Of a stretch of DNA of 64,000 nucleotides, positions 1 through 64,000 are shown piece by piece (position 1 is the first letter of the stretch; each line of letters begins with the position of its first letter). The position numbers and the translations under genes were made by a program. The stretch is from contig NZ_CP023540.1 of assembly GCF_003692615.1 (NCBI RefSeq), positions 744,001 to 808,000 on the forward strand, written 5' to 3'. The notes beneath the pieces were generated by a model, which made no database searches, was not told the origin of the DNA, and saw nothing but the letters and a program-made list of their open reading frames with translations. The stretch comes from Chryseobacterium sp. 6424 (GTDB lineage: Bacteria; Bacteroidota; Bacteroidia; Flavobacteriales; Weeksellaceae).

Positions 1-692
1 AAGTATCAGAAATGGTGACATTCAAAGTGCTTCCTTATCAGCCTGCTTTCATTAATTTTCACATTGTTGGCAGTGCTACGGCAGCAGGTTGGAATGAAAC
101 TAAAGCACAGCTGCTTAAAAACACCAATGAAATCTCTGAAATCTATACATATCTGGAGCAGAACGGCGAGTTCCGTTTTCTTGGTCAGAAAGCCTGGAAT
201 CCTGATAATTACAGTCTAAATGCGGCGGGTATTAAAGATGAATACAAATATTTCAATGCTTGGTCTACTAATTTGGAACCTTCAGGTCCCGATAATATCA
301 AATTCACCGGAAATTCAGGAATGTATAAAATTACCATTAACCAAAATTCCAGAAGCATTTCAGTAACTCCTTCCGCAATCCCAACAGTGCCTGCAAATGT
401 ATATTTGGTAGGATCACTGAACGGTTGGGATGCAGGTAATGCGTTAGAGATGATGTTGGTGGGTGACGGAGTATTTGAATATACCATCATAATCCCCGAC
501 GGTGCCGAATTCAAATTCATCGGCCAACAAGCTTGGGGCGATCTTGAATGGGCAGATCTAAAATCAGAGGGTGATACAGGTTATCTGGCTCCAAAAGGGT
601 CTAATAATAACATCAAGTTTGACGGTGGCGGCGCCAATTATAAAATTACCGCTAACATCAAGTTGGGTATTTATACCATAACGCCACTATAA
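1..692 (+). CDS. SusE/SusF-like starch-binding outer-membrane protein, C-terminal part
   Basis: The reading frame is open from the left edge, so the 5' end lies outside the window. About 228 residues are visible. They contain two similar beta-sandwich modules: HIVGSATAAGWN is followed by FRFLGQKAW, and later YLVGSLNGWD is followed by FKFIGQQAW. This repeated layout of an aromatic/Gly-rich strand plus a W-containing strand is typical of the starch-binding modules of SusE/SusF family lipoproteins, which sit on the cell surface and hold maltooligosaccharides for the SusCD importer. The neighbours (GH97, GH13, sugar transporter) support this role. The lipoprotein signal cannot be seen. A strong terminator follows directly, so this is the last gene of its transcript. 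Confidence 0.75.
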   Translation, partial: VSEMVTFKVLPYQPAFINFHIVGSATAAGWNETKAQLLKNTNEISEIYTYLEQNGEFRFLGQKAWNPDNYSLNAAGIKDEYKYFNAWSTNLEPSGPDNIKFTGNSGMYKITINQNSRSISVTPSAIPTVPANVYLVGSLNGWDAGNALEMMLVGDGVFEYTIIIPDGAEFKFIGQQAWGDLEWADLKSEGDTGYLAPKGSNNNIKFDGGGANYKITANIKLGIYTITPL

Positions 693-717
693 GTAAAAAC
701 AACTTATACAATTAATG

Positions 718-748
718 AAAACTGTTGCTTCGGCAGCAGTTTTTTTTG
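718..748 (+). terminator. Rho-independent terminator after the SusE/F-like gene
   Basis: AACTGTTGC and GCAGCAGTT pair (one G-T) around a TTCG tetraloop, and a run of eight T follows. Confidence 0.85.
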
Positions 749-830
749 TGGTTTTTAAGGTCAAAAGCATCCTTAAATTCATTGTGGTCAGGTATATTTT
801 TCCTATTTTTAATGTTTGAAATTGATCTGT

Positions 831-2987
831 ATGAAAAACTTGAAAATCTCCGCGTTATTCCTGTTGATGGGAAGTTTCGCGCTCAACGCACAAACCTTAA
901 AATCTCCGGACGGCAACTTTGAAATGAATTTTTCCCTTAAGCAGGGTGTTCCTTTTTACCATTTAAAATTTAAAGGAAAAACGATAGTAGAGGATTCTAA
1001 GTTAGGCTTAAGGTTACTTCGCGATGGCGACATCCAGTTCGCCTCTGAAATCGAGAACAAAGACCAAAAAAGTTCCGATCTGAATAATGGTTTCACTAAA
1101 ACAGTTGAGAAATTCGATTCGAAAAACGAAACCTGGGAGCCGATCATGGGCGAGAAAAAATCGTACATCAATCACTATAACGAATTGGCGGTAACTTTAA
1201 ACCAAGAGGCTAATGACAGACATATTATTATTAAATTCCGTCTGTTTAATGATGGTCTGGGTTTCAGATATGAGTTCCCGGAGCAGAAAAACCTGAATTA
1301 TTTCATCATCAAAGAAGAAGATTCCGAAATTGATCTTCCGACAGATATGAAAGCGTGGTGGCTCGCGGGAGATTACGATTCTCAGGAATACCAGACGCAA
1401 ACCACCAATCTTTCCGAGATTCCGGCAAAATGGCCTACTTCCTACGACGGAAATGCCTCGCAGACTTTGATCAAAAATGCCGTTCAAACGCCTTTAATGC
1501 TTAAAAAAGAAGGCAAAGACCAGCTGTATGTGAATATTGCTGAGGCTGCTGTTATCAATTATCCGGCTTCCAATTTAGAGCTTGATGCGGCTAATTTTAA
1601 ATTCAAAACCCACTTGACACCGGATGCGCAGGGAGCGAAAGGTTATATTCAAACTCCTGCAGTTTCGCCGTGGCGCACCATTATCGTTTCGCCAAAAGCC
1701 GAAGAGGTTTTGGATTCTAAAATGATTTTCAATCTTAACGAACCTACCCAGTACACGGACACTTCTTACATCAAGCCTACAAAATACATGGGTGTTTGGT
1801 GGGAAATGATTATCGGAAAATCGAACTGGTCATATTCTACCGCCACTAATGTCCACATCGGGAAAACCGATTTTTCTAAACTGACACCGAACGGAAAACA
1901 CGCTGCAAACAATACAAAAGTGAAAGAATATATCGATTTCGCTTCGGCACACGGCTTCGATGCGCTGCTTATCGAAGGCTGGAACGTGGGTTGGGAAGAC
2001 TGGTTCGGCCATAGCAAAGAATTTGTTTTCGATTTCATCACACCTTATCCCGATTTCGATATCAAAATGCTGAACGAGTACGCGCATTCAAAAGGCATGA
2101 AACTCATGATGCATCACGAAACTTCAGGCTCGGCCACCAACTATGAAAGATGGGCAGAGAAAGCTTTCCAGCTGATGAACAAATACGATTACCCGTCTGT
2201 AAAGACCGGTTACGTGGGGAATATTATTCCGCGTGGCGAGCATCATTACTCACAGTGGACGATCAATCATTATCTAAGAATCGCGGAGAAGGCCAATGAG
2301 TACAAAATCATGGTCAACTCTCACGAATCTGTTCGCCCAACCGGCTTGAGCAGAACCTACCCGAACTGGATCGCCGCTGAAGCTGCACGCGGAACGGAAT
2401 TCGAAGCATTTGGCGGAAACAATCCGGATCATCAGACCATCCTTCCGTTCACCAGATTTATGGGTGGACCGATGGATTACACGCCCGGAATCTTCCAAAC
2501 TAAGCTTGATTATTACTTCCCTGGTGACACACGTTTCGTAAAAACAACCTTGGCAAAACAGCTCGCACTTTATGTGGTGATGTATTCTCCGCTACAGATG
2601 GCGGCCGACTTGCCGGAAAACTACGCCAGACATCTGGATGCATTTCAGTTCATCAAGGACGTTGCCCTCGATTGGGATGACACGAAAATCCTTGCCGCAG
2701 AGCCGGGTGATTACATCCATACCGCCAGAAAAACCAAAGGTAAAGACGAGTGGTTTGTCGGCGGAATCACCGATGAAAACGCAAGGAATTACACCGTAGA
2801 TTTCTCCTTCCTGCCAAAAGGCAAGAAGTACGAAGCGACGGTTTATGCCGACGGTGATGATGCCGATTACATCAACAATCCTCAGTCTTACAAGATTTAC
2901 AAAAAAACCGTGACCAGCAAATCTAAACTTCCGATGAAGTTGGTGAGAAGCGGTGGTTACGCGATTTCTGTGAAGGCGGTGAAGTAG
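831..2987 (+). CDS. Glycoside hydrolase family 97 alpha-glucosidase (SusB-like)
   Basis: A 718-residue protein with a cleavable signal peptide (MKNLKISALFLLMGSFALNAQ), so probably periplasmic. GH97 enzymes of the SusB type release glucose from maltooligosaccharides with inversion, using a calcium ion and a cluster of glutamates. Here E430 (HHETSG), E499 (NSHESVRP) and E523 (RGTEFEAF) have the same spacing as E439, E508 and E532 of Bacteroides SusB. A Glu-based site rather than the Asp nucleophile of retaining GH97 members predicts an inverting alpha-glucosidase. The start is taken at the ATG at 831: an in-frame TTG at 816 would put five extra residues before an intact signal peptide. The length is normal for the family. 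Confidence 0.93.
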   Translation: MKNLKISALFLLMGSFALNAQTLKSPDGNFEMNFSLKQGVPFYHLKFKGKTIVEDSKLGLRLLRDGDIQFASEIENKDQKSSDLNNGFTKTVEKFDSKNETWEPIMGEKKSYINHYNELAVTLNQEANDRHIIIKFRLFNDGLGFRYEFPEQKNLNYFIIKEEDSEIDLPTDMKAWWLAGDYDSQEYQTQTTNLSEIPAKWPTSYDGNASQTLIKNAVQTPLMLKKEGKDQLYVNIAEAAVINYPASNLELDAANFKFKTHLTPDAQGAKGYIQTPAVSPWRTIIVSPKAEEVLDSKMIFNLNEPTQYTDTSYIKPTKYMGVWWEMIIGKSNWSYSTATNVHIGKTDFSKLTPNGKHAANNTKVKEYIDFASAHGFDALLIEGWNVGWEDWFGHSKEFVFDFITPYPDFDIKMLNEYAHSKGMKLMMHHETSGSATNYERWAEKAFQLMNKYDYPSVKTGYVGNIIPRGEHHYSQWTINHYLRIAEKANEYKIMVNSHESVRPTGLSRTYPNWIAAEAARGTEFEAFGGNNPDHQTILPFTRFMGGPMDYTPGIFQTKLDYYFPGDTRFVKTTLAKQLALYVVMYSPLQMAADLPENYARHLDAFQFIKDVALDWDDTKILAAEPGDYIHTARKTKGKDEWFVGGITDENARNYTVDFSFLPKGKKYEATVYADGDDADYINNPQSYKIYKKTVTSKSKLPMKLVRSGGYAISVKAVK

Positions 2988-3002
2988 GCAACGTGAATAG
3001 TT

Positions 3003-3035
3003 AAACCTCATAGGTTTTCGAAACCTATGAGGTTT
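3003..3035. repeat. REP-like palindrome, left of the RAYT gene
   Basis: Perfect 15-bp arms (AAACCTCATAGGTTT and its reverse complement) around a 3-nt TCG loop. The same palindrome recurs at 3678-3710 on the far side of the transposase gene, the usual arrangement of REP elements beside their RAYT. Confidence 0.9.
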
Positions 3036-3063
3036 CATCAGTCAGCATTCCAATCGACATCAG

Positions 3064-3669
3064 ATGAACGAGAGCAGATACAAAAATAGTTTCGACTTCA
3101 ACGGAATCTTTCATGTGTACACACACGTGAACGGAAACGAGCTTGTTTTTCGTGAAGAAAAAAACTATGTTTTTTTTCTTGAAAAACTAAAGTCTTATCT
3201 GTTGCCGGTTTTGGATATTTACGCTTACTGTTTAATGCAAAATCACATTCACCTGTTGGTTGTCTTCAAAACAAAGTACGAGGTTTCTAAGAATCTGAAT
3301 ATAGAAACGGCAGATATGGACGGTGAAAAATCGCATCAGATGCTGATGAAACCTTTCAGTAATTTACTTAATTCTTATGCAAAAGCTTATAATAAAATGT
3401 ATGGCCGACGGGGCGCACTGTTTTTAGATTATTTGAAGAGAATAAGAATAGATGACGAACAATATTTATTAAATACCTTCAAATATATTCATAGGAATCC
3501 TATCAGTCACGGTTTTGTGCGTGATGCAAGTGAATGGAAATTTTCATCTTATCGAAGCTATTTGCATCCTGAAACGGCATCGGCAGTAACGCGGGATTTT
3601 ATGCTGAAATATTTTGACTCAACAGATGATTTTATCCAATTTCATAAGAACCCTGAACCTGAACCGTGA
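3064..3669 (+). CDS. REP-associated tyrosine transposase (RAYT, Y1/IS200-like)
   Basis: A 201-residue protein of the TnpA_REP family. The HUH metal-binding motif is visible as QNHIHLLV (residues about 59-66), and the family features IFHVYTHVNG, GRRGALFLDYLKRI and YIHRNPISHGFV follow. RAYTs are single-domain Y1 nucleases thought to nick and move short palindromic REP sequences; most are domesticated and single-copy. Copies of one palindrome flank the gene on both sides. It lies between the GH97 and GH13 genes of the maltose locus in the same direction, so insertion into a pre-existing operon is likely. The catalytic Tyr is probably in the C-terminal helix (YLLNTFKYIH), but I did not assign it firmly. 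Confidence 0.88.
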   Translation: MNESRYKNSFDFNGIFHVYTHVNGNELVFREEKNYVFFLEKLKSYLLPVLDIYAYCLMQNHIHLLVVFKTKYEVSKNLNIETADMDGEKSHQMLMKPFSNLLNSYAKAYNKMYGRRGALFLDYLKRIRIDDEQYLLNTFKYIHRNPISHGFVRDASEWKFSSYRSYLHPETASAVTRDFMLKYFDSTDDFIQFHKNPEPEP

Positions 3670-3677
3670 CACCCTAG

Positions 3678-3710
3678 AAACCTCATAGGTTTTCGAAACC
3701 TATGAGTTTT
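3678..3710. repeat. REP-like palindrome, right of the RAYT gene
   Basis: Second copy of the palindrome at 3003-3035. The arms AAACCTCATAGGTTT and AAACCTATGAG-TTTT enclose TCG; one G is missing near the outer end, leaving a perfect 11-bp inner stem. Confidence 0.9.
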
Positions 3711-3739
3711 AGCTCCAACCAGCCAACCAACAACCTACC

Positions 3740-5643
3740 ATGAAAAAACTACTCTTACTATTTTCGCTATATATCAGCACGACGTAATCGCCCAGATCCA
3801 GAAAGTAGAACCCGCCTTTTGGTGGAAAGGAATGAAAAATCCGGAACTCCAGATTTTAGTCTACGGAAAAGACATTTCAAAATATTCGGTCGAACTATCC
3901 AATAATATTCAGGTCAAAGACCTCACAAAAACCGAAAACCCGAATTACGTTTTCATCACGGTGAATACTGATGAAATCAATACATCTTCATTTAAAATCA
4001 ATTTTAAAGAAAAGAATAAAACAAGATATTCTTACGATTACGAACTGAAGAACAGAAAACCCGGTTCCGCCGACAGAAATTCGTTCACATCAAAGGACGT
4101 GATGTATCTCATCATGCCCGACAGGTTCGCGAATGGCGATGAATCCAACGATTCCCAGAAAAACCTTACCGACAAATTGAACCGGAACGCGCCAAACGGA
4201 AGACACGGCGGCGATCTGCGCGGCATCATCAACAATCTGGATTATCTGGAGAACCTGGGTGTTACAGCACTCTGGTTAACGCCGGCAAACGAAGACAACG
4301 AAAAGCAGACTTCCTATCACGGTTACGCGCAGACCGATTTATACAAAATCGACGGCCGTTACGGAACCAACGAAGAATATCTCGAACTTTCGCGCGAACT
4401 ACAGAAACGTGGCATGATGCTGATTCAGGATTATGTGACCAATCATTGGGGAATTTCGCATTGGCTGATTCAGGATCTACCGACCAAAGACTGGATTCAT
4501 CAGTTCGCGGATGGTGAAGGAAAGTACGGTTTCAAACGTTCCAACTACAGAACAACTTCACAGTTCGACACCAATGTTGCCGAAATAGACAAAAAAGAAG
4601 CATTGAACGGCTGGTTCGATACCACGATGCCCGACTTGAACCAAAGCAATCCTTTGGTTTTAAAATACCTTACCCAAAACGCCATCTGGTGGATTGAATA
4701 TGCTGAACTCGGCGGAATGCGCGTGGATACGTATCCGTACAACGACAAAGTAGCGATGGCAAAATGGGCAAAAGCAATTACTGACGAATATCCTAAATTC
4801 GATATTGTCGGCGAAGCATGGATGTACAATCCGGCGCACGTTTCTTACTGGCAGAAAAATTCAAAAATCGGGGAGATTGACGGTTACAACTCCAATCTTC
4901 CGTCCGTGATGGATTTCACGTTGTACACCGATCTTCCGTCGGCTTTAAAAGAAGAGGAGGGCTGGGACAAAGGAATGATCAGGATTTACAATTCCTTCGG
5001 AAACGATTTTCTGTATCCGGACATCAACAATATTCTGGTGTTTTTTGAAAATCATGATACAGAAAGATTAAACGAAATCTTCAACGGAGATTCGCGCTAT
5101 TACAAAATGGCGCTGACGTTAATTTCAACTGTCCGAGGAATTCCACAGATTTATTACGGATCCGAAATCGGTATGCGTGGCGAAAAATTCAAAGGTGATG
5201 CTGATATAAGAAGAGATTTTCCGGGCGGCTGGAAAGGCGATGCACAGGATGCTTTCAACCCTGCAACCCGAACCGCCGAACAGAAAGATTTCCATGATTT
5301 CACCCAAAAAGTTTTGAACTGGCGAAAAGGCAAAGACGTCATCCACACCGGAAAAACAAAGCATTATATGCCGAAAGAAAAGGTGTACGTTTATTTCCGT
5401 TACAATGACAGCGTTGTAGGGACAAGTCGCGACTTGTCCACGCCGCGCATCAACAATGAAAAAGTAATGGTGGTGATCAACAACAACGAAAAAGAGCAAA
5501 CTTTTGACCTAAACCGTTTTGCTGAATCTTTGGGCGGAGTTTCCGCGGGCAAGGATGTAATTTCAGGAAAAGATTTTGTGATCGATCCGCAAAATAAATT
5601 AACTGTAGCTGGGAAATCTTGTTTAATTTTAGAGTTGAGATAA
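3740..5643 (+). CDS. GH13 alpha-amylase-family enzyme (SusA/neopullulanase type), signal peptide frameshifted as sequenced
   Basis: A GH13 enzyme of the SusA/neopullulanase kind that hydrolyses starch, pullulan or cyclodextrins to short maltooligosaccharides. The main frame, open from before 3832, reads IAQIQKVEPAFWWKGMKNPEL at its start, an early-set domain typical of this group. Numbering from the in-frame ATG at 3832, the catalytic residues are D299 (GMRVDTYPYND), E328 (VGEAWMYN) and D409 (FENHDTERL). The proper start is probably the ATG at 3740, encoding a signal peptide MKKLLLLFSLYIST that runs into a stop at 3785. Adding one base near 3776-3784 joins it to VIAQIQK and gives a 634-residue exported enzyme. 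A REP-like palindrome sits in the C-terminal domain (5420-5439). Confidence 0.9.
5420..5439. repeat. Perfect 20-bp palindrome inside the GH13 coding sequence
   Basis: GGACAAGTCGCGACTTGTCC is fully self-complementary. It encodes part of GTSRDLSTPR, which interrupts an otherwise ordinary C-terminal beta-domain strand, and the frame stays open through it. Its sequence is unrelated to the RAYT-flanking palindrome. Confidence 0.85.
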
Positions 5644-5736
5644 GATTGGATTAAGATCAAATGAATTTGCGCCAGTCTGCTAGTTGGCTCCGATGGTATT
5701 ACAGTACTTAAACTCAATATTATAATAATCTAACTT

Positions 5737-7158
5737 ATGCGAAAAATCTACCTTTTAGTTTTCTTGGGAACTCTTTTAATTTCCTTTTCGTGTCGAACGG
5801 AAATAGATTCTCTGGATTCTTTGGACCAAAATGCCGAGAAATCTAAAAAATTTTCCGTTTTCTCCCGAAACAGTAATTTTGCCAAAAATGGTGACTCGTT
5901 AAACTATGCTGAAGCCTTTGCTTATTTAGCCCAACGATATGATGCGGTGAATATAACCAATATTACAGGCTTAGTAAACACGACAAATAATGTACACTAT
6001 AATAAAGTAAAAAAGCTACGATTCATCTCAAAAAATTCTGATGCGTATATCGAGTTTAGATTGCATTCTCAGACTGTTTTCGAAAAAAATGGCGACTTGT
6101 GGGTTTTATTCCCGAAGATTAAAGACGGGATAGTTGTCGATTTAGTTGCCGGATTACTGACAAAAAATGAAACCGAGGTATATTATGTTACGCTTAATAG
6201 ACACTCATCTTTGTTTTTGAATAATCTTAATTCTTTTCAGTCCAGGTTCGATCAAAATTTCAAAATTGATGAATACGGAAATGTTCATGTTGGAGCAACG
6301 AGTGGAAGATGCGGTTTTCCAGGTTCTCCTGCGTGTGAAATTGAGGAAGTTATTATTGTCGGAGGCGGAGGTGGAGGCGGGTTTTCTGGAGGTTTGCCCG
6401 GCGACCACGGTTCACCTGGAGGAGGTTGTTCCATATATATAGAATGCGAACCTGAACATGGCGAGAACGGCGGAGGCGGTGACTACTCAGATCCAAATGC
6501 AGGCGCTAACGATCCGTGCACACTAGCCGAAGGACCATCCTCCACCGCAACTGAAAATTCAAAATCAACTGCCTACACCAATGCCGAAGCTGCTATAGTT
6601 GGAGTGAATAACGGTTTAGAAAACGGAGTGGATTTGGGGAATGTTAATGGCACCATACAAGCGACAGGAGTACAAACGGGCGGTACATCATCGATAAATT
6701 TGACTAGTAGTTTTTCTAATCCGATTGGTGATATACACAATCATCCAAACAATAACCCTCCTTCCCCTGGAGATGTTTATTCATTAATGAATATTAGAAA
6801 TCAATTTTCTGAATACAATACGCGGTATGTAATTACACAGGATGGTACTACGTATGCCTTGGTCGTTACAGATCATAATGCCATGAATACTTTTTTACAA
6901 AGCTATCCGCCTTCTATCACGTTAAATCCAAACGGCGGAAATTTTGTAGATTTTCCACCGAGCCTTTTTGAAGAATGGACAGATTTAGCACTAGATTTTT
7001 CAGAGTCTGGTGCTATAGCTTATATTCTAAACAAATACAATTCTGGAATTACCCTTACTAAAATGGATGGAGCAGGTAATTTCCGAGCAGTAAATATTAC
7101 AACAAGTCAAAATTCTGACGGGACAACAAATTATAATTATTCACTATGCCCTAATTGA
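5737..7158 (+). CDS. Lipoprotein with glycine-rich linker and C-terminal JAMM-like motif
   Basis: A 473-residue protein of no family I can name. It has a lipoprotein signal (ISFSC at about residues 15-19). The N-terminal half contains N/V-rich beta segments, followed by a glycine-rich hinge (a run of seven Gly near residue 210, then GLPGDHGSPGGG). The C-terminal part contains H334-N-H336-P ... S343-P-G-D346, close to the JAMM/MPN+ zinc motif (HxH...SxxD) of JAB-family isopeptidases and RadC-like domains, with one fewer spacer residue than RadC. It could be a surface-anchored metalloprotease-like or polymorphic-toxin-like protein. The next gene, 11 nt downstream, encodes a small lipoprotein and may be its partner. 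Activity is inference. Confidence 0.7.
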   Translation: MRKIYLLVFLGTLLISFSCRTEIDSLDSLDQNAEKSKKFSVFSRNSNFAKNGDSLNYAEAFAYLAQRYDAVNITNITGLVNTTNNVHYNKVKKLRFISKNSDAYIEFRLHSQTVFEKNGDLWVLFPKIKDGIVVDLVAGLLTKNETEVYYVTLNRHSSLFLNNLNSFQSRFDQNFKIDEYGNVHVGATSGRCGFPGSPACEIEEVIIVGGGGGGGFSGGLPGDHGSPGGGCSIYIECEPEHGENGGGGDYSDPNAGANDPCTLAEGPSSTATENSKSTAYTNAEAAIVGVNNGLENGVDLGNVNGTIQATGVQTGGTSSINLTSSFSNPIGDIHNHPNNNPPSPGDVYSLMNIRNQFSEYNTRYVITQDGTTYALVVTDHNAMNTFLQSYPPSITLNPNGGNFVDFPPSLFEEWTDLALDFSESGAIAYILNKYNSGITLTKMDGAGNFRAVNITTSQNSDGTTNYNYSLCPN

Positions 7159-7169
7159 AATATATAACA

Positions 7170-7610
7170 ATGAAAAATTTAATTAAAACCTTAGCATTAA
7201 TATCTCTTTTAATTTTTAATTATTCATGCGCGCAAACCACGATGAAAAGTGTTGCTGATGCTAGAAACATAGAAATTAACAAAAAAGAATTTGTTGGCAA
7301 ACCTTTGAGTTACCTTGTGTCAAAAATGGATGTGGAAGTTAAATCTATAAAAGCTTTCCCGAATAAAAACGCAAATGAGGTTAACAGAATTACATTTAGA
7401 TATGTAACTAATTATGAATATAAAAAAACAAGCACTAAGGAAATAAAAGACAGGCCCACACAATTAACAATTGTATTTAATCAAAACTGGGAAATGTTTG
7501 GAGAAAGATGCATGACATCAAATTCAAAATGTGTAGAATGGACGAAAGAAGATGCAAAAAATCTTGGTGACCTGATTGTGTATGATATCTATGTATTAGG
7601 AAAAAATTAA
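7170..7610 (+). CDS. Small lipoprotein, possible partner of the JAMM-like lipoprotein
   Basis: A 146-residue protein starting at the ATG at 7170; an upstream in-frame TTG at 7155 would overlap the previous gene and precede an intact signal. The N-terminus MKNLIKTLALISLLIFNYSC is a lipoprotein signal with lipobox NYSC. The rest is Lys/Asn-rich and beta-prone and matches no family I recognise. It follows the JAMM-like lipoprotein by 11 nt in the same direction, so the two are probably co-transcribed; a cognate inhibitor or immunity role is possible but unproven. Confidence 0.65.
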   Translation: MKNLIKTLALISLLIFNYSCAQTTMKSVADARNIEINKKEFVGKPLSYLVSKMDVEVKSIKAFPNKNANEVNRITFRYVTNYEYKKTSTKEIKDRPTQLTIVFNQNWEMFGERCMTSNSKCVEWTKEDAKNLGDLIVYDIYVLGKN

Positions 7611-7649
7611 TGTCCTGCGTGAAGAATGTTCTATTTGTCAATTACCCAA

Positions 7650-8165
7650 ATGAAAAACCTCACCCTCGTCCTCGCCATCCTCCTTTGCTCTTTCGCAAGC
7701 CTCCACGCCCAAACCAAAGGCTTCTACGAAAACGTGCAGAAGAAAAACATCAATAAAGTTCTGGATGATCTCAATGCGTTTGCAGCTGCAGCAGATTATA
7801 AAAATTACTTCGATCTGTACGCGGAAGAATCTACATTCATCGGAACCGATGCCACCGAAGTCTGGAATAAAAAAGAGTTCATGGTTTGGGCAAAACCTTT
7901 TTTCGATAAAGGCAAAGCCTGGAATTTTACCTCGCTCAAAAGAAACATCACTTTCAGCAAAAACGGTACCTACGCCTGGTTCGATGAGATCCTCGATACG
8001 CAGATGAAGATCTGCCGCGGCTCCGGCGTCCTCGAAAAAATCGGCGGCGAATGGAAAATCCGTCAGTACGTTTTATCGGCCACCGTTCCGAATGACGTCA
8101 TCGATGAAGTCACCAAAATGAAAGCGCCGATCGAAGATCCGATCATTTCTAAATTAAAAAAATAA
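7650..8165 (+). CDS. SnoaL/NTF2-like secreted protein
   Basis: A 171-residue protein with signal peptide MKNLTLVLAILLCSFASLHAQ. The mature part begins with a helix, continues with YFDLYAEESTFIGTDATEVWNKKEF and ends in a beta-sheet (FSKNGTYAWFDEILDTQ, GEWKIRQYVLSATVP). This is the cone-shaped NTF2/SnoaL_3 fold used as a ligand-binding or unspecified enzymatic domain. An ATG at 7626 is in frame but would put eight residues before the signal, so 7650 is preferred. It lies 45 nt before the sugar transporter gene and may share its transcript. The substrate is unknown. Confidence 0.8.
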   Translation: MKNLTLVLAILLCSFASLHAQTKGFYENVQKKNINKVLDDLNAFAAAADYKNYFDLYAEESTFIGTDATEVWNKKEFMVWAKPFFDKGKAWNFTSLKRNITFSKNGTYAWFDEILDTQMKICRGSGVLEKIGGEWKIRQYVLSATVPNDVIDEVTKMKAPIEDPIISKLKK

Positions 8166-8210
8166 CCTCTCAAATACTTAAAAACTCCACCACTCAAATA
8201 CTAAAAAAGC

Positions 8211-9575
8211 ATGGCTAAAAAAATAAAACCAAACCTGCAACTCGCTCAGATCATCAACATGAGCATGGGTTTTCTCGGAATCCAGATGGCGTTTGGCCTG
8301 CAAAACGGTAACGCGAGCCGCATCCTGCAAAACTTAGGCGCCGACGTGCATCACCTTTCCTGGTTCTGGCTGGTCGCACCTTTCACGGGACTTATCGTGC
8401 AGCCGATCATCGGCCACATGGGCGATCACACGTGGTCAGAAAAATGGGGGCGGCGAAAACCGTACTTTCTGATTGGTGCTTTGCTTACCGCGGTCGGACT
8501 GGTGTTTTTGCCGAACTCGGCGTCGGTGGGCGTCTTTTTGGGCAGCGGCGTTTTGCTTTTCGCGGTACTTTTCCTTGCACTGATGGATGCGTCGATCAAT
8601 GTCGCGATGGAGCCTTTCCGCGCGCTGGTAGGCGATATGTTACCGAAAAGTCAGGGAACAGTTGGGTTTTCGGTTCAAACTATTTTAATCGGAATCGGTG
8701 CCGTAATCGGTTCAAATATGCCGGCCTGGCTCACAATGCTCGGCGTTTCGAACGTCGCGCCGGAAGGTTTTGTGCCCGATTCGGTGATCTATTCATTTTA
8801 CGTCGGTGCGGCGGTTTTACTTTTAACCATACTTTACACGATTTTCACTACGAAAGAATACTCACCGAAAGATTTCGCGGATTTTTCGGAGGAAGAACCA
8901 CATGAGGTCACACCACGGTTTTCGGATATTTTCAGGGATTTTGCCAATATTCCTCCATTAATGAAAAGTCTCGGCGTCGTGCAGTTTTTCTCATGGTTTG
9001 CGCTTTTCACGATGTGGGTTTACACAACAAGTTCCGTGGCAACGCACCATTTCGGGCTGTCTCCGGACGATGCAAAGTCAGAACAGTTCAACAACGCAGG
9101 AAACCTGGTGGGCGAACTTTTCGGTTATTACAACCTGTTTGCGATCGGTTTTGCGTTTCTGTTGATTCCGTTGGCCAATAAAATCGGCAAAAAACAGACG
9201 CATGCGCTCGCACTTTTTAGTGGTGGTATCGGACTTATTTCAATGTATTTCATCGAAAATACATCACTTCTTTGGATTCCAATGGTAGGAATCGGATTTG
9301 CATGGGCGAGTATTCTCGCGATGCCTTACGCCATGCTGATCAACGCCATCCCACTTAAAAAAATGGGCGTGTACATGGGTATTTTCAATTTCTTTATCGT
9401 GCTTCCGCAGATCGTGAACGGAATCATCGGCGGGCCGGTTGTGCACAGCATTTTCGGGAATTTTGCGATTGGTTATGTAGTTGCCGGTGGTGTCGCGATG
9501 ATCATCGCGGCAGGGATCTCGCTTACTTTGAAAGGTGTAGGTAAAGATGACGACGCTGAAATGGAAACCGTTTAG
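8211..9575 (+). CDS. MFS sugar transporter (maltose/SLC45-like)
   Basis: A 454-residue inner-membrane protein with about 12 hydrophobic segments. The motif GHMGDHTWSEKWGRRKPY (residues about 69-86) is the loop 2-3 signature of the SLC45/GPH-type sugar:cation symporters that in Flavobacteriia carry maltose or sucrose beside GH13/GH65/GH97 genes. The N-terminus (INMSMGFLGIQMAFGLQNGNASRI) also fits that group. Its place at the end of the starch locus suggests it takes up maltose or glucose released by the GH13 and GH97 enzymes. A terminator follows about 20 nt after the stop. Confidence 0.87.
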   Translation: MAKKIKPNLQLAQIINMSMGFLGIQMAFGLQNGNASRILQNLGADVHHLSWFWLVAPFTGLIVQPIIGHMGDHTWSEKWGRRKPYFLIGALLTAVGLVFLPNSASVGVFLGSGVLLFAVLFLALMDASINVAMEPFRALVGDMLPKSQGTVGFSVQTILIGIGAVIGSNMPAWLTMLGVSNVAPEGFVPDSVIYSFYVGAAVLLLTILYTIFTTKEYSPKDFADFSEEEPHEVTPRFSDIFRDFANIPPLMKSLGVVQFFSWFALFTMWVYTTSSVATHHFGLSPDDAKSEQFNNAGNLVGELFGYYNLFAIGFAFLLIPLANKIGKKQTHALALFSGGIGLISMYFIENTSLLWIPMVGIGFAWASILAMPYAMLINAIPLKKMGVYMGIFNFFIVLPQIVNGIIGGPVVHSIFGNFAIGYVVAGGVAMIIAAGISLTLKGVGKDDDAEMETV

Positions 9576-9595
9576 AATTTATATTTAAATATTCA

Positions 9596-9628
9596 AATCT
9601 GTCAGAATTTCCTGGCGGATTTTTTTTG
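9596..9628 (+). terminator. Terminator after the MFS transporter
   Basis: AATCTGTCAG pairs with CTGGCGGATT (two G-T wobbles) and a run of T follows. Confidence 0.75.
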
Positions 9629-9691
9629 TTTTAATATTTAAAGCTACATCCGAACTTATCCCATATCAATGTATTAGAATCTTCATTGTCT

Positions 9692-9699
9692 TAAATTTG
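9692..9699 (+). promoter_or_regulatory. Candidate -7 promoter box for the pirin gene
   Basis: TAAATTTG matches the Bacteroidota -7 consensus TAnnTTTG, 33 nt before the pirin ATG. I see no good -33 TTTG at the right distance. Confidence 0.45.
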
Positions 9700-9732
9700 T
9701 ACTATTAAATCTAAAATCTAAAATCTCTCAAA

Positions 9733-10446
9733 ATGAAAACAGTATATCATAAAGCCGACACAAGAGGTTTCGCCGATCATGGTTGGTTGAAATCTTATCA
9801 CAGTTTTAATTTCGCCAATCATTACGATCCCGAAAGAATGAATTTCGGCGCATTGCGAGTTTTAAACGACGATCAGGTTGCTTCCGGAAGGGGTTTTGGG
9901 AAACATCCGCACCGCGATATGGAGATCATTTCAATTCCGCTGGAAGGCGATCTGGAACATCAGGATTCAATGGGAACTTCGGCCGTAATCCGGAAGGGTG
10001 AAATTCAGGTCATGAGCGCTGGTACCGGTGTTCAGCACAGCGAATTCAACAGAAATAAAGATCAGCTTGTAAAATTTCTCCAGATTTGGGTGATTCCGAA
10101 TAAAATGAATGTCACGCCGCGTTACGACCAGATCAGTATTAAAGAAAACGAAAAACTTAATGATTTCCAGCAGATTCTTTCACCAAATCCCGATGATGAA
10201 GGCGTATGGATTCATCAGAATGCGTGGTTTAACTTAGCTAAATTTGATAAAGGAAACGCCAAGGAATACAAAATCCATCAAAATGGAAACGGCGTCTACG
10301 TTTTCGTGCTGGAAGGTTCAGCGAAAATCGGCGATCAAATTCTGGAAAGAAGAGACGGTTTTGGAATTTGGGAAACCGAAAGTTTTACATTAGAAGCACT
10401 TGGAGATTCGGAAATCCTGCTGATGGAAGTTCCGATGCAATTTTAA
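9733..10446 (+). CDS. Pirin family protein (bicupin)
   Basis: A 237-residue cytoplasmic protein of the YhaK/pirin type. The N-terminal cupin carries the metal-binding pattern FGKHPHRDMEI (His-x-His, residues about 55-65) and later VQHSEFN. The C-terminal cupin (GNGVYVFVLEGSAKIGDQ) lacks clear ligands, as is usual. Some pirins have quercetinase-like dioxygenase activity, others act as redox sensors; the substrate cannot be read from sequence. It appears monocistronic, with a -7 box upstream and a strong hairpin downstream. Confidence 0.92.
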   Translation: MKTVYHKADTRGFADHGWLKSYHSFNFANHYDPERMNFGALRVLNDDQVASGRGFGKHPHRDMEIISIPLEGDLEHQDSMGTSAVIRKGEIQVMSAGTGVQHSEFNRNKDQLVKFLQIWVIPNKMNVTPRYDQISIKENEKLNDFQQILSPNPDDEGVWIHQNAWFNLAKFDKGNAKEYKIHQNGNGVYVFVLEGSAKIGDQILERRDGFGIWETESFTLEALGDSEILLMEVPMQF

Positions 10447-10473
10447 ATAAAATAAACAGCCTATTTTACAAAA

Positions 10474-10508
10474 GAAAAGCGGATTTTCGTCCGCTTTTCC
10501 TGTTTTTT
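10474..10508. terminator. Hairpin terminator between the convergent pirin and DUF808 genes
   Basis: A perfect 10-bp stem, GAAAAGCGGA / TCCGCTTTTC, around TTTTCG, followed on the + strand by CTGTTTTTTT. It serves pirin and may also stop the minus-strand gene. Confidence 0.8.
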
Positions 10509-11425
10509 TAGTTCGTTGGTTTCTTAATCATTGCAAACAGTTTTTTGCCCAATGCAAATACAGGAATTGCGACTAATCCACCGATAATACCGGCTAAAGC
10601 TTCCCGCAAAAGTGAATTGAAGTTTGGCAAGAAATGATGGTGAATCCACTCAATATTGTGAACGAAAATGCCTCCCGCGACTAAAATCAGCGCAACTGTA
10701 CCCACAACCGCGAGCCCTTTGATTACCCAAGGCAGCGCGTTTACCAGAAAAGTTCCGAATGAAACCAGAAATCCTTTTTCGGTTTTCGATTTTTTGATGA
10801 GGCGCAAGCCGGCATCATCCATACGGACAATTAACGCCACAATTCCGTAAACACCTACTGTTGCGATGATCGCGACGATTGAAACGGTAACGATTTCGAC
10901 TAACATCGGATCAAATTGACTTTTCAGCGACTCATAACCCTGTTTGGCCGAGGCCAAAGCGATGATCACAATTTCCAACGAAAGAATGAAATCAGTCGTT
11001 ATCGCCGACTGAACCTTGGTTTTCTCGTTCTGTTCAGCGCTGATAGTACTCGCCGCTCTTTCTTCAATTACTTCGTGTCCTTTTTTCTTGCGGTGGAAAA
11101 GAAACTCGATGATTTTTTCGATGCCCTCATACGCAAGGTAGAAGCCTCCGGCTATTAGTATCAGCGTGATCGCAGGGGAATATAGCCATTCAAGCAAAAA
11201 AACCGCGGGCACGATGATGAGTTTGTTGATGAACGAACCTTTCATGATCTTCATCAGAACAGGAATTTCGCGCGACTCCAGGAAACCTGTAGCTTTTTCG
11301 GCGTTTACCGCCAGGTCGTCACCTAAGATTCCGGCCGTTTTTTGGGTTGCCATTTTTGCGGTGACTGCCACATCATCCATCAGCGCGGCAATATCATCCA
11401 AGATTGCAAAAAAGCCTGAAGCCAT
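10508..11425 (-). CDS. DUF808 family inner-membrane protein (YedI-like)
   Basis: A 305-residue membrane protein. The N-terminus MASGFFAILDDIAALMDDVA followed by KTAGILGDDLAVNAEKATGF is the signature of the DUF808/YedI family. Several hydrophobic segments follow (about 75-110, 145-165, 180-205, 235-260, 275-295). The function of the family is unknown; YedI in E. coli is a predicted inner-membrane protein. It stands alone, convergent with pirin and divergent from the purine cluster, behind a well-formed promoter at 11448-11477. Confidence 0.9.
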   Translation of the reverse strand: MASGFFAILDDIAALMDDVAVTAKMATQKTAGILGDDLAVNAEKATGFLESREIPVLMKIMKGSFINKLIIVPAVFLLEWLYSPAITLILIAGGFYLAYEGIEKIIEFLFHRKKKGHEVIEERAASTISAEQNEKTKVQSAITTDFILSLEIVIIALASAKQGYESLKSQFDPMLVEIVTVSIVAIIATVGVYGIVALIVRMDDAGLRLIKKSKTEKGFLVSFGTFLVNALPWVIKGLAVVGTVALILVAGGIFVHNIEWIHHHFLPNFNSLLREALAGIIGGLVAIPVFALGKKLFAMIKKPTN

Positions 11426-11447
11426 AATTTATTTTTTTTAATGGGAA

Positions 11448-11477
11448 CAAAAATAGTTATTTAACCCGATAATCAAA
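11448..11477 (-). promoter_or_regulatory. Promoter of the DUF808 gene
   Basis: On the minus strand: TTTG (11474-11477), an 18-nt spacer, then TATTTTTG (11448-11455). Both match the Bacteroidota -33/-7 consensus, and the start codon lies 22 nt further on. Confidence 0.7.
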
Positions 11478-11549
11478 CTTAAAGCCACCTTTTGATAACA
11501 ATTTTTTAAAAAGTAATTTTTTATTTTCGACAGAAAACCTTATTTTCGC

Positions 11550-11684
11550 AAAACAAATTTTTAATGAAGTGATACGGCTGACATTGCATTCCCCGAAAGA
11601 AAAATTCCAGAATTTTGGAAGTGCAATTTACGCTGAAAAATAAACGAGAAGCCGACGGTCAGAATGATTGTCGGCTTTTTTTAT
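11550..11684 (+). ncRNA. Structured purM leader with terminator (candidate attenuator)
   Basis: The 305-nt gap before purM holds a foldable RNA. ATTGCATTCC (11583-11592) pairs with GGAAGTGCAAT (11617-11627, one bulge), with an inner AAAATT/AATTTT helix. It is followed by a perfect terminator stem AAGCCGAC/GTCGGCTT (11649-11656/11670-11677) and a T tract. CGGCT at 11575-11579 can pair with AGCCG at 11650-11654, the 5' arm of the terminator, which would give a mutually exclusive antiterminator. It could be a purine-responsive leader of purM or a separate small RNA; I recognise no named riboswitch class. Confidence 0.45.
11649..11684 (+). terminator. Rho-independent terminator 50 nt upstream of purM
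   Basis: An 8-bp perfect stem, extendable by GGTCA/TGATT wobble pairs to 13 bp, followed by seven T. No complete gene ends just upstream on this strand, so it terminates a leader or a small RNA. Confidence 0.85.
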
Positions 11685-11730
11685 TTGATTTTTTTACAGC
11701 AATTATCCTAAATCTATACATTTAATACCC

Positions 11731-12720
11731 ATGAATAATACCTATAAATCCGCCGGCGTAGACAAAGAAGAAGGCTACAAAACGGTTGATAGAATAAAAT
11801 CAGCGGTTGCAGAAACCCATAACAAGCAGGTGCTGAATAACATTGGCAGTTTCGGTGCGTTTTATGAAATTGCAGGTTACAAAAATCCAGTACTTGTCTC
11901 GGGGACAGATGGTGTGGGCACAAAACTGAAAGTGGCGCTTGATGCCAAGAAATATGATTCCATAGGTGTAGATTGTTTTGCTATGTGCGGCAACGACATC
12001 CTGTGTCACGGTGCCAAACCACTGTTTTTTTTAGATTATTTGGCGTGCGGCAAATTAGATGCTGATATTGCAGCTGAAATCGTGCTGGGTATGGTGGAAG
12101 CCTGTAAGGACAACAATTGTGCGCTCATCGGTGGCGAAACTGCCGAAATGCCCGGCATGTATCAGCCTGGAGATTATGATGTGGCTGGTTTCTGCGTGGG
12201 CATCGTGGAAAAAGATCAGATCATCGACGGGTCCAAAATTGCGATCGGACATAAGATAATCGCGCTGCCAAGTTCCGGGTTTCACAGCAATGGCTTTTCG
12301 CTTGTAAGAAAGATTTTCACCGATTTTAATGAAGAGTTTGACGGGAAACCGCTTCACGAGACGCTTTTAGTCCCTACCAAATTATATTACAAACCTATAT
12401 TCCGACTGCTGGAAGCGGTAGCGGTTGCAGGTATCGCACACATCACTGGTGGCGGGATTATTGAAAACATACCGCGCATTATCCCAGAAGGGCTTTGTGC
12501 AAAGGTTGAAACCGCCCTTATACAGATCCCTCCAGTCATGCTCGAACTCGAAAAACGAGGAAATATCGACCGGATGGAAATGTACGGCACATTCAACATG
12601 GGAGTGGGGATGGTTGTCGTAGTTGACGAAAAACAGGCTGCCGAAGTCCTAAATATACTTGATGACGCCTACGTTATTGGTGAAATCACTAAAGGAAACC
12701 AAAAAATTGAACTGATCTAA
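11731..12720 (+). CDS. purM: Phosphoribosylformylglycinamidine cyclo-ligase
   Basis: A 329-residue cytosolic enzyme making aminoimidazole ribonucleotide (AIR) from FGAM with ATP, step 5 of purine synthesis. Family hallmarks are visible: VSGTDGVGTKLK (about residues 56-67), a Gly/Ala-rich ALIGGETAEMPGMY segment that binds ATP/substrate, SSGFHSNGFSLVR and HITGGGIIENIPR. It heads the cluster purM-purN-purH-purD and is followed by purN after 6 nt. A terminator-bearing leader lies upstream and could control the operon. Confidence 0.97.
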   Translation: MNNTYKSAGVDKEEGYKTVDRIKSAVAETHNKQVLNNIGSFGAFYEIAGYKNPVLVSGTDGVGTKLKVALDAKKYDSIGVDCFAMCGNDILCHGAKPLFFLDYLACGKLDADIAAEIVLGMVEACKDNNCALIGGETAEMPGMYQPGDYDVAGFCVGIVEKDQIIDGSKIAIGHKIIALPSSGFHSNGFSLVRKIFTDFNEEFDGKPLHETLLVPTKLYYKPIFRLLEAVAVAGIAHITGGGIIENIPRIIPEGLCAKVETALIQIPPVMLELEKRGNIDRMEMYGTFNMGVGMVVVVDEKQAAEVLNILDDAYVIGEITKGNQKIELI

Positions 12721-12726
12721 TATCGT

Positions 12727-13308
12727 ATGACCACAAAAAGAATCTGCATACTTGTTTCTGGCGGTGGCACCAATCTTCAGCGCATCATTGACGCAGTACT
12801 GAGTGGTGAAATACCCGAGGCTGAAATTATAAAAGTAATCGCTGACCGCCCTTGTTTCGCGACCACAAGAGCAGAGAATCACGGCATAGAAGTCGCTCAG
12901 CTTAAAAGAGGAAAAAATTTTCAGCAGCAGTTGCTTGATGCCATTCCGCCCGATACCGATTTTATGGTGCTCGCAGGGTTTCTATCTATATTAAACGAAG
13001 AAATTTGTACGAGATTCAAAGGAAGGATAATCAATATCCATCCGGCTTTACTGCCGAAATTTGGTGGTGCGGGCATGTGGGGAGCTCATGTACATAAAGC
13101 AGTAATTGAGGCCGGCGAAACCTACAGTGGCGCCACAGTGCATTACGTAACGCCGGGCATCGATGAGGGAGAAATCATCCTGCAGGAAGCAGTAGCCATT
13201 AGTGAAGGTGAAACACCAGATTCCTTAGCAAAAAAAATACACGAAATAGAATACCGGATTTTCCCGAAGGCTATTAAGAAAGCACTTGCTCAACTTCAGG
13301 AAAAATAA
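12727..13308 (+). CDS. purN: Phosphoribosylglycinamide formyltransferase
   Basis: A 193-residue enzyme that transfers the formyl group of 10-formyl-THF to glycinamide ribonucleotide. SGGGTNLQ (11-18) is the phosphate-binding loop. The catalytic triad is N103 and H105 in INIHPALLP, with D146 in the VTPGIDEG segment, matching N106/H108/D144 of the E. coli enzyme. It starts 6 nt after purM, clearly in one operon. Confidence 0.96.
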   Translation: MTTKRICILVSGGGTNLQRIIDAVLSGEIPEAEIIKVIADRPCFATTRAENHGIEVAQLKRGKNFQQQLLDAIPPDTDFMVLAGFLSILNEEICTRFKGRIINIHPALLPKFGGAGMWGAHVHKAVIEAGETYSGATVHYVTPGIDEGEIILQEAVAISEGETPDSLAKKIHEIEYRIFPKAIKKALAQLQEK

Positions 13309-13338
13309 GGACAAAAGTAAAAGTAAAAAGAAAGAAAA

Positions 13339-14856
13339 ATGTTAAAAAAGCGCGCGCTGATCTCAGTTTCGGATAAAACCCACCTGATTGATTTTGCAAA
13401 ATTTTTAGAAGAAAACAATTACGAACTCATTTCCACCGGTGGCACCTTCAAGCATCTTAAAGAAGCAGGGTTGCAGCCCGTACAGATAGATGATGTTACC
13501 GGCTTCCCTGAAATGCTCAACGGCCGTGTGAAGACGCTGCACCCGAAAGTACACGGCGGCCTGCTGGCAGTACGCACCAGCGAGGAGCATATGCAAGCCG
13601 TCAGCGATCACGGCATTGGCCTTATTGACATGGTGATCGTCAATCTTTATCCGTTTTTCGAAAATGCCAACGCTGATATTTCACTTCAGGAAAAGGTGGA
13701 GTTTATTGATATCGGCGGGCCTTCCATGTTGCGTTCAGGCGCTAAAAATTTCAGTGCGGTTACGGTGATTACTGATGTGGCCGATTATGCCAAAGTGCAG
13801 CAGGAAATCACCGTATCTGGTGATACCAGTTTAGAAACCCGTAAAAAACTTGCCGGTAAAGTCTTTAACCTTACGGCAGCGTATGATGCGGCCATTTCAA
13901 TGATGTTGTTGGATGAAGAGTATCCGCAGTATCTGAATGCGTCTTATAAGAAAATATCGGATCTGCGTTATGGCGAGAACCCACATCAATCGGCAGCTTA
14001 TTATGTTTCAACAACCGACAGCGGGGCGATGAAGGATTTTGAAATTTTAGGCGGAAAAGAGCTTTCATTCAATAACCTTCGGGATATGGACCTTTGTTGG
14101 AAGGTGGTGAATGAGTTTAAGACTGAAATGGCCTGCTGTGCGGTAAAGCATTCCACGCCATGCGGTGTAGCTGTAGGAACAGATGCTTTGGAAACTTATA
14201 AAAATACTTTCGAGTGCGATCCTGTTTCAATATTTGGGGGTATTGTGGGTATGAATTTCAAAATTGATAAAGGTACTGCGGAAGAGCTCAATAAAACATT
14301 CCTGGAGATTGTCATGGCGCCCGAGTTCGATGAGGACGCGCTGGAAACTCTGAGAAAGAAAAAAAACCTACGCATCATAAAAATCAAAAATGCAGTATCC
14401 GACAGACACACATGGGAGAAAACCGACGGTGGAATGCTGGTGCAGGAAACCGATACGCATTTTTCAGAAAATATAGCGACTGTCACGCTCACCGTACCTA
14501 CCGCTGAACAGCAAGAAGCCCTTTTGTTCGCACAGCGGGTGGTAAAATATGTAAAATCTAACGCTATAGTGGTTTCTAACGGCAAGCAGGCCTTAGGGAT
14601 CGGTGGTGGGGAAGTGAACCGGATTTGGGCTACACAACAGGCTATTGCACGGGCCAAAGAAAAGTTTAGTGGTGATTTGGTACTCGCTTCCGATGCTTTT
14701 TTCCCGTTCCGCGATGTGGTAGATTATTGCGCTGCAGAAGGTATTAAAGCCATCATTCAGCCTGGCGGCAGTATGCGCGACCAAGACAGCGTGGATGCGG
14801 CTAACGAACATAAGATCCCGATGATGTTTACAGGAATGCGCCACTTTTTGCATTGA
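13339..14856 (+). CDS. purH: Bifunctional AICAR formyltransferase / IMP cyclohydrolase
   Basis: A 505-residue enzyme for the last two steps to IMP. The N-terminal MGS-like cyclohydrolase domain shows SVSDKTHLIDFA, ELISTGGTFKHL and GFPEMLNGRVKTLHPKVHGG. The C-terminal transformylase domain shows LRYGENPHQSA, AVKHSTPCGVA with the catalytic Lys-His pair, and SNAIVVSNGKQALGIGGGE. It ends in the usual -GMRHFLH. It follows purN after 30 nt in the purine operon. Confidence 0.97.
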   Translation: MLKKRALISVSDKTHLIDFAKFLEENNYELISTGGTFKHLKEAGLQPVQIDDVTGFPEMLNGRVKTLHPKVHGGLLAVRTSEEHMQAVSDHGIGLIDMVIVNLYPFFENANADISLQEKVEFIDIGGPSMLRSGAKNFSAVTVITDVADYAKVQQEITVSGDTSLETRKKLAGKVFNLTAAYDAAISMMLLDEEYPQYLNASYKKISDLRYGENPHQSAAYYVSTTDSGAMKDFEILGGKELSFNNLRDMDLCWKVVNEFKTEMACCAVKHSTPCGVAVGTDALETYKNTFECDPVSIFGGIVGMNFKIDKGTAEELNKTFLEIVMAPEFDEDALETLRKKKNLRIIKIKNAVSDRHTWEKTDGGMLVQETDTHFSENIATVTLTVPTAEQQEALLFAQRVVKYVKSNAIVVSNGKQALGIGGGEVNRIWATQQAIARAKEKFSGDLVLASDAFFPFRDVVDYCAAEGIKAIIQPGGSMRDQDSVDAANEHKIPMMFTGMRHFLH

Positions 14857-14907
14857 TGGAAATACCAAACCTGTCCTTAAAACACACAGGGATTTTATAT
14901 AACTGAA

Positions 14908-14938
14908 TTTGAAATTTATCATACAATCATTACTTTTG
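14908..14938 (+). promoter_or_regulatory. Promoter of purD
   Basis: TTTG (14908-14911), a 19-nt spacer, then TACTTTTG (14931-14938), an exact -33/-7 pair 28 nt before the purD ATG. purD can therefore be transcribed apart from purMNH. Confidence 0.7.
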
Positions 14939-14966
14939 ATGAATTCAAAATAATAAGCAATACCAA

Positions 14967-16204
14967 ATGAAAATATTAATTGTAGGAAACGGCGGACGAG
15001 AATCCGCACTCGCCGTAAAACTGAAGGATGATAGCCGAATCTCTAAGATGTATTTTGCCAAAGGTACCGTAACCACCGGTAAACTGGGCCAGAATTTACA
15101 TGAAGACAGTGTGGAGGCCTTGCGCGATTTCGCCATTAAAGAAAAAATAGACCTTACCATTGTAGGACCTGAAGCGTCTCTGGTAGAAGGCATTGTTGAC
15201 GAATTTAATAAACATGGCCTAAAGATTTTCGGGCCAGAGAAAAGAACTGCCGAGCTAGAAGGTAGCAAAGCATTCTCTAAAAAGTTCATGCAGACGCACA
15301 ACATCAAAACGGCCAAGGCTGTGGTATTCGATGCCTATCATGAAGCCTTGGATTACGTGCGGAAACAGCAGTTTCCGACTGTGATAAAAGCCAGCGGACT
15401 GGCCGGTGGTAAAGGCGTTGTGATTGCTGAAGATCTGGCCGAAGCCGAAGCTACCATTCACAGGTTCATGATCGACCGCATTTATGGCGATGCCGGTATT
15501 CAGTTAGTCATTGAAGAATATCTGAAAGGTTTTGAAGCTTCGGTGATTGCCTTTTCAAATGGTATAAAACTGTTCCCGTGTATTGCCGCGAAAGATTATA
15601 AAAAAGCCGGCAACGGTGATAAAGGTCCGAACACCGGTGGTATGGGCAGCGTTGCGCCAAGCCCGGAGTTTACAGAGGCACATTACCAGGATTTCGAGCA
15701 AAACATCCTGAATCCTACTTTACAAGGTTTAAATGCGGCTAGTATACAGTTTAAAGGATTTATTTTTTTCGGGCTGATGGTGACGGAAAAAGGCACATAC
15801 CTTCTTGAATATAACATGAGAATGGGCGATCCGGAAACGCAGGTGATCCTGCCTCTGATGGAGAACAAATTGCTTGATGTCATTAATGATTGTCTGGAAG
15901 GACGCGATGTGCAACTTAAATTTAAAGATGAAAAAGCCGTTTGCTTGGTAATGTGTTCCGGCGGTTACCCAAGGAAGATCGAGACCGGTTTCGAAATAAG
16001 AAATCTTGATAAAGTTGCGCACAGCGAGGTACTTTTTGCAGGGCCAGGGCAACAGCGAATAAAATCTTAACCTCCGGTGGCCGTGTGCTCAACCTTGTAG
16101 CCACAGGGAATACCTATGAAGAAGCCCGTAAAAAAGTGTACGAAGATGCCAAGACCATCAGTTTCGATTACGAATCGTACCGTGAAGATATCGGCAAGTT
16201 TTAG
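14967..16204 (+). CDS. purD: Phosphoribosylamine-glycine ligase, frameshifted near the C-terminus as sequenced
   Basis: An ATP-grasp enzyme making glycinamide ribonucleotide. It begins MKILIVGNGGRESALAVKL, and EGSKAFSKKFM, VIKASGLAGGKGVVIAE, GPNTGGMGSVAP and NMRMGDPETQVILP are all present. As read, the frame runs to a TAA at 16070 after PGQQRIKS. The next frame then carries the normal C-terminus (KILTSGGRVLNLVATG ... EDIGKF) to a TAG at 16202. Adding one G in the GGG run at 16041-16043 joins the two into a 412-residue protein of usual length. The downstream codons look undegraded, so a sequencing loss is more likely than a dead gene. Confidence 0.93.
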
Positions 16205-16207
16205 CAT

Positions 16208-16240
16208 AAAGCGTGATATTTCACGCTTTTTCGTTTTTTA
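16208..16240 (+). terminator. Terminator after purD
   Basis: A perfect 9-bp stem, AAAGCGTGA / TCACGCTTT, four bases after the restored purD stop, followed by a T-rich tail. Confidence 0.85.
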
Positions 16241-16261
16241 AATCTCACTAAATAAATATAC

Positions 16262-17791
16262 ATGAACAGAGGAATCATCATTCTGGATTTTGGGTCACAA
16301 TATAATCAGCTCATTGCCAGAAGAATCCGCGAACTCGGTGTGTACTCCGAAGTACTGCCTTACGATACACCTTTAAATGAAATTCTTACAAAAAACCCTT
16401 CGGGAATCATCCTTTCGGGCGGCCCTAGCTCTGTAAATATTGAGAATGCCCGGCTCGTCGATAAAAACCTTCTGGAACAGGGGATTCCGGTGCTTGGCAT
16501 TTGCTACGGTATGCAACTGATTACGCATCTTTTGGATGGTAAGGTGAAAAGAGGCGAAAAAGGTGAATATGGTAAAGCCACCCTCGAAATCAAAAAATCA
16601 AATACGTTACTTTCAGGTGCCAGCCAGTTTTCTACGGTATGGATGAGTCATTTCGATGAAGTTCAGGAAATACCAGCCGGTTTTGAAGTGAACGCGGTAA
16701 GTGATGTGATTTCAGCAATTTCTAACGAGGCTCAGCGCATCTACGGCGTACAGTTCCATCCAGAAGTGTCACACACGGAGGAGGGCGCTCGCATCATCGA
16801 AAATTTTGTCTTCGGTATCTGTCATGCGCCAAAAGACTGGAAACTAACCAATTATATCGACAGCGCGGTTGCCGAAATCAGAGCAAAAGTCGGCAGCCAG
16901 AAAGTGATTTTAGGACTTTCCGGTGGTGTGGATTCTTCTGTGGCCGCTGTACTCATCCATAAGGCAATTGGTGACCAACTACAGTGTATTTTTGTCGATA
17001 CCGGCTTGCTCCGCAAAGATGAAGCTGAAAAAGTAATGACCAATTATGGCGAACATTTTCACTTGAATATTAAATTGATTGACGCAAAGGACCGTTTTCT
17101 CGGTAAACTCAAGGGTATTTCAGACCCTGAAGAAAAAAGGAAGATTATCGGTAATGAATTTGTAGCGGTATTCGATGAAGAATCTCACAAAATTGAAGGT
17201 GCTAAATTTTTAGCTCAAGGCACTATTTACCCTGATGTCATTGAAAGCCAGTCGGTTAAAGGCCCGTCTGCTGTCATTAAATCCCACCATAATGTTGGTG
17301 GTTTACCTGAAGAAATGGATTTTGAACTTTTAGAACCACTGCGCGAACTCTTTAAAGATGAAGTACGCAAAGTTGGGGAAGAGCTGGGCATCCCAGCGCA
17401 TTTGGTTCATCGTCATCCGTTCCCGGGACCCGGACTGGGGATCAGGATTTTGGGAGAGGTGGACGAAGAAAAAGTAACCATTCTGCAACATGCAGATGAT
17501 ATCTTTATTGAAGAACTGTATAAAAACAACCTTTACGATAAAGTTTCGCAGGCATTCGTCGTGTTACTGCCCGTAAAATCTGTCGGTGTGATGGGGGATG
17601 AGAGAACGTATGAATATACCGCCGTTGTACGTTCAGCGAATACCACCGATTTTATGACTGCGACCTTCAGTAAGTTTCCGTGGGAATTTCTTGAAACGGT
17701 CTCTAACAGAATCATTAATGAGGTGCGTGGTATTAACCGTGTGACGTACGACATCTCCAGCAAACCGCCGGCAACTATTGAGTGGGAATAA
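16262..17791 (+). CDS. guaA: GMP synthase (glutamine-hydrolysing)
   Basis: A 509-residue enzyme converting XMP to GMP. The N-terminal class I glutamine amidotransferase domain has C81 (GICYGMQ), H166 and E168 (QFHPEVS). The ATP pyrophosphatase domain starts with the PP-loop LSGGVDSSV (about 219-227). The C-terminal dimerisation domain has RHPFPGPGLGIRILGE and ends TYDISSKPPATIEWE, as in all GuaA proteins. It is placed directly after the IMP pathway genes but separated by the purD terminator. Confidence 0.98.
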   Translation: MNRGIIILDFGSQYNQLIARRIRELGVYSEVLPYDTPLNEILTKNPSGIILSGGPSSVNIENARLVDKNLLEQGIPVLGICYGMQLITHLLDGKVKRGEKGEYGKATLEIKKSNTLLSGASQFSTVWMSHFDEVQEIPAGFEVNAVSDVISAISNEAQRIYGVQFHPEVSHTEEGARIIENFVFGICHAPKDWKLTNYIDSAVAEIRAKVGSQKVILGLSGGVDSSVAAVLIHKAIGDQLQCIFVDTGLLRKDEAEKVMTNYGEHFHLNIKLIDAKDRFLGKLKGISDPEEKRKIIGNEFVAVFDEESHKIEGAKFLAQGTIYPDVIESQSVKGPSAVIKSHHNVGGLPEEMDFELLEPLRELFKDEVRKVGEELGIPAHLVHRHPFPGPGLGIRILGEVDEEKVTILQHADDIFIEELYKNNLYDKVSQAFVVLLPVKSVGVMGDERTYEYTAVVRSANTTDFMTATFSKFPWEFLETVSNRIINEVRGINRVTYDISSKPPATIEWE

Positions 17792-17798
17792 AATATCT

Positions 17799-17829
17799 TA
17801 AAATGCGCTCTAAATTGGGCGCATTTTTC
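17799..17829 (+). terminator. Terminator after guaA
   Basis: AAATGCGC / GCGCATTT perfect stem with a 10-nt loop and trailing T run. Confidence 0.85.
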
Positions 17830-17879
17830 TTTAAAGACACTACTACAGCATTTAAAAATTCGTATTGCTGCTAAAAAAC

Positions 17880-17887
17880 TATCTTTG
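17880..17887 (+). promoter_or_regulatory. -7 box abutting the helicase start codon
   Basis: TATCTTTG matches TAnnTTTG, and the helicase ATG begins only 4 nt later, so a transcript from here would be leaderless or nearly so. Confidence 0.5.
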
Positions 17888-17891
17888 CAAG

Positions 17892-19244
17892 ATGGAAAAG
17901 ATCACGTTTGCCGATTTCGAGTTACCAGAAAAAATTCTGGATGTTTTGGCCGATTCTAATTTATTCGAGCCTACACCAATCCAGGAAAAAGCCCTGAAAC
18001 CTATACTGTCAGGCCGTGATGTGATGGGCATCGCACAAACCGGGACCGGCAAGACCCTTGCGTATTTACTGCCCGTACTGAAGACATGGAAGTACAATAA
18101 AAACGGAAATCCTACAGTGCTGATCCTGGTGCCTACCCGCGAACTCGTGGTACAGGTAACGGAAATCCTGAAAAACCTTACCCAACACCTTACGACAAGG
18201 GTCATCGGTATATATGGTGGCGTAAACATCCGTACACAAAAGCTGCTTTTTGATGAAGGTTGCGACATCCTTATTGGTACGCCGGGCCGTGTGATGGATT
18301 TGGCGATTGACAGTGCCATCAGTCTAAAAGAGGTACAGAAACTGGTGATTGATGAGTTCGATGAAATGCTGAACCTGGGTTTCAAAATGCAGTTAAGCAC
18401 AATTCTTACAATGACGCGCGAGAAAAGGCAAAACATATTATTTTCCGCTACCATGACCGATGCAGTGGATGAGATGTTGGAAGAATATTTTGCAAGTCCG
18501 ATAGAAATTTCATTAGCCAAATCGGGCACACCGCTGGAAAAGATTGAACAGTTTGGCTATAAAGTCAGCAATTTCAATACGAAGATCAACCTGCTTGAAT
18601 ATCTGCTGAAATCAAACGCAGACCTGTCTAAAATTCTAGTATTCTGTAATAACAAGAAGCACGCAGATTATCTTTTTACGAAGATAGAAGAGCTTTTTCC
18701 GGGAGATTTTGATGTCATCCATTCCAATAAATCCCAGAATTACCGCCTTCGCGCGATGCGGAATTTTGAAGAACAGAATCTTCGTGGCCTAATCACTACT
18801 GATATCATGGCGCGTGGCCTCGATATATCAGAGATTACCCATGTCATTAATTTTGAAATACCAGAAGTGCCCGAGCAGTACATACACCGTATTGGCCGTA
18901 CCGGGCGCGCAGAGAAAGATGGGGTAGCCATCTCTTTCATCACTAAAAAGGAGGAAACACTGCTGCTTGACATTGAATTATTGATGGATAAAGCTCTACA
19001 GATTGTTCCGTTCCCTATAGAAGTGAAAGAAAATCCTGTGAAAATTGCTGCTGAAAATGAAACAGTAGTAATGAAAAATGCCCATACCATAAAACTTGAA
19101 GAAGGCGGGGGCGCATTTCATGAGAAAAAAGCCAAAAACAAGAAGGAAAACTGGGGCGGGCCTACCAAGAGAAATCCACCTAAGACAAAACCTGGCAACC
19201 GTGCGCAGGCTAAAGCAAAATCAAAGGCAAAAAGAAAGAAATAA
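17892..19244 (+). CDS. DEAD-box RNA helicase
   Basis: A 450-residue ATP-dependent RNA helicase, cytosolic. It has the Q-motif F..PTPIQ (about 25-31), motif I AQTGTGKT (48-55), Ia PTRELVVQV, Ib TPGRVMDL, motif II with the variant DEFD instead of DEAD, motif III SAT, and motif VI HRIGRTGRAEKDG. The C-terminal 60 residues are Lys-rich (KKAKNKKENWGGPTKRN ...), a basic RNA-binding tail. The start is set at 17892 (MEKITF); the TTG at 17865 would add nine unlikely residues. Such helicases aid ribosome assembly or RNA decay, and some are cold-induced; the exact role is not readable. Confidence 0.95.
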   Translation: MEKITFADFELPEKILDVLADSNLFEPTPIQEKALKPILSGRDVMGIAQTGTGKTLAYLLPVLKTWKYNKNGNPTVLILVPTRELVVQVTEILKNLTQHLTTRVIGIYGGVNIRTQKLLFDEGCDILIGTPGRVMDLAIDSAISLKEVQKLVIDEFDEMLNLGFKMQLSTILTMTREKRQNILFSATMTDAVDEMLEEYFASPIEISLAKSGTPLEKIEQFGYKVSNFNTKINLLEYLLKSNADLSKILVFCNNKKHADYLFTKIEELFPGDFDVIHSNKSQNYRLRAMRNFEEQNLRGLITTDIMARGLDISEITHVINFEIPEVPEQYIHRIGRTGRAEKDGVAISFITKKEETLLLDIELLMDKALQIVPFPIEVKENPVKIAAENETVVMKNAHTIKLEEGGGAFHEKKAKNKKENWGGPTKRNPPKTKPGNRAQAKAKSKAKRKK

Positions 19245-19248
19245 TAAT

Positions 19249-19695
19249 CTATTTCCAGAATTCATCACTGAAATCAGGTTCCTTTAGTGCAGGATAATCC
19301 AGCGCCATAATCTTCTGTAGCTGCCTGTCTGTGGCTTGTCTTTCGATTTCGGGGAAAATCTGGCGCTCTTCTTTACGGATATGCGTTTCCAGCAAATCCC
19401 GGAAATTCTGTATCTGTGTGATTTCTGTAAAACCTTCCGCCACCATTTCACGCATAATGGCATGTTCCTGCAATGCTTCCGCGATTAACGGATGTGTATT
19501 TCCTAAAATGAGAAAGATGGTCTCTTCTTCCTCTTTAAAATGAGGATAGAGGTTGTGATTGAAAAACAACTGGATATAAGTTGCCATCCTCTCTGCACTG
19601 ATTTCTTTATTGATCCCTTGTTTAAGCTTCCAGCACAGCAGCAAGCCAAAATGGTGGTCGCGACTCAGTTGTACAAGCGCTTCATGTCTTTTCAT
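19249..19695 (-). CDS. Hemerythrin HHE domain protein
   Basis: A 148-residue four-helix-bundle protein. Histidines and acids sit in the usual helices: RDHHFGLLL (about 13-21), FNHNLYPHFKEEEE (about 46-59), LQEHAIMREM and LETHIRKEERQIFPEIE. These form a di-iron centre that binds oxygen or senses O2/NO. It ends four bases from the stop of the helicase gene (tail to tail). Just upstream on the same strand is the SGNH hydrolase gene, 8 nt away, suggesting a two-gene operon. Confidence 0.9.
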   Translation of the reverse strand: MKRHEALVQLSRDHHFGLLLCWKLKQGINKEISAERMATYIQLFFNHNLYPHFKEEEETIFLILGNTHPLIAEALQEHAIMREMVAEGFTEITQIQNFRDLLETHIRKEERQIFPEIERQATDRQLQKIMALDYPALKEPDFSDEFWK

Positions 19696-19703
19696 CCCAA
19701 ATA

Positions 19704-20360
19704 TTATTTTAAATAAGGTTGTATTTCCTTTGCCCAGATCCGGTAACCTTCTGGCTTCATGTGGAGTAAGTCGGCTAAGAAGAGGTCACTACGGGTGGTG
19801 CCATCGGGTCCGTTCATCGCTTTGGTAATATCAATATATGCTGTATTCTTATTTCGCTCCATAAACTTTCTGATCATAGTGTTCGTGGCAATAAATTTAG
19901 GCCAGAGCTGTTTGCGGCTTGGTGAAAGTTTTGTTGAAACATAAGCTACCGGGACATCTGGATGATATTTCCTTATTTCTGTAAAAAAGTGTCGGAATCT
20001 GTTATAAACCTGTCGGGGTTTCAAGTTAGGATTTGAAGCGAAATCGTTTTCACCACAGTAAATAATGATTTGTTTTGGCTGGTAAGGTTTTAGAAGTTCC
20101 ACTGAATAGAAATTAAGATCTAACAGACTGGAGCCTCCGAAACCACGGTTAATGAAAGTTTTCCCCGGGAAATAATCGGCGACATCCTGCCACATGGTGA
20201 AAGAGGAACTCCCAACCAGTAAAATCGCATCACGAGGCGGTGGCGTTTTGTTGTCCGTTTCTTTAAAACGTTCTATATCATCCCAAAACGCGGGTTTCGA
20301 CTGTGCGAAAATAAACGCTGAAAACAGCAAACACGCCAGCAGCGAAAGAAATTTTTTCAT
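19704..20360 (-). CDS. SGNH/GDSL-type hydrolase, secreted
   Basis: A 218-residue protein with signal peptide MKKFLSLLACLLFSAFIFAQ. SGNH blocks are visible: LLVGSSSFTMW (nucleophile Ser, about 51-53), FGGSSLLDL (Gly block), IIYCGENDFASN (Asn block) and DLLHMKPEGYRIW (His block). The family includes esterases, lipases and carbohydrate acetylesterases acting in the periplasm; the substrate is unknown. It is transcribed ahead of the hemerythrin gene with 8 nt between them. Confidence 0.9.
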   Translation of the reverse strand: MKKFLSLLACLLFSAFIFAQSKPAFWDDIERFKETDNKTPPPRDAILLVGSSSFTMWQDVADYFPGKTFINRGFGGSSLLDLNFYSVELLKPYQPKQIIIYCGENDFASNPNLKPRQVYNRFRHFFTEIRKYHPDVPVAYVSTKLSPSRKQLWPKFIATNTMIRKFMERNKNTAYIDITKAMNGPDGTTRSDLFLADLLHMKPEGYRIWAKEIQPYLK

Positions 20361-20430
20361 AAGAAATATCTTTTATCAGATAAAGTTAAGTAAAATTTCA
20401 GTCACTGCATATTTGCACTGTTTGTAATAC

Positions 20431-21231
20431 TTATTGTGTGGTTTGTGCGGTTACGTAGATTCTTGCCATATCGTCGTTAATGTTATTACATCCTTTCGCA
20501 TTGCCACCGTACACAATTTGGCTGTATCCACTGGTTATAGTAGGCAGGTTTTTGCCATATACGGCCAGGGTATGCGTACCTATCGGAAGATCATTAAATA
20601 CCCCAGACAAGTTGAACTTCCGCCAGTTACAAACGAAATCGCTGCTGGAAGTGGTGTACTTGCTGGCAAGTTTCAGTTTGCCGTTGACGAAGATACCAAT
20701 CGCAAACTGAAACTTCTGGTAAGTATCATACACGTTGTTTATCTGCACCATTCCCTCAGTCATGATATAGTTGCTGTTACTGGTTTTGGTGATTTTAATG
20801 GTGGTTGTGGTGTTAAGGTCCGTCCAGTCGTTGGTATTGTCATCCAAATTGAATAATGGTACACTGGAGGGGAAACTGCTGATGGTAGTGCTTTTCGTGC
20901 AGCTACCGGTAAAATTCTCTGTCTGTTTTATAATCGCTAATCCATCATTAACATCGAAGTTTCTGTTCCATTTTCCTTCCGCCCAAAAATTCGTTTTGTT
21001 GGTATTGGTGTTAAAGACTAGTACACCATCTACCGGTGTGGCTACAGTCACTTGATCAGTGTTGCTCAGCAGGCCCACCTGCGGAAGCAATAATCCTCTT
21101 TTGTCATCTGAAATATGAAGTACCGAACTTGGATCGGGCTTGGTCACAGTACTGTTTTTGGAAGTTATAAGAATCTGGCCTTTCACGGTAAACGCACAAA
21201 GGATGACGGCGGCGCAAATTATCTTTTTCAT
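20431..21231 (-). CDS. Secreted protein, third of three tandem paralogues
   Basis: A 266-residue protein of unknown function. The start is taken at MKKIICAAVILCAFTVKGQ; the longer frame to 21285 would overlap the preceding gene. It shares the plan of its two upstream neighbours: signal peptide, a short PDPSSVLHISDDKRGLLLPQV segment, then a VFNTNTNKTNFWAEGKWN block, then a beta-rich domain ending with paired cysteines (GNAKGCNN). The N-terminal motif (S.xLDI...KG.LLP...YNTN...YYW....W) is common in Bacteroidota surface proteins. No type IX secretion C-terminal domain is visible. It is the last gene of a three-gene operon. Confidence 0.8.
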   Translation of the reverse strand: MKKIICAAVILCAFTVKGQILITSKNSTVTKPDPSSVLHISDDKRGLLLPQVGLLSNTDQVTVATPVDGVLVFNTNTNKTNFWAEGKWNRNFDVNDGLAIIKQTENFTGSCTKSTTISSFPSSVPLFNLDDNTNDWTDLNTTTTIKITKTSNSNYIMTEGMVQINNVYDTYQKFQFAIGIFVNGKLKLASKYTTSSSDFVCNWRKFNLSGVFNDLPIGTHTLAVYGKNLPTITSGYSQIVYGGNAKGCNNINDDMARIYVTAQTTQ

Positions 21232-21232
21232 C

Positions 21233-22066
21233 TTAAAAAACATAAGGCTGGTTAATAAAAATTGTGCTGCTGATGGCAGATTCAAACTTTGAAAGGCTTT
21301 TACAGGTAGAACTTGGGTTTGGCGAGCCGTACGTAACTGTTAGTCCCGAGATGCTTGGCGCATCAATGTTTCTGATGGCAAATTTTACGGTATGGTTGCC
21401 CTTCGAAAGGTTTTTAGCCACTCCATAAATCATAAATTGCCGATATGCACAAGCGGTAGAAAAGTCTAGGAACATGGGTTTAACATCAATTAATTTGTCA
21501 TCAATGAAAAAGCCGATGGTTGAGGTAATCCCAACGTTATCGACTGCGGAATTATTTGCCTGATACATCCCGTTGATACTCATCAAAACATCATTTTCTG
21601 CACGGTCAACCGTAATGTTTTTAGTGAGAGAAGAGATCACCGTCCATTGAGCGCCCAAGGCTTCCCCGTTGGTATGCGCGGAATAACCATAAAACTGATT
21701 GGTAGTGCTTTTAGTAAAAGTGTATGCGGTGGAAGATGATGCGGTATAATATTTCACCTGGTTCATTAAATTATTTTGGTTAAGGTCTGAAAACAGAAAG
21801 TTCCATTTTTTACCGTCCCAGTAATAGAACCCTTCATTACCCGAGTTGGCAGTGTTGGTATTATATACAATCAAAGATTCTTTAGGGCTACTGATGGTTG
21901 TGACATCATTTTTGTTTAGTAAAGCTACACGTGGGAGGCTTACACCTTTATTATTTGCATAAATATCCAGCGCTGCAGAAGCGTGGGGGGACTGTGTGTT
22001 GATGCCCACCTGCGCAGAAATGAAATGTGCAGTAAAGAGCATTACAGGGAGTAATATATTTTTCAT
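21233..22066 (-). CDS. Secreted protein, second of three tandem paralogues
   Basis: A 277-residue protein with signal MKNILLPVMLFTAHFISAQ, then VGINTQSPHASAALDIYANN and KGVSLPRVALL, the Bacteroidota surface-protein N-terminal motif, then YNTNTANSGNEGFYYWDGKKWNFL. The remaining 170 residues are beta-rich (IGFFIDDKLIDVKP, LSKGNHTVKFAIRNID), like a jelly-roll or carbohydrate/adhesin-type domain, with cysteines CAYRQF and STCKSL that may pair. It ends one base before the start codon of the next paralogue. Function unknown; cell-surface or structural use is inferred. Confidence 0.82.
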   Translation of the reverse strand: MKNILLPVMLFTAHFISAQVGINTQSPHASAALDIYANNKGVSLPRVALLNKNDVTTISSPKESLIVYNTNTANSGNEGFYYWDGKKWNFLFSDLNQNNLMNQVKYYTASSSTAYTFTKSTTNQFYGYSAHTNGEALGAQWTVISSLTKNITVDRAENDVLMSINGMYQANNSAVDNVGITSTIGFFIDDKLIDVKPMFLDFSTACAYRQFMIYGVAKNLSKGNHTVKFAIRNIDAPSISGLTVTYGSPNPSSTCKSLSKFESAISSTIFINQPYVF

Positions 22067-22077
22067 GTCAGTTGTGT

Positions 22078-22884
22078 TTAAGGTTTTTCCGAAATCTGGA
22101 TGTTCATAATAGATTTTTCCATTATGGGACTTAGATTGCCACAGGAGGTGTGTTTGCCACCGAAAGTGATGCTATAGCTGTCTTTATGCCTCACCCGCAG
22201 TGTTTCGCGCAATTCAAACAGGTGATTACCGGTACTTAGGTTACTGATATTGAAGTATACATTAAAATCATTGTAAAGGCATTTTTGCTTGCCGTTAATA
22301 ATGAAATTACGTACACCTACCAGCTTAGAATCTACAAAAAGCGCAATAGAATAGGATAGAAAAGTATCATCAGTAGCCGCAGAATTTACTTGGGCGATCC
22401 CGCTACCGGAGACCGACACAGCGTTTTCACTCGAGTACAGAGAAATGGTTTTTGATAAGCCCGGGATTAACTGCCACTGATGGGCAGACGGTGCCTCGCC
22501 CATGGTATAACTTACACCCGTAATCGGTGTATTGTCATTAACCCCAGAGGTAGATACGGCGCTTTCTGAACGAACAATACCTAAATATTTGTAAATATTG
22601 GTGGTGTCTAAAAGCGGATTCCACCGGTTGTTGAGCCAGTAATAGAAACCTTTGCCGGTGTTGCCATTGGTATTATAGACCAGCAGCGAGTTGGCGGGCG
22701 AAGTAACCGGTGCAGCTTTTGTGAGATCTGAGATGGATACATTGGGAAGTAAAACTCCTTTATTTTGGGATGCGATCCGAAGAATTTCGGAATCGTCAAA
22801 GGAAACAGCATTGCTGCCAATGCCCACCTGGGCGTGCCCTACTGCCAATGGCAGCAGGCATGCCAGCAGTAAATATTTTTTCAT
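22078..22884 (-). CDS. Secreted protein, first of three tandem paralogues
   Basis: A 268-residue protein. The start is taken at 22884 (MKKYLLLACLLPLAVGHAQ); an ATG at 22908 would add eight residues before the signal. The body matches its neighbours: VGIGSNAVSFDDSEILRIASQNKGVLLP, then VYNTNGNTGKGFYYWLNNRWNPL, then a beta-rich domain (LFVDSKLVGVRNFI, LSTGNHLFELRETL) and the conserved cysteines KCLYND and HTSCGN. A candidate -7 box lies 22 nt upstream, and no terminator is seen between the three genes, so they probably form one transcript. Confidence 0.82.
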   Translation of the reverse strand: MKKYLLLACLLPLAVGHAQVGIGSNAVSFDDSEILRIASQNKGVLLPNVSISDLTKAAPVTSPANSLLVYNTNGNTGKGFYYWLNNRWNPLLDTTNIYKYLGIVRSESAVSTSGVNDNTPITGVSYTMGEAPSAHQWQLIPGLSKTISLYSSENAVSVSGSGIAQVNSAATDDTFLSYSIALFVDSKLVGVRNFIINGKQKCLYNDFNVYFNISNLSTGNHLFELRETLRVRHKDSYSITFGGKHTSCGNLSPIMEKSIMNIQISEKP

Positions 22885-22905
22885 CAGTGTGTTTTTGTGT
22901 TGCTT

Positions 22906-22913
22906 CAAATTTA
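22906..22913 (-). promoter_or_regulatory. Candidate -7 box for the three-paralogue operon
   Basis: Minus-strand TAAATTTG matches TAnnTTTG, 21 nt upstream of the first paralogue. No clear -33 element. Confidence 0.4.
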
Positions 22914-23026
22914 ACCATATAATCAGTCATATGAAAATGTTTTAACACCTTTATCACACAGTGAAATCACCTTAAAATACTTAGTGGTTTATAAGTAGTC
23001 TAAGGTGTGTTGATATTATAACATGC

Positions 23027-23066
23027 AAAAATCATGCAAAACCGCCGCAGAAACGCTGTGGCGGTT
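23027..23066 (-). terminator. Terminator of ahcY
   Basis: On the minus strand AACCGCCACAG pairs with CTGCGGCGGTT (one wobble), followed by TTTTGC. It lies 24 nt after the ahcY stop. Confidence 0.8.
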
Positions 23067-23089
23067 GATAATAAATGTCTATTTTTCTC

Positions 23090-24403
23090 TTAGTATCGGT
23101 AGTATTCAGGTTTGAATGGACCGTCAACGGTAACTCCAATGTATTTAGCTTGTTCCGGTGAAAGAACTTCAAGTTCCACACCTAATTTCTTAAGGTGTAA
23201 AGCTGCAACTTTTTCGTCAAGATGTTTAGGTAAAGTATAAACTTCATTCTTGTAAGCTGCTGAGTTGGTCCATAATTCAATCTGTGCTAACGTTTGGTTG
23301 CTGAAAGAGTTACTCATTACAAAACTTGGGTGACCGGTTGCACAACCTAAGTTTACCAAACGGCCTTCAGCTAGAATAATAATTTCCTTGCCATCAATGT
23401 TATATACGTCAACCTGTGGTTTTACCTCATATTTGGTATCTCCGTAGTTTTCATTCAGCCAAGCCATATCGATTTCATTATCAAAGTGCCCGATGTTACA
23501 CACAATGGTTTTGTCTTTCATCTTCGCGAAATGTTCAGCCCTTACGATATTGAAGTTTCCGGTTGTGGTGATGATGATATCCGCGTTTTCAACCACAGTT
23601 TCCAGTCTTTTTACTTCAAAACCTTCCATGGAAGCCTGAAGCGCGCAAATCGGATCAATTTCAGTTACGGTAACGATGGAACCTGCACCACGGAAAGAAG
23701 CTGCCGTACCTTTGCCCACATCGCCATAGCCGCATACTACCACACGCTTACCAGCAAGCATTACATCAGTCGCTCTGCGGATCGCGTCCACCGCGGATTC
23801 TCTACAGCCGTACTTGTTATCGAATTTGGACTTGGTTACCGAATCGTTCACGTTGATAGCGGGCATTACTAGCGTACCGTTCTGCATTCTTTCATAAAGA
23901 CGGTGAACGCCGGTGGTGGTTTCTTCAGAAAGACCTTTGATGTCTTTTGTAAGCTCCGGATATTTATCAAAAACCATATTTGTCAAATCACCGCCGTCAT
24001 CCAAAATAAGGTTAAGTGGCTTGCGGTCTTCACCAAAGAAAATGGTTTGTTCGATACACCATTCGAACTCTTCCTCATTCATGCCCTTCCAGGCGTAAAC
24101 GGGGATTCCGGCGGCTGCAATAGCTGCTGCAGCATGATCCTGGGTTGAGAAGATGTTACAAGATGACCAAGTAACATCTGCCCCAAGCGCTACCAGAGTC
24201 TCGATGAGCACCGCAGTCTGTATCGTCATGTGAAGACAGCCGGCAATGCGTGCGCCCTTCAGTGGTTGCGACGGTCCGTATTCTTCACGAATGGCCATAA
24301 GGCCTGGCATTTCTGCCTCGGCAAGTTTTATTTCTTTTCTGCCCCATTCAGCAAGGGAAATGTCCTTTACTTTGTAAGGAACGTATTGTGTTGTTGTCTC
24401 CAT
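23090..24403 (-). CDS. ahcY: Adenosylhomocysteinase
   Basis: A 437-residue NAD-dependent enzyme that splits S-adenosylhomocysteine into adenosine and homocysteine, removing the inhibitory product of methylation. Family marks: [57 protein letters not shown], the NAD-binding [14 protein letters not shown], and the C-terminal [10 protein letters not shown]. It stands alone with its own promoter and terminator, divergent from the phosphopantetheinyl transferase. Confidence 0.98.
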
Positions 24404-24420
24404 TTATTAAGAAATTTCTG

Positions 24421-24448
24421 CAAAATTAAGCAATTTTATTCTGACAAG
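24421..24448 (-). promoter_or_regulatory. Promoter of ahcY
   Basis: Minus strand: CTTG (24445-24448), a 16-nt spacer, then TAATTTTG (24421-24428), 17 nt before the ahcY ATG. The spacer is slightly short. Confidence 0.5.
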
Positions 24449-24528
24449 TGGAGCGCTGACACTTTTCGGGCCCTAACTTTATTTAAAAACACTAATTTTA
24501 CCGTTCTGCTGTTTAATATTTTTCAAAT

Positions 24529-25140
24529 ATGTCTTTATACAGAGATTTTTCGGATAAACAAGCCACAATATTACTTTGGAAATATGACGAAACGGAGTCG
24601 CTGGACCCACACGAACTGCTGGAACCAGAGAATTATGAGAAAGTGAAAGGTTATCATCCGGTGAAACTGAAAGAGTTATTATTGGTAAGAAAAATCCTGA
24701 GATCTGTACTTCCGGGGCATAAGATTTTATACGATGGGCGCGTCCCATATCTGGAGCCTAATGATTTCCATATCTCCATCACGCACTCTTTTCCGTTTGC
24801 AGCGCTGGCTATTTCAGAGAATGAAGTGGGCATTGATATTGAACCCTTTAACCCTAAGATTACGAAAATACGTCACAAATTTCTGCAAGAAGAAGAGTCG
24901 TATTTCATTGAAAGCCAAAAAGAAGTCACTTACCTGACCGTTATTTGGTCTTTGAAGGAAAGTCTGTACAAGATTCATCATTCAAAATACTGGTCGCTGA
25001 AAAAACATTATGAAGTGAGACCGTTTGATCTCAGTTACCCCTATGATATCCAGTGCAGGGTGCATGATGACAAGGTTTCAGACCTTTACACGGCGCGTGT
25101 GGAATTTTTCGAGAACTATTGCCTTACTGTGGTAGACTGA
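24529..25140 (+). CDS. 4'-phosphopantetheinyl transferase superfamily protein
   Basis: A 203-residue Sfp/AcpT-like protein that moves the phosphopantetheine arm of CoA onto carrier proteins. Metal and CoA-binding motifs are visible: HISITHSFPFAALAIS, VGIDIE with D103 and E105, and WSLKESLYK with E144 and K148. No polyketide or peptide synthetase lies nearby, so the carrier protein is elsewhere in the genome. Its last 25 nt overlap the 3' end of the FUSC gene on the other strand. Confidence 0.9.
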   Translation: MSLYRDFSDKQATILLWKYDETESLDPHELLEPENYEKVKGYHPVKLKELLLVRKILRSVLPGHKILYDGRVPYLEPNDFHISITHSFPFAALAISENEVGIDIEPFNPKITKIRHKFLQEEESYFIESQKEVTYLTVIWSLKESLYKIHHSKYWSLKKHYEVRPFDLSYPYDIQCRVHDDKVSDLYTARVEFFENYCLTVVD

Positions 25141-27380
25141 TTATCCGGCTCATAATTTTCAACGATTTTCCGTTGCTCTTTTGCTACATCATATATCAGA
25201 TCGAGAATTTCCTGTAGATTTTTGAGTTCTGTGAGACGGGTAATGCGGTTTGGGTCGCGGCGGTCGGTTAACTCGTTTTCGGCCAGTTCTCTACGACGCT
25301 TTTCAAGTAATTTTTCTACGGAATCTTCGGGTTTCAGCCTGCTTTCATCAACAATGTGTGTACGCAACTTTTGCTGCTCCAGCAATAGGGTAGTGCGCAG
25401 TAGTTCGGCTGAGATTTTCCGGTTCCAGTTATGAAAATCGATTTCGGGATATGCTTCGGCGGTTTTAGAATATTGTGATAGTGAAGCGATATACGCAGTG
25501 ATGAGGTGTGTGGTAGTGACAAACTGATGCAGTTGCTCCATCTTTTTCTGCTGGTTTTTCGGATCGGAGATCATCCTTTGGAAATTATCCGACAGGTTGG
25601 CCAAATCAATCACCGCATCTTTGCGTTTCAGTTTATAATCCTGGATGCCGGTTTTACCATTCAGAAAGGTATCCATCACGGCTTTGTAGTATTTGAAATT
25701 ACTCTTAGCCGATTTTTTCATTAAATCGAGATTCTGCGTATGTTCCCATACCGGTAGCACAAAATAAGATACCATATACGCTACAACGCCTGCAATGGCG
25801 GTATCAATAATGCGGTCTTTAAAGATCATATTGATGTTGCCGGGGTTCAGGAAGTTGAAGGTCAGGAAGATGTATATGGTCATGAACAATACGGCCCAGA
25901 AATACTGCGCCTTCAAAAAACTGAAACACAGGATCATGCTCAGCATTAAGATGACAAACAACACCGTATTTTCTTCAACAGTCAACAGAATGCCGTACGC
26001 CAGCACCGCGCCCACGATGGTGCCGTACAACCGCAGCAAATTGCGGTGTTTGGTGGTAGCATACGCTGGCCTCATGATAGCGATGATGGTAATTAAAATC
26101 CAGTAAGAATGGCCAATGCCTAAAAAACGCAACTGCGATATGAAATAGCCGATCAGCAATGCGATGGTAACCCGAAGCGCATGCCTGAAATGTGAGGATT
26201 TCAAAGAAAAATTACCCAGCAGTACCTTTAAGTTTGGCTTTTCACCGTCTGGTACAAATTTATTCAGGTCAAGCCCCGCGGATAGACTTTTCGCGAGTTT
26301 ATTATCTTGGCTGAGGACTTTGTACATGGTAGTGATTTCATCGGAAATGGCGGTGATACGTGACAGAATAAGCCTCAACACCATAAAGTTCTCTAAGTTA
26401 TGGGCATTGAGTTTCCGGTTGCGCAGATCAAAATATTGCTCGTGGATTTCGCTAAGTTCATGCGGTATATTCCCCAGCGGACGCGCCTTGGTGCCGCTTT
26501 GCAGCGCGATGCCCATATTCTCAAGCTCGCGGGCGAGATAACCGAGATAGGTACCTACATTTTTAAGGAAACCACTTTCACCAAATGTTTCCTGCATTTT
26601 CCGGTAATCACTCTCAGAGGTCATCAGCTTTTCATGAAGATCTATTGAGTTTAGAAACATCAGCATCAGCAAACGGCTTGTAGTGGTGGACTCGTTGACG
26701 ATTTTCCTGGTTTTGAACACTGTTTCGCGCGTTTCTTCCTGTAGGTTTTTAATCTTTACCTGTTGTGCGATGACCTGTAAATAAAGTTCATCAAAATCAG
26801 GGTTTTCAAGATAGAATTTAGATTTTATATTTAAGTATTGGCCCAGTTCCATATAATTTTCACCAATCATCTGTGCGGCGAGTTTATACGGCTGGATTTT
26901 CGATACAATCATGAAAATGATGAAATACCACGTTGCCCCTGCCAAAAAGATAAGCAGGCTTTTACCAAGATGTCCGCCCAGCATATGACCATCCGCAAAA
27001 ATCGCCAGTACCACCAGGGATAAAGATCCTACAGCGGCCAATCGCTGCCCATACACGCCAATCATACCAAAAAATATCCCGAAAACAAGGATTTCCGCAA
27101 AAATCAACAGTGGATAATCTTTCAGTAAACTGGCCACGGTAGCTGTGATGAAAAATGTGATGACTGCCAGCAAAAGTGCATTCCTGCGGCGGATGAAAGG
27201 GCCGGGCTGATCGGTAAGCCCTACAAAACTAGTCGCCAGCGGAAACAAAAAATATTCCTGAAGTAACCCGAAATGTGCGAGTATGATACTCGGGATTACA
27301 ATAGCCAGAGCAATGCGCACCGCCGAATAAATATACTGGCTGGTTACAAATTTCTTGAGTTCATTGGCGTAATTCATCAT
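25116..27380 (-). CDS. FUSC/YccS-like inner-membrane protein
   Basis: A 754-residue protein with two membrane blocks, residues about 15-160 and 395-535, separated by a helical cytoplasmic stretch, followed by a long helical tail (KLRTHIVDESRLKPEDSVEKLL ...). This two-halves layout, with LTDQPGPFIRRRNALL and IMRPAYATTKHRNLLRLYGTIVGA repeating the same pattern, is the FUSC/aromatic-acid exporter-like family (YccS, AaeB). Substrates are mostly unknown. Its 3' end overlaps the phosphopantetheinyl transferase gene tail to tail. The porV terminator sits just upstream. Confidence 0.9.
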   Translation of the reverse strand: MMNYANELKKFVTSQYIYSAVRIALAIVIPSIILAHFGLLQEYFLFPLATSFVGLTDQPGPFIRRRNALLLAVITFFITATVASLLKDYPLLIFAEILVFGIFFGMIGVYGQRLAAVGSLSLVVLAIFADGHMLGGHLGKSLLIFLAGATWYFIIFMIVSKIQPYKLAAQMIGENYMELGQYLNIKSKFYLENPDFDELYLQVIAQQVKIKNLQEETRETVFKTRKIVNESTTTSRLLMLMFLNSIDLHEKLMTSESDYRKMQETFGESGFLKNVGTYLGYLARELENMGIALQSGTKARPLGNIPHELSEIHEQYFDLRNRKLNAHNLENFMVLRLILSRITAISDEITTMYKVLSQDNKLAKSLSAGLDLNKFVPDGEKPNLKVLLGNFSLKSSHFRHALRVTIALLIGYFISQLRFLGIGHSYWILITIIAIMRPAYATTKHRNLLRLYGTIVGAVLAYGILLTVEENTVLFVILMLSMILCFSFLKAQYFWAVLFMTIYIFLTFNFLNPGNINMIFKDRIIDTAIAGVVAYMVSYFVLPVWEHTQNLDLMKKSAKSNFKYYKAVMDTFLNGKTGIQDYKLKRKDAVIDLANLSDNFQRMISDPKNQQKKMEQLHQFVTTTHLITAYIASLSQYSKTAEAYPEIDFHNWNRKISAELLRTTLLLEQQKLRTHIVDESRLKPEDSVEKLLEKRRRELAENELTDRRDPNRITRLTELKNLQEILDLIYDVAKEQRKIVENYEPDNQSTTVRQ

Positions 27381-27401
27381 GCTAATTTACGGTTTATTCA
27401 T

Positions 27402-27427
27402 AAAAAAAGCCCCAATTTATGGGGCTT
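27402..27427 (-). terminator. Terminator of the porU-porV operon
   Basis: Minus strand AAGCCCC/GGGGCTT perfect 7-bp stem with a 7-nt loop, then seven T. It lies 20 nt after the restored porV stop. Confidence 0.88.
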
Positions 27428-27447
27428 CACTGTTATTTTGCTAAGAT

Positions 27448-28568
27448 TTAATAATCGTAGTTAGAGGATTCTTCCCCGATGTTCCATGTAAGTCCGAATC
27501 TCAATGTATTATCAAGTGCGGAGTTTACTTTAGAGGTGTTGATGAGATAAGACAAGTCTAAACCAAAAGACTGATATTTCAGACCAACCCCTACGGTAGC
27601 ATACTGGCGCGCGCCTGTTGTTCACTTTCATGGAAGTAGCCGCCACGTAAGGCAAACGCGTTATCATATTCATATTCAACCGCCCCGCTGAACATGACAC
27701 TTTTTTCATTGCTGAATGATTTTCCGATGCCTTCTATCACACCGACATTTGGTACATTACCGGTATTGTCAGGTCCTGGTACCAATAGTTTTGATGCTTC
27801 AAAATTCAGGCCTACACGGTTGAGGTCATCAATAAATAGATCGTAACCCGCGCCAAGTCTTGCCATGGTGGGAAGGTAGGATCGGGATTCGTCGTCACCG
27901 GTATAATCTAAACGCGGCCCTATGTTCTGGATGGCGAAACCGGCGCGCGCACGCCCTTCAAAATCATTGATACTGGTATGTCTGTCCGATTGGAAATACC
28001 CGGAAACATCTACTGCAAAACTGTTCGCAGGCTTCAAAGTGTTATCGGAACCCAAACCTCCGGAAAGGTCGGAACGGATGAAGCGGCCGGTCACTGCCAT
28101 GGAGTAATAATCAGATAATTTCAAACCGTAAGCTACATCAATGGAGAATTCATTAGGCTTGGTAGTTCCGCGGTCTTGAACTTCGGCTCCTACAAGTTCG
28201 GTGAGGTTTACTTCGCCCATATTGAAGTAATAAATACTTGCGGAAATGGTAGAACGCTCTTCCTGTCCCAAAAACTGGTGATATGATGCGTACAGCAGGA
28301 AGACATCATTGGTAAGTTTGCTCATGTACGGCGTGTAATTCACACCTACCGCAGCTGTGGTTTTACTGAAGGGATATTTAGCGGCATTCCAGAACTGTGA
28401 AAAGGCATCGGTAGTGGTGGCTACACCTTGGTCGCCCAAACCACCGGCGCGCGCATCGGGTGATATCCTCAGGAAGGGGGCACCGGTAAGGACGGGATTG
28501 GTTTGCGCAAATGCTGCCACGCTTAGTCCTAACCCTAATCCTAAAAATAATTTTTTCGTCATTGTCAT
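27448..28568 (-). CDS. porV: Type IX secretion outer-membrane shuttle protein PorV, frameshifted near the C-terminus as sequenced
   Basis: A FadL-like outer-membrane beta-barrel (LptO/PorV) that delivers type IX cargo to the PorU sortase. It has a signal peptide (KKLFLGLGLGLSVAAFAQ) and then TNPVLTGAPFLRISPDARAGGLGDQG, the conserved PorV N-terminus. The frame as read ends at 27591 with ESEQQARASMLP. The next frame continues with YATVGVGLKYQSFGLDLSYL and LRFGLTWNIGEESSNYDY to a TAA at 27448-27450. Adding one base in the GCGCGCGC-like stretch near 27608-27616 restores a 373-residue barrel with its closing strands. The start could also be 28562 (MTKKLF). It lies 25 nt downstream of porU. Confidence 0.93.
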
Positions 28569-28593
28569 AAATTAGTTTTTATCGTTGTTTTTT

Positions 28594-31500
28594 TTATTTC
28601 AGTAAAACCATTTTCTCTACAGCGGTAGCGCTGCCTTTGCATTTCTCTTGGTTTTGGCTTTTTGCAAAGATCTTAAAAATATAGGTGCCTTTTCCAACTG
28701 CGTCTCCAAAATCATCGTTCCCGTCCCATTCAATGGCAGTTTTCGGTGTGCGGAAACCCTGAAAGGACGGCTCTGCGGTAACTGTTGTACTGATGGTTTT
28801 CACGAGTTTCCCGGTAATGGTGTAGATCTGTACATTTACATCAAGCAGGTCATCACAGTTATGCTCAAACTGAACATAGGTTTTGTTGGTAAAGGGGTTT
28901 GGCCAGTTTAGTGGTTTGTTTAGGGTGAGGTTCTGGTTGCTCTCGTCTTTAACTACAAAATTTAACGTGCTGGTAGTAGAATTATTGTTAATATCCCAAA
29001 CCTTGAAAGTGAGCTGATGTGGGCCCGGCGCGAGGTTACGGAACGGGTAGCTTACAGTGCCTTTCTGGTAATCCGCTAAATTGGTGTTGTTGCAGCCATT
29101 GCCGTCACCGGAAAAATAAAAATCATTAAGAACCACGGTATCTATCACTTTACCATCCAGGATTACCGTAATGTCGTGCCCAATGCCCGAACCGGTAGAA
29201 TTGATTCCCTTGTCATCAGTGATGCACGCCAGAAGCGTAGGGTTCTGATTGGTGATGCCGCCGTCCGCGAAATTGGTATTGTTCATATACAACTGCACTT
29301 TCGGCACTTCGTTGTCTATAATTCCGTCTGGATTGATGCCGCCGATCTGCTGCTCCTGGTTATTAAAGACATCAAACACGTTATTGTCCGCATAGGCTAG
29401 AATTCTGCCAGTTCCTACCTCGTAGTTGATATCTTTCGGCACATAAAATTCTACAGTGAACATACCATCCACGGCTTTGCCGGAAGCCTTTACGATCGGC
29501 CCGTTCTCTTCGGTGTAATTTAAAACGGGGTTCAGTTTCGAGTCGTTGTCGTTATTCAGCGTTTTTTTATTCACCCTTTTATCGAAAATGTTGATGGCCA
29601 CTCTTCCGTTAAAATCTGCATCAACGGAACCGTCTGCTTTGGTAATGTGCCCCTTTATTTTCACAAAATCCAGTGCGCGCAATTGGCCGGGTATCGGAGA
29701 TTCCACCGAATCTATTTTCAGCAATCTTTTAGGTCGGCTGAGTTTGGCCGCAGGATCGCCGAGCAGGTTTACTTTAAGGTGATTTTCATCGATGCCTTTC
29801 TCAATTTTGGCTTCCAGGAAAGCGTCACCCAGGCTTTTAAAATCATCATTCTCCAGTTCAAAAAGATGGCGGGTAAAAATGGTTGTAAAAAGTTCGCCGT
29901 AACCCACACCGATCGCACGGCTCGAGGTAAGCATCATGGACGCTCCGCCCTGCTTGGCTTTCATTACCTGCTCACCCGCGGAAAATGTGGAAGGCTCGTC
30001 CCAAAGTGTAAATTCGCATGTAATGGTAGAAACCAATGGAAACCGGGAATAGACATTGTTCCAGTTGTTAAAATTCCGGATCTCTTCCAGCGAAAGAACC
30101 CTTTCCTGTGCCCAGCCATTAATACCACCATGCCCGAAATAGAAGATGTAAAGGCTGTTACCCATATCATTGGCGATCGCCTGGTTGATCTGCGGATAAC
30201 GTTGCCCGGCGGCGGAGGTCTGTGCCTGAAACGCATCAAAGTAAAGCTTACGGATGTTATACTCAGGTTTTTTATTGGTATAATAGATATTTGAAGGAGG
30301 CGTGAGATATCCGCTATCCAATTCTGCTTTTTTCAAGGCGTTATTCATGGTGTTATGGAATGGGACTCCGTTATCCGCGTCGTCGTCCACCACAAAATCC
30401 AGTTTCATGCGCCACTCACCGAAAGGCGTGGACTGTCCTGGTAACGCATTATAATAAGCCAAAGTTTTGTCAATCAATAGTTTGGCTTCTGTAATGTTTG
30501 CGGCAGGAAGTCGGCCAACAGGTAAATCTGGCAGCGTGGATGATAAGGAACTGGCTGTGATGCGTTGTGGAGAGGTCATCACGAAATAATCGTCAGTGAC
30601 GTACGTCATTTCATAATCCCTGCTTTCCTCGCTCTGGTAAGATGGGATGATATCCGAACCAGGGTTTGCCTTTCCCTTGAAATCATAAGAAGTATCGCCC
30701 AGAATGAAAAGGTATTTCAGTCGACCATTGGTGGTGTTCAGTCTGGTGGTGAAATCGCGGATAGCGGTGATGTCTTTTCTGCCACTGCTGAATTCGTTAT
30801 AGATTTTATTCACATCCACTACCGCTACATTATACTGGTTCTTATAATAATCAGCAAGCCGTTGCGCCTGCCCCAGCATTTCCGGTGCGGTAATCATCAG
30901 ATAATCAATGTTCTGTAGGCTGGATAGGTCTTGGTTTTCAATTCTGCCAACGAACATAGGGCTATAGGCATCGGTATGTTTAAAGGCAATGAACTCGTTA
31001 ACAAAGGTATTGCTGTTGGCAGTATAGCCGAAGCTGAACTGGCTGTTGTTGCCAGATTTATTAACTTTTCTGCGGGCATTGGTAAGATCTGATACCTGCC
31101 AGACCTGTTCGATATTTGTTGCGTTGGCAATCGAGAATGCGTAATCGCTGCCAGAGTTTTCATTGATGTCATACCGCCGGAAACTCAGTTGGCCGTCGCT
31201 ATATTTCAATTCCTCACGATACTGTACTTCAGCATAATCGAAATAAAACCTGCCATTGGGGTTAGCGGAAATGTTTGGTTGATAGCTGAAGGTGAGTTTA
31301 TTGCCCTGTAAACCTGTAAGTTCGCCAGAGAAGGTAATGGGTTGATAATCCTTCCGCGACTCAGATGGGATGTTGGTGACATCTTGCTGCTGATTATTGA
31401 AACTGATGGTGATATTATTACCTGCAGCCTGATAGCCGACGATTCGACTCCTGAATTTGACGGATTCATCAGCCTGAATGGGTGATTTTGTAGTAAATTC

Positions 31501-32526
31501 TACCGTTTTATTATCATTAAAGGCATCACCGACCCAGATCCGGCCTACCTTCATCAGGTTGTATTTCTCTTCGTTAATGTACTGATATTCATCATAACGT
31601 GTAAAGGGCACCGCAGATACTTCCTGGTCCTCCTCCTTGATACGTTTGCCAGGCCCGAGATCGAAATTGATGAAATAATAGGAGTAATCATCATAGATGT
31701 TGACGAAGTTCCTACTGGTGTCGCGCCGTGTCTCAATCCGTCTGTTCGTAGGGTCAGCATGTACATTTTTATACACATTAAAGCCGTGTGGACCTTGCGC
31801 ATAAAAAAGCGCATAATCACCGTCATTCCAAACGCCGTCTTCCTCGCCGGTTACCTGTATGGCATTTTCCTGAACCGATGTGTAGCGTGGGTCGAGGTTA
31901 TGTTCTGGCAGCATTAACCCACCATTTCCGTAGATCCTGAAGTTCTTCGGATTGATGTTAGAAGGATTAATGCCATTGTCCCGAAGGAATTTTGTGGTAA
32001 TTTTAAATACCCCGGATTTATCCACTTTTATCTTATAGAATGTGCCGGATTTGAGCGGGTTATCGCTCGTACCGATTCGCTCGGTTCGGTGTCGTGCTGT
32101 TAAATTTTGGGGAGCATCGATCAATGTGAAAGCCATGAGACGGTAAACGGCTCCGTTCTCTGTTTTTAAAGCGCCTACCCGAATATTGATGGTTTTTTGG
32201 CCCGTGTACGGATTGGTGTAGTGGCTGACTTCCTTTATTTCCCGTGTCGGCAATACGTTCGGACTGAGGTCGTAAAGTTCCTTTATCGAAATTTTTTCCC
32301 ACTGCAGGTCGGTGATTTGTTTTTCACCTGCACCAGCTTTCTCACTTGAACGGAAAAAAACAGCGCCTTCTTCATAAGCGAAACCAGCGTTTTTAAAAGC
32401 AGGGGCGGTTACTTTATAACTGCCAAAATTTATGGTTTCAGTACCTGCCCAGTCCAGACGGATGGTTTGCGCCGACAAAAGGGTAGAGGTAAAAAAAAAG
32501 AAAAAAAGCAGAAAAATTCGCATCAT
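28594..32526 (-). CDS. porU: Type IX secretion sortase PorU
   Basis: A 1310-residue outer-membrane C25 (gingipain-like) cysteine protease that removes the C-terminal signal of type IX cargo and attaches it to anionic LPS. After the signal (RIFLLFFFFFTSTLLSAQ) comes a long beta-rich N-terminal region, then the peptidase domain with catalytic H799 (YFGHGGING) and C837 (TITCEFTLW). The C-terminus has a type IX sorting domain of its own (LNWPNPFTNKTYVQFEH ... VQIYTITGKLVKTI ... GKGTYIFKIFAK ... KMVLLK), as is typical of PorU. It forms an operon with porV and is divergent from gldJ. Confidence 0.96.
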   Translation of the reverse strand: MMRIFLLFFFFFTSTLLSAQTIRLDWAGTETINFGSYKVTAPAFKNAGFAYEEGAVFFRSSEKAGAGEKQITDLQWEKISIKELYDLSPNVLPTREIKEVSHYTNPYTGQKTINIRVGALKTENGAVYRLMAFTLIDAPQNLTARHRTERIGTSDNPLKSGTFYKIKVDKSGVFKITTKFLRDNGINPSNINPKNFRIYGNGGLMLPEHNLDPRYTSVQENAIQVTGEEDGVWNDGDYALFYAQGPHGFNVYKNVHADPTNRRIETRRDTSRNFVNIYDDYSYYFINFDLGPGKRIKEEDQEVSAVPFTRYDEYQYINEEKYNLMKVGRIWVGDAFNDNKTVEFTTKSPIQADESVKFRSRIVGYQAAGNNITISFNNQQQDVTNIPSESRKDYQPITFSGELTGLQGNKLTFSYQPNISANPNGRFYFDYAEVQYREELKYSDGQLSFRRYDINENSGSDYAFSIANATNIEQVWQVSDLTNARRKVNKSGNNSQFSFGYTANSNTFVNEFIAFKHTDAYSPMFVGRIENQDLSSLQNIDYLMITAPEMLGQAQRLADYYKNQYNVAVVDVNKIYNEFSSGRKDITAIRDFTTRLNTTNGRLKYLFILGDTSYDFKGKANPGSDIIPSYQSEESRDYEMTYVTDDYFVMTSPQRITASSLSSTLPDLPVGRLPAANITEAKLLIDKTLAYYNALPGQSTPFGEWRMKLDFVVDDDADNGVPFHNTMNNALKKAELDSGYLTPPSNIYYTNKKPEYNIRKLYFDAFQAQTSAAGQRYPQINQAIANDMGNSLYIFYFGHGGINGWAQERVLSLEEIRNFNNWNNVYSRFPLVSTITCEFTLWDEPSTFSAGEQVMKAKQGGASMMLTSSRAIGVGYGELFTTIFTRHLFELENDDFKSLGDAFLEAKIEKGIDENHLKVNLLGDPAAKLSRPKRLLKIDSVESPIPGQLRALDFVKIKGHITKADGSVDADFNGRVAINIFDKRVNKKTLNNDNDSKLNPVLNYTEENGPIVKASGKAVDGMFTVEFYVPKDINYEVGTGRILAYADNNVFDVFNNQEQQIGGINPDGIIDNEVPKVQLYMNNTNFADGGITNQNPTLLACITDDKGINSTGSGIGHDITVILDGKVIDTVVLNDFYFSGDGNGCNNTNLADYQKGTVSYPFRNLAPGPHQLTFKVWDINNNSTTSTLNFVVKDESNQNLTLNKPLNWPNPFTNKTYVQFEHNCDDLLDVNVQIYTITGKLVKTISTTVTAEPSFQGFRTPKTAIEWDGNDDFGDAVGKGTYIFKIFAKSQNQEKCKGSATAVEKMVLLK

Positions 32527-32631
32527 TTGGGCTTAGGAATTCAGGGATACAAATTAAACGAAAAATATTAAATTTTAGTGTGATGCAATAAAATATATTT
32601 CCCGGCGTTCTTGCAAAAATCAATCTATTAA

Positions 32632-32663
32632 TTTGATTAATTAAATTATTTCTATTTTCTTTG
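32632..32663 (+). promoter_or_regulatory. Promoter of gldJ
   Basis: TTTG (32632-32635), a 20-nt spacer, then TTTCTTTG (32656-32663), one mismatch from TAnnTTTG, 23 nt before the gldJ ATG. Confidence 0.55.
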
Positions 32664-32686
32664 TACCTTAAAATATCTCTATATTT

Positions 32687-34291
32687 ATGAATAAACTAAA
32701 GTTGTTCACGATATTGGCGTTAGGTTCGCTTTTCCTGTTTACAAGTTGCGGCGGTGGCAACAGCAAAAAGGGGGGCGGAACGAAGCGTTTTACCAGTAAA
32801 ACCGGCTGGAAACCCAACGACCAGAAAGGCTGGTTTTTTACCGGAAAGCAACAAAAGCAAAAGGGCTGGCCCGGCATGGTGTACGTGGAGGGCGGTACTT
32901 TTACCATGGGCTTGGTGAAGGATGATGTTATGCACGACTGGAATAATACCCCACGCCGCATGCAGGTAAGTTCTTTTTTCATCGGTGAGACCGAAATTAC
33001 CAATTACGAATACCGCGAGTATGTTACCTGGCTGAAATTTGTTTTCCCGCCATCAGATCCTAATTTTAAAGAAATTTACCGTGGCGCTTTGCCCGATACT
33101 TTAGTTTGGAATAACGAACTTTCACGTAACGATTTTGCCGAAACATATTTCCGAAGACCAGAATACGATTATTATCCTGTAGTGGGTGTTTCTTGGCTTC
33201 AGGCATCACGCTACTGCGACTGGCTTACAGACAGGGCCAATGAAAAAGCACTAATGGAGCAGGGTGTGATCTCCAAAGACTTTTATACGAATGATGCGAA
33301 CAATCAAGGCGCAAATTCTTTCAACCTCGATAAGTTCAAAGCCAACGACCCTGAGATGGAAACTTACCTGAATACACAGCGTCTTCAGCAGCGTTCCGGT
33401 ATCAAAACAAGCAACCAGAGAATTTTAGCTGCCAACCGAAACGCAGCGGCTGGTGTGGTGGAAAAATTCCGACTCCCGACAGAGGTAGAGTGGGAGTTTG
33501 CGGCACTGGGCATGCAGAAAGAAAGAAATTATAACCTCTATACCAACAAAGAACCTCAAATAGAACAGCTGAAAGGCACCAAAGGCCGTGACCGTGGCAT
33601 GTATCTCGAAAACTTTAAGCAGGGACGCGGAGATTACTCGGGGGTAGCAGGTTGGAAGAATGATGGTTCACCTACCACTTCTGATGTTAAACAATATCCA
33701 TCAAATAACCTCGGGATCTATGGCATGTTTGGCAACGTAGCTGAATGGACGGCCGATGTCTACAGGCCAATTATCGATGAAGAGGCCAGCGATTTCAACT
33801 ACTTCCGTGGGAATGTTGCCCAGCAAGTGGTAAGAAACGAAGACGGGACCTATAAAAAAGTAGATGCCGCAAGATACGATACACTGGCAGATGGACGTTT
33901 GGTTTACCGTGGTTTACCAGGACAGTATGAACGTGAAGTTGTTGCGGATTACCGAAACTTCCGCGATGGGGATTTCCAGTCGTCGCTAGAGGCTGGCTAC
34001 GGCCGTGGGGAAGACAGCACCACAGCTGGTTATAACATGTACAATTCTAAACAGAAAAGATTTATTGTAGATGGAAGAGGACGTGTAGTAATGCAGAAAG
34101 ATCCCGTAAGCCGAACCACAAGAGTATCAAACGAGGTGCGCGTGATCAAAGGCGGGTCTTGGTTGGATGGCGCTTACTGGCTGGACCCGGGACAGAGAAG
34201 ATACCGTGACGAGGCGAAAGCTTACGGTTGGGTAGGTTTCCGTGTGGCACAGGATGCGAAATCAACTTCCAAAGGAAGAACCAAAAGATAA
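32687..34291 (+). CDS. gldJ: Gliding motility / type IX secretion lipoprotein GldJ
   Basis: A 534-residue lipoprotein (LFLFTSCGGGNSKKGG, lipobox at about residues 17-20) with a formylglycine-generating-enzyme (SUMF1-like) fold: GMVYVEGGTFTMG, RRMQVSSFFIGETEITNYEYREYV, GVSWLQASRYCDWLT, FRLPTEVEWEFAALG, IYGMFGNVAEWTADV and VIKGGSWLDGAYWLDPGQRRY. GldJ is structurally related to GldK; it stabilises GldK and is needed for gliding and type IX secretion in Flavobacterium. It is the divergent neighbour of porU-porV, and the porU-gldJ pairing is characteristic of the phylum. Confidence 0.95.
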   Translation: MNKLKLFTILALGSLFLFTSCGGGNSKKGGGTKRFTSKTGWKPNDQKGWFFTGKQQKQKGWPGMVYVEGGTFTMGLVKDDVMHDWNNTPRRMQVSSFFIGETEITNYEYREYVTWLKFVFPPSDPNFKEIYRGALPDTLVWNNELSRNDFAETYFRRPEYDYYPVVGVSWLQASRYCDWLTDRANEKALMEQGVISKDFYTNDANNQGANSFNLDKFKANDPEMETYLNTQRLQQRSGIKTSNQRILAANRNAAAGVVEKFRLPTEVEWEFAALGMQKERNYNLYTNKEPQIEQLKGTKGRDRGMYLENFKQGRGDYSGVAGWKNDGSPTTSDVKQYPSNNLGIYGMFGNVAEWTADVYRPIIDEEASDFNYFRGNVAQQVVRNEDGTYKKVDAARYDTLADGRLVYRGLPGQYEREVVADYRNFRDGDFQSSLEAGYGRGEDSTTAGYNMYNSKQKRFIVDGRGRVVMQKDPVSRTTRVSNEVRVIKGGSWLDGAYWLDPGQRRYRDEAKAYGWVGFRVAQDAKSTSKGRTKR

Positions 34292-34312
34292 TTTTACCTG
34301 AAAATATTCAAG

Positions 34313-34349
34313 AATCCTTCTGTTAATTGCAGAAGGATTTTTTATTTTT
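34313..34349 (+). terminator. Terminator of gldJ, overlapping the murF promoter
   Basis: AATCCTTCTG / CAGAAGGATT perfect 10-bp stem with a 7-nt loop and T run. The T tract overlaps the murF -7 box. Confidence 0.9.
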
Positions 34350-34350
34350 G
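34343..34350 (+). promoter_or_regulatory. -7 box abutting the murF start codon
   Basis: TATTTTTG matches TAnnTTTG, and the murF ATG begins 6 nt later, implying a very short or absent leader. Confidence 0.5.
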
Positions 34351-34356
34351 ACCCTT

Positions 34357-35631
34357 ATGAACGTAGCTACCTTTTACCCCATTTTTTTGAGCGCCGCCAA
34401 AGTAACCATTGATAGCCGTAATATTCAGCCAAATGATGTCTTCTTTGCGTTCTCCGGCGAAAACTTCAATGCTGCCACACTTGCACAAGACGCAATTGCA
34501 AAAGGCGCTTCCGCCGTAATCGTAGAACAAGAAGCATTTGAAAATACAGCTGAGAATATATTTTATGTTCCGTCCACACTAAAGTTTCTGCAAGAGCTGG
34601 CAGCTTATCACCGCGACCAGCTTAACATTCCGGTTATTGCGCTTACCGGCAGCAATGGTAAAACGACTACTAAAGAAATTATCCACGCTGTTCTATCACA
34701 AAAGTACAGCGTACAGTACACCAAAGGCAATCTAAACAATCACATCGGCGTGCCCTTAACGTTGCTTTCAATTAATGATACACACGATATGGCGGTAGTG
34801 GAAATGGGGGCCAACCACCAAAAAGAAATCGCGGAACTGTGCCAGATCGCAAAACCGGATTATGGGTACATCACGAATTTTGGAAAAGCCCACCTGGAGG
34901 GTTTTGGTGGCTTTGAAGGTGTGATAAAAGGCAAGTCAGAACTGTATGATTATCTCAAAAGTGCCTCTGCCACAGTTTTAGTGAATCAAAATGATCTGAT
35001 CCAAATGGAAAAAACCTCCGGCTACGAAAGATGCATCAGTTTTGGAGGTCAGCACGCAGATTATCAGTTTCAAGAACTCACGAAAGATAAATTTGTGGGC
35101 CTGAGTTTTCAGGGGAATGAAGCGTATTCAAACCTTACAGGAAGCTATAATTTCACCAATCTTTGTGCGGCCGCGAGTTTAGGGTTACATTTTGGTCTGA
35201 GTTTTCAGGAAATAAAAACGGCCATTGAAAGCTATCAGCCGACGAATATGCGCTCACAAATCGTAGAGAAAAACGGCAAGACCCTGGTGTTGGATACGTA
35301 TAATGCCAACCCCAGTTCAATGGCTGAGTCGTTAAAAAACTTCAGTAAGTTTAAGGGTTCTAAAACGGTTATTCTGGGTGATATGCTGGAGCTTGGTGAG
35401 GCGTCACAACAGGAGCATCAAAATATACTGGATCTGGCCTTAAAACTGCGTTTCAATGAAATTATTACCGTGGGTAACCTCTTTATGGAGATAAATAAAT
35501 CAGGTAACGCATTCGGGTCTACCGCGTCATTATCAGAATATCTGAAAAACAATTCAATCGCTTCCGAAAATATCCTTCTGAAAGGTTCCCGGGGAATTGC
35601 GCTGGAGAGCATACTTGATTTTATCGCTTAG
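34357..35631 (+). CDS. murF: UDP-N-acetylmuramoyl-tripeptide-D-alanyl-D-alanine ligase
   Basis: A 424-residue cytosolic Mur ligase that adds D-Ala-D-Ala to the peptidoglycan precursor. The N-terminal substrate domain has VTIDSRNIQPNDVFFAF. The ATP-binding loop is ALTGSNGKTTTKE (about 95-107), and later come NNHIGVPLTLL, EMGANHQKEI and VLDTYNANPSSM. The start is the ATG at 34357; the TTG at 34327 lies inside the gldJ terminator hairpin and is rejected. Its stop overlaps the NUDIX gene stop by four bases (tail to tail). Confidence 0.95.
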   Translation: MNVATFYPIFLSAAKVTIDSRNIQPNDVFFAFSGENFNAATLAQDAIAKGASAVIVEQEAFENTAENIFYVPSTLKFLQELAAYHRDQLNIPVIALTGSNGKTTTKEIIHAVLSQKYSVQYTKGNLNNHIGVPLTLLSINDTHDMAVVEMGANHQKEIAELCQIAKPDYGYITNFGKAHLEGFGGFEGVIKGKSELYDYLKSASATVLVNQNDLIQMEKTSGYERCISFGGQHADYQFQELTKDKFVGLSFQGNEAYSNLTGSYNFTNLCAAASLGLHFGLSFQEIKTAIESYQPTNMRSQIVEKNGKTLVLDTYNANPSSMAESLKNFSKFKGSKTVILGDMLELGEASQQEHQNILDLALKLRFNEIITVGNLFMEINKSGNAFGSTASLSEYLKNNSIASENILLKGSRGIALESILDFIA

Positions 35632-36233
35632 TGCTGCAGCCAGAAATCATTTAAAATAAGTTTGATGTTTTGGAAGGTTTGGGGCAAGACCTCGGCGGTC
35701 ACCGCCTCCTGATCTTTCCATGCCACCTCAGAGATGCCTTCTTCGGTTTGTGGTATCGGTGTCTCATTGCCAACATATCTCATCCGGAACCAATACGTGG
35801 TTTTCAAGATTTTATCGCCGTTACGTTCGGTGTACAGGTGGAAAGTATTGTTCAGGAATTCCTCCAAGATCAGTTCCTTTAGCCCTGTTTCTTCTTCTAC
35901 TTCGCGCAGGGCGGCCTGTTCCAGTGATTCGCCTTTTTCAATTTTTCCTTTGGGCAGGTCCCATCGTCCGATCCGGCGGATGAAGAGTAGTTTTCCTTCC
36001 TTGTTGCTTACCACCCCGCCAGCCGCTTCAATCACCTTGAACATATGCGTGAAATCCTCCCACATTTCCTCGATCTCTTCACCGTACACATTTATTTCCG
36101 GGCACGAGGTGTTCTGCAAAAGATCCACGGCTATTTCAAGTGTAGCAAAACCCTCATACCGAAGTTTCTTCTCGAAATCTTCGGGGTATTTACTTAATGT
36201 TAATTTTTTTTCATTCATAAAAACTTTATACAT
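35628..36233 (-). CDS. NUDIX hydrolase
   Basis: A 201-residue protein if started at MYKVFMNEKK (36233); MNEKKL at 36218 is the alternative, and the frame is open further upstream to 36305 without sense. The Nudix box spans residues 96-118 (GKIEKGESLEQAALREVEEE plus TGL), giving GX5EX7REUXEEXGU in full. A 65-residue N-terminal extension precedes the domain. The family hydrolyses nucleoside diphosphates linked to another moiety; the substrate is unknown. It is convergent with murF (4-bp overlap) and divergent from the SRPBCC gene. Confidence 0.9.
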   Translation of the reverse strand: MYKVFMNEKKLTLSKYPEDFEKKLRYEGFATLEIAVDLLQNTSCPEINVYGEEIEEMWEDFTHMFKVIEAAGGVVSNKEGKLLFIRRIGRWDLPKGKIEKGESLEQAALREVEEETGLKELILEEFLNNTFHLYTERNGDKILKTTYWFRMRYVGNETPIPQTEEGISEVAWKDQEAVTAEVLPQTFQNIKLILNDFWLQH

Positions 36234-36236
36234 TTG
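36229..36236 (+). promoter_or_regulatory. -7 box for the SRPBCC gene
   Basis: TACATTTG matches TAnnTTTG, 29 nt before the ATG at 36266. It overlaps the likely start codon of the divergent NUDIX gene. Confidence 0.45.
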
Positions 36237-36265
36237 TAGGGCTTTAATATTACAAAAATATAAAA

Positions 36266-36652
36266 ATGAAATTAGAAGGACGTAAAGTAACCGTAAATAA
36301 ATCATCTGCCGAACTTGTAGAAATGCTTAAGAATCCGGGCGATTACCGCAATCTGATGCCAGAGTCGCTACAGAATTTCGAAGCCCGTGAAGATGGCTTT
36401 AAATTTGGACTGAAGGGCATGCCAGAAATCGCACTGAAAATTGAAAATGTTTCTGACCGTGAAGTCGTATTGAAATCTGCCGCCTCGAACCTTGATTTTA
36501 AGCTTACCGGCGCAATGAACCCAATAAGTGAAAACCAGACAGAAGTACAACTGCTTTTTGATGGTAAATTCAATCCGTTTATTAAAATGATGGTAGAAAA
36601 ACCACTGCAGAATTTTATCAACTCGCTGTCCGACAGTTTAGAGAAACTGTAA
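36266..36652 (+). CDS. SRPBCC (START-like) family protein
   Basis: A 128-residue cytosolic protein. The pattern EGRKVTVNKSSAELVEMLKNPGDYRNLMP, then MPEIALKIENVSDREVVLKSA, VQLLFDGKFNPFIKMMVEKPLQNFINSLSDSLEKL, with one N-terminal strand-helix, a curved sheet and a long C-terminal helix, fits the SRPBCC fold. The family binds hydrophobic ligands in a central cavity; no specific role can be read. Two hairpin terminators follow. Confidence 0.8.
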   Translation: MKLEGRKVTVNKSSAELVEMLKNPGDYRNLMPESLQNFEAREDGFKFGLKGMPEIALKIENVSDREVVLKSAASNLDFKLTGAMNPISENQTEVQLLFDGKFNPFIKMMVEKPLQNFINSLSDSLEKL

Positions 36653-36668
36653 GAAAAATTAAAAGTGG

Positions 36669-36694
36669 CTGCCTCAAAAGGGCAGTTTTTTTTT
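36669..36694 (+). terminator. Terminator after the SRPBCC gene
   Basis: CTGCC/GGCAG stem around TCAAAAG, followed by nine or more T. Confidence 0.8.
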
Positions 36695-36773
36695 GCTTTG
36701 AGAACTTTTACTTTTTGCTTCCTACTAATCCATTGTTAGGTATTAAAGAGGAAATTTAATTACAAATCAGTTT

Positions 36774-36797
36774 GTCCTGAGAAATCAGGACTTTTTT
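36774..36797. terminator. Hairpin overlapping the 3' end of the ABC ATPase gene
   Basis: GTCCTGA GAAA TCAGGAC, a perfect 7-bp stem followed by six T on the + strand. The right arm contains the stop codon and last codons of the minus-strand ATPase gene, so it may serve both directions. Confidence 0.6.
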
Positions 36798-37492
36798 ATG
36801 TGTGTATATTGGCTGAAGGCTTCTTCGAGCGTTTCAAATTTTCCTTTAAACTCAGAAATCGGCGAGTCCTGGATGATCTGCCCCTGATGGATAAGAATTA
36901 CGCGCGAGCAGAGTGCTTCCACTTCCTGCATGATGTGGGTGGAGAGCATCACGGTTTTCTCGTGCCCAACATCCTTAATAACTTGCCGTATCTCTATGAT
37001 TTGGTTAGGGTCCAGGCCATTGGTAGGCTCATCGAGGATCAGTAGGTCAGGAGCGTGCAGAATAGCCTGTGCAAGCCCGACACGTTGTTTGTACCCTTTA
37101 GAGAGTTGGCTGATTTTCTTCGATTTTTCTGGGGTAATGCCTACCAAGTCTATCACCTCATTCACCCGTAATAATGGCAGTTTGTGTAATCTGGCTACAA
37201 AACCCAGATATTCCTTTACAAACATATCATGGTAAAGCGGATTGTTTTCCGGTAGAAAACCCATGTGTCTTTTGGCATACAGCGCTTCCTTCTGTATATT
37301 TTTACCGTTGAAGATCACCTGCCCCTCATCAATTTTTATGCTGCCGGTGATCGATTTCATGAGTGTGGATTTTCCGGCACCATTAGGGCCTAAAAGTCCG
37401 ATGATTTCGCCTTTCCCGATTTCGAGATTGATGTGGTCCAGCGCAGTTTGCGAGCCGAATTTTTTGGTAAGATTAGTGATCTGAAGAGACAT
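36785..37492 (-). CDS. ABC transporter ATP-binding protein (GldA-like)
   Basis: A 235-residue ATPase. Walker A is GPNGAGKST (35-43), the Q-loop lies in MGFLPENNPLYHDM, the signature is QLSKGYKQRVGL, Walker B is LLILDEPTNGLDP, and the H-loop is STHIMQEV. The sequence resembles the gliding motility ATPase GldA, which works with permease GldF and substrate-binding GldG, but it is shorter than typical GldA and no gldFG genes are nearby, so the symbol is withheld. It precedes a tRNA cluster on the same strand. Confidence 0.85.
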   Translation of the reverse strand: MSLQITNLTKKFGSQTALDHINLEIGKGEIIGLLGPNGAGKSTLMKSITGSIKIDEGQVIFNGKNIQKEALYAKRHMGFLPENNPLYHDMFVKEYLGFVARLHKLPLLRVNEVIDLVGITPEKSKKISQLSKGYKQRVGLAQAILHAPDLLILDEPTNGLDPNQIIEIRQVIKDVGHEKTVMLSTHIMQEVEALCSRVILIHQGQIIQDSPISEFKGKFETLEEAFSQYTHIKKS

Positions 37493-37556
37493 TCCAACGA
37501 TTTTGCGGTAAAGTTACGATTAAAAGTTGTCACGGAAACAGACAGGCTTAAAAGCA

Positions 37557-37580
37557 AAAAACCCCACAAAAGTGAGGTTT
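37557..37580 (-). terminator. Terminator of the tRNA cluster
   Basis: Minus strand AAACCTCAC TTTT GTGGGGTTT (one wobble) followed by a T run, just after tRNA-Arg. Confidence 0.8.
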
Positions 37581-37584
37581 CAAG

Positions 37585-37658
37585 TGAGCGCGATAGGATT
37601 CGAACCTATGACCGTCTGCTTAGAAGGCAGATGCTCTATCCAGCTGAGCTACGCACCC
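37585..37658 (-). tRNA. tRNA-Arg (TCT)
   Basis: A 74-nt cloverleaf with acceptor arms GGGTGCG / CGCGCTC, discriminator A, D-arm AGCTCAGCTGGATAGAG, anticodon loop CTTCTAA (anticodon TCT) and T-loop GGTTCGAATCC. CCA is not encoded. It is the last gene of a three-tRNA transcript Ser-Pro-Arg. Confidence 0.95.
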
Positions 37659-37704
37659 TTAGGCCGTAAAATAAAAAATTCCCGAAGGAATTTTAAATAA
37701 AAAG

Positions 37705-37778
37705 TCGGGGCGCAGGATTCGAACCTGCGACCTCCTGGTCCCAAACCAGGCGCGATGACCGGACTACGCTACGCCCCG
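37705..37778 (-). tRNA. tRNA-Pro (TGG)
   Basis: A 74-nt cloverleaf with acceptor arms CGGGGCG / CGCCCCG, discriminator A, anticodon loop TTTGGGA (anticodon TGG) and T-arm GCAGGTTCGAATCCTGC. Confidence 0.95.
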
Positions 37779-37798
37779 AGTAAATTTTCCAAAGGTTG

Positions 37799-37883
37799 CG
37801 GAGGGTGTGGGATTCGAACCCACGCGACCCTTTCGGGCCGACAGTTTAGCAAACTGCTCCGTTAACCACTCCGGCAACCCTCC
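37799..37883 (-). tRNA. tRNA-Ser (GCT)
   Basis: An 85-nt class II tRNA. The acceptor starts GGAGGGT and closes with ACCCTCC, discriminator G. The anticodon stem is AGTTTGCTAAACT (anticodon GCT), the long variable arm is CGGCCCGAAAGGGTCG, and the T-arm is GTGGGTTCGAATCCCAC. Confidence 0.95.
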
Positions 37884-37979
37884 ATTGCAATATTTTTATG
37901 AACTTCTATTCCGTAATTGCGAGTGCAAATATAGAATAGTTTTCAATATTTACCAAACGTTTTTACTTAAATTTTTTTG

Positions 37980-37987
37980 TAATTTTG
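37980..37987 (+). promoter_or_regulatory. -7 box for the amidase gene
   Basis: TAATTTTG matches TAnnTTTG, 29 nt before the ATG at 38017. No clear -33 element. Confidence 0.45.
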
Positions 37988-38016
37988 AAAGAAATTAATC
38001 CCAAATCATTTCGCTG

Positions 38017-39027
38017 ATGCGTAAACCATTATACATCATAGGATTAGGCGCCATGCTGTTTTCCTGTGCTTCTCAAAATAAATCTAAACAAATCACAGTC
38101 ACACCTGTGAAAACTGCTGTTCCGGTAAAAACAGTACAGCAAGCGCCACCTAAAGCCCAACTTGAAAAAGAAGGCGGATATGATTTTTTTAAGATAAATA
38201 TCGCCAACACCGCCAAAAACGACAACACCATCAGTTACGGTTCTATCGTGTCGGCAAATCCTGCCGGTTATAGAGTGGTGAAAACTTATTTCCCGGCGGT
38301 CGCCCAGAATTTCCGGCAGAAATATATCATTCTTCATTATACGGCGCTGGACGATGACCGTTCTGTACGCGTATTGACAGAGCAGTCCGTAAGTTCGCAT
38401 TATTTAGTGAACAGTTTTAACGACCGCGAAATTTATCAGCTGGTGGATGAAAACAAACGTGCTTATCACGCGGGCATCAGCGCCTGGAGGAATGACAGTA
38501 TGTTGAATGATACCTCCATCGGTATTGAAATTGTAAACGCAGGATATGTAACCGATAGTTCAGGCGTAAAGATTTTCCCCGAATTTGACGAAGACCAGAT
38601 CAAAAAGGTGGCTGCTCTCGTAAAGGACATCGCTACGAGGTATATGATCCCACCCACCAATATTCTGGCACATTCAGACATCGCCCCTACCAGGAAGCAG
38701 GATCCGGGTCCAAAATTTCCGTGGAAAAAGCTATATGATGATTACCAAATCGGTATGTGGTATGATGAGCCTGTCATGCAAACCTTCCTGGGGCAGATCA
38801 TCCCGGAAGAATTTGCGCTGCAAAGTACCAGTTCAGAGTTTATATACAGATATCAGGTGGCTCTGAAGAAACTGGGGTACGCCATTGATACGAATGGAAG
38901 GGCAGATGACGCTACCAAAAAAACCGTGGAGGCTTTTCAATATCACTTTCGGCCGGCAAAGTATGATGGACAGATGGATGCGGAGTCTTGGGCGATCTTA
39001 CAGGCATTAAATCAAAAATATCCTTAA
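38017..39027 (+). CDS. N-acetylmuramoyl-L-alanine amidase with peptidoglycan-binding domain (lipoprotein)
   Basis: A 336-residue lipoprotein (LGAMLFSC, lipobox Cys near residue 17). The Amidase_2 domain runs about 85-255: IILHYTALDD supplies the first zinc His, SSHYLVN and AYHAGISAW follow, GIEIVN is present, and NILAHSDIAPTRKQDPGPKFPW supplies the second His and the catalytic acid/Lys region. A PG_binding_1 domain ends the protein (YQVALKKLGYAIDTNGRADDATKKTVEAFQYHF). It resembles AmiD, an outer-membrane amidase in peptidoglycan recycling. A terminator follows. Confidence 0.93.
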   Translation: MRKPLYIIGLGAMLFSCASQNKSKQITVTPVKTAVPVKTVQQAPPKAQLEKEGGYDFFKINIANTAKNDNTISYGSIVSANPAGYRVVKTYFPAVAQNFRQKYIILHYTALDDDRSVRVLTEQSVSSHYLVNSFNDREIYQLVDENKRAYHAGISAWRNDSMLNDTSIGIEIVNAGYVTDSSGVKIFPEFDEDQIKKVAALVKDIATRYMIPPTNILAHSDIAPTRKQDPGPKFPWKKLYDDYQIGMWYDEPVMQTFLGQIIPEEFALQSTSSEFIYRYQVALKKLGYAIDTNGRADDATKKTVEAFQYHFRPAKYDGQMDAESWAILQALNQKYP

Positions 39028-39074
39028 CAATTAAAATATTTTCACTTCTTTTGAAGTAGGATTTTAAAAAGCAT

Positions 39075-39101
39075 AACGGGCGGTTTTATCGCTCGTTTTT
39101 T
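39075..39101 (+). terminator. Terminator after the amidase gene
   Basis: AACGGGCG / CGCTCGTT (one wobble) with a 7-nt loop and T run. Confidence 0.8.
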
Positions 39102-39144
39102 ACAGTTTTTAGCAAGTAATTTAAAAATATTCAAATATCTTTTT

Positions 39145-40545
39145 ATGGAAAATTTCCGGCATGAAAGCGATTTGCTTGGTACACTGAAGGTCCCTGCCAA
39201 TGCCTACTACGGAGTACAGACGCAACGCGCCATCGAAAACTTTAAGATTTCAGGGCAGTATCTGATGTCGTATCCCCATTTCATCAATGCGCTGGCAATG
39301 GTGAAAAAAGCAGCGGCCAAAACCAATTATGAACTTGGCCTGCTCAGCGAAGACCTTTACCGGGTGATTGCCGAGGTTTGTGATGAGATCATCAGTGGCC
39401 AGTTGCACGATCAGTTCCCCATTGATATGATACAGGGTGGCGCGGGCACTTCCGTAAATATGAACGCCAATGAAGTGATCGCCAACCGTGCGCTCGAAAA
39501 ACTCGGTAAAAACAAAGGTGAATACCAGTTCTGTTCACCTAACGACCATATCAACCTCTCGCAGTCTACCAACGACGCTTATCCTACCGCTATTAAAATG
39601 GCCTTGCTGCACATGAATATTGATCTTGTGGCTAAACTTGAAAAGACCATCCAGGCATTCAGAGAGAAAGGGCGGGAGTTTAGTGGCATCATTAAGATGG
39701 GGCGTACACAGCTTCAGGATGCTGTACCGATGACTTTAGGGCAGGAGTTTGAAGCGTTTGCGGCTACTTTAGAGGAAGACATCTCGAAACTGAATAGCAA
39801 CGCCAATCTTTTCGTAGAAATAAACATGGGTGCTACCGCTATTGGTACCGGTATTAATGCACCGCTGGGTTATGCGAAACTCTGCGCAAAAAATCTTTCT
39901 GAAATTTCAGGGTTTGAGATTGTCTCGGCACCGAATCTTGTGGAAGCGACTCCGGATACCGGTTCGTACGTCATTTATTCCTCCGCGATGAAGCGGCTGG
40001 CCGTAAAACTCTCGAAGATCTGTAATGATTTACGTTTGCTGAGTTCTGGCCCGCGTGCAGGTCTTTTTGAAATCAATCTGCCGCCTATGCAGCCAGGTTC
40101 TTCCATCATGCCAGGGAAAGTAAATCCTGTAATTCCGGAAGTGGTAAATCAGGTGTGTTACAAAGTGATTGGCAATGACCTCACCGTTACGTTCGCGGCG
40201 GAAGCCGGGCAGTTGCAGCTTAATGTGATGGAGCCGGTGCTTTCGCATTCTATCATGGAAAGCATCAATTTCCTGGGTAATGCGCTCGATACGCTTCGTG
40301 AAAAATGTATCACTGGGATTACCGCCAATAAAGAGGTTTGTTTGAATATGGTGCGCCACAGCATTGGTATTGTAACGGCGCTTAACCCGTATATCGGTTA
40401 TAAAAACGCTACGGAAATCGCCAAAGAAGCCTTGGAAACGGGTAAAAGCGTGTATAATCTGGTACTCGAAAAGCAAATCCTCTCGCAGGAAAAACTCGAT
40501 GAAATCTTGGATCCCGCCAACATGCTGCGCCCGCACGATTTTTAA
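39145..40545 (+). CDS. aspA: Aspartate ammonia-lyase
   Basis: A 466-residue cytosolic enzyme reversibly converting aspartate to fumarate and ammonia. It begins FRHESDLLGTLKVPANAYYGVQTQRA, carries GAGTSVNMNANEV and CSPNDHINLSQSTNDAYPTAIKM, and the fumarase/aspartase superfamily signature GSSIMPGKVNPVIPE. Fumarate hydratase (FumC) is the close alternative, but the overall sequence pattern favours aspartase. It lies 30 nt before the M16 peptidase gene. Confidence 0.92.
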   Translation: MENFRHESDLLGTLKVPANAYYGVQTQRAIENFKISGQYLMSYPHFINALAMVKKAAAKTNYELGLLSEDLYRVIAEVCDEIISGQLHDQFPIDMIQGGAGTSVNMNANEVIANRALEKLGKNKGEYQFCSPNDHINLSQSTNDAYPTAIKMALLHMNIDLVAKLEKTIQAFREKGREFSGIIKMGRTQLQDAVPMTLGQEFEAFAATLEEDISKLNSNANLFVEINMGATAIGTGINAPLGYAKLCAKNLSEISGFEIVSAPNLVEATPDTGSYVIYSSAMKRLAVKLSKICNDLRLLSSGPRAGLFEINLPPMQPGSSIMPGKVNPVIPEVVNQVCYKVIGNDLTVTFAAEAGQLQLNVMEPVLSHSIMESINFLGNALDTLREKCITGITANKEVCLNMVRHSIGIVTALNPYIGYKNATEIAKEALETGKSVYNLVLEKQILSQEKLDEILDPANMLRPHDF

Positions 40546-40574
40546 AACCGATTTACCATAATGCAATGTAATTC

Positions 40575-43490
40575 ATGAAGAAACTCATCAGCACATTAAC
40601 CCTCATAGGAGCACTTACCATGACACAGGCACAGTCCTATCAAACCAAAATAAATACCGATAGCCAAGGTTATACCTACGAAACCGTACTGAATGATAAA
40701 ACCGGGGTAAGGGTTTATACCCTGAAAAACGGTTTAAAGGTTTATTTAGCACAAAATTTCGATGCGCCAAGAATTCAGACCTACATCCCAGTGCGCACCG
40801 GCAGCAACAATGATCCGGAAGATGCGACAGGATTGGCGCATTATCTGGAGCACATGCTGTTCAAAGGAACCTCAAAATTAGCCTCGGCGAATTGGGCTAA
40901 GGAAAAACCGCTTTTAGACCAGATCGCTGACCTGTACGAGCAGCACAAGGCAGAAACTGATCCGGAAAAGAAAAAAGCCATCTACAGAAAAATTGATGAA
41001 GTTTCGCAGGAAGCCAGTAAATATGCCATTGCGAACGAGTACGACAAGGCCATTTCCTCTTTAGGAGCCTCCGGAACAAATGCCCATACGTGGCTGGATG
41101 AAACTGTTTACAAAAACAACATCCCAAGCAACGAGCTTGAAAAATGGTTAAAAGTAGAAAAAGAAAGATTCTCTGAATTGGTTCTCCGGCTTTTCCATAC
41201 AGAACTTGAGGCTGTTTATGAAGAGTTCAACCGTTCGCAGGACAATGATTCACGCCTTGTGAACTATGAACTGATGGACGCGCTTTTCCCGAAACACCCG
41301 AACGGGCAGCAAACCACGATAGGGAAATCCGAGCATCTGAAGAATCCTTCAATGGTCGCCATTCATAAGTATTTCAATACCTATTACGTACCGAATAATT
41401 ATGCCGTAGTGTTGGTGGGCGACCTTGATTTCGATAAGACGATTAAGTTGGTTGACCAATATTTCGGCACTTTCGAATATCGCGAGCTGCCCCTGAAGAA
41501 AATGGTGACGGAAGAACCGATGACCAACATTGTAGAACGTGTGGTGAAGAGTCCGTCTGCACCACGCCTACAAATCGCCTGGAGAACAGATTCCTATGGT
41601 ACTCACCAAGCAAGGCTGGCAGATATTACCGCCAACCTGTTGACCAACGCCGGCGAAACGGGCCTGATCGACCTCAACATCAACCAAAGCCAAAAAGCAC
41701 TACGCGCCATGGCGTACGCTTCTCCTTTTAAAACTTACGGAAACTTCTCGATGGTGATCGTACCAAAAAACGACCAGACCTTAGACGAAGCAAAGCAACT
41801 CCTCTTAAGCCAGATTGAACTCATTAAGAAAGGCCAGTTCGAGGAATGGCTGATCCCCGCTATCATCAATGATATGAAGATTCAGCGCATGAAGACCGTT
41901 GAAACTGCCGATGGCCTTGCGACTGCACTTTACGGCGCATATATCAATGGGCAAAACTGGCAGGATGAACTTAATGAAATCAATGAATACGAGAAGATTA
42001 CCAAAGCAGATATCGTAAAATTCGCGAATGAGTTCTTTAAAGATAATTATGTCATCGTAAAGAAAGAAAAAGGCGTGAATGACAAGTTGGTTCGTGTAGA
42101 AAACCCAGGCATTACCCCCATCAAGCTCAACAAAGAAGCGCAGTCACCATTCCTGGCTGGTATTTTGGCAGAAAAATCTACTGAGATCAAACCTGAATTT
42201 GTGGACTTTTCAAAAGCCATCAAAACAGATAAGATCGCGGGTAAAAAAGCCAGTTTCGTAGAAAATAAATATAATGATGTCGCACAGACTTACTTTATCT
42301 TCCCGTTCGGCAGTGACCATGATAAAGAATTGCCATTGGCCATGCAGGTGCTGGAATATCTGGGTACCGATAAGCTTTCGGCCGAGCAGTTAAAGCAGGA
42401 GTTCTTCAAGTTAGGCATCAGCTACAACTTCCGTGCGGGTGCCGATCAGCTGATCGTTTCATTAAGCGGTCTTGAGCAGAACATGCCGAAAGGGATTACC
42501 TTGCTGAAAAACTGGATGACGGATGCCAAACCTAACCAGCAAGTGTATGAAGAAAACGTGAGAACCATCCTCGAAAGCCGTGATGTCGCCAAAAAAGACA
42601 AAGGCCGAATTATGGCAGCACTCACCAACTACGCAAAATATGGCAGAACATCGCGTTTTACCGATGTGGTTTCAGCGGATCGCCTGAAGCAAATCCGTTC
42701 CGAAGAGATGACGGCAAAGGTTAAGGATCTGCTTCACATGCCTTATCAGATCTTTTTCTATGGCAATAACTTTAATAAATTTAAAAAGTATGCGAAGCCA
42801 TTCGTAGAATCTGAAAATATGAAGATCCCTGCTAAGAAAGTCTATCCGGAGCCTGCAACCGAAAATAAAGTGTACTTTACCAATTACGATATGGTACAGA
42901 CGGAAATGAGTAAAGTTGCCAAAGCCGGTCCTGTAAATCTTAAAAATTTCGGAAAGATAAATGTGTTTAACGAATATTTCGGGCGCGGGCTTTCGTCCAT
43001 CGTCTTCCAAGAGATTCGTGAGAGCAAGAGTTTGGCTTATTCCGCCTACGTTTCTTACGCCAGCGCAGGGGAAATCAACAAGGCTGATTATGTGACCACC
43101 TACATCGGTACACAGGCCAATAAACTGGGACAAGCCGTAAACGCGATGAACGAGTTGATGGCAGATCTGCCGCAGGTGCCCGCACAGTTCGCCAATGCGA
43201 AGAACGCGGCGTTGAAGCAAATCGCCTCTGGCAGGATCAACCGTACCAATATTTTCTTTAATTACCTGAACCTACAGAAACTGGGGATTGATTATGATAT
43301 AAGAAAAGACCTTTACAACGAGATCCAAAATCTTACGATTGATGAAGTAACCAAGTTCTATAATGCCACGATAAAACCATTGAATTACAACACAGCCATC
43401 ATCGGGAAGAAAGAGAATCTTGATATGGAAGCGATAAATAAGATGGGCACCTTCCATGAAGTTTCGCTGGAAGAAATCTTCGGGTACTAA
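40575..43490 (+). CDS. M16 family zinc metallopeptidase (pitrilysin type)
   Basis: A 971-residue protein with signal peptide MKKLISTLTLIGALTMTQAQ. The inverted zinc motif HxxEH is H89-Y-L-E92-H93 (GLAHYLEHMLFKGT), and the third ligand Glu lies in TELEAVYEEFNRSQD. Four M16 lobes follow, with the usual R/Y motif FGRGLSSIVFQEIRESKSLAYS in the C-terminal half. Periplasmic clamshell proteases of this group degrade short peptides. It may be co-transcribed with aspA. A terminator follows. Confidence 0.93.
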   Translation: MKKLISTLTLIGALTMTQAQSYQTKINTDSQGYTYETVLNDKTGVRVYTLKNGLKVYLAQNFDAPRIQTYIPVRTGSNNDPEDATGLAHYLEHMLFKGTSKLASANWAKEKPLLDQIADLYEQHKAETDPEKKKAIYRKIDEVSQEASKYAIANEYDKAISSLGASGTNAHTWLDETVYKNNIPSNELEKWLKVEKERFSELVLRLFHTELEAVYEEFNRSQDNDSRLVNYELMDALFPKHPNGQQTTIGKSEHLKNPSMVAIHKYFNTYYVPNNYAVVLVGDLDFDKTIKLVDQYFGTFEYRELPLKKMVTEEPMTNIVERVVKSPSAPRLQIAWRTDSYGTHQARLADITANLLTNAGETGLIDLNINQSQKALRAMAYASPFKTYGNFSMVIVPKNDQTLDEAKQLLLSQIELIKKGQFEEWLIPAIINDMKIQRMKTVETADGLATALYGAYINGQNWQDELNEINEYEKITKADIVKFANEFFKDNYVIVKKEKGVNDKLVRVENPGITPIKLNKEAQSPFLAGILAEKSTEIKPEFVDFSKAIKTDKIAGKKASFVENKYNDVAQTYFIFPFGSDHDKELPLAMQVLEYLGTDKLSAEQLKQEFFKLGISYNFRAGADQLIVSLSGLEQNMPKGITLLKNWMTDAKPNQQVYEENVRTILESRDVAKKDKGRIMAALTNYAKYGRTSRFTDVVSADRLKQIRSEEMTAKVKDLLHMPYQIFFYGNNFNKFKKYAKPFVESENMKIPAKKVYPEPATENKVYFTNYDMVQTEMSKVAKAGPVNLKNFGKINVFNEYFGRGLSSIVFQEIRESKSLAYSAYVSYASAGEINKADYVTTYIGTQANKLGQAVNAMNELMADLPQVPAQFANAKNAALKQIASGRINRTNIFFNYLNLQKLGIDYDIRKDLYNEIQNLTIDEVTKFYNATIKPLNYNTAIIGKKENLDMEAINKMGTFHEVSLEEIFGY

Positions 43491-43510
43491 AGACTTTGCA
43501 GCATCTAAAG

Positions 43511-43541
43511 AAACGCACTTTCAGGAGTGCGTTTTTTTATT
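43511..43541 (+). terminator. Terminator after the M16 peptidase gene
   Basis: AAACGCACT / AGTGCGTTT perfect 9-bp stem with a 6-nt loop and seven T. Confidence 0.9.
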
Positions 43542-43599
43542 TAATAAAGACTGTTGATATAAAAATGGGTGAAAAGACGCGAATACAGCAGCCAAAATT

Positions 43600-43691
43600 T
43601 CCGCAAATTTGTACTGTTAAATAGCGACCTATTTAATAACTAAAAACCATGAAAACTGAAAACTCCGGAACACATGTCCCGGAGTTTTTAT
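43600..43691 (+). ncRNA. Possible short transcript with 15-codon ORF ending in a terminator
   Basis: The gap between the M16 and S46 genes contains ATG at 43649 opening a 15-codon frame (MKTENSGTHVPEFLL, stop 43694-43696). Its middle codons form a strong terminator (AAACTCCGG/CCGGAGTTT, 43660-43668/43679-43687, then T run). CAAATTTG at 43604-43611 is one mismatch from a -7 box. It could be a small RNA or a very short peptide gene; the hairpin may simply be a spare terminator. Confidence 0.3.
43660..43691 (+). terminator. Hairpin terminator, second in the M16-S46 gap
   Basis: AAACTCCGG / CCGGAGTTT perfect 9-bp stem with a 10-nt loop and TTTTT tail. Confidence 0.75.
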
Positions 43692-43699
43692 TATAGCTG

Positions 43700-43725
43700 A
43701 AAATCCCGCATAGTGGCGGGATTTT
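43700..43725 (-). terminator. Terminator of the S46 peptidase gene
   Basis: AAAATCCCGC / GCGGGATTTT perfect 10-bp stem, 6-nt loop, 18 nt beyond the S46 stop. Ends in T on either strand, so probably bidirectional. Confidence 0.8.
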
Positions 43726-43742
43726 AAGGATGAATGGGTATC

Positions 43743-45884
43743 TTATTTTACGATCTTCATTTCATTAATCAGCCATTTAGCATCAGCATATTTATCAATG
43801 ATGAACAGAATGTATTTCGTATCTACCATGATATTACGGCTGAATCGCGGATCGAAATTGATGTCGCTCATCGTTCCTTCCCACTGCCGGTCGAAGTTCA
43901 GGCCGATCAGGTTCCCGTGGGCATCAAGTACCGGGCTTCCCGAGTTACCGCCGGTCGTATGGTTTGTCGCCGTGAAGTTTACAGGTACTTCACCGGTTTT
44001 ATCTTTGTAGATTCCGTAATCTTTGGCTTGGTAAAGATCAATCAGTTTTTTAGGAACGTCAAACTCGTAATCTCCCGGTACGTATTTCTCCATAATCCCT
44101 GAAATATGGGTTTGGTAACCGTAATAAACGGCATCACGCGGGTTAGATCCTTTTACCTGTCCGTAAGCAACACGCAGGGTAGAGTTGGCATCCGGGAAGA
44201 AGGGTCTATCCTTGTCCGTTTCCATCTGCTGCGCCATGTATCTTTTCTGAAGAACATCAATCTGAGACTGTAACTGGGCGTATTTATCCTCCGTAGAAGT
44301 CATATAAGACGTTCTGAGTTGCGTAGCTAATTTGATGAACGGGTCATCTTTTAAAGCCTTCACAAGTTCTGCCGGATTCGCGAATACTTTCTGGATGTCA
44401 GTTGCTGCGGTTGCGCCGTTAAGACTTTTTCTGCCGCTTACCACCGAGTTTTTCGACCACTCTTCAATAAGGGAAAGGTTGGCGTTTTCATCTTTAAACT
44501 GCGCGAAGTTTGTCGGTAAGAAGGATTGTGGGGTTTTGTTGGCATAAAGCGCAAGCAACTTAGCGGTCACTTTTGCATCCAGCGCGCCATCGTAGTCTTT
44601 ATAGAAAGAAGCGAGACGGTTTTTTAGGGAAGTCATGCTTTTATCGTCGGTTTTGCCGGCTTCATAGCTTTGCATGAAGTTCAGGTATTGGTTGGCAAGC
44701 GACAGCGTTTCCGCGTTACGGATCACCTCCGAATAATATGCACGGTTCAGGGCGTAAGGTGCCTGCTCTGTGTAAAGGGCGTTTAACCCGTCGATGGTTG
44801 TTTTTACCTGCGGATTTTTAGCGATAAGGCTTTGCTCGTATTTTTTCTTTTTACCTACCGCGTCAGATTTTTTCAGACCTTCCACTTCGCCGATCCATTT
44901 TTTCCAGTAGTTGGCGACAGAGGCGTATTTAGAGGCATATTTAATTCTGGTCTCATCATCAGCACGCATTTTTTCATCCAAAGTCTTCAGCGCTACTTCG
45001 CGCACCGAAATCATTGCAGGATCAGTATCAGTCATGATCTTTTCTACAGCGATGGCCGGTAGGTATTCGGTAGTTCTTCCCGGGAAGCCGAAAACAAACG
45101 TAAAATCGTTTTCCTGCTTGTCTTTAATGGATACAGGTAAAAAATGTTTTGGTTTATAAGGGACGTTGTCTTTTGAATATTCTGCCGGACGGTTGTTCTT
45201 GTCAGCATAAATACGGAACATGGCAAAATCGCCGGTATGCCGTGGCCAAACCCAGTTATCGGTGTCTGAACCGAACTTCCCGATGCTTGATGGCGGCGCG
45301 CCTACCAGGCGGATGTCCTTAAAGGTCTCAATAACATATGCATAATATTTATTGCCGTAATACATGGGTTTGATGACTACTTTCTGCCAAGGTTCCAGCT
45401 TGAAGCCTGCCTGCACTTTTTCAAGATTTGTACGGATCAGGTCCTCTGCTGCCTTACCCTCCAGGTTTTGTGTACCGGCAAGTACCTCAGCGGATACCTC
45501 TTTGATATCAGTGATGAAATCTACCGTTACACCAGGATTCGCCAGTTCACCTCCCATGTTTTTCGCCCAGAAACCATCAGACAGATAATCGTTCTGTACG
45601 CTCGAATGTTTTTGGATTTGCCCGTAGCCACAGTGGTGGTTGGTAAGCAAAAGGCCTTGTGGCGATATGATTTCTGCGGTACAGCCACCGTTAAACTGTA
45701 CTACGGCATCTTTAATGCTGGGTTTTGCAGGATCGAAAATCTGTTTTGCCGAGATCTTCATTCCCAGGTCCTTCATTTCCTTTTCATTAAGTTCTGTGGG
45801 GATCCACATACCGCCGTACTGCTGGCCAAAAGCCATCACTGCCGGGAAAATTATTGCTGCAAGCAATATATTTCTTCTTTTCAT
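43743..45884 (-). CDS. S46 family dipeptidyl-peptidase, predicted DPP11-type
   Basis: A 713-residue periplasmic exopeptidase with signal MKRRNILLAAIIFPAVMAFGQ. The trypsin-like site is visible as the His motif LLLTNHHCGYG (about 81-91) and Ser motif GGNSGSPV with S648. S46 enzymes release dipeptides from peptide N-termini. In this family the residue 18 positions after the catalytic Ser sets specificity: Arg in DPP11 (Asp/Glu at P1), Gly in DPP7 (hydrophobic P1). Here it is R666 (LNFDRQWEG), predicting an acidic-residue-specific DPP11. It stands alone. The mature N-terminus YGGMWIPTELNEKEM is typical. Confidence 0.92.
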   Translation of the reverse strand: MKRRNILLAAIIFPAVMAFGQQYGGMWIPTELNEKEMKDLGMKISAKQIFDPAKPSIKDAVVQFNGGCTAEIISPQGLLLTNHHCGYGQIQKHSSVQNDYLSDGFWAKNMGGELANPGVTVDFITDIKEVSAEVLAGTQNLEGKAAEDLIRTNLEKVQAGFKLEPWQKVVIKPMYYGNKYYAYVIETFKDIRLVGAPPSSIGKFGSDTDNWVWPRHTGDFAMFRIYADKNNRPAEYSKDNVPYKPKHFLPVSIKDKQENDFTFVFGFPGRTTEYLPAIAVEKIMTDTDPAMISVREVALKTLDEKMRADDETRIKYASKYASVANYWKKWIGEVEGLKKSDAVGKKKKYEQSLIAKNPQVKTTIDGLNALYTEQAPYALNRAYYSEVIRNAETLSLANQYLNFMQSYEAGKTDDKSMTSLKNRLASFYKDYDGALDAKVTAKLLALYANKTPQSFLPTNFAQFKDENANLSLIEEWSKNSVVSGRKSLNGATAATDIQKVFANPAELVKALKDDPFIKLATQLRTSYMTSTEDKYAQLQSQIDVLQKRYMAQQMETDKDRPFFPDANSTLRVAYGQVKGSNPRDAVYYGYQTHISGIMEKYVPGDYEFDVPKKLIDLYQAKDYGIYKDKTGEVPVNFTATNHTTGGNSGSPVLDAHGNLIGLNFDRQWEGTMSDINFDPRFSRNIMVDTKYILFIIDKYADAKWLINEMKIVK

Positions 45885-46002
45885 TTCTATAAAATTTGCC
45901 TAAAAATAAATAAAATAAAGCAATTGGGAAAAGTTAGCTGCCCAAACACGTTTTATTTATGAGATAATTGATAAAAAACATGAATAAATGCAGATTCAGT
46001 CA

Positions 46003-46034
46003 CTTGAAAACGTCTGTACGTGGCATTACTTTTG
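46003..46034 (+). promoter_or_regulatory. Promoter of the 46 kb two-gene operon
   Basis: CTTG (46003-46006), a 20-nt spacer, then TACTTTTG (46027-46034), 24 nt before the ATG at 46059. Confidence 0.65.
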
Positions 46035-46058
46035 AAGATCTGAAGAAAAATAAACCGA

Positions 46059-46472
46059 ATGGGTGATCTGGGTGAACAACTCCTGTGGCTTTTTCTATTG
46101 GCAATCCCTATTGCATGCGTTGCCTGGACGGTGACACACGAAGAAATCTTCCGCGAACCAAGGGAATACTGCGTGAAACGTTCGCAGCACGCAGAAAAGA
46201 TATTAGAGCGAAAGTTCTTCTATCTCTTTACCTGCGAATACTGCTTTAGCCATTACGTGACGGCTTTCTTCCTCATTATTACACAATTTACGCTTCTCAT
46301 GGAAGGTTGGCGTGGCTATTTTGTTTCATTTTTTGCGTTGGTGTTTGTAGCCAATTTTTATATGAGCCTTTTTGCCTATCTAAGGCAGAGCCTGAAAGTG
46401 GAGCGGATTGAAGCCAACCTCAAAGACAATGAATGGCATGAAGTGAAGGAGGAAGTCCAGACTAAAAAATAA
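46059..46472 (+). CDS. Uncharacterised membrane protein
   Basis: A 137-residue protein with three hydrophobic segments (about 8-25, 63-82, 85-108) and a charged C-terminus (KVERIEANLKDNEWHEVKEE). Between segments it has FTCEYCFSHYV, a Cys-x-x-Cys plus His that could bind metal or form a disulphide. I recognise no named family. It is followed after 27 nt by another small orphan gene on the same strand. Confidence 0.75.
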   Translation: MGDLGEQLLWLFLLAIPIACVAWTVTHEEIFREPREYCVKRSQHAEKILERKFFYLFTCEYCFSHYVTAFFLIITQFTLLMEGWRGYFVSFFALVFVANFYMSLFAYLRQSLKVERIEANLKDNEWHEVKEEVQTKK

Positions 46473-46499
46473 CATACCGACTATTAAAAAAATACAATT

Positions 46500-46970
46500 A
46501 TGGACAAACATGAAAGACTACAGAAATACAAGTATGATGAATATACCGTAGTCACCAATTTCGAAACGTATGAAGACGCGCTTGAATATGCCGACAAACA
46601 CCACGGCGAACTTATAGAGGTAGGTTTCACCGATGGCTCCGACAATCCTCTGCCGGACGATACCGGAAACCTCATCGCAGAACACCGAACTTTTAAAGTA
46701 GGACTTGATAAGGAATACAAGGTATATTATTCCCAGGATAAGGAATTTCAGGATATGGCCGAAGGAATCCTCGAACTGATGAAGGAAAAAGAAGACGACA
46801 ATACCCCGGAAGACTGGATTGCTGACCAGAATATTGCCACAGGCGACCGTATCATCATTGAAAAGAATGGCGAAATAAACACCGTCACCACCCGCGAAAG
46901 AGTGAAATTCCTGATGCGCGGCAGTTTATACGAACTGGCGGTAAAAGTTCCCAACAATAACGAAGACTAA
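46500..46970 (+). CDS. Acidic uncharacterised cytosolic protein
   Basis: A 156-residue soluble protein rich in Asp/Glu with no signal or membrane segment (MDKHERLQKYKYDEYTVVTN..., GDRIIIEKNGEINTVTTRERVKFL). It has alternating strands and helices and no motif I can name. It is probably co-transcribed with the membrane protein gene upstream; an unrelated promoter for glgB lies 44 nt downstream. Confidence 0.75.
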   Translation: MDKHERLQKYKYDEYTVVTNFETYEDALEYADKHHGELIEVGFTDGSDNPLPDDTGNLIAEHRTFKVGLDKEYKVYYSQDKEFQDMAEGILELMKEKEDDNTPEDWIADQNIATGDRIIIEKNGEINTVTTRERVKFLMRGSLYELAVKVPNNNED

Positions 46971-46996
46971 GCAAACAGTACTTTTAATCTATTTAG

Positions 46997-47015
46997 AATC
47001 AGCGATACGCTGATT
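46997..47015. promoter_or_regulatory. Palindrome overlapping the glgBA promoter (candidate operator)
   Basis: AATCAGCG ATA CGCTGATT, a perfect 8-bp inverted repeat, overlaps the TTTG of the glgB promoter. It lacks a T tract, so an operator is at least as likely as a weak terminator for the gene upstream. Confidence 0.35.
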
Positions 47016-47045
47016 TGCCGCGCCGTGGTATTTTGAATATATTTG
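47014..47045 (+). promoter_or_regulatory. Promoter of glgB-glgA
   Basis: TTTG (47014-47017), a 20-nt spacer, then TATATTTG (47038-47045), an exact -33/-7 pair. Confidence 0.72.
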
Positions 47046-47093
47046 AATGACATTTAGCCGCACTTGTCCGACTATTCATTCAATCCCGAAATT

Positions 47094-49016
47094 ATGGAAC
47101 GTGTACTCCCTCATTCGTTATTTACAGACGCAGATATTTACCTTTTTCGTGAGGGAAAACATTATCGGCTCTATGAGAAATTCGGGGCGCATACCATAGA
47201 AAAGAACAGTAATAAAGGCGTTTATTTCGCTGTATGGGCACCAAATGCCGAGGCGGTCTCCGTTATCGGCGATTTTAACCATTGGGGCTCCGGTTTACAC
47301 AAATTATATCCGAGGTGGGATGGCTCAGGTATCTGGGAAGGCTTTATCGAAGGGTTGGGCTGGGGCGATATTTACAAATACGCCATCCGTACAGCGACCG
47401 GGGTGCTGCTTGAAAAGGGAGATCCATTTGCCCTTAGCTGGGAGCAACATGTACAGGCATCGTCAGTCATTTCTACCACCTGGTTCGAGTGGCAAGATCA
47501 GGATTGGCTTGCTTCGAGACAAAATAAGGATATTTATAATACTCCGCTTTCAATATATGAAGTACATTTAGCCTCATGGATGCGGGGTACCGACCATCCC
47601 GAAAGATTTCTTTCATACCGCGAAATGGCCGAGAGGCTCGTTCCGTACTTGAAAGAGATGAATTTCACGCATGTGGAATTAATGCCGGTGATGGAATATC
47701 CTTATAATCCCAGTTGGGGATATCAGGTAACTGGTTTCTATGCCGCGACTTCACGTTTCGGCGCACCACAGGATTTGATGTATCTGATTAATGAATTACA
47801 CCGTAATGGCATCGGCGTTATTTTAGACTGGGTTCCCGCGCACTTTCCGGGGGATGCCAATGGCCTGCATTTTTTCGACGGGACTTTTCTTTACGAACAC
47901 GAGGATCCGCGCAAAGGTTTCCACCCCGAATGGAAATCGCATATCTTCAACTATGGCCGCCCAGAGGTGAAATCATTCCTGATTTCAAATGCCATGTTTT
48001 GGCTCGACCGCTATCATGCCGACGGTTTAAGGGTGGATGCAGTTACCTCCATGTTGCATCTCGATTATGCCCGAAACGAGGGCGAGTGGGAGCCTAATGC
48101 CGAAGGCGGTAATGTGAATCTCGAAGCCAAGAAATTCTTACAGGATTTCAATGTAGCCGTTTACAAAGAGTTTCCGGGCATCCTAACGGTGGCAGAAGAA
48201 AGTTCAGACTTCCCCATGCTTACAAAACCCGTACACGAAGGTGGCGTAGGTTTCGGCATGAAATGGATGATGGGCTGGATGCATGATACCCTAAAATATT
48301 TTAAGGAAGAACCCATTCACCGAAAATACCATCACAATAAACTCACGTTTGCCTCCATGTACGTGAATAAAGAAAACTACATGATGCCTCTCTCGCATGA
48401 CGAAGTCGTACACGGCAAATCGAGCCTTATCTATAAAATGCCGGGGGACGAATGGCAAAAATTTGCCAACCTTCGGGCACTTTACACCTATATGTTCACA
48501 CAGCCTGGCGCCAAACTATTGTTCATGGGGAATGAATTTGCCCAGACCAATGAATGGAACTTTGCGCAAAGTTTAGATTGGCACCTGCTGAAATATCCCA
48601 TACATAAAGGTTTACAGCAATACGTCAAAGCGCTGAACGCCCTTTACTCCACCGAAGAATCTCTTTACCAAAACCAATATAAACCCGATGGTTTTGAGTG
48701 GGTGGAAGCCAATGATGCCGAGAATTCCGTATTCATTTACCTTAGAAAAAATAGCAACCAATCGCAAATCACCATGACGGTGCTAAACCTTACACCACGG
48801 GTATTAGACTACAAAATCGGTGTAGATGAAGGCACCAATTGGCAAGTGATTTTAAACTCTGATGAAAAAAAGTTTGGCGGAAGCGGGGTGATGGCAGAAA
48901 TTATAGATGAGGAAGATGATGAGTGGATGTACCGCCCGAACAATATCGTACTCCGTTTGCCGCCTTTGGCAGGGGTTATTCTAAAGCACTGCGGACCACC
49001 GGTGGCGCATGTTTAA
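47094..49016 (+). CDS. glgB: 1,4-alpha-glucan branching enzyme
   Basis: A 640-residue GH13 enzyme that introduces alpha-1,6 branches in glycogen. The CBM48 domain (KGVYFAVWAPNAEAVSVIGDFNHW) is followed by the TIM barrel with nucleophile D315 (GLRVDAVTSM), acid/base E368 (TVAEESSD) and the third Asp in LPLSHDEVVHGK. The D-to-E spacing of 53 equals that of E. coli GlgB. It lacks the extra N1 domain of the E. coli enzyme. I chose the ATG at 47094; the longer frame needs a TTG at 47064. glgA follows after 12 nt; no glgC or glgP is in the window. Confidence 0.94.
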   Translation: MERVLPHSLFTDADIYLFREGKHYRLYEKFGAHTIEKNSNKGVYFAVWAPNAEAVSVIGDFNHWGSGLHKLYPRWDGSGIWEGFIEGLGWGDIYKYAIRTATGVLLEKGDPFALSWEQHVQASSVISTTWFEWQDQDWLASRQNKDIYNTPLSIYEVHLASWMRGTDHPERFLSYREMAERLVPYLKEMNFTHVELMPVMEYPYNPSWGYQVTGFYAATSRFGAPQDLMYLINELHRNGIGVILDWVPAHFPGDANGLHFFDGTFLYEHEDPRKGFHPEWKSHIFNYGRPEVKSFLISNAMFWLDRYHADGLRVDAVTSMLHLDYARNEGEWEPNAEGGNVNLEAKKFLQDFNVAVYKEFPGILTVAEESSDFPMLTKPVHEGGVGFGMKWMMGWMHDTLKYFKEEPIHRKYHHNKLTFASMYVNKENYMMPLSHDEVVHGKSSLIYKMPGDEWQKFANLRALYTYMFTQPGAKLLFMGNEFAQTNEWNFAQSLDWHLLKYPIHKGLQQYVKALNALYSTEESLYQNQYKPDGFEWVEANDAENSVFIYLRKNSNQSQITMTVLNLTPRVLDYKIGVDEGTNWQVILNSDEKKFGGSGVMAEIIDEEDDEWMYRPNNIVLRLPPLAGVILKHCGPPVAHV

Positions 49017-49028
49017 ACCAATAGTTGT

Positions 49029-50435
49029 ATGAGGATTCTCAATCTTTCAATGGAATGTTATCCGGTGGCCAAAGTGGGCGGACTGGCAGATGTGGTGGGC
49101 GCGCTGCCCAAATACCTTAACCGTATCGATGGTGTTGAAAGTGCCGTAATCATGCCTTGGTATAACAAACCCTTTGTGCATCAGCATCAGTTCGAAACGG
49201 TATTCACTGGCTTCATTCGTCAGAAAAACCAGTTGCTCGAGATTGAAATATCGAAGGAACAATCTCAACTCTTAGGTTTTGATCTGTATCTTATCAAGAT
49301 TCCCGGCTTGTTGGATCGGGACCAGCCTTACGGGTATTGGGATGAAAGTCAGCAGTTCCTGGCTTTCCAACATGGTATCCTGCACTGGCTCAGCGAAATG
49401 AAGATCCGGCCCGATGTGTTGCACTGCCACGACTATCATACGGGCCTCGTCCCTTTTATGATCGAAAATTGTCCCGAGTTTAGTTTCCTGAAAGGCATAA
49501 AAACCATCGGTACCATCCATAATGGCGAATATCAGGGAGATATGTCCTGGGAAATGGCAGATTATCTGCCTTGGTTCGAGGGTGGGAATTGGGGTTTGCT
49601 GGACTGGAACGGACGCATAAATCCACTCGCCGCCATGCTCAAATGCTGCCACGCCTTTAACGCCGTTTCTAAAGGATATATGACGGAACTCTTTGATCAG
49701 TTGCGGGGGTTAGAGTCTTTGGTACAGCACGAACACCGCAAGGCTTTTGGTATCCTTAACGGTATTGATACAGGTGTCTGGAACCCCGAAACCGACCATT
49801 ACCTTGATTTTCATTATAATAAAGAAACCGCTTCGGAAGGTAAACGTAAAAATAAAGCGGCGCTTTGCGCGGCATATGGCCTGGATCCTAAGTTGCCGCT
49901 TTTTAGTTTTATTGGCCGTTTTGCCGGTGAAAAAGGTGCCGACCTGCTTCCCGAAATCGTAGCCAACAGTATCCGCGAGACTTTTGGCGGCCTCAACGTA
50001 ATGATCTTAGGCTCCGGGGATCAGGATGTTGAAAATCAGTTACTCCATCTCAACCAGGTGTTCTCCAACTTTGCCCTCGATTTAGGTTATAAGGAAGATC
50101 TTTCACATAAGATCTATGCGGGTTCAGACTTCCTGCTCATGCCTTCGCGTGTAGAGCCGTGTGGCCTCAACCAAATGTATGCGATGCGCTATGGTACCGT
50201 ACCGATTGTGCGCTATACTGGTGGCTTGCGAGATACGGTGCGCGATGTTTCAGTGGGCGGCGGCGGTGTAACCTTTGGTTCGGCAACCGCCAATGATGCC
50301 GTGCATGCCATGCATCGCGCCATGCATATATACAACCATGATGGGTTGATGGGGCAGTTGGTGCAGACCAATATGTCCTATGATTTCTCTTGGGAAAAAT
50401 CTGCGATGGAGTATCTGAAACTTTATGCTGACTAA
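49029..50435 (+). CDS. glgA: Glycogen synthase
   Basis: A 468-residue GT5 enzyme that elongates alpha-1,4-glucan from ADP-glucose. It has the KxGG motif K15-V-G-G in CYPVAKVGGLADVVGALPK, DVLHCHDYHTGLVP, GTIHNGEYQGDMSW, and in the C-terminal Rossmann lobe FSFIGRFAGEKGADLLPE and PSRVEPCGLNQMYAMRYGTVPIV with the E-x7-E type catalytic region. It is in an operon with glgB. Confidence 0.95.
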   Translation: MRILNLSMECYPVAKVGGLADVVGALPKYLNRIDGVESAVIMPWYNKPFVHQHQFETVFTGFIRQKNQLLEIEISKEQSQLLGFDLYLIKIPGLLDRDQPYGYWDESQQFLAFQHGILHWLSEMKIRPDVLHCHDYHTGLVPFMIENCPEFSFLKGIKTIGTIHNGEYQGDMSWEMADYLPWFEGGNWGLLDWNGRINPLAAMLKCCHAFNAVSKGYMTELFDQLRGLESLVQHEHRKAFGILNGIDTGVWNPETDHYLDFHYNKETASEGKRKNKAALCAAYGLDPKLPLFSFIGRFAGEKGADLLPEIVANSIRETFGGLNVMILGSGDQDVENQLLHLNQVFSNFALDLGYKEDLSHKIYAGSDFLLMPSRVEPCGLNQMYAMRYGTVPIVRYTGGLRDTVRDVSVGGGGVTFGSATANDAVHAMHRAMHIYNHDGLMGQLVQTNMSYDFSWEKSAMEYLKLYAD

Positions 50436-50600
50436 GTTCTAAACAATCATTAATGATTCACTTTTAACGTGAAAAAGTTCAATAAGAGCGTCGAAATTTA
50501 ATACAACCGTGTCGAAGCCCTGTTATCCTGATACCGAATTATATTCCTCCAAGTGAACCATATGATGCCATTGCAGCGCTTCAGTAGGGCGATATACTCT

Positions 50601-51119
50601 TTAATGCTCCATCCTCCGGATAGATTCTTCCGCAAACCAGCGCAGTTTATCCATTTGCCTACGCGCTTTTCTCTGCCCGAATAACGAAGCCAGATAAGTT
50701 AATATCAACAGTACCAGCATCCCCAACGATGCAGGCAATGCCCACCGGAAGTCGGTGCTGCCAATTTGCAACGCTACAAACCACACGGTGAAGAATACCA
50801 TCCACAGCATACAGAAGATGAAGTAAAGAAACATGAAGAACGTCCATACCGCGGCACTCGGCCCGAAAATTCCACGGATCACCGTCGTGTTGTCCTCGGT
50901 TTCAGCCCGCAGGGACAGGGTTGGCTTCCAGTAATTATCTTCATCGGTTTTCACCGTAATCGTGGCACTTTCGGTATTGATATTTCCTGAAAATTCGGCA
51001 GTGTTTTCCGCCAGGAAGATTGTAAGGTGGGCCGTATAATCTTGCCGGCTCAGCGAAGTGTAGATCTTAAACCTTGGCCGCGCACGGATGCTGTCCAGTA
51101 CAGTTTGTTCAATTTTCAT
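50601..51119 (-). CDS. Uncharacterised two-TM membrane protein
   Basis: A 172-residue protein: a soluble beta-rich N-terminal half (RARPRFKIYTSLSRQDY ... ITVKTDEDNYWKPTLSLRAE), two adjacent membrane helices (about 88-117 and 125-147) and a basic C-terminal tail (GQRKARRQMDKLRWFAEESIRR). Its start overlaps the 3' end of the aspartic protease gene by 11 nt, so the two are co-transcribed and perhaps translationally coupled. No family recognised. Confidence 0.75.
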   Translation of the reverse strand: MKIEQTVLDSIRARPRFKIYTSLSRQDYTAHLTIFLAENTAEFSGNINTESATITVKTDEDNYWKPTLSLRAETEDNTTVIRGIFGPSAAVWTFFMFLYFIFCMLWMVFFTVWFVALQIGSTDFRWALPASLGMLVLLILTYLASLFGQRKARRQMDKLRWFAEESIRRMEH

Positions 51120-52436
51120 CTTGGTAAGGGATTGGGTCTGTTAATATAATCTCTACGTTCAGTATCTGTCCGGCACGTTCAATCTTGAACTGCACGGTTT
51201 TTCCGTCTTCTTGTTTCAAAAGATTATTAAGTTGTTGCAGGGTATAAGCGCTCGCTTTACGCCCGTTTACATGGGTGATCTTGTCGTTTTTCCGTAAACC
51301 CGCGCTTTGGCAGGGCGAGTTTTGCCGGCAGCCAGCCACAGAATGCTGCGGTTTCAGTACAAAATGATACCGGAAGCCCGCGCTGGCATTGTACACAGAT
51401 ACGCCTTCAGGTTCGCCGGGCACTTTGGTGGGCAAGATATTCACAAGGTCGCTTTCCCATACCATCCCGTCGTGCTGAATATCAAGTCCGCTTTTATTGA
51501 AAAGGAAGGGGTCTTTATAATACCGGTTCTTCTTCAGATAGATTTTATTTTCAGGGTAATTGAATATTATTGTGAACCGGCGCAGGACTTCACTGCCTAC
51601 CGAGCCTTTCCTTCCCGGTATAAGCCGCAGGTTTTGTATCGAATATTCATCCGGCATGGCTACCAAAGGTTTCACGAAAGCAAATTCACCCAAGTACAAC
51701 CCACGTATGCGGCTGCGTTTACCAAAAATGTCGCCATTGAATCCCTGTCCGAGATAATCATCAATGAATGGGCGGTTATACACAAAACCCGGAATCAGTT
51801 TCGGGAACAGCCATACGGCATCGCTGTTGCCCAGATCCAGCAATAGTTTCGTGGGTTTTCTATCGTGCGTCAACTCAATGTCCGCAGCGATGTACGGTTT
51901 GTTACCTTCCACGGTGATCTCGAACTCGCGGAAGGTTTTCTTCGGTACATAGCTTCCTACAGGATGTATGGTAATCCTCTTTCTGATGTAATCAATTTCC
52001 ACCGGGTGGTTTTTAAAGAAATGGTAGCCAATGATCCCATTGACCGGTATGCCGACATGGGAAGAGAAGTTAATGTTCTCATCCAGAATAATAAAGACCG
52101 TATGCTGCGCATCGTTGTAATTTGGGCCTACCGTTACCAGATTGTTATCGGAGCGTAGGCCCTCGATGTTTTTGTTTTCTCCAAGACCGGAAAAGGTTAT
52201 TTTTTCTACTTTATTGAAGTTTACTTCTTTGTCTTCCAGGCTGAAAAGGATGGTTTCATTAACACCGGAGTCCAGAAGAAACGTAAGATTTGTGCCATTG
52301 ATGCTGAGTGGCACAAAAATTAGATTGTTAATTAACTGAAACGGTATCACGGTTTTTTTATGTCCTGAGACAGTGAAGCCCTGTTGCGCAAAGGCAACTG
52401 AACTATATAAAAAAACATGATGAGCAGCAGTTTCAT
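51109..52436 (-). CDS. Retropepsin-like aspartic protease with PDZ domain, signal peptide frameshifted as sequenced
   Basis: A two-lobe aspartyl protease followed by a C-terminal PDZ domain (GLRKNDKITHVNGRKAS). The first catalytic loop is FLLDSGVNET; the second lobe has LLLDLGNSDAV, a DLG rather than D-T/S-G. Such proteins act in the periplasm. The open frame has a nonsensical N-terminus. On the minus strand, ATG at 52436 opens MKLLLIMFF, and one extra T in the seven-T run at 52409-52415 joins it to LYSSVAFAQQGFTVSG, a proper signal peptide with -AFAQ cleavage and a total of 442 residues. It overlaps the next minus-strand gene and is divergent from ppc. Confidence 0.85.
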
Positions 52437-52499
52437 GAAATGAAATTACAATATTTCTGTAACAGTTTAAAAATATACGGGTTAAATCACCGAAAAACA

Positions 52500-52507
52500 T
52501 ACATTTG
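52500..52507 (+). promoter_or_regulatory. -7 box abutting the ppc start codon
   Basis: TACATTTG matches TAnnTTTG, and the ppc ATG follows 4 nt later, again implying a leaderless or near-leaderless transcript. Confidence 0.5.
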
Positions 52508-52511
52508 TTAT

Positions 52512-55049
52512 ATGCAACACCACGAAATTACCGAGAAATTCAGGCAACTTGTCGAAAATAAGTTCCAAATCTATAATTCACTGTTTATGAGTCTGCCTTA
52601 TGACAGAATGACGAATATCGGCATGCTTTTACCATTTCTTTATGAAGAAAGCAAGGCCGGTTATCAGCTGGGGAAAAGCCCCGAAGAAATTATAGAAGAA
52701 TTCTTCATTAAACATACCGGGTTACAGACAGAGGAACAAAAAACCGAACTCTTGTTTAAGATCATACAGTATATTGAACGACAGGTTGTTTTGTTTGACA
52801 GTATTGAAGATGCTGCTTTTTCGCAGTTACACCCCGAAAGCGAATCTGGCACGCTGCTTCAGTTGTATGAACGTGCCATGCAGGACCGGCGCTTGGATGC
52901 TGTGCGGAAAAAAATGCAAGACTTCTCGGTGCGGGTGGTCTTCACGGCGCACCCTACACAGTTTTACCCGAACGCGGTACAACGCATTTTGCATGACCTG
53001 AGGTCGGCTATTATGAAAGATTCGGTGACAGACATCGACATGCTGTTGCAGCAACTTGGCAAAACACCGTTCCTCAACCGCGAGAAACCTACGCCCTTGG
53101 ATGAGGCTCTCAGTATTATTTTCTATCTGCGTTACGTGTATTACGATTCTATCGGTGAGCTTTACCGTAAAATAAAAAACACCTTTGGCAAAGACCACGA
53201 CCAGCCTAATCCCAATATTTTTCAGTTAGGGTTCTGGCCAGGTGGCGACCGCGACGGTAACCCATTTGTCACCGCGGATATTACACGCAAGGTGGCGCAG
53301 CAACTGCATATTTCGATACTTAAATCTTATTACGCACATCTGAAAAAGTTACGCCGGAGACTTAGTTTCCGTGGCGTCTCTGATGAACTGGACATGCTTA
53401 GTGAAGAAATTTACAGCGCTGTGTATGACGGCAGAAACATCAGTGAAAAGCAAATTCTCAGTCGCATCAATAATGCCGAAGAAATCTTGATGACACAACA
53501 TAACGGATTGTTCAGTAATCTGCTTGATGACTTTAAGGATAGGGTGACGATATTCGGGACGCATTTTGCTACACTCGATATCCGCCAGGACAGCCGTGTG
53601 CATCAGCAAGTCATTGATGAAATTGTGTGGCGAAAAGCAGGCTTTACGCATGAGCTTACCTCGGAAGAAAAACTTCATTGGTTGCTGTCCACACACGAAG
53701 TCATCCGGCCGGAAGAATTTGATGAAGTCACCAAAGATACACTTGAAAACATCATCAATATCAAAACCATCCAGCAGACCAATGGTGAACGTGGGATGAG
53801 TCGTTATATCATCTCAAATTCTGATGAGGTAAAAGATGTACTGAACGTTTTTGCGATGTTCAGGCTTTGCGGATATGCGGAAGAAGACATTAAAATGGAT
53901 ATTGTTCCCCTGTTTGAGACCATGCAGGGCCTAGATGCCGCCGCAGATGTGATGAAATCTCTATATGAATTGCCTGTTTACCGCCGCCATCTTGAAAGAC
54001 GGGGCAACCAGCAAACCATCATGCTTGGTTTTTCTGATGGAACAAAAGATGGCGGATACCTAAAAGCAAATTGGGAAATCTACCAGACCAAAGAAGAACT
54101 AACCAAACGCTCCGAGGAAAATGGCATTAACGTCATCTTTTTTGACGGACGTGGTGGCCCGCCGGCGCGTGGCGGCGGGAAAACCCATGATTTCTATGCC
54201 GCGCAGGGCAAGACCATTGCCAACCATAAGATTGAAATTACCATCCAGGGGCAGACCATCACCAGTGTGTTCGGGAATAAGGACCAGGCAAAGTATAATT
54301 TCGAGCAGTTATTGACCGCAGGTATTGAAAGCGAAGTATTCAAAAATGATAAAAAAGACATTGAGCCTTCCGAAAGAGCGTTGATTGCCGAACTTGCGGA
54401 ACTGAGTTTCCGTAAATATACCGACCTGAAATCGCATCCCCGTTTCGTGCCTTATTTGCAGGAAATGAGTACGTTGCAATACTACGGTAAAACAAATATC
54501 GGCAGCCGCCCTACCAAACGCGGCGCAGACGGCGATTTGAAGTTCGAAGATTTGCGCGCCATCCCCTTTGTAGGTTCATGGAGCCAACTGAAACAGAACG
54601 TTCCGGGTTTCTTCGGATTTGGTTTCGCGCTGAATGAGCTTAAAAAACAGGACAGGTTTGATGAGATAAAGGCCTTATACCGCGGTTCGGACTTCTTTAA
54701 AACTTTGGTACTGAACTCGATGATGAGTATGAATAAAACCTATTTCCCATTGACTTCTTACATGAAGGATAATGAAACATACGGCGAATTCTGGCAGATA
54801 TTATTTGATGAATATCAACTTTCAAAATCCATGATGTTAGAACTTACAGGTTTTAAAATGTTGATGGAAGAGGAACCATTGTCGCGCAAGTCTATAAAAA
54901 TCAGGGAGAAAATCGTACTGCCGCTCCTCAGTATCCAACAGTATGCGTTAATGAAACTACATAAAAACGAAGGAAACCGCGAGGCCTATGAAAAACTGGT
55001 CATGCGGTCGCTTTTCGGGAATATCAATGCCAGCAGGAATTCGGCTTAG
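52512..55049 (+). CDS. ppc: Phosphoenolpyruvate carboxylase
   Basis: An 845-residue enzyme fixing bicarbonate onto PEP to make oxaloacetate (anaplerosis). It has VVFTAHPTQF with the catalytic His, WPGGDRDGNPFVT, MLGFSDGTKDGGYLKANW, FFDGRGGPPARGGGKTHDF, IGSRPTKRGADG and the C-terminal ASRNSA in place of the usual RNTG end. The start is taken at MQHHEITEKF (52512); the ATG at 52440 would need 24 extra residues and precedes the -7 box. Confidence 0.95.
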   Translation: MQHHEITEKFRQLVENKFQIYNSLFMSLPYDRMTNIGMLLPFLYEESKAGYQLGKSPEEIIEEFFIKHTGLQTEEQKTELLFKIIQYIERQVVLFDSIEDAAFSQLHPESESGTLLQLYERAMQDRRLDAVRKKMQDFSVRVVFTAHPTQFYPNAVQRILHDLRSAIMKDSVTDIDMLLQQLGKTPFLNREKPTPLDEALSIIFYLRYVYYDSIGELYRKIKNTFGKDHDQPNPNIFQLGFWPGGDRDGNPFVTADITRKVAQQLHISILKSYYAHLKKLRRRLSFRGVSDELDMLSEEIYSAVYDGRNISEKQILSRINNAEEILMTQHNGLFSNLLDDFKDRVTIFGTHFATLDIRQDSRVHQQVIDEIVWRKAGFTHELTSEEKLHWLLSTHEVIRPEEFDEVTKDTLENIINIKTIQQTNGERGMSRYIISNSDEVKDVLNVFAMFRLCGYAEEDIKMDIVPLFETMQGLDAAADVMKSLYELPVYRRHLERRGNQQTIMLGFSDGTKDGGYLKANWEIYQTKEELTKRSEENGINVIFFDGRGGPPARGGGKTHDFYAAQGKTIANHKIEITIQGQTITSVFGNKDQAKYNFEQLLTAGIESEVFKNDKKDIEPSERALIAELAELSFRKYTDLKSHPRFVPYLQEMSTLQYYGKTNIGSRPTKRGADGDLKFEDLRAIPFVGSWSQLKQNVPGFFGFGFALNELKKQDRFDEIKALYRGSDFFKTLVLNSMMSMNKTYFPLTSYMKDNETYGEFWQILFDEYQLSKSMMLELTGFKMLMEEEPLSRKSIKIREKIVLPLLSIQQYALMKLHKNEGNREAYEKLVMRSLFGNINASRNSA

Positions 55050-55204
55050 CAGAAAGAACTGAAAATTCGCTCATTGCAAAATACATGTTTACAGTACTAT
55101 TATGTCGGTTAATATAATTTTTGTATTTTAACGTCTTGTTTAATGTATAGCATAATATATCTTACATTACCAATTTACGTTAAACCCGTTAAAATATATA
55201 AAAT

Positions 55205-55972
55205 ATGAAGATAGGACTATTTGGATTTGGAAAAACCGGTAAAGCTGTCGCTAATGTGATTTTGCAACATGAAGAATTCATACTTGAATGGGTGTATCGC
55301 CAGAGCAACATTTTAGAAGGCCGCAGCGTCCCTGAATTTCTGGGTGTGCAATCGGATGATCCGGGTACAATTTATTCTTCACAATCCATTTCTGTCGAAG
55401 ACCTGCTAAGGGCACAGCCAGTAGATATGGTGATTGATTTCTCTTCCGAAACCGGCCTTTCGGTTTATGGGGAAGCCGCGGCGGATGCCGGTATAAAAAT
55501 CATCAGTGCGGTATCGCATTATGGCGAGTCTCAGAAAGCTATGTTGCAGAAACTTGCCCAACGCACGGTTGTATTCTGGAGCCCTAATATTACTTTAGGC
55601 GTTAATTATCTGCTTTTTGCGGCACAATTCCTGAAAAAAATCGCTCCTTGGGTAGATATTGAGATTAATGAAGAGCACTTTAAAGAGAAAAAAGGCACCT
55701 CGGGCACCGCTGTAAAACTGGCGCAAGCCCTTGAAATTACAGAGAATAACATCAACTCCGTCCGTGCCGGTGGTATTGTGGGAAAACATGAAGTCATATT
55801 TGGTTTTCCGTATCAAACTGTCAGGCTCATCCATGAGTCGATTTCCCGTGAGGCTTTTGGCAGCGGTGTCATCTTCGTGGCAGAGAATCTAAAGACAGAC
55901 CAGCCGGGACTTTATAAGTTTGAGGATATTCTGTTGCCCTACTTCTCTCCGCAACAGGTCATTCAGGAATAA
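55205..55972 (+). CDS. dapB: 4-hydroxy-tetrahydrodipicolinate reductase
   Basis: A 255-residue lysine/diaminopimelate pathway enzyme reducing (hydroxy)dihydrodipicolinate with NAD(P)H. It has the Rossmann start KIGLFGFGKTGKAV, DMVIDFSSETGL, SPNITLGVNYLLFAA and the substrate loop EEHFKEKKGTSGTAVKLA. H158 and K162 match the catalytic His and Lys of E. coli DapB (H159, K163). The loop is one residue shorter, and the DAPSGT motif reads GTSGT, so it is a divergent member. It stands alone with an AT-rich upstream region. Confidence 0.85.
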   Translation: MKIGLFGFGKTGKAVANVILQHEEFILEWVYRQSNILEGRSVPEFLGVQSDDPGTIYSSQSISVEDLLRAQPVDMVIDFSSETGLSVYGEAAADAGIKIISAVSHYGESQKAMLQKLAQRTVVFWSPNITLGVNYLLFAAQFLKKIAPWVDIEINEEHFKEKKGTSGTAVKLAQALEITENNINSVRAGGIVGKHEVIFGFPYQTVRLIHESISREAFGSGVIFVAENLKTDQPGLYKFEDILLPYFSPQQVIQE

Positions 55973-56078
55973 AAATCTTCGTGTTGACAGTTTTTCGGAT
56001 AATCTTTAATCCCATAAATCACCAATGTAAATAGTAGGGAATACATTCTTTTAATTTTCCCGAGCATTTTAATTTTCT

Positions 56079-56086
56079 TAAATTTG
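56079..56086 (+). promoter_or_regulatory. -7 box for the aminotransferase-galE pair
   Basis: TAAATTTG matches TAnnTTTG, 14 nt before the ATG at 56101. Confidence 0.5.
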
Positions 56087-56100
56087 GATAAATATTTTTT

Positions 56101-57225
56101 ATGAAGAAAATACAAATGGTTGACCTGCAAAGTCAATATTATAAGATAAAAGCAGATGTAGATAATGCGGTGCTTAATGTGCTGGATTCTGCGGCATTTA
56201 TTAACGGACCAGAAGTGAAATCCTTCCAGTCGGAACTGGAGGCTTATCTTGGCACCGAGCATGTCATCCCATGTGCCAATGGTACGGATGCGCTGCAGAT
56301 TGCCCTTATGGCGCTGGACCTTAAAGAAGGTGATGAGGTGATTACGGCCGATTTCACTTTTGCCGCTACCGTGGAGGTGATTCACCTGTTAAAACTGAAA
56401 TCAGTTCTTGTGGATGTAGATTATGATACTTTCACTATTGATCCTGAAAAACTTAAGGCCGCGATAACGCCCAGAACCAAAGCCATTATCCCGGTTCATC
56501 TTTTTGGGCAATGCGCTAACATGGAAGAGATCCTAAAGATCGCGCGCGAGCATAACCTGTATGTCATCGAAGATAATGCACAGGCCATTGGCGCCGATTT
56601 TACCTTCTCTGATGGGACCGTGAAAAAATCCGGGACAATGGGTACGGTAGGGACCACTTCCTTTTTTCCATCGAAAAATCTGGGTTGTTATGGAGATGGT
56701 GGCGCTATTTTTACCGATGATAATGATCTCGCACACAAGATCCGTGGGATTGTAAACCATGGGATGTATGAAAGATATTATCATGACGAGGTGGGGGTAA
56801 ACTCGCGTCTGGATAGTATTCAGGCTACAGTTTTAAGGAAAAAACTTCCGCAGCTCGATGCATATAACGAGGCACGGCGCAAAGCGGCAGATTATTATGA
56901 TGAAGCCTTTGCCAATCATCCGCACCTGTTGGCGCCAAAACGCGCAGATTACTCAACCCATGTATTTCATCAGTACACGCTTCGGGTACTGAATGGTAAG
57001 CGTACGGCACTTCAGCAATATTTGGCCGAAAAAGAAATTCCGGCGATGATTTATTATCCGGTAGCTTTAAGGAAACAAAAAGCATATTATCAGGAGAGTA
57101 ATGATGCCGATTTTGTGAATACAGACAAGCTTCTTGATGAGGTTATCTCGCTTCCGATGCATACCGAGCTTGATGAAGAGCAACTGAAATATATCACGGA
57201 TGCCGTACTTGATTTCTTTAAATAA
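56101..57225 (+). CDS. DegT/DnrJ/EryC1/StrS family sugar aminotransferase
   Basis: A 374-residue PLP enzyme that aminates keto-sugar nucleotides for surface polysaccharide. PLP-binding residues: CANGTDALQIAL, VIEDNAQAIGA (D158) and FFPSKNLGCYGDGGA with Schiff-base K192. The C-terminal part has VGVNSRLDSIQATVLRKKLPQL and HVFHQYTLRV. The exact sugar is not readable. galE follows after 17 nt, consistent with nucleotide-sugar metabolism. Confidence 0.92.
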   Translation: MKKIQMVDLQSQYYKIKADVDNAVLNVLDSAAFINGPEVKSFQSELEAYLGTEHVIPCANGTDALQIALMALDLKEGDEVITADFTFAATVEVIHLLKLKSVLVDVDYDTFTIDPEKLKAAITPRTKAIIPVHLFGQCANMEEILKIAREHNLYVIEDNAQAIGADFTFSDGTVKKSGTMGTVGTTSFFPSKNLGCYGDGGAIFTDDNDLAHKIRGIVNHGMYERYYHDEVGVNSRLDSIQATVLRKKLPQLDAYNEARRKAADYYDEAFANHPHLLAPKRADYSTHVFHQYTLRVLNGKRTALQQYLAEKEIPAMIYYPVALRKQKAYYQESNDADFVNTDKLLDEVISLPMHTELDEEQLKYITDAVLDFFK

Positions 57226-57242
57226 ACCCAGCAAAATTTAAC

Positions 57243-58259
57243 ATGACAATTCTTGTAACGGGTGGCCTTGGCTATATAGGTTCGCACACAGTGGTAGAAC
57301 TTTTAAAGAATGAGTTTGAAGTGGTGATTGTGGATGATCTTTCCAATTCGGAAAGATTTATCCTTCAAAATATAGAGAAAATTGCAGGTAAGAAACCGGC
57401 GTTTTTCCCTTTTGACCTGAAACGGAAGGAGTTGCTTACGCAGATTTTCGACGCGTACGAGATTGCAGGCTGCATTAATTTTGCCGCTTACAAAGCTGTA
57501 GGCGAAAGCCAGGAAAAACCGCTTGATTATTACGAAAACAATCTGTTTACCCTCATCAATATTCTACAGGAATTTAAAGTGCGAAATATCTCGAACTTTA
57601 TCTTCAGTTCGTCCTGCACGGTTTATGGCCAGGCTGATGAGATGCCGATTGATGAAAACACGCCACTGAAAACGCCGGAATCCTCTTATGGCAAAACCAA
57701 ACAGATGGGAGAGGAAATCCTGAAAGACTTCGCAACGGCTTATGGGCGTAGGGTGTCCCTGCTTCGCTATTTTAATCCGATAGGTGCGCACCCGAGCGCC
57801 TTGTTAGGCGAACTGCCCATCGGTATCCCGAATAATTTAGTTCCGTACGTTACACAGACAGCAGCCGGAATCCGCGAGAAACTCAATATTTGGGGCAACG
57901 ATTATCCTACTGAAGACGGTACCGCCATCCGGGATTATATTTATGTAGTTGATTTGGCGAAAGCCCACGTAAAAGCCTTACAGAAGCTAATAACGTCAAA
58001 TGAAGAAACCGTCATTGATATCTTCAATATCGGTACCGGGAAAGGATCATCCGTATTGGAAGTGGTAGAAGCCTACGAACGCGCTAACAATGTCAGCGTA
58101 CCCTACGAAATCTGCGAGCGGCGCCCCGGTGACATCACCATCGCATACGCCAATGCCGATAAAGCAGAACGGGAACTCGGTTGGAAGGCTGAAACATCCC
58201 TGGAAGAAGCACTCCGCACAACATGGGAATGGCAGAAATACTTGGAATCACGCCTTTAA
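57243..58259 (+). CDS. galE: UDP-glucose 4-epimerase
   Basis: A 338-residue extended SDR enzyme interconverting UDP-glucose and UDP-galactose. It has NAD-binding GGLGYIGSHT (7-16), VDDLSNS, FAAYKAVGESQ, the SSSCTVYG strand and Y149-G-K-T-K153 active site, then RYFNPIGAHPS and YIYVVDLAKAH. It is in an operon with the aminotransferase. The accessory region begins right after its stop codon. Confidence 0.95.
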   Translation: MTILVTGGLGYIGSHTVVELLKNEFEVVIVDDLSNSERFILQNIEKIAGKKPAFFPFDLKRKELLTQIFDAYEIAGCINFAAYKAVGESQEKPLDYYENNLFTLINILQEFKVRNISNFIFSSSCTVYGQADEMPIDENTPLKTPESSYGKTKQMGEEILKDFATAYGRRVSLLRYFNPIGAHPSALLGELPIGIPNNLVPYVTQTAAGIREKLNIWGNDYPTEDGTAIRDYIYVVDLAKAHVKALQKLITSNEETVIDIFNIGTGKGSSVLEVVEAYERANNVSVPYEICERRPGDITIAYANADKAERELGWKAETSLEEALRTTWEWQKYLESRL

Positions 58260-58291
58260 ACAAGGGGTTTTCTTACGTTATTACTGTCATG

Positions 58292-58312
58292 GGTACAACA
58301 TAGGTACAACAT
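58292..58312. repeat. Tandem direct repeat just after galE
   Basis: GGTACAACAT occurs twice, at 58292-58301 and 58303-58312, 32 nt after the galE stop, at the junction between core genes and the accessory region. A possible integration site, but no integrase is in the window. Confidence 0.5.
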
Positions 58313-58313
58313 T

Positions 58314-58871
58314 TTAAAAATTTTCAGTAAACAGGTAGATTCCCTGCTCGTGTTGTTTTGCCTGAAAATTTAAAGATTGATATTCAGTAAGCATCGAACA
58401 ATAATAAGAATGGCTGGCTTTTGCCCAGCCATTTGCTATTAGGAGCTCATTCAGACATTCCCCTGAAGGCAGAATAACATAGGCCAACTGGCGCAGCCAG
58501 AAGTCCAATTCGTTTTTCTTTTCGGTGAGGATTGTGATACGTGTTCCAGGTGGGCACACCTGGAGCACGTAACCTAAACTCTTCAGACCGAGTTCCAGTA
58601 AGAAAGCTGCAGGCAGGTGGCTTTTCGCTTCATCCTCGCGCATTTTCCGGCTCATGTGCACTTGCGGTGCATCGAGGCCGTAAAGTCGGATTTCTTTGCT
58701 TTCCTGACCGAATTCTTCTTTTGCGATAATGGTATCTCCATCCAGAACTCTTTCCACAATCCAATGCGTTTCGGTAATTATTCCCGGAATCTGGAAATAC
58801 TTTGCTGACGGATTTTCTGTTTTGCTGACGTTCATGGTAGTGTATTTTGGGTTAATTTCATTGTAATGCAT
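58314..58871 (-). CDS. Thermonuclease (SNase)-fold protein with altered catalytic position
   Basis: A 185-residue protein (172 if started at MNVSKTEN, 58835) with no clear signal peptide. The SNase fold is visible: VERVLDGDTIIAK, IRLYGLDAPQVHMS and DFWLRQLAYVILPSGECLNELLIANGWAKA. Compared with staphylococcal nuclease, R62 and D67 match R35 and D40 and the RQLAYV Arg matches R87, but the general base Glu43 is replaced by Q70. It may be a weak or inactive nuclease, or a nucleic-acid-binding relic. It is the first gene after the galE boundary, divergent from the 58.98 kb cassette. Confidence 0.82.
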   Translation of the reverse strand: MHYNEINPKYTTMNVSKTENPSAKYFQIPGIITETHWIVERVLDGDTIIAKEEFGQESKEIRLYGLDAPQVHMSRKMREDEAKSHLPAAFLLELGLKSLGYVLQVCPPGTRITILTEKKNELDFWLRQLAYVILPSGECLNELLIANGWAKASHSYYCSMLTEYQSLNFQAKQHEQGIYLFTENF

Positions 58872-58927
58872 TGATTTACTGTGTTTTAACTATTGGTTTT
58901 GTAAAGATAATTTAAGAAATTTATAAC

Positions 58928-58937
58928 TGTCTAGACA
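58928..58937. promoter_or_regulatory. Palindrome between the divergent SNase and cassette genes
   Basis: TGTCTAGACA is a perfect 10-bp palindrome within the broader ACTGTCTAGACAACAGT, midway in the 108-nt divergent intergenic region, where an operator for both genes would be expected. Confidence 0.35.
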
Positions 58938-58979
58938 ACAGTGTTTTTCTTCAAATTATCAATTATAAAATTTAATATC

Positions 58980-59783
58980 ATGGCAAGACAAAAAGGTCTC
59001 ATGAAATACGTCGGAACCATAGGCGACGTTAGACATTTCAAAATCAAAGGGCAAAAAGGATTTTTTGCCGGCATGGTGGGCGGACCCACCGCAGAACAGG
59101 TTAAAACCGCTCCGGAGTTTGAGCGTACCCGCGAAAACATGAACGAGTTCGGTGGATGCGCCATTGCAGGAAAAGCGGTGCGAACCGCTCTTTCCCAGCT
59201 GATGGGGAAATTTACCGATACTCAGGTAACAGGCAGGTTAACTTCAATTATGAAGAAAATCAACCTGGAGGACGGAACGGAAGCCAGAGGTTACCGAAAG
59301 GTAGAGATCTCCACTCAGAGAAATTATCTGAATGGGTTTGAGTTCAACAAGAACCAATCGATCAACGGTGTTTTCAATGCTCCATATCAGGTGAATCATG
59401 ATCCTGCAAGAAATACTGCAGATTTCATTGTAGAAGAGTTCATACCAATCGAATTGATCGCTGCTCCTGCAGGTGCTTCGCACTTCCGTTTGCTCCATGC
59501 TTTGGCAGTGATCGCAGACTTTTCGTATAACCCGATAACCGGAACTTATGAACCGGACGACGCGGTGAACAATGAGCTGAGTGTAGTTGCCAGATCACCT
59601 TTTATCCCGCTTAATGAAAGTTATTCCGGTGATACCATTACGGCAGACTTGCCAGGTTTACCAACTCTGGACAATACCGTTTCTGTACTTCAGTGTATCG
59701 GAATTGAATTCTTCCAGGAAGTAAACGGAGTTTATTACCCTTTTGCTACCGGTAACTGTCTCAAAATCGAGGAAGTGTTTTAG
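58980..59783 (+). CDS. Conserved Bacteroidota accessory protein of unknown function
   Basis: A 267-residue protein without signal peptide. The start is taken at MARQKGLMKYVGTIGDVRHF (58980); a GTG at 58941 would add 13 residues. The N-terminal segment, with GGPTAEQVKTAPEFERTRENM and NEFGGCAIAGKAVRTAL, is a pattern I have seen in uncharacterised Bacteroidota proteins, often near DUF5675 genes, but no function is known to me. The rest is beta-rich with NITLED-like strands (SYSGDTITADLPGLPTL, VLQCIGIEFFQEVNGVYYP). It has its own terminator and heads a group with DUF5675 and two small membrane proteins. Confidence 0.75.
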   Translation: MARQKGLMKYVGTIGDVRHFKIKGQKGFFAGMVGGPTAEQVKTAPEFERTRENMNEFGGCAIAGKAVRTALSQLMGKFTDTQVTGRLTSIMKKINLEDGTEARGYRKVEISTQRNYLNGFEFNKNQSINGVFNAPYQVNHDPARNTADFIVEEFIPIELIAAPAGASHFRLLHALAVIADFSYNPITGTYEPDDAVNNELSVVARSPFIPLNESYSGDTITADLPGLPTLDNTVSVLQCIGIEFFQEVNGVYYPFATGNCLKIEEVF

Positions 59784-59799
59784 GATGTGATCATGAAAG

Positions 59800-59828
59800 G
59801 GCTTCCAGAAAATGGAAGCCTTTTTTTA
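59800..59828 (+). terminator. Terminator between the first cassette gene and the DUF5675 gene
   Basis: GGCTTCCA / TGGAAGCC perfect 8-bp stem, GAAAA loop, seven T. It rules out translation starts at 59787-59793 for the next gene. Confidence 0.9.
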
Positions 59829-59861
59829 TCACTCATTTCAAAAATCCAAATACAGAATTTT

Positions 59862-60314
59862 ATGAAAACAAAAATAGTAAGAGTAGCCCAGGGAAAACAA
59901 AGCACCCTTTCCCATCTTTATATTGACGGCATTTTTCAATGCTTCCTCCTGGAGGATAAAATCCGCCAGGTTAAGATTAAAAGCAGGACCGCGATCCCGG
60001 AGGGAAAATTTCAGCTTAAAATCAACACCACCGGTGGAATGAACAGAACGTATTCCCAGAAGTACGGACAAATGCATCAGGGCATGATTGAAATTGATGA
60101 TCTGCCGACTTTCGACCTGGTGTATATCCATACAGGAAACACGATCCAACACACAGCCGGTTGTCCGCTCGTCGGGTTAAGTTACATCATGAAGGACGGA
60201 GATTATCAGGTTCTGCAGAGCCGCGATGCATACCGGCAGGTTTATCCTAAACTTTTGGCGGCAGCCAAAAGCAAGGATAATCAGATTGAGATCCAGAACA
60301 ATTTTCAATTTTAA
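59862..60314 (+). CDS. DUF5675 family protein with L,D-transpeptidase-like His/Cys motif
   Basis: A 150-residue protein started at MKTKIVRVAQ (59862), because the longer frame would be translated through the preceding terminator. It shows the DUF5675 pattern: LYIDGIFQCFLLED, IPEGKFQLKI, TYSQKYGQMHQGMIEI and VYIHTGNTIQHTAGCPLVG. The last block places H90, H97 and C101 much as in the YkuD L,D-transpeptidase site (H...[ST]HGC), though the spacing is shorter. A peptidoglycan-active or other Cys-based activity is my inference. There is no signal peptide, so export would need help, perhaps from the two small membrane proteins that follow. Confidence 0.8.
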   Translation: MKTKIVRVAQGKQSTLSHLYIDGIFQCFLLEDKIRQVKIKSRTAIPEGKFQLKINTTGGMNRTYSQKYGQMHQGMIEIDDLPTFDLVYIHTGNTIQHTAGCPLVGLSYIMKDGDYQVLQSRDAYRQVYPKLLAAAKSKDNQIEIQNNFQF

Positions 60315-60326
60315 AACCGGAAAATC

Positions 60327-60590
60327 ATGGCTAATGAATTAACACTAAGCGTTCTGTTCGGTTTTATCAGCAGTGTTCTGCTGGGGATTGTGGCCTACTT
60401 TATCAAGCAGCTGCACACCGATTTCAAGAGTATGGAAAGAGATATGTCGGAAGTCAAGACCATGGCTCTAATTATCAAAACAGAATTCAGAACCTCTTAT
60501 GATATCCTCACTAAGAAAGTCGAATATCTGGAACAACGGATGAACAAATTAGAAATTAACCAAACAAAAAATCAGGATCATGAAAAATAG
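60327..60590 (+). CDS. Small membrane protein with coiled coil
   Basis: An 87-residue protein with one N-terminal membrane helix (LSVLFGFISSVLLGIVAYFI, about 6-25) followed by a continuous charged helix with heptads (FKSMERDMSEVKTMALII, KKVEYLEQRMNKLE). The plan resembles XhlA-like or spanin-like phage lysis proteins turned around, but there is no sequence-level match I can claim. It starts 12 nt after the DUF5675 gene, and its last 11 nt overlap the next gene. Confidence 0.75.
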   Translation: MANELTLSVLFGFISSVLLGIVAYFIKQLHTDFKSMERDMSEVKTMALIIKTEFRTSYDILTKKVEYLEQRMNKLEINQTKNQDHEK

Positions 60591-60870
60591 AAACATGAAT
60601 TTAGCAAGCAGAATGAGTTCACCCACTCCCAAGTGGTTTCGGATTGCCCGCAATATCGGACTGGGTTTGTCGGCGGTCGGCGGTGCCCTGGTGGCTGCAC
60701 CGGTGATTCTCCCTGCAGCTGTAATATCCATTGGAGGATATTTGCTTTTAGGCGGCACGATCATCAGCGCGGTGAGCCAGACAGCCGTGAGCTCAGAAGA
60801 GTATGGCGAAAAATCCGGAAAAATTCCCGGAAAAGCCCTGGAAGATCCAGCTGAAGAAGCTGTGAAATAG
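60580..60870 (+). CDS. Small holin-like membrane protein
   Basis: A 96-residue protein (91 if started at MNLASRM, 60595). A basic N-terminus (PTPKWFRIARNI) precedes about 40 hydrophobic residues in two segments (GLGLSAVGGALVAAPVILPA and VISIGGYLLLGGTIISAVSQ), then a polar tail (EEYGEKSGKIPGKALEDPAEE). Two closely spaced helices with charged ends look holin-like. It overlaps the upstream coiled-coil gene by 11 nt, so translation is probably coupled. A terminator follows at 60909. Confidence 0.75.
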   Translation: MKNRNMNLASRMSSPTPKWFRIARNIGLGLSAVGGALVAAPVILPAAVISIGGYLLLGGTIISAVSQTAVSSEEYGEKSGKIPGKALEDPAEEAVK

Positions 60871-60908
60871 CACTTAAGTCCCATAATTAGAATTTTATTG
60901 GTTAACCG

Positions 60909-60934
60909 GCCTGTTGTCATGACAGGCTTTTTTT
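60909..60934 (+). terminator. Terminator of the DUF5675 cassette
   Basis: GCCTGT / ACAGGC stem around TGTCATG, followed by seven T. Confidence 0.85.
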
Positions 60935-60980
60935 ATGCCTTAGATTTTTTCTGCGTCCGTTTTCGCTCGTTTGTTAAAAG

Positions 60981-61029
60981 GGGTGAAATAAGTATGACTC
61001 TTGTATGGGAAAAGGGTGAAATAAGTGGC
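60981..61029. repeat. Short direct repeat before the DUF6943 gene
   Basis: GGGTGAAATAAGT occurs at about 60981-60993 and again at about 61015-61027, 34 nt apart, in the gap between the cassette terminator and the DUF6943 terminator. Confidence 0.6.
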
Positions 61030-61040
61030 AATCAAAATAA

Positions 61041-61062
61041 AAAATTCCCCGGAGGGAATTTT
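61041..61062 (-). terminator. Terminator of the DUF6943 gene
   Basis: AAAATTCCC / GGGAATTTT perfect 9-bp stem with a 4-nt loop, followed on the minus strand by a T run, 7 nt after the stop. Confidence 0.88.
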
Positions 61063-61068
61063 CTGTTT

Positions 61069-61494
61069 TCAGATGCTGTAGTAGTATTTCTGAATGAGTG
61101 CAGCGCGTAGCTGGCTGAGCAATCTGGACTGTTCTACTTGCTTCTGTTCCAGCTCGTGGATGGATTTGATTTTGTGGATCATTTCGGGATTACGGGTAGC
61201 TTTTTCGATGCCTGGCTGGATGAAGTTCTGCAGGAGTTTTTTCAGCTCGAAGAGCCGGAGCATTTCGATGACGCTGCCGCAGAGATAAGGGTGAAAGAAT
61301 CCGTTTTTCCAGAGGGAGTAAAAGGTCCAGTAAACGGTTTCGAGTTCTTCCTGGTTGCCACAGTAGATGATGAAGCAGTTCGGGCAAGGTTCACGCAAAG
61401 GTTTTCCGGCATTGTGGCCACGATTCAGAATAAAAACAGCCGTTTCCGGGGCTGGGCGGTGGACTGCGTAAGTCCGTACTTTGTTGGTAAGCAT
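61069..61494 (-). CDS. DUF6943 family protein
   Basis: A 141-residue protein started at MLTNKVRTYAVHR (61494); the frame stays open to 61638, but the extra 48 residues are low-complexity read-through of poly-purine DNA. The motif RGHNAGKPLREPCPNCFII followed by ETVYWTFYSLWKNGFFHPYLCGSVIEMLR is what I know as DUF6943, seen in accessory and conjugative-element regions of Bacteroidota. The Cys pair (PCPNC) may bind metal. A C-terminal helix (HELEQKQVEQSRLLSQL) follows. Function unknown. It has its own terminator. Confidence 0.8.
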   Translation of the reverse strand: MLTNKVRTYAVHRPAPETAVFILNRGHNAGKPLREPCPNCFIIYCGNQEELETVYWTFYSLWKNGFFHPYLCGSVIEMLRLFELKKLLQNFIQPGIEKATRNPEMIHKIKSIHELEQKQVEQSRLLSQLRAALIQKYYYSI

Positions 61495-61597
61495 AACTTT
61501 TGTTTTAAAAAATTTGCTCTTCTGAATACTATTCAAAAGAAAAAAAGAAAAAAAAGAAAGTGCTCTACCCTTCGGGAGGAAAAATGCGATGCAATAT

Positions 61598-61653
61598 TTT
61601 TTTGCAAAAAAGATTGCCGTATCATTTTTCACGGCCATCTTTTTTGCAAAAAA
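61598..61653. repeat. Long inverted repeat with 17-bp perfect arms
   Basis: TTTTTTGCAAAAAAGAT (61598-61614) and its exact reverse complement (61637-61653) extend inward, after a 2-nt mismatch, by CCGT/ACGG around a 10-nt loop. T runs lie at the outer ends on both strands, so it could act as a bidirectional terminator. Confidence 0.85.
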
Positions 61654-61820
61654 CCCGGCAGGGCAAGATATTGTCAGGGCATTTTTCCGACGGTATACCT
61701 TTACTTTCTTTTTTTTTATTTTTTCTTATCCGGGTTTATCGATTGGTGCAGTAGGAGTTTTGTTTATTATAAAACTCAGGGAATTCGAAGCGGTATTTTA
61801 CTAAATCCCTTCAGCGGAGG

Positions 61821-61879
61821 GAAAGACAGCGGTATGGCGATGCGAGGGCTCGCAGCAGCGGCATACTGCTGTGCGCGGT
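61821..61879 (+). repeat. Hairpin repeat family, copy A
   Basis: Constant left arm ACAGCGGTATG (61826-61836) pairs with constant right arm CATACTGCTGT, which continues GCGCGGT (61862-61879). The 25-nt interior contains its own TGCGAG/CTCGCA hairpin. Confidence 0.75.
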
Positions 61880-61944
61880 ACCGATAGTGAATAAACTGCC
61901 ACTACACTATTCCGCTGAAACCAGGCAGTTTATTGACTAGCGGT
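61880..61944. repeat. Inverted repeat with 21-nt arms next to copy A
   Basis: Positions 61880-61900 and 61924-61944 pair over 21 nt with two mismatches (core AATAAACTGCC / GGCAGTTTATT), around a 23-nt loop. Confidence 0.75.
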
Positions 61945-62123
61945 ACAGGCAAAATTGTTATAAATGCCTTATGATTAAATAATTTTTCGGTTATTCGATT
62001 AGGGAATGATTTGCTTGTATAACCGACTTTCAAGGGATGGAAAGGGGATGGAAAAATCAGCTGTATGACGTTGCAAGTTCAGAAACGACCGGCATGATTC
62101 CATGGACAGGATTGGCTGAATAT

Positions 62124-62153
62124 TGTTCTTATTTAAATTTTCTGTATTTTTAA
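62124..62153 (+). promoter_or_regulatory. Promoter of the secreted orphan gene
   Basis: TTG (62124-62126), a 19-nt spacer, then TATTTTTA (62146-62153), one mismatch from TAnnTTTG, 15 nt before the ATG. Confidence 0.5.
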
Positions 62154-62168
62154 AGAAAAACATTTGAA

Positions 62169-62702
62169 ATGAAAAAAATTTTACTATTAACTGCCCTCTT
62201 TGTTTTTAATTTTGGGTTTTCACAGAAGCCTCTGACTAGTAGTTTGGAAAATCTTGATCAGAAATTTCTAAAAAAATTTCACATTAAAAAAGATGTATTC
62301 GATAACAAAACTGTTATTTACGAGAAGAAATCGTACGGACAAAACATCCGTATAAAACCGTACCTTGTTATAAAAGATGGGCTGGTATTTTACAGGGTGG
62401 GATTAATGTTTGATGGTTATTCGGAATGGCCGGATATGCACACCTTCAAGTTTCTTATTGATGATCAAGTATATAATCTACCGCTAGGAGAAACTCGTAA
62501 GAAAATAAGCCATCAAATTACAGCCGTAGAGACTTCTAATTTATTACTTAACGATGAAGAAATAGAAATCTTCCGAAAAGTAGGATCTGCAAAAACGCCG
62601 GTACAATACAGGATTAGCGGGAATAAGAATACGGATCTGAAGTTATATGTAAATAGTTATATAAAAATAACGAAAGAGTTATACGATATGCTTACTAAAT
62701 GA
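62169..62702 (+). CDS. Secreted orphan protein
   Basis: A 177-residue protein with signal peptide MKKILLLTALFVFNFGFSQ and a Lys-rich, beta-prone mature part (KPYLVIKDGLVFYRVGLMFDGYSEWPDM, KFLIDDQVYNLPLGETRKK). It resembles no family I can name. Its base use is more A+T-rich than that of the core genes. It has its own promoter and terminator and sits alone between hairpin repeat copies A and B, like a single-gene cassette. Confidence 0.75.
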   Translation: MKKILLLTALFVFNFGFSQKPLTSSLENLDQKFLKKFHIKKDVFDNKTVIYEKKSYGQNIRIKPYLVIKDGLVFYRVGLMFDGYSEWPDMHTFKFLIDDQVYNLPLGETRKKISHQITAVETSNLLLNDEEIEIFRKVGSAKTPVQYRISGNKNTDLKLYVNSYIKITKELYDMLTK

Positions 62703-62723
62703 AAATATATAGCGCGACAGTTT

Positions 62724-62752
62724 AAGCCACTCATTTTACAGTGGCTTTTTTG
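62724..62752 (+). terminator. Terminator after the secreted orphan gene
   Basis: AAGCCACT / AGTGGCTT perfect 8-bp stem, 8-nt loop, then TTTTTG. Confidence 0.88.
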
Positions 62753-62865
62753 TTTCCTGAAAGTATTGCTCGTAGCTAAACTTCATAAACATTATAGAAT
62801 ATATTTATGCACCATGGTAGATATTTGGGTGAAGAGCGGAATATCAGCGCGGTGGAGAGGGATGG

Positions 62866-62946
62866 AAAAAACAGCGGTATGACGGTGTGCCGGAGCCAAA
62901 ATAAAATAGAAAAATCCCGGTATACCGGCATACTGCTGTGCGCGGT
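62866..62946 (+). repeat. Hairpin repeat family, copy B
   Basis: Left arm ACAGCGGTATG (62871-62881), right arm CATACTGCTGTGCGCGGT (62929-62946). The 47-nt interior differs from copy A but still pairs: GGTGTGCCGG with CCGGTATACC, using two G-T pairs. The right interior arm is part of the palindrome CCGGTATACCGG (62917-62928). Confidence 0.78.
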
Positions 62947-62955
62947 GACGGAAGC

Positions 62956-63078
62956 GTATAGTTGGCTGTAACGGAACGGCCGGGGACGTCCGTGAAGTGA
63001 AAGCCGGCTATGTGCTGGAGGAACTTGGGAAAGCGATTGGCTACCATTTTAGCGGATTTCGAATAGTATAGTTGGCTG
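62956..63078. repeat. Direct repeat GTATAGTTGGCTG
   Basis: 13-bp identical copies at 62956-62968 and 63066-63078. The second lies inside the 3' end of the HTH gene. Confidence 0.6.
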
Positions 63079-63373
63079 CCATCGTTTCAATTTCATCTTT
63101 TGTTGTTTGCCTGTACTTCTTTAACCAGTCATCAATATCTTTTTTTACGAAATAGATTCTTTTGCTTCGTTTAGTAAATGGGATCTCATTCTGTGAAGTT
63201 AATTTATAAACGTGGGAAGCAGAGAGTTCCAAGTAAGAACATAATTCTTTTAATGTCAGAATTTCTTTGTTAAAATGGGCATTTGTCATCGCTGCTTCGG
63301 TAGGAACTAAACTTACCAGAAGCTTTTCAATTCTGTCCAGTCTTTCAATGATTGATTCAAATGGATTTTCCAT
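63041..63373 (-). CDS. Excisionase-type helix-turn-helix DNA-binding protein
   Basis: A 110-residue protein. Residues about 35-90 form the MerR/excisionase-like winged helix: ILTLKELCSYLELSASHVYKLTSQNEIPFTKRSKRIYFVKKDIDDWL, in which the turn (SASHVYKLT) recognises DNA and KRIYFVKKDIDDWL is the wing. A short helix before it (FESIIERLDRIEKLLVSLV) may dimerise. Such proteins accompany mobilisable and conjugative elements of Bacteroidota, where they regulate excision. It has a good promoter (63405-63435) and is flanked by repeat R2. Confidence 0.88.
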   Translation of the reverse strand: MENPFESIIERLDRIEKLLVSLVPTEAAMTNAHFNKEILTLKELCSYLELSASHVYKLTSQNEIPFTKRSKRIYFVKKDIDDWLKKYRQTTKDEIETMAANYTIRNPLKW

Positions 63374-63404
63374 AACATGTTGATTTAATGGGTTATTACT
63401 CTCG

Positions 63405-63435
63405 CAAAATTATAAAAAGAGCCTAAAAAATCAAA
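63405..63435 (-). promoter_or_regulatory. Promoter of the HTH gene
   Basis: Minus strand TTTG (63432-63435), a 19-nt spacer, TAATTTTG (63405-63412): an exact -33/-7 pair 31 nt before the start codon. Confidence 0.7.
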
Positions 63436-63525
63436 CTTATACTGTAAGCGGTTGCTGCCTATGTCCTGGAGGAATATGGGAAAGCTTCGGCAACTCCATT
63501 GCGATAAAGAAGTACTAAAGGAGCT

Positions 63526-63641
63526 GGAAAGACAGCGGTATGGAGGGCAATGGAAAAAATGCGTGATGGTGCTGGAGGGGGGCAAAGGGAAAGCGATGGC
63601 TTACGCATTTTTTTGTTGCCCAGAATACTGCTGTGCGCGGT
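63526..63641 (+). repeat. Hairpin repeat family, copy C
   Basis: Left arm ACAGCGGTATG (63532-63542), right arm ATACTGCTGTGCGCGGT (63625-63641). The 82-nt interior forms a long extension: GGGCAA with TTGCCC and AAAAAATGCGT with ACGCATTTTTT, around a loop holding an R2 unit. Confidence 0.78.
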
Positions 63642-64000
63642 GCTGAAGTGCATAGCCTGTTGACTTACCTGTATTTTCAGAAACTGAATTTGGTACAGGC
63701 TGTGGACTGCAGGCACTTGGCTATTTTAGAACCGTACTTTCCGGGTAGCGCAGTGGATTGGGAAAATAGACTTCTAAATTATAACTATCCTGGCGGCTGG
63801 AAGGCGGTGGCTTGTGTGGGCTTCGCACAGACAAAAGGAAAGCATTTAGCATAATTTTCAATTATAGGTGATAATGGTGCTGGTTTGCACGTAACGCAGC
63901 GGAGCGGAGTGGAGGGCAACGGTTTGCGATGGCAAATTGACTATAATTGCAATTATGTTATTTGCTGTGGCAGAGTGGGGATTTTAAGCCGAATACTGGC

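Follow-up and report, generated by a model that had tools for sequence, protein, structure and literature searches.

Hairpin arrays and a pairing dif-like twin site at the left end of an integrase-type island of Chryseobacterium sp. 6424: a candidate folded attachment region in Weeksellaceae

The window analyzed was a 64,000-nt stretch of the 2.59-Mb genome of Chryseobacterium sp. 6424 (G000), corresponding to its positions 744,001–808,000; coordinates are those of the window unless genome positions are named. The window reaches into an island of 36.9 kb (genome positions 802,224–839,111) with a block of hairpins at its left end. The island is bounded by the direct repeat TGGGAATGGCAGAAATACTTGGA (attL, 58224–58246, +), located inside the 3′ end of an epimerase gene and repeated with one difference at the far end of the island, beyond the window (genome positions 839,089–839,111). 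Just inside the left end was GTACAACATAGGTACAACA (58293–58311, +), presumably an arm-type repeat, with a similar repeat inside the right end. The genes that followed were F0, encoding an SNase-like nuclease (58314–58871, −; PF00565, E 1.8e-5); F1, of 267 aa, for which searches of Pfam, NCBIfam and PHROGs gave nothing within the limits set (58980–59783, +); F2, a DUF5675 gene (59793–60314, +; PF18925, E 5e-30); F3, of 87 aa, weakly matching phage families whose function is unknown (60327–60590, +); F4, of 96 aa (60580–60870, +); and F5, a DUF6943 gene (61069–61638, −; PF22105, E 1e-45). Between the block and the right end were DprA-like, XseA-like, helicase, type I restriction and ATPase genes, and the right end itself carried a tyrosine integrase ORF (genome positions 837,641–838,858; PF00589 match), a primase/VirE-type gene (named from its translation) and small HTH genes; several of these island gene names were read from translations and are not family calls. 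A fold reading of F1 was tried and dropped, as the AlphaFold2 model was poor (mean pLDDT 61; 7 sequences), and a comparison of the model with the PDB gave no match at E 0.001.

The island is flanked by an epimerase-like gene on the left and a TonB-type gene on the right (both named from translation). These two genes adjoin each other in G256, G272 and G274, which represent the empty site, while they are 36.9 kb apart in G000 and 24 kb apart, with other cargo, in G257. The TonB-type gene of G000 was diverged, with 52% identity to that of G256, compared to 75–100% for the other four genomes. F1 was 100% identical in G000, G256 and G285, whereas the epimerase of G256 and G285 was 90% identical to that of G000, which indicates that the module moves between species. 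The direct-repeat att sites, the empty sites in relatives and the terminal tyrosine integrase identify the element, as far as its sequence tells, as an integrase-driven island. An integrase next to the arrays had been named as something to look for in a preliminary description of this DNA; a tyrosine integrase was indeed present, but at the island's opposite end.

The block contained three hairpins on the + strand, each with a constant tail and referred to as the H1 hairpins of slots A (61826–61879), B (62871–62946) and C (63532–63641). The preliminary description was right that they share constant ends in a single orientation, as exact copies of the left end, ACAGCGGTATG, begin at 61826, 62871 and 63532, and exact copies of the right end, ATACTGCTGTGCGCGGT, stop at 61879, 62946 and 63641, all on the + strand. 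Of the interior lengths it gave, 82 nt for C stood, while 25 and 47 nt for A and B were recounted as 26 and 48 nt. Its statement that each interior is self-paired was also upheld, since windows of 151–231 nt around A, B and C folded with z values of −5.7, −5.6 and −5.5 against dinucleotide shuffles; three control windows in the same folding test gave −0.1, 0.0 and −2.5, the last being a gene control. A second hairpin (H2), missing from that description, follows the constant tail and is clearest behind A (61878–61946, +), where it forms an inverted repeat (I5) with 91% complementarity; the H2 of unit C lies at 63642–63717 (+, ends approximate). A T-rich tract at 61700–61729 (+) has counterparts ahead of the first hairpin in most related arrays. 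Rfam models at the gathering cut-off found three tRNAs in the window and nothing else, leaving the hairpins without a match, and a DNA search with 61780–63990 gave no match in plasmid and phage collections.

When the right end was searched through the whole genome with up to two mismatches, following the suggested search of the arms, three exact copies of it were found, all at this locus, together with a fourth, degenerate one next to a metal-efflux operon at 228,533 bp; the reversed right-end control gave 0 matches in the 2.59-Mb genome. A dispersed repeat of the REP or MITE type, with no role in the island, would also consist of palindromic units in intergenic DNA, but with only three close copies at one locus and one relic in 2.59 Mb, a kept order and a link to the twin site described below, this explanation is scarcely credible.

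The 15-nt core was found in 21 of 320 genomes of the family, one of which (G128) was without a hairpin array, and the relatives named among the matches listed were Kaistella, Chryseobacterium and Epilithonimonas. Length classes and their order were kept across species, with 48 nt for A (12 unique units) and 70 nt for B (21 units), and further classes of 103–106 nt for C and 162–163 nt for D. By this comparison, A, B and C are conserved, ordered slots. The single genes reported between A and B and between B and C were both confirmed: the first encodes 177 aa with no family match (62169–62702, +) and the second an HTH_17/excisionase-type protein of 110 aa (63041–63373, −). The generalization to a cassette array with one gene per hairpin unit failed, as the order of A, B and C is conserved between species and the slots are mostly adjacent, with a gene-bearing insert of >400 nt in only 8 of the 33 inter-hairpin gaps of 22 arrays, two of these 33 gaps deriving from mis-parsed units (L164 and L177). 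The inserted genes extended to 4.6 kb. Relative to G270, the A–B insert comprised 814 nt with ∼30 nt duplicated, and the B–C insert 451 nt with ∼39 nt duplicated; a truncated B-like hairpin remnant was present at the left side of the A–B insert (62050–62097, +), with the ∼30-nt duplication. The slot after B was occupied in four other loci by gene family F13 (lipoprotein-like, named from translation). Genes between the hairpins are probably later insertions and not cassettes.

An integron-like array in which the hairpins act as attC analogs, with one gene per hairpin, would agree with the constant ends, the paired interiors and the genes between copies in G000, and the B-like remnant and the duplications flanking the two inserts could be counted in its favor. 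It is contradicted by the orthology of the A, B and C slots, by the predominance of gene-free gaps and by inserts that vary in place and size. The R-box RYYYAAC/GTTRRRY, stated earlier to be absent, was not seen in the constant arms when inspected by eye, and the integron integrase model TIGR02249 scored over its cut-off in 0 of 36 genomes of the genus. The lack of an integrase match over the cut-off in these 36 genomes and the small share of gaps with an insert led to the rejection of this reading, which is now highly improbable. What persists of the proposed recombination sites of a cassette array is a mobile island with variable cargo that adjoins a recombination-type site; the one-gene cassettes do not.

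Strand and pairing counts were made on 48 units, with lengths of 48, 70, 104 or 163 nt only; these were 48 of the 63 units that remained from 75 after removal of 12 that lay in coding sequence of unrelated taxa and were taken for chance matches. Pairs predicted from both strands comprised 810 Watson–Crick, 25 G–T and 5 A–C pairs and 25 other cells, and the predicted fold of the + strand was more stable than that of the − strand in 42 of the 48 units. In slot B, 11 of 21 pairs had changed on both sides, with a covariation of 0.274 compared to 0.136 in shuffled alignments, and the score was reached in 0 of 500 shuffles. Covariation in other copies, which had been proposed as a check, is therefore present in slot B, and together with the excess of G–T over A–C pairs it bears out the earlier statement that a structure of RNA or single-stranded DNA is kept. 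Going by these predicted pairs, the + strand is the folding strand of the hairpins, and its pairing fits single-stranded DNA as well as RNA.

A site missed in the preliminary description lies about 300 nt after C. It consists of two inverted dif-like sites able to pair, hereafter the twin site (63839–63971, +), and was matched by a covariance model at G000:807839–807971 with E 6e-28, the model including the G000 sequence itself. The left arm occupies 63840–63869 and the right arm about 63938–63971, and the two inverted sites are TTTAGCATAATTTTCAATTATAGG and GACTATAATTGCAATTATGTTATTT. In this genus the chromosomal dif is CCTATAATTTATATTATGTTAA, and it occurred once per genome in 8 of 8 genomes, in a search where the reversed control also gave 0–1 match per genome. 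In G000 it was at 1,325,485, corresponding to 51% of the chromosome, and the island site is elsewhere, within 802,224–839,111. Both half-sites of the chromosomal dif were recognized in the twin arms. An inverted partner was present for 31 of 37 right-arm sites, and in an alignment of 29 twin sequences 95% of cells were paired, with six pairs changed on both sides; none of 500 shuffles reached the covariation score, and sliding the alignment by 1–3 columns destroyed the pairing. The pairs included 28 G–T and 1 A–C. The twin window folds modestly, with a z of −2.0 that is weaker than that of one gene control (−2.5).

With the covariance model (E up to 0.01), the twin site was found in 67 of 320 genomes of the family, distributed over 12 of 33 genera, and in an order-wide set of 395 genomes all 16 with twin matches belonged to this family. 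A twin site was located ≤2 kb downstream of 21 of 22 hairpin arrays. L301, a contig from a viral collection (16.8 of 51.7 kb examined) that misaligned and did not enter alignment A3 or model R1, carried F0, F1, F5 and a similar twin site; there was no match to the hairpin pattern on it, and four of its non-coding windows folded no better than shuffles. This indicates that the site does not require the hairpins. The paired dif-like site about 300 nt beyond C, and not the hairpins, is the likely recombination site; the preliminary description had considered the hairpins for that role. Among the open-access titles listed on dif/Xer elements and related islands, the twin site was named in none.

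The one-strand pairing could also be that of an RNA, an alternative that the preliminary description had raised. The block from A to the twin site would then be one long structured non-coding RNA of the island (regulatory, antisense or a nucleoprotein scaffold), and the twin site its 3′ end and a favored point of integration, as the 3′ ends of tRNA and tmRNA are for other elements. Pairing on one strand with G–T pairs, very stable folds of the + strand, slots conserved in order and length, and the T-rich tract ahead of A all suit such an RNA. Against this, the hairpins had no Rfam match at the gathering cut-off, genes of up to 4.6 kb inside the block, in 8 of 33 gaps, would break the fold of a long transcript, and twin arms close to the host dif are not predicted. 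A structured RNA is accordingly rather improbable.

The site or its right half recurred beyond the cargo, in direct orientation, in three islands of two relatives, and TTGCTGTGGCAGAGTGGGGAT (63962–63982, + in the window) is a tail loosely common to the near and far site copies around these cargo modules. In island 1 of G263 the near and far copies, at 750,050 and 758,423, enclosed metal-efflux cargo and the far copy was the right half only; in island 2 of G263 (1,008,702 and 1,005,666) the far copy was a nearly whole, degenerate twin; and in G274 (64,172 and 94,456) it was again the right half only. G271 and G274 shared 510 bp at 97.8% identity from the center of the far-side site rightwards, and to the left of that center the compared 58 kb of G274 contained no match to G271, so that homology between the two genomes ends within such a site. 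G000 had one copy of the site only, its cargo having no visible far-side partner. Further loci, 20 in number, were picked from twin-model matches; in 10 of them the twin site adjoined a pair of neighboring tyrosine recombinase genes and a CHC2-primase-like gene, seven had F1/F5 and cargo as in the present island, and three fell clearly into neither class. Most of the recombinase-linked loci were at Rhs-like genes (the names Rhs and CHC2 being read from translations), and six of the 10 had two or three copies of the site in the stretch read.

Spacings within the block showed an excess of multiples of 11 nt. The distances between landmarks were 125, 180 and 994 nt for A–B, 137, 588 and 1138 nt for B–C, and 163 and 1417 nt for B–D, and 15 of their 30 pairwise differences were multiples of 11 where 2.7 were expected, although the 11-nt counts share ancestry and the modulus was chosen after the fact. 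The gap between the twin arms was 62, 73, 84, 95 or 106 nt in 26 of 34 island loci, and 9 of 16 island loci numbered L302 or later fitted this series; 23 recombinase-linked sites had no 11-nt gap series, 66 and 74 nt being common there. In the 800 nt leading up to the site, 62 of 256 collapsed length changes were multiples of 11 (23.3 expected; best period 11.00), compared to 2 of 34 in the next 700 nt. The count was 24 of 154 with distinct sizes only (14.0 expected), 13 of 86 for the 24 later loci alone (7.8 expected) and 21 of 149 for the recombinase-linked sites (13.5 expected). A 22-nt repeat like CCTTCGACAGGCTCAGGGACC accounts for some of the 22-nt steps. In G281 and G286 the lengths of the 4.5-kb inserts were not multiples of 11, and neither were the spacings from the T-rich tract to A or B. 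From F5 to the first hairpin the rule held for 18 of 190 distinct-length pairs (17.3 expected) and from F0 to F1 by 1 of 21. Between F1 and the twin site it was weak over 28 loci (42 of 351; 31.9 expected), and in a set of 17 loci 16 fell on residues 0–3. Further upstream there was also an excess (77 of 141), due partly to one 11-nt step between F1 and F2 that was counted many times. The F1–F2 distance, with 16 of 17 loci on one residue, and the F3–F5 distance, with 17 of 66 pairs (6 expected), both look stepped.

DNA in negatively supercoiled bacterial domains has 11 bp per turn according to the part of PMC8501960 consulted, so that helical phasing is the plain reading for the short spacings. 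It does not explain the gene-sized steps. A further supposition is that the block works as a single register-locked machine, its parts aligned on the same face of a helix with 11 bp per turn or along a protein filament with an 11-nt footprint, so that mainly register-keeping inserts survive; this is a doubtful proposition. If true, it would to our knowledge be the first gene-acquiring DNA element with a rule for insert length. The rule of six of paramyxoviruses is a comparable length rule.

The reading preferred here, with a probability of roughly 0.58, is that the block at the island's left end is a folded attachment region of the Xer type, where gene modules dock, and that the hairpins are accessory to it. 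This reading draws on the empty and filled sites, the covariation of slot B and of the twin arms, the likeness of these arms to host dif, the far-side copies around cargo, the break in homology between G271 and G274, and the proximity of the twin site to 21 of 22 arrays and to recombinase genes. Against it stand the single copy of the site in G000, far copies reduced to the right half, a position away from the chromosomal dif, the diverged TonB-type gene of G000, the twin site without hairpins on L301 and the modest fold of the twin window, and covariation on one strand would suit RNA equally. The + strand would become single during transfer, rolling-circle or lagging-strand replication, and its two dif-like arms would then pair to make one Xer-type site, in the manner of CTXphi attP(+). 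The folded site could be joined to a circular cargo module or to an existing site by the host XerC/XerD or by the recombinase pair that related elements carry, and modules for metal efflux, SOS functions and restriction or defense would come to stack beside the block. The H1 and H2 hairpins may be accessory structures, either organizing the region or protecting the single strand and priming it.

Alternatively, though improbably, the hairpins are parts of an ssDNA phage-like or mobilization origin, for replication, transfer or packaging of a single strand, with the dif-like twin serving integration only. Such an origin would draw on the folded + strand, on the primase/VirE-type gene (named from translation) near the integrase, on the phage-family matches of F2 and F3, and on the ssDNA phages of Flavobacterium with dif sites mentioned in the portion of PMC9719478 consulted, but no relaxase or rolling-circle Rep was noticed in family searches on part of the island genes. 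This role overlaps with that of a folded attachment region, as do the odds of the two.

If the block is a folded attachment region, many islands of Weeksellaceae would take up defense, metal-resistance and repair modules via the enzymes of chromosome resolution, through a folded site like that of CTXphi and without an integron integrase, and single-strand recombination would become testable outside vibrios and integrons. The twin site is common to cargo islands and to elements that carry a recombinase pair of their own, and so links these two kinds of element; with 67 of 320 genomes and 12 of 33 genera of the family carrying it, it is a ready marker for such islands.

Tyrosine-integrase islands and integrative mobilisable elements of Bacteroidota have a terminal integrase, attL/attR repeats at the 3′ end of a gene, and variable defense and metal cargo. 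The present island resembles them in the integrase at one end, the direct repeats at a gene 3′ end and the variable cargo, and differs in a second, putatively Xer-type site inside, adjoining the hairpin array. In integron attC sites it is the folding of a single strand, and not the sequence, that keeps function; their interiors vary, and their core is RYYYAAC/GTTRRRY. The hairpins likewise keep the fold of one strand around variable interiors, but here there was no integron integrase over the cut-off, no core site was seen, and the order was not one gene per site.

In CTXphi attP(+) of Vibrio cholerae, used in Xer-dependent integration of ssDNA, two inversely oriented dif-like sites 90 bp apart pair within one strand, as described in the section of PMC4246890 consulted. 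An inverted dif-like pair, about 60–110 nt apart and with a gap of 58–106 nt in the 34 island loci, and predicted pairing of the + strand were likewise found here. Unlike attP(+), however, the twin site is located in an integrase-bearing island away from dif, follows hairpin units and precedes cargo modules, with no filamentous-phage genes recognized. Because the block is not at dif and its link to Xer is the resemblance of the arms only, it is classed neither as a CTXphi attP(+) nor as a dif-module island. The dif/pdif modules, including the chromosomal dif-module islands of Acinetobacter in the part of PMC12907356 consulted, offer a possible parallel, with modules that are bounded by dif-like sites and stacked in islands and on which host XerC/XerD are presumed to act. 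In the present islands, which belong to another phylum, three such brackets were seen and none in G000; their copies are direct, reduced to a half-site on the far side in two of the three, and tied to a structured block.

The island gene F1 (267 aa; 58980–59783, + strand) encodes a protein for which no family match was found in Pfam, NCBIfam or PHROGs at the limits used. Relatives of F1 occurred in 31 of 36 genomes of the genus, at up to seven per genome, many of them at 26–40% identity. F1, the SNase-like F0 and the DUF6943 gene F5 were also carried, together with a twin-like site, at 7379–10890 of the viral-collection contig L301, where matching hairpins were not found alongside them. Between F4 (96 aa) and F5, the window contained GGGTGAAATAAGT repeats (60981–61026) spaced by 33 nt, which were also present in related loci and look iteron-like.

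A 22-nt repeat resembling CCTTCGACAGGCTCAGGGACC lay within hairpin units and twin gaps at several loci (e.g., L014, L045, and L121), and the hairpins and spacers carrying it were conserved apart from that repeat. Elsewhere in the strain 6424 genome, a degenerate hairpin-unit copy adjoined a metal-efflux operon (G000:228,533 onwards; L004 and L007); this decayed unit is likely a relic of an earlier island.

The twin site, two inverted dif-like sites able to pair, also accompanied a pair of neighbouring tyrosine recombinase genes, together with a CHC2-primase-like gene and an HTH gene, at loci L331–L335, L344–L346, L348, and L350, and likewise at L283 (G257:1470000–1489900). Such elements were frequently in tandem, with three copies spaced by ∼7.2 kb in L331, and the covariance-model search of family genomes gave four copies in the relative G099 among the twin-site matches listed. 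Usually located at Rhs-like genes, these two-recombinase elements appear to mobilise Rhs tip and immunity genes.
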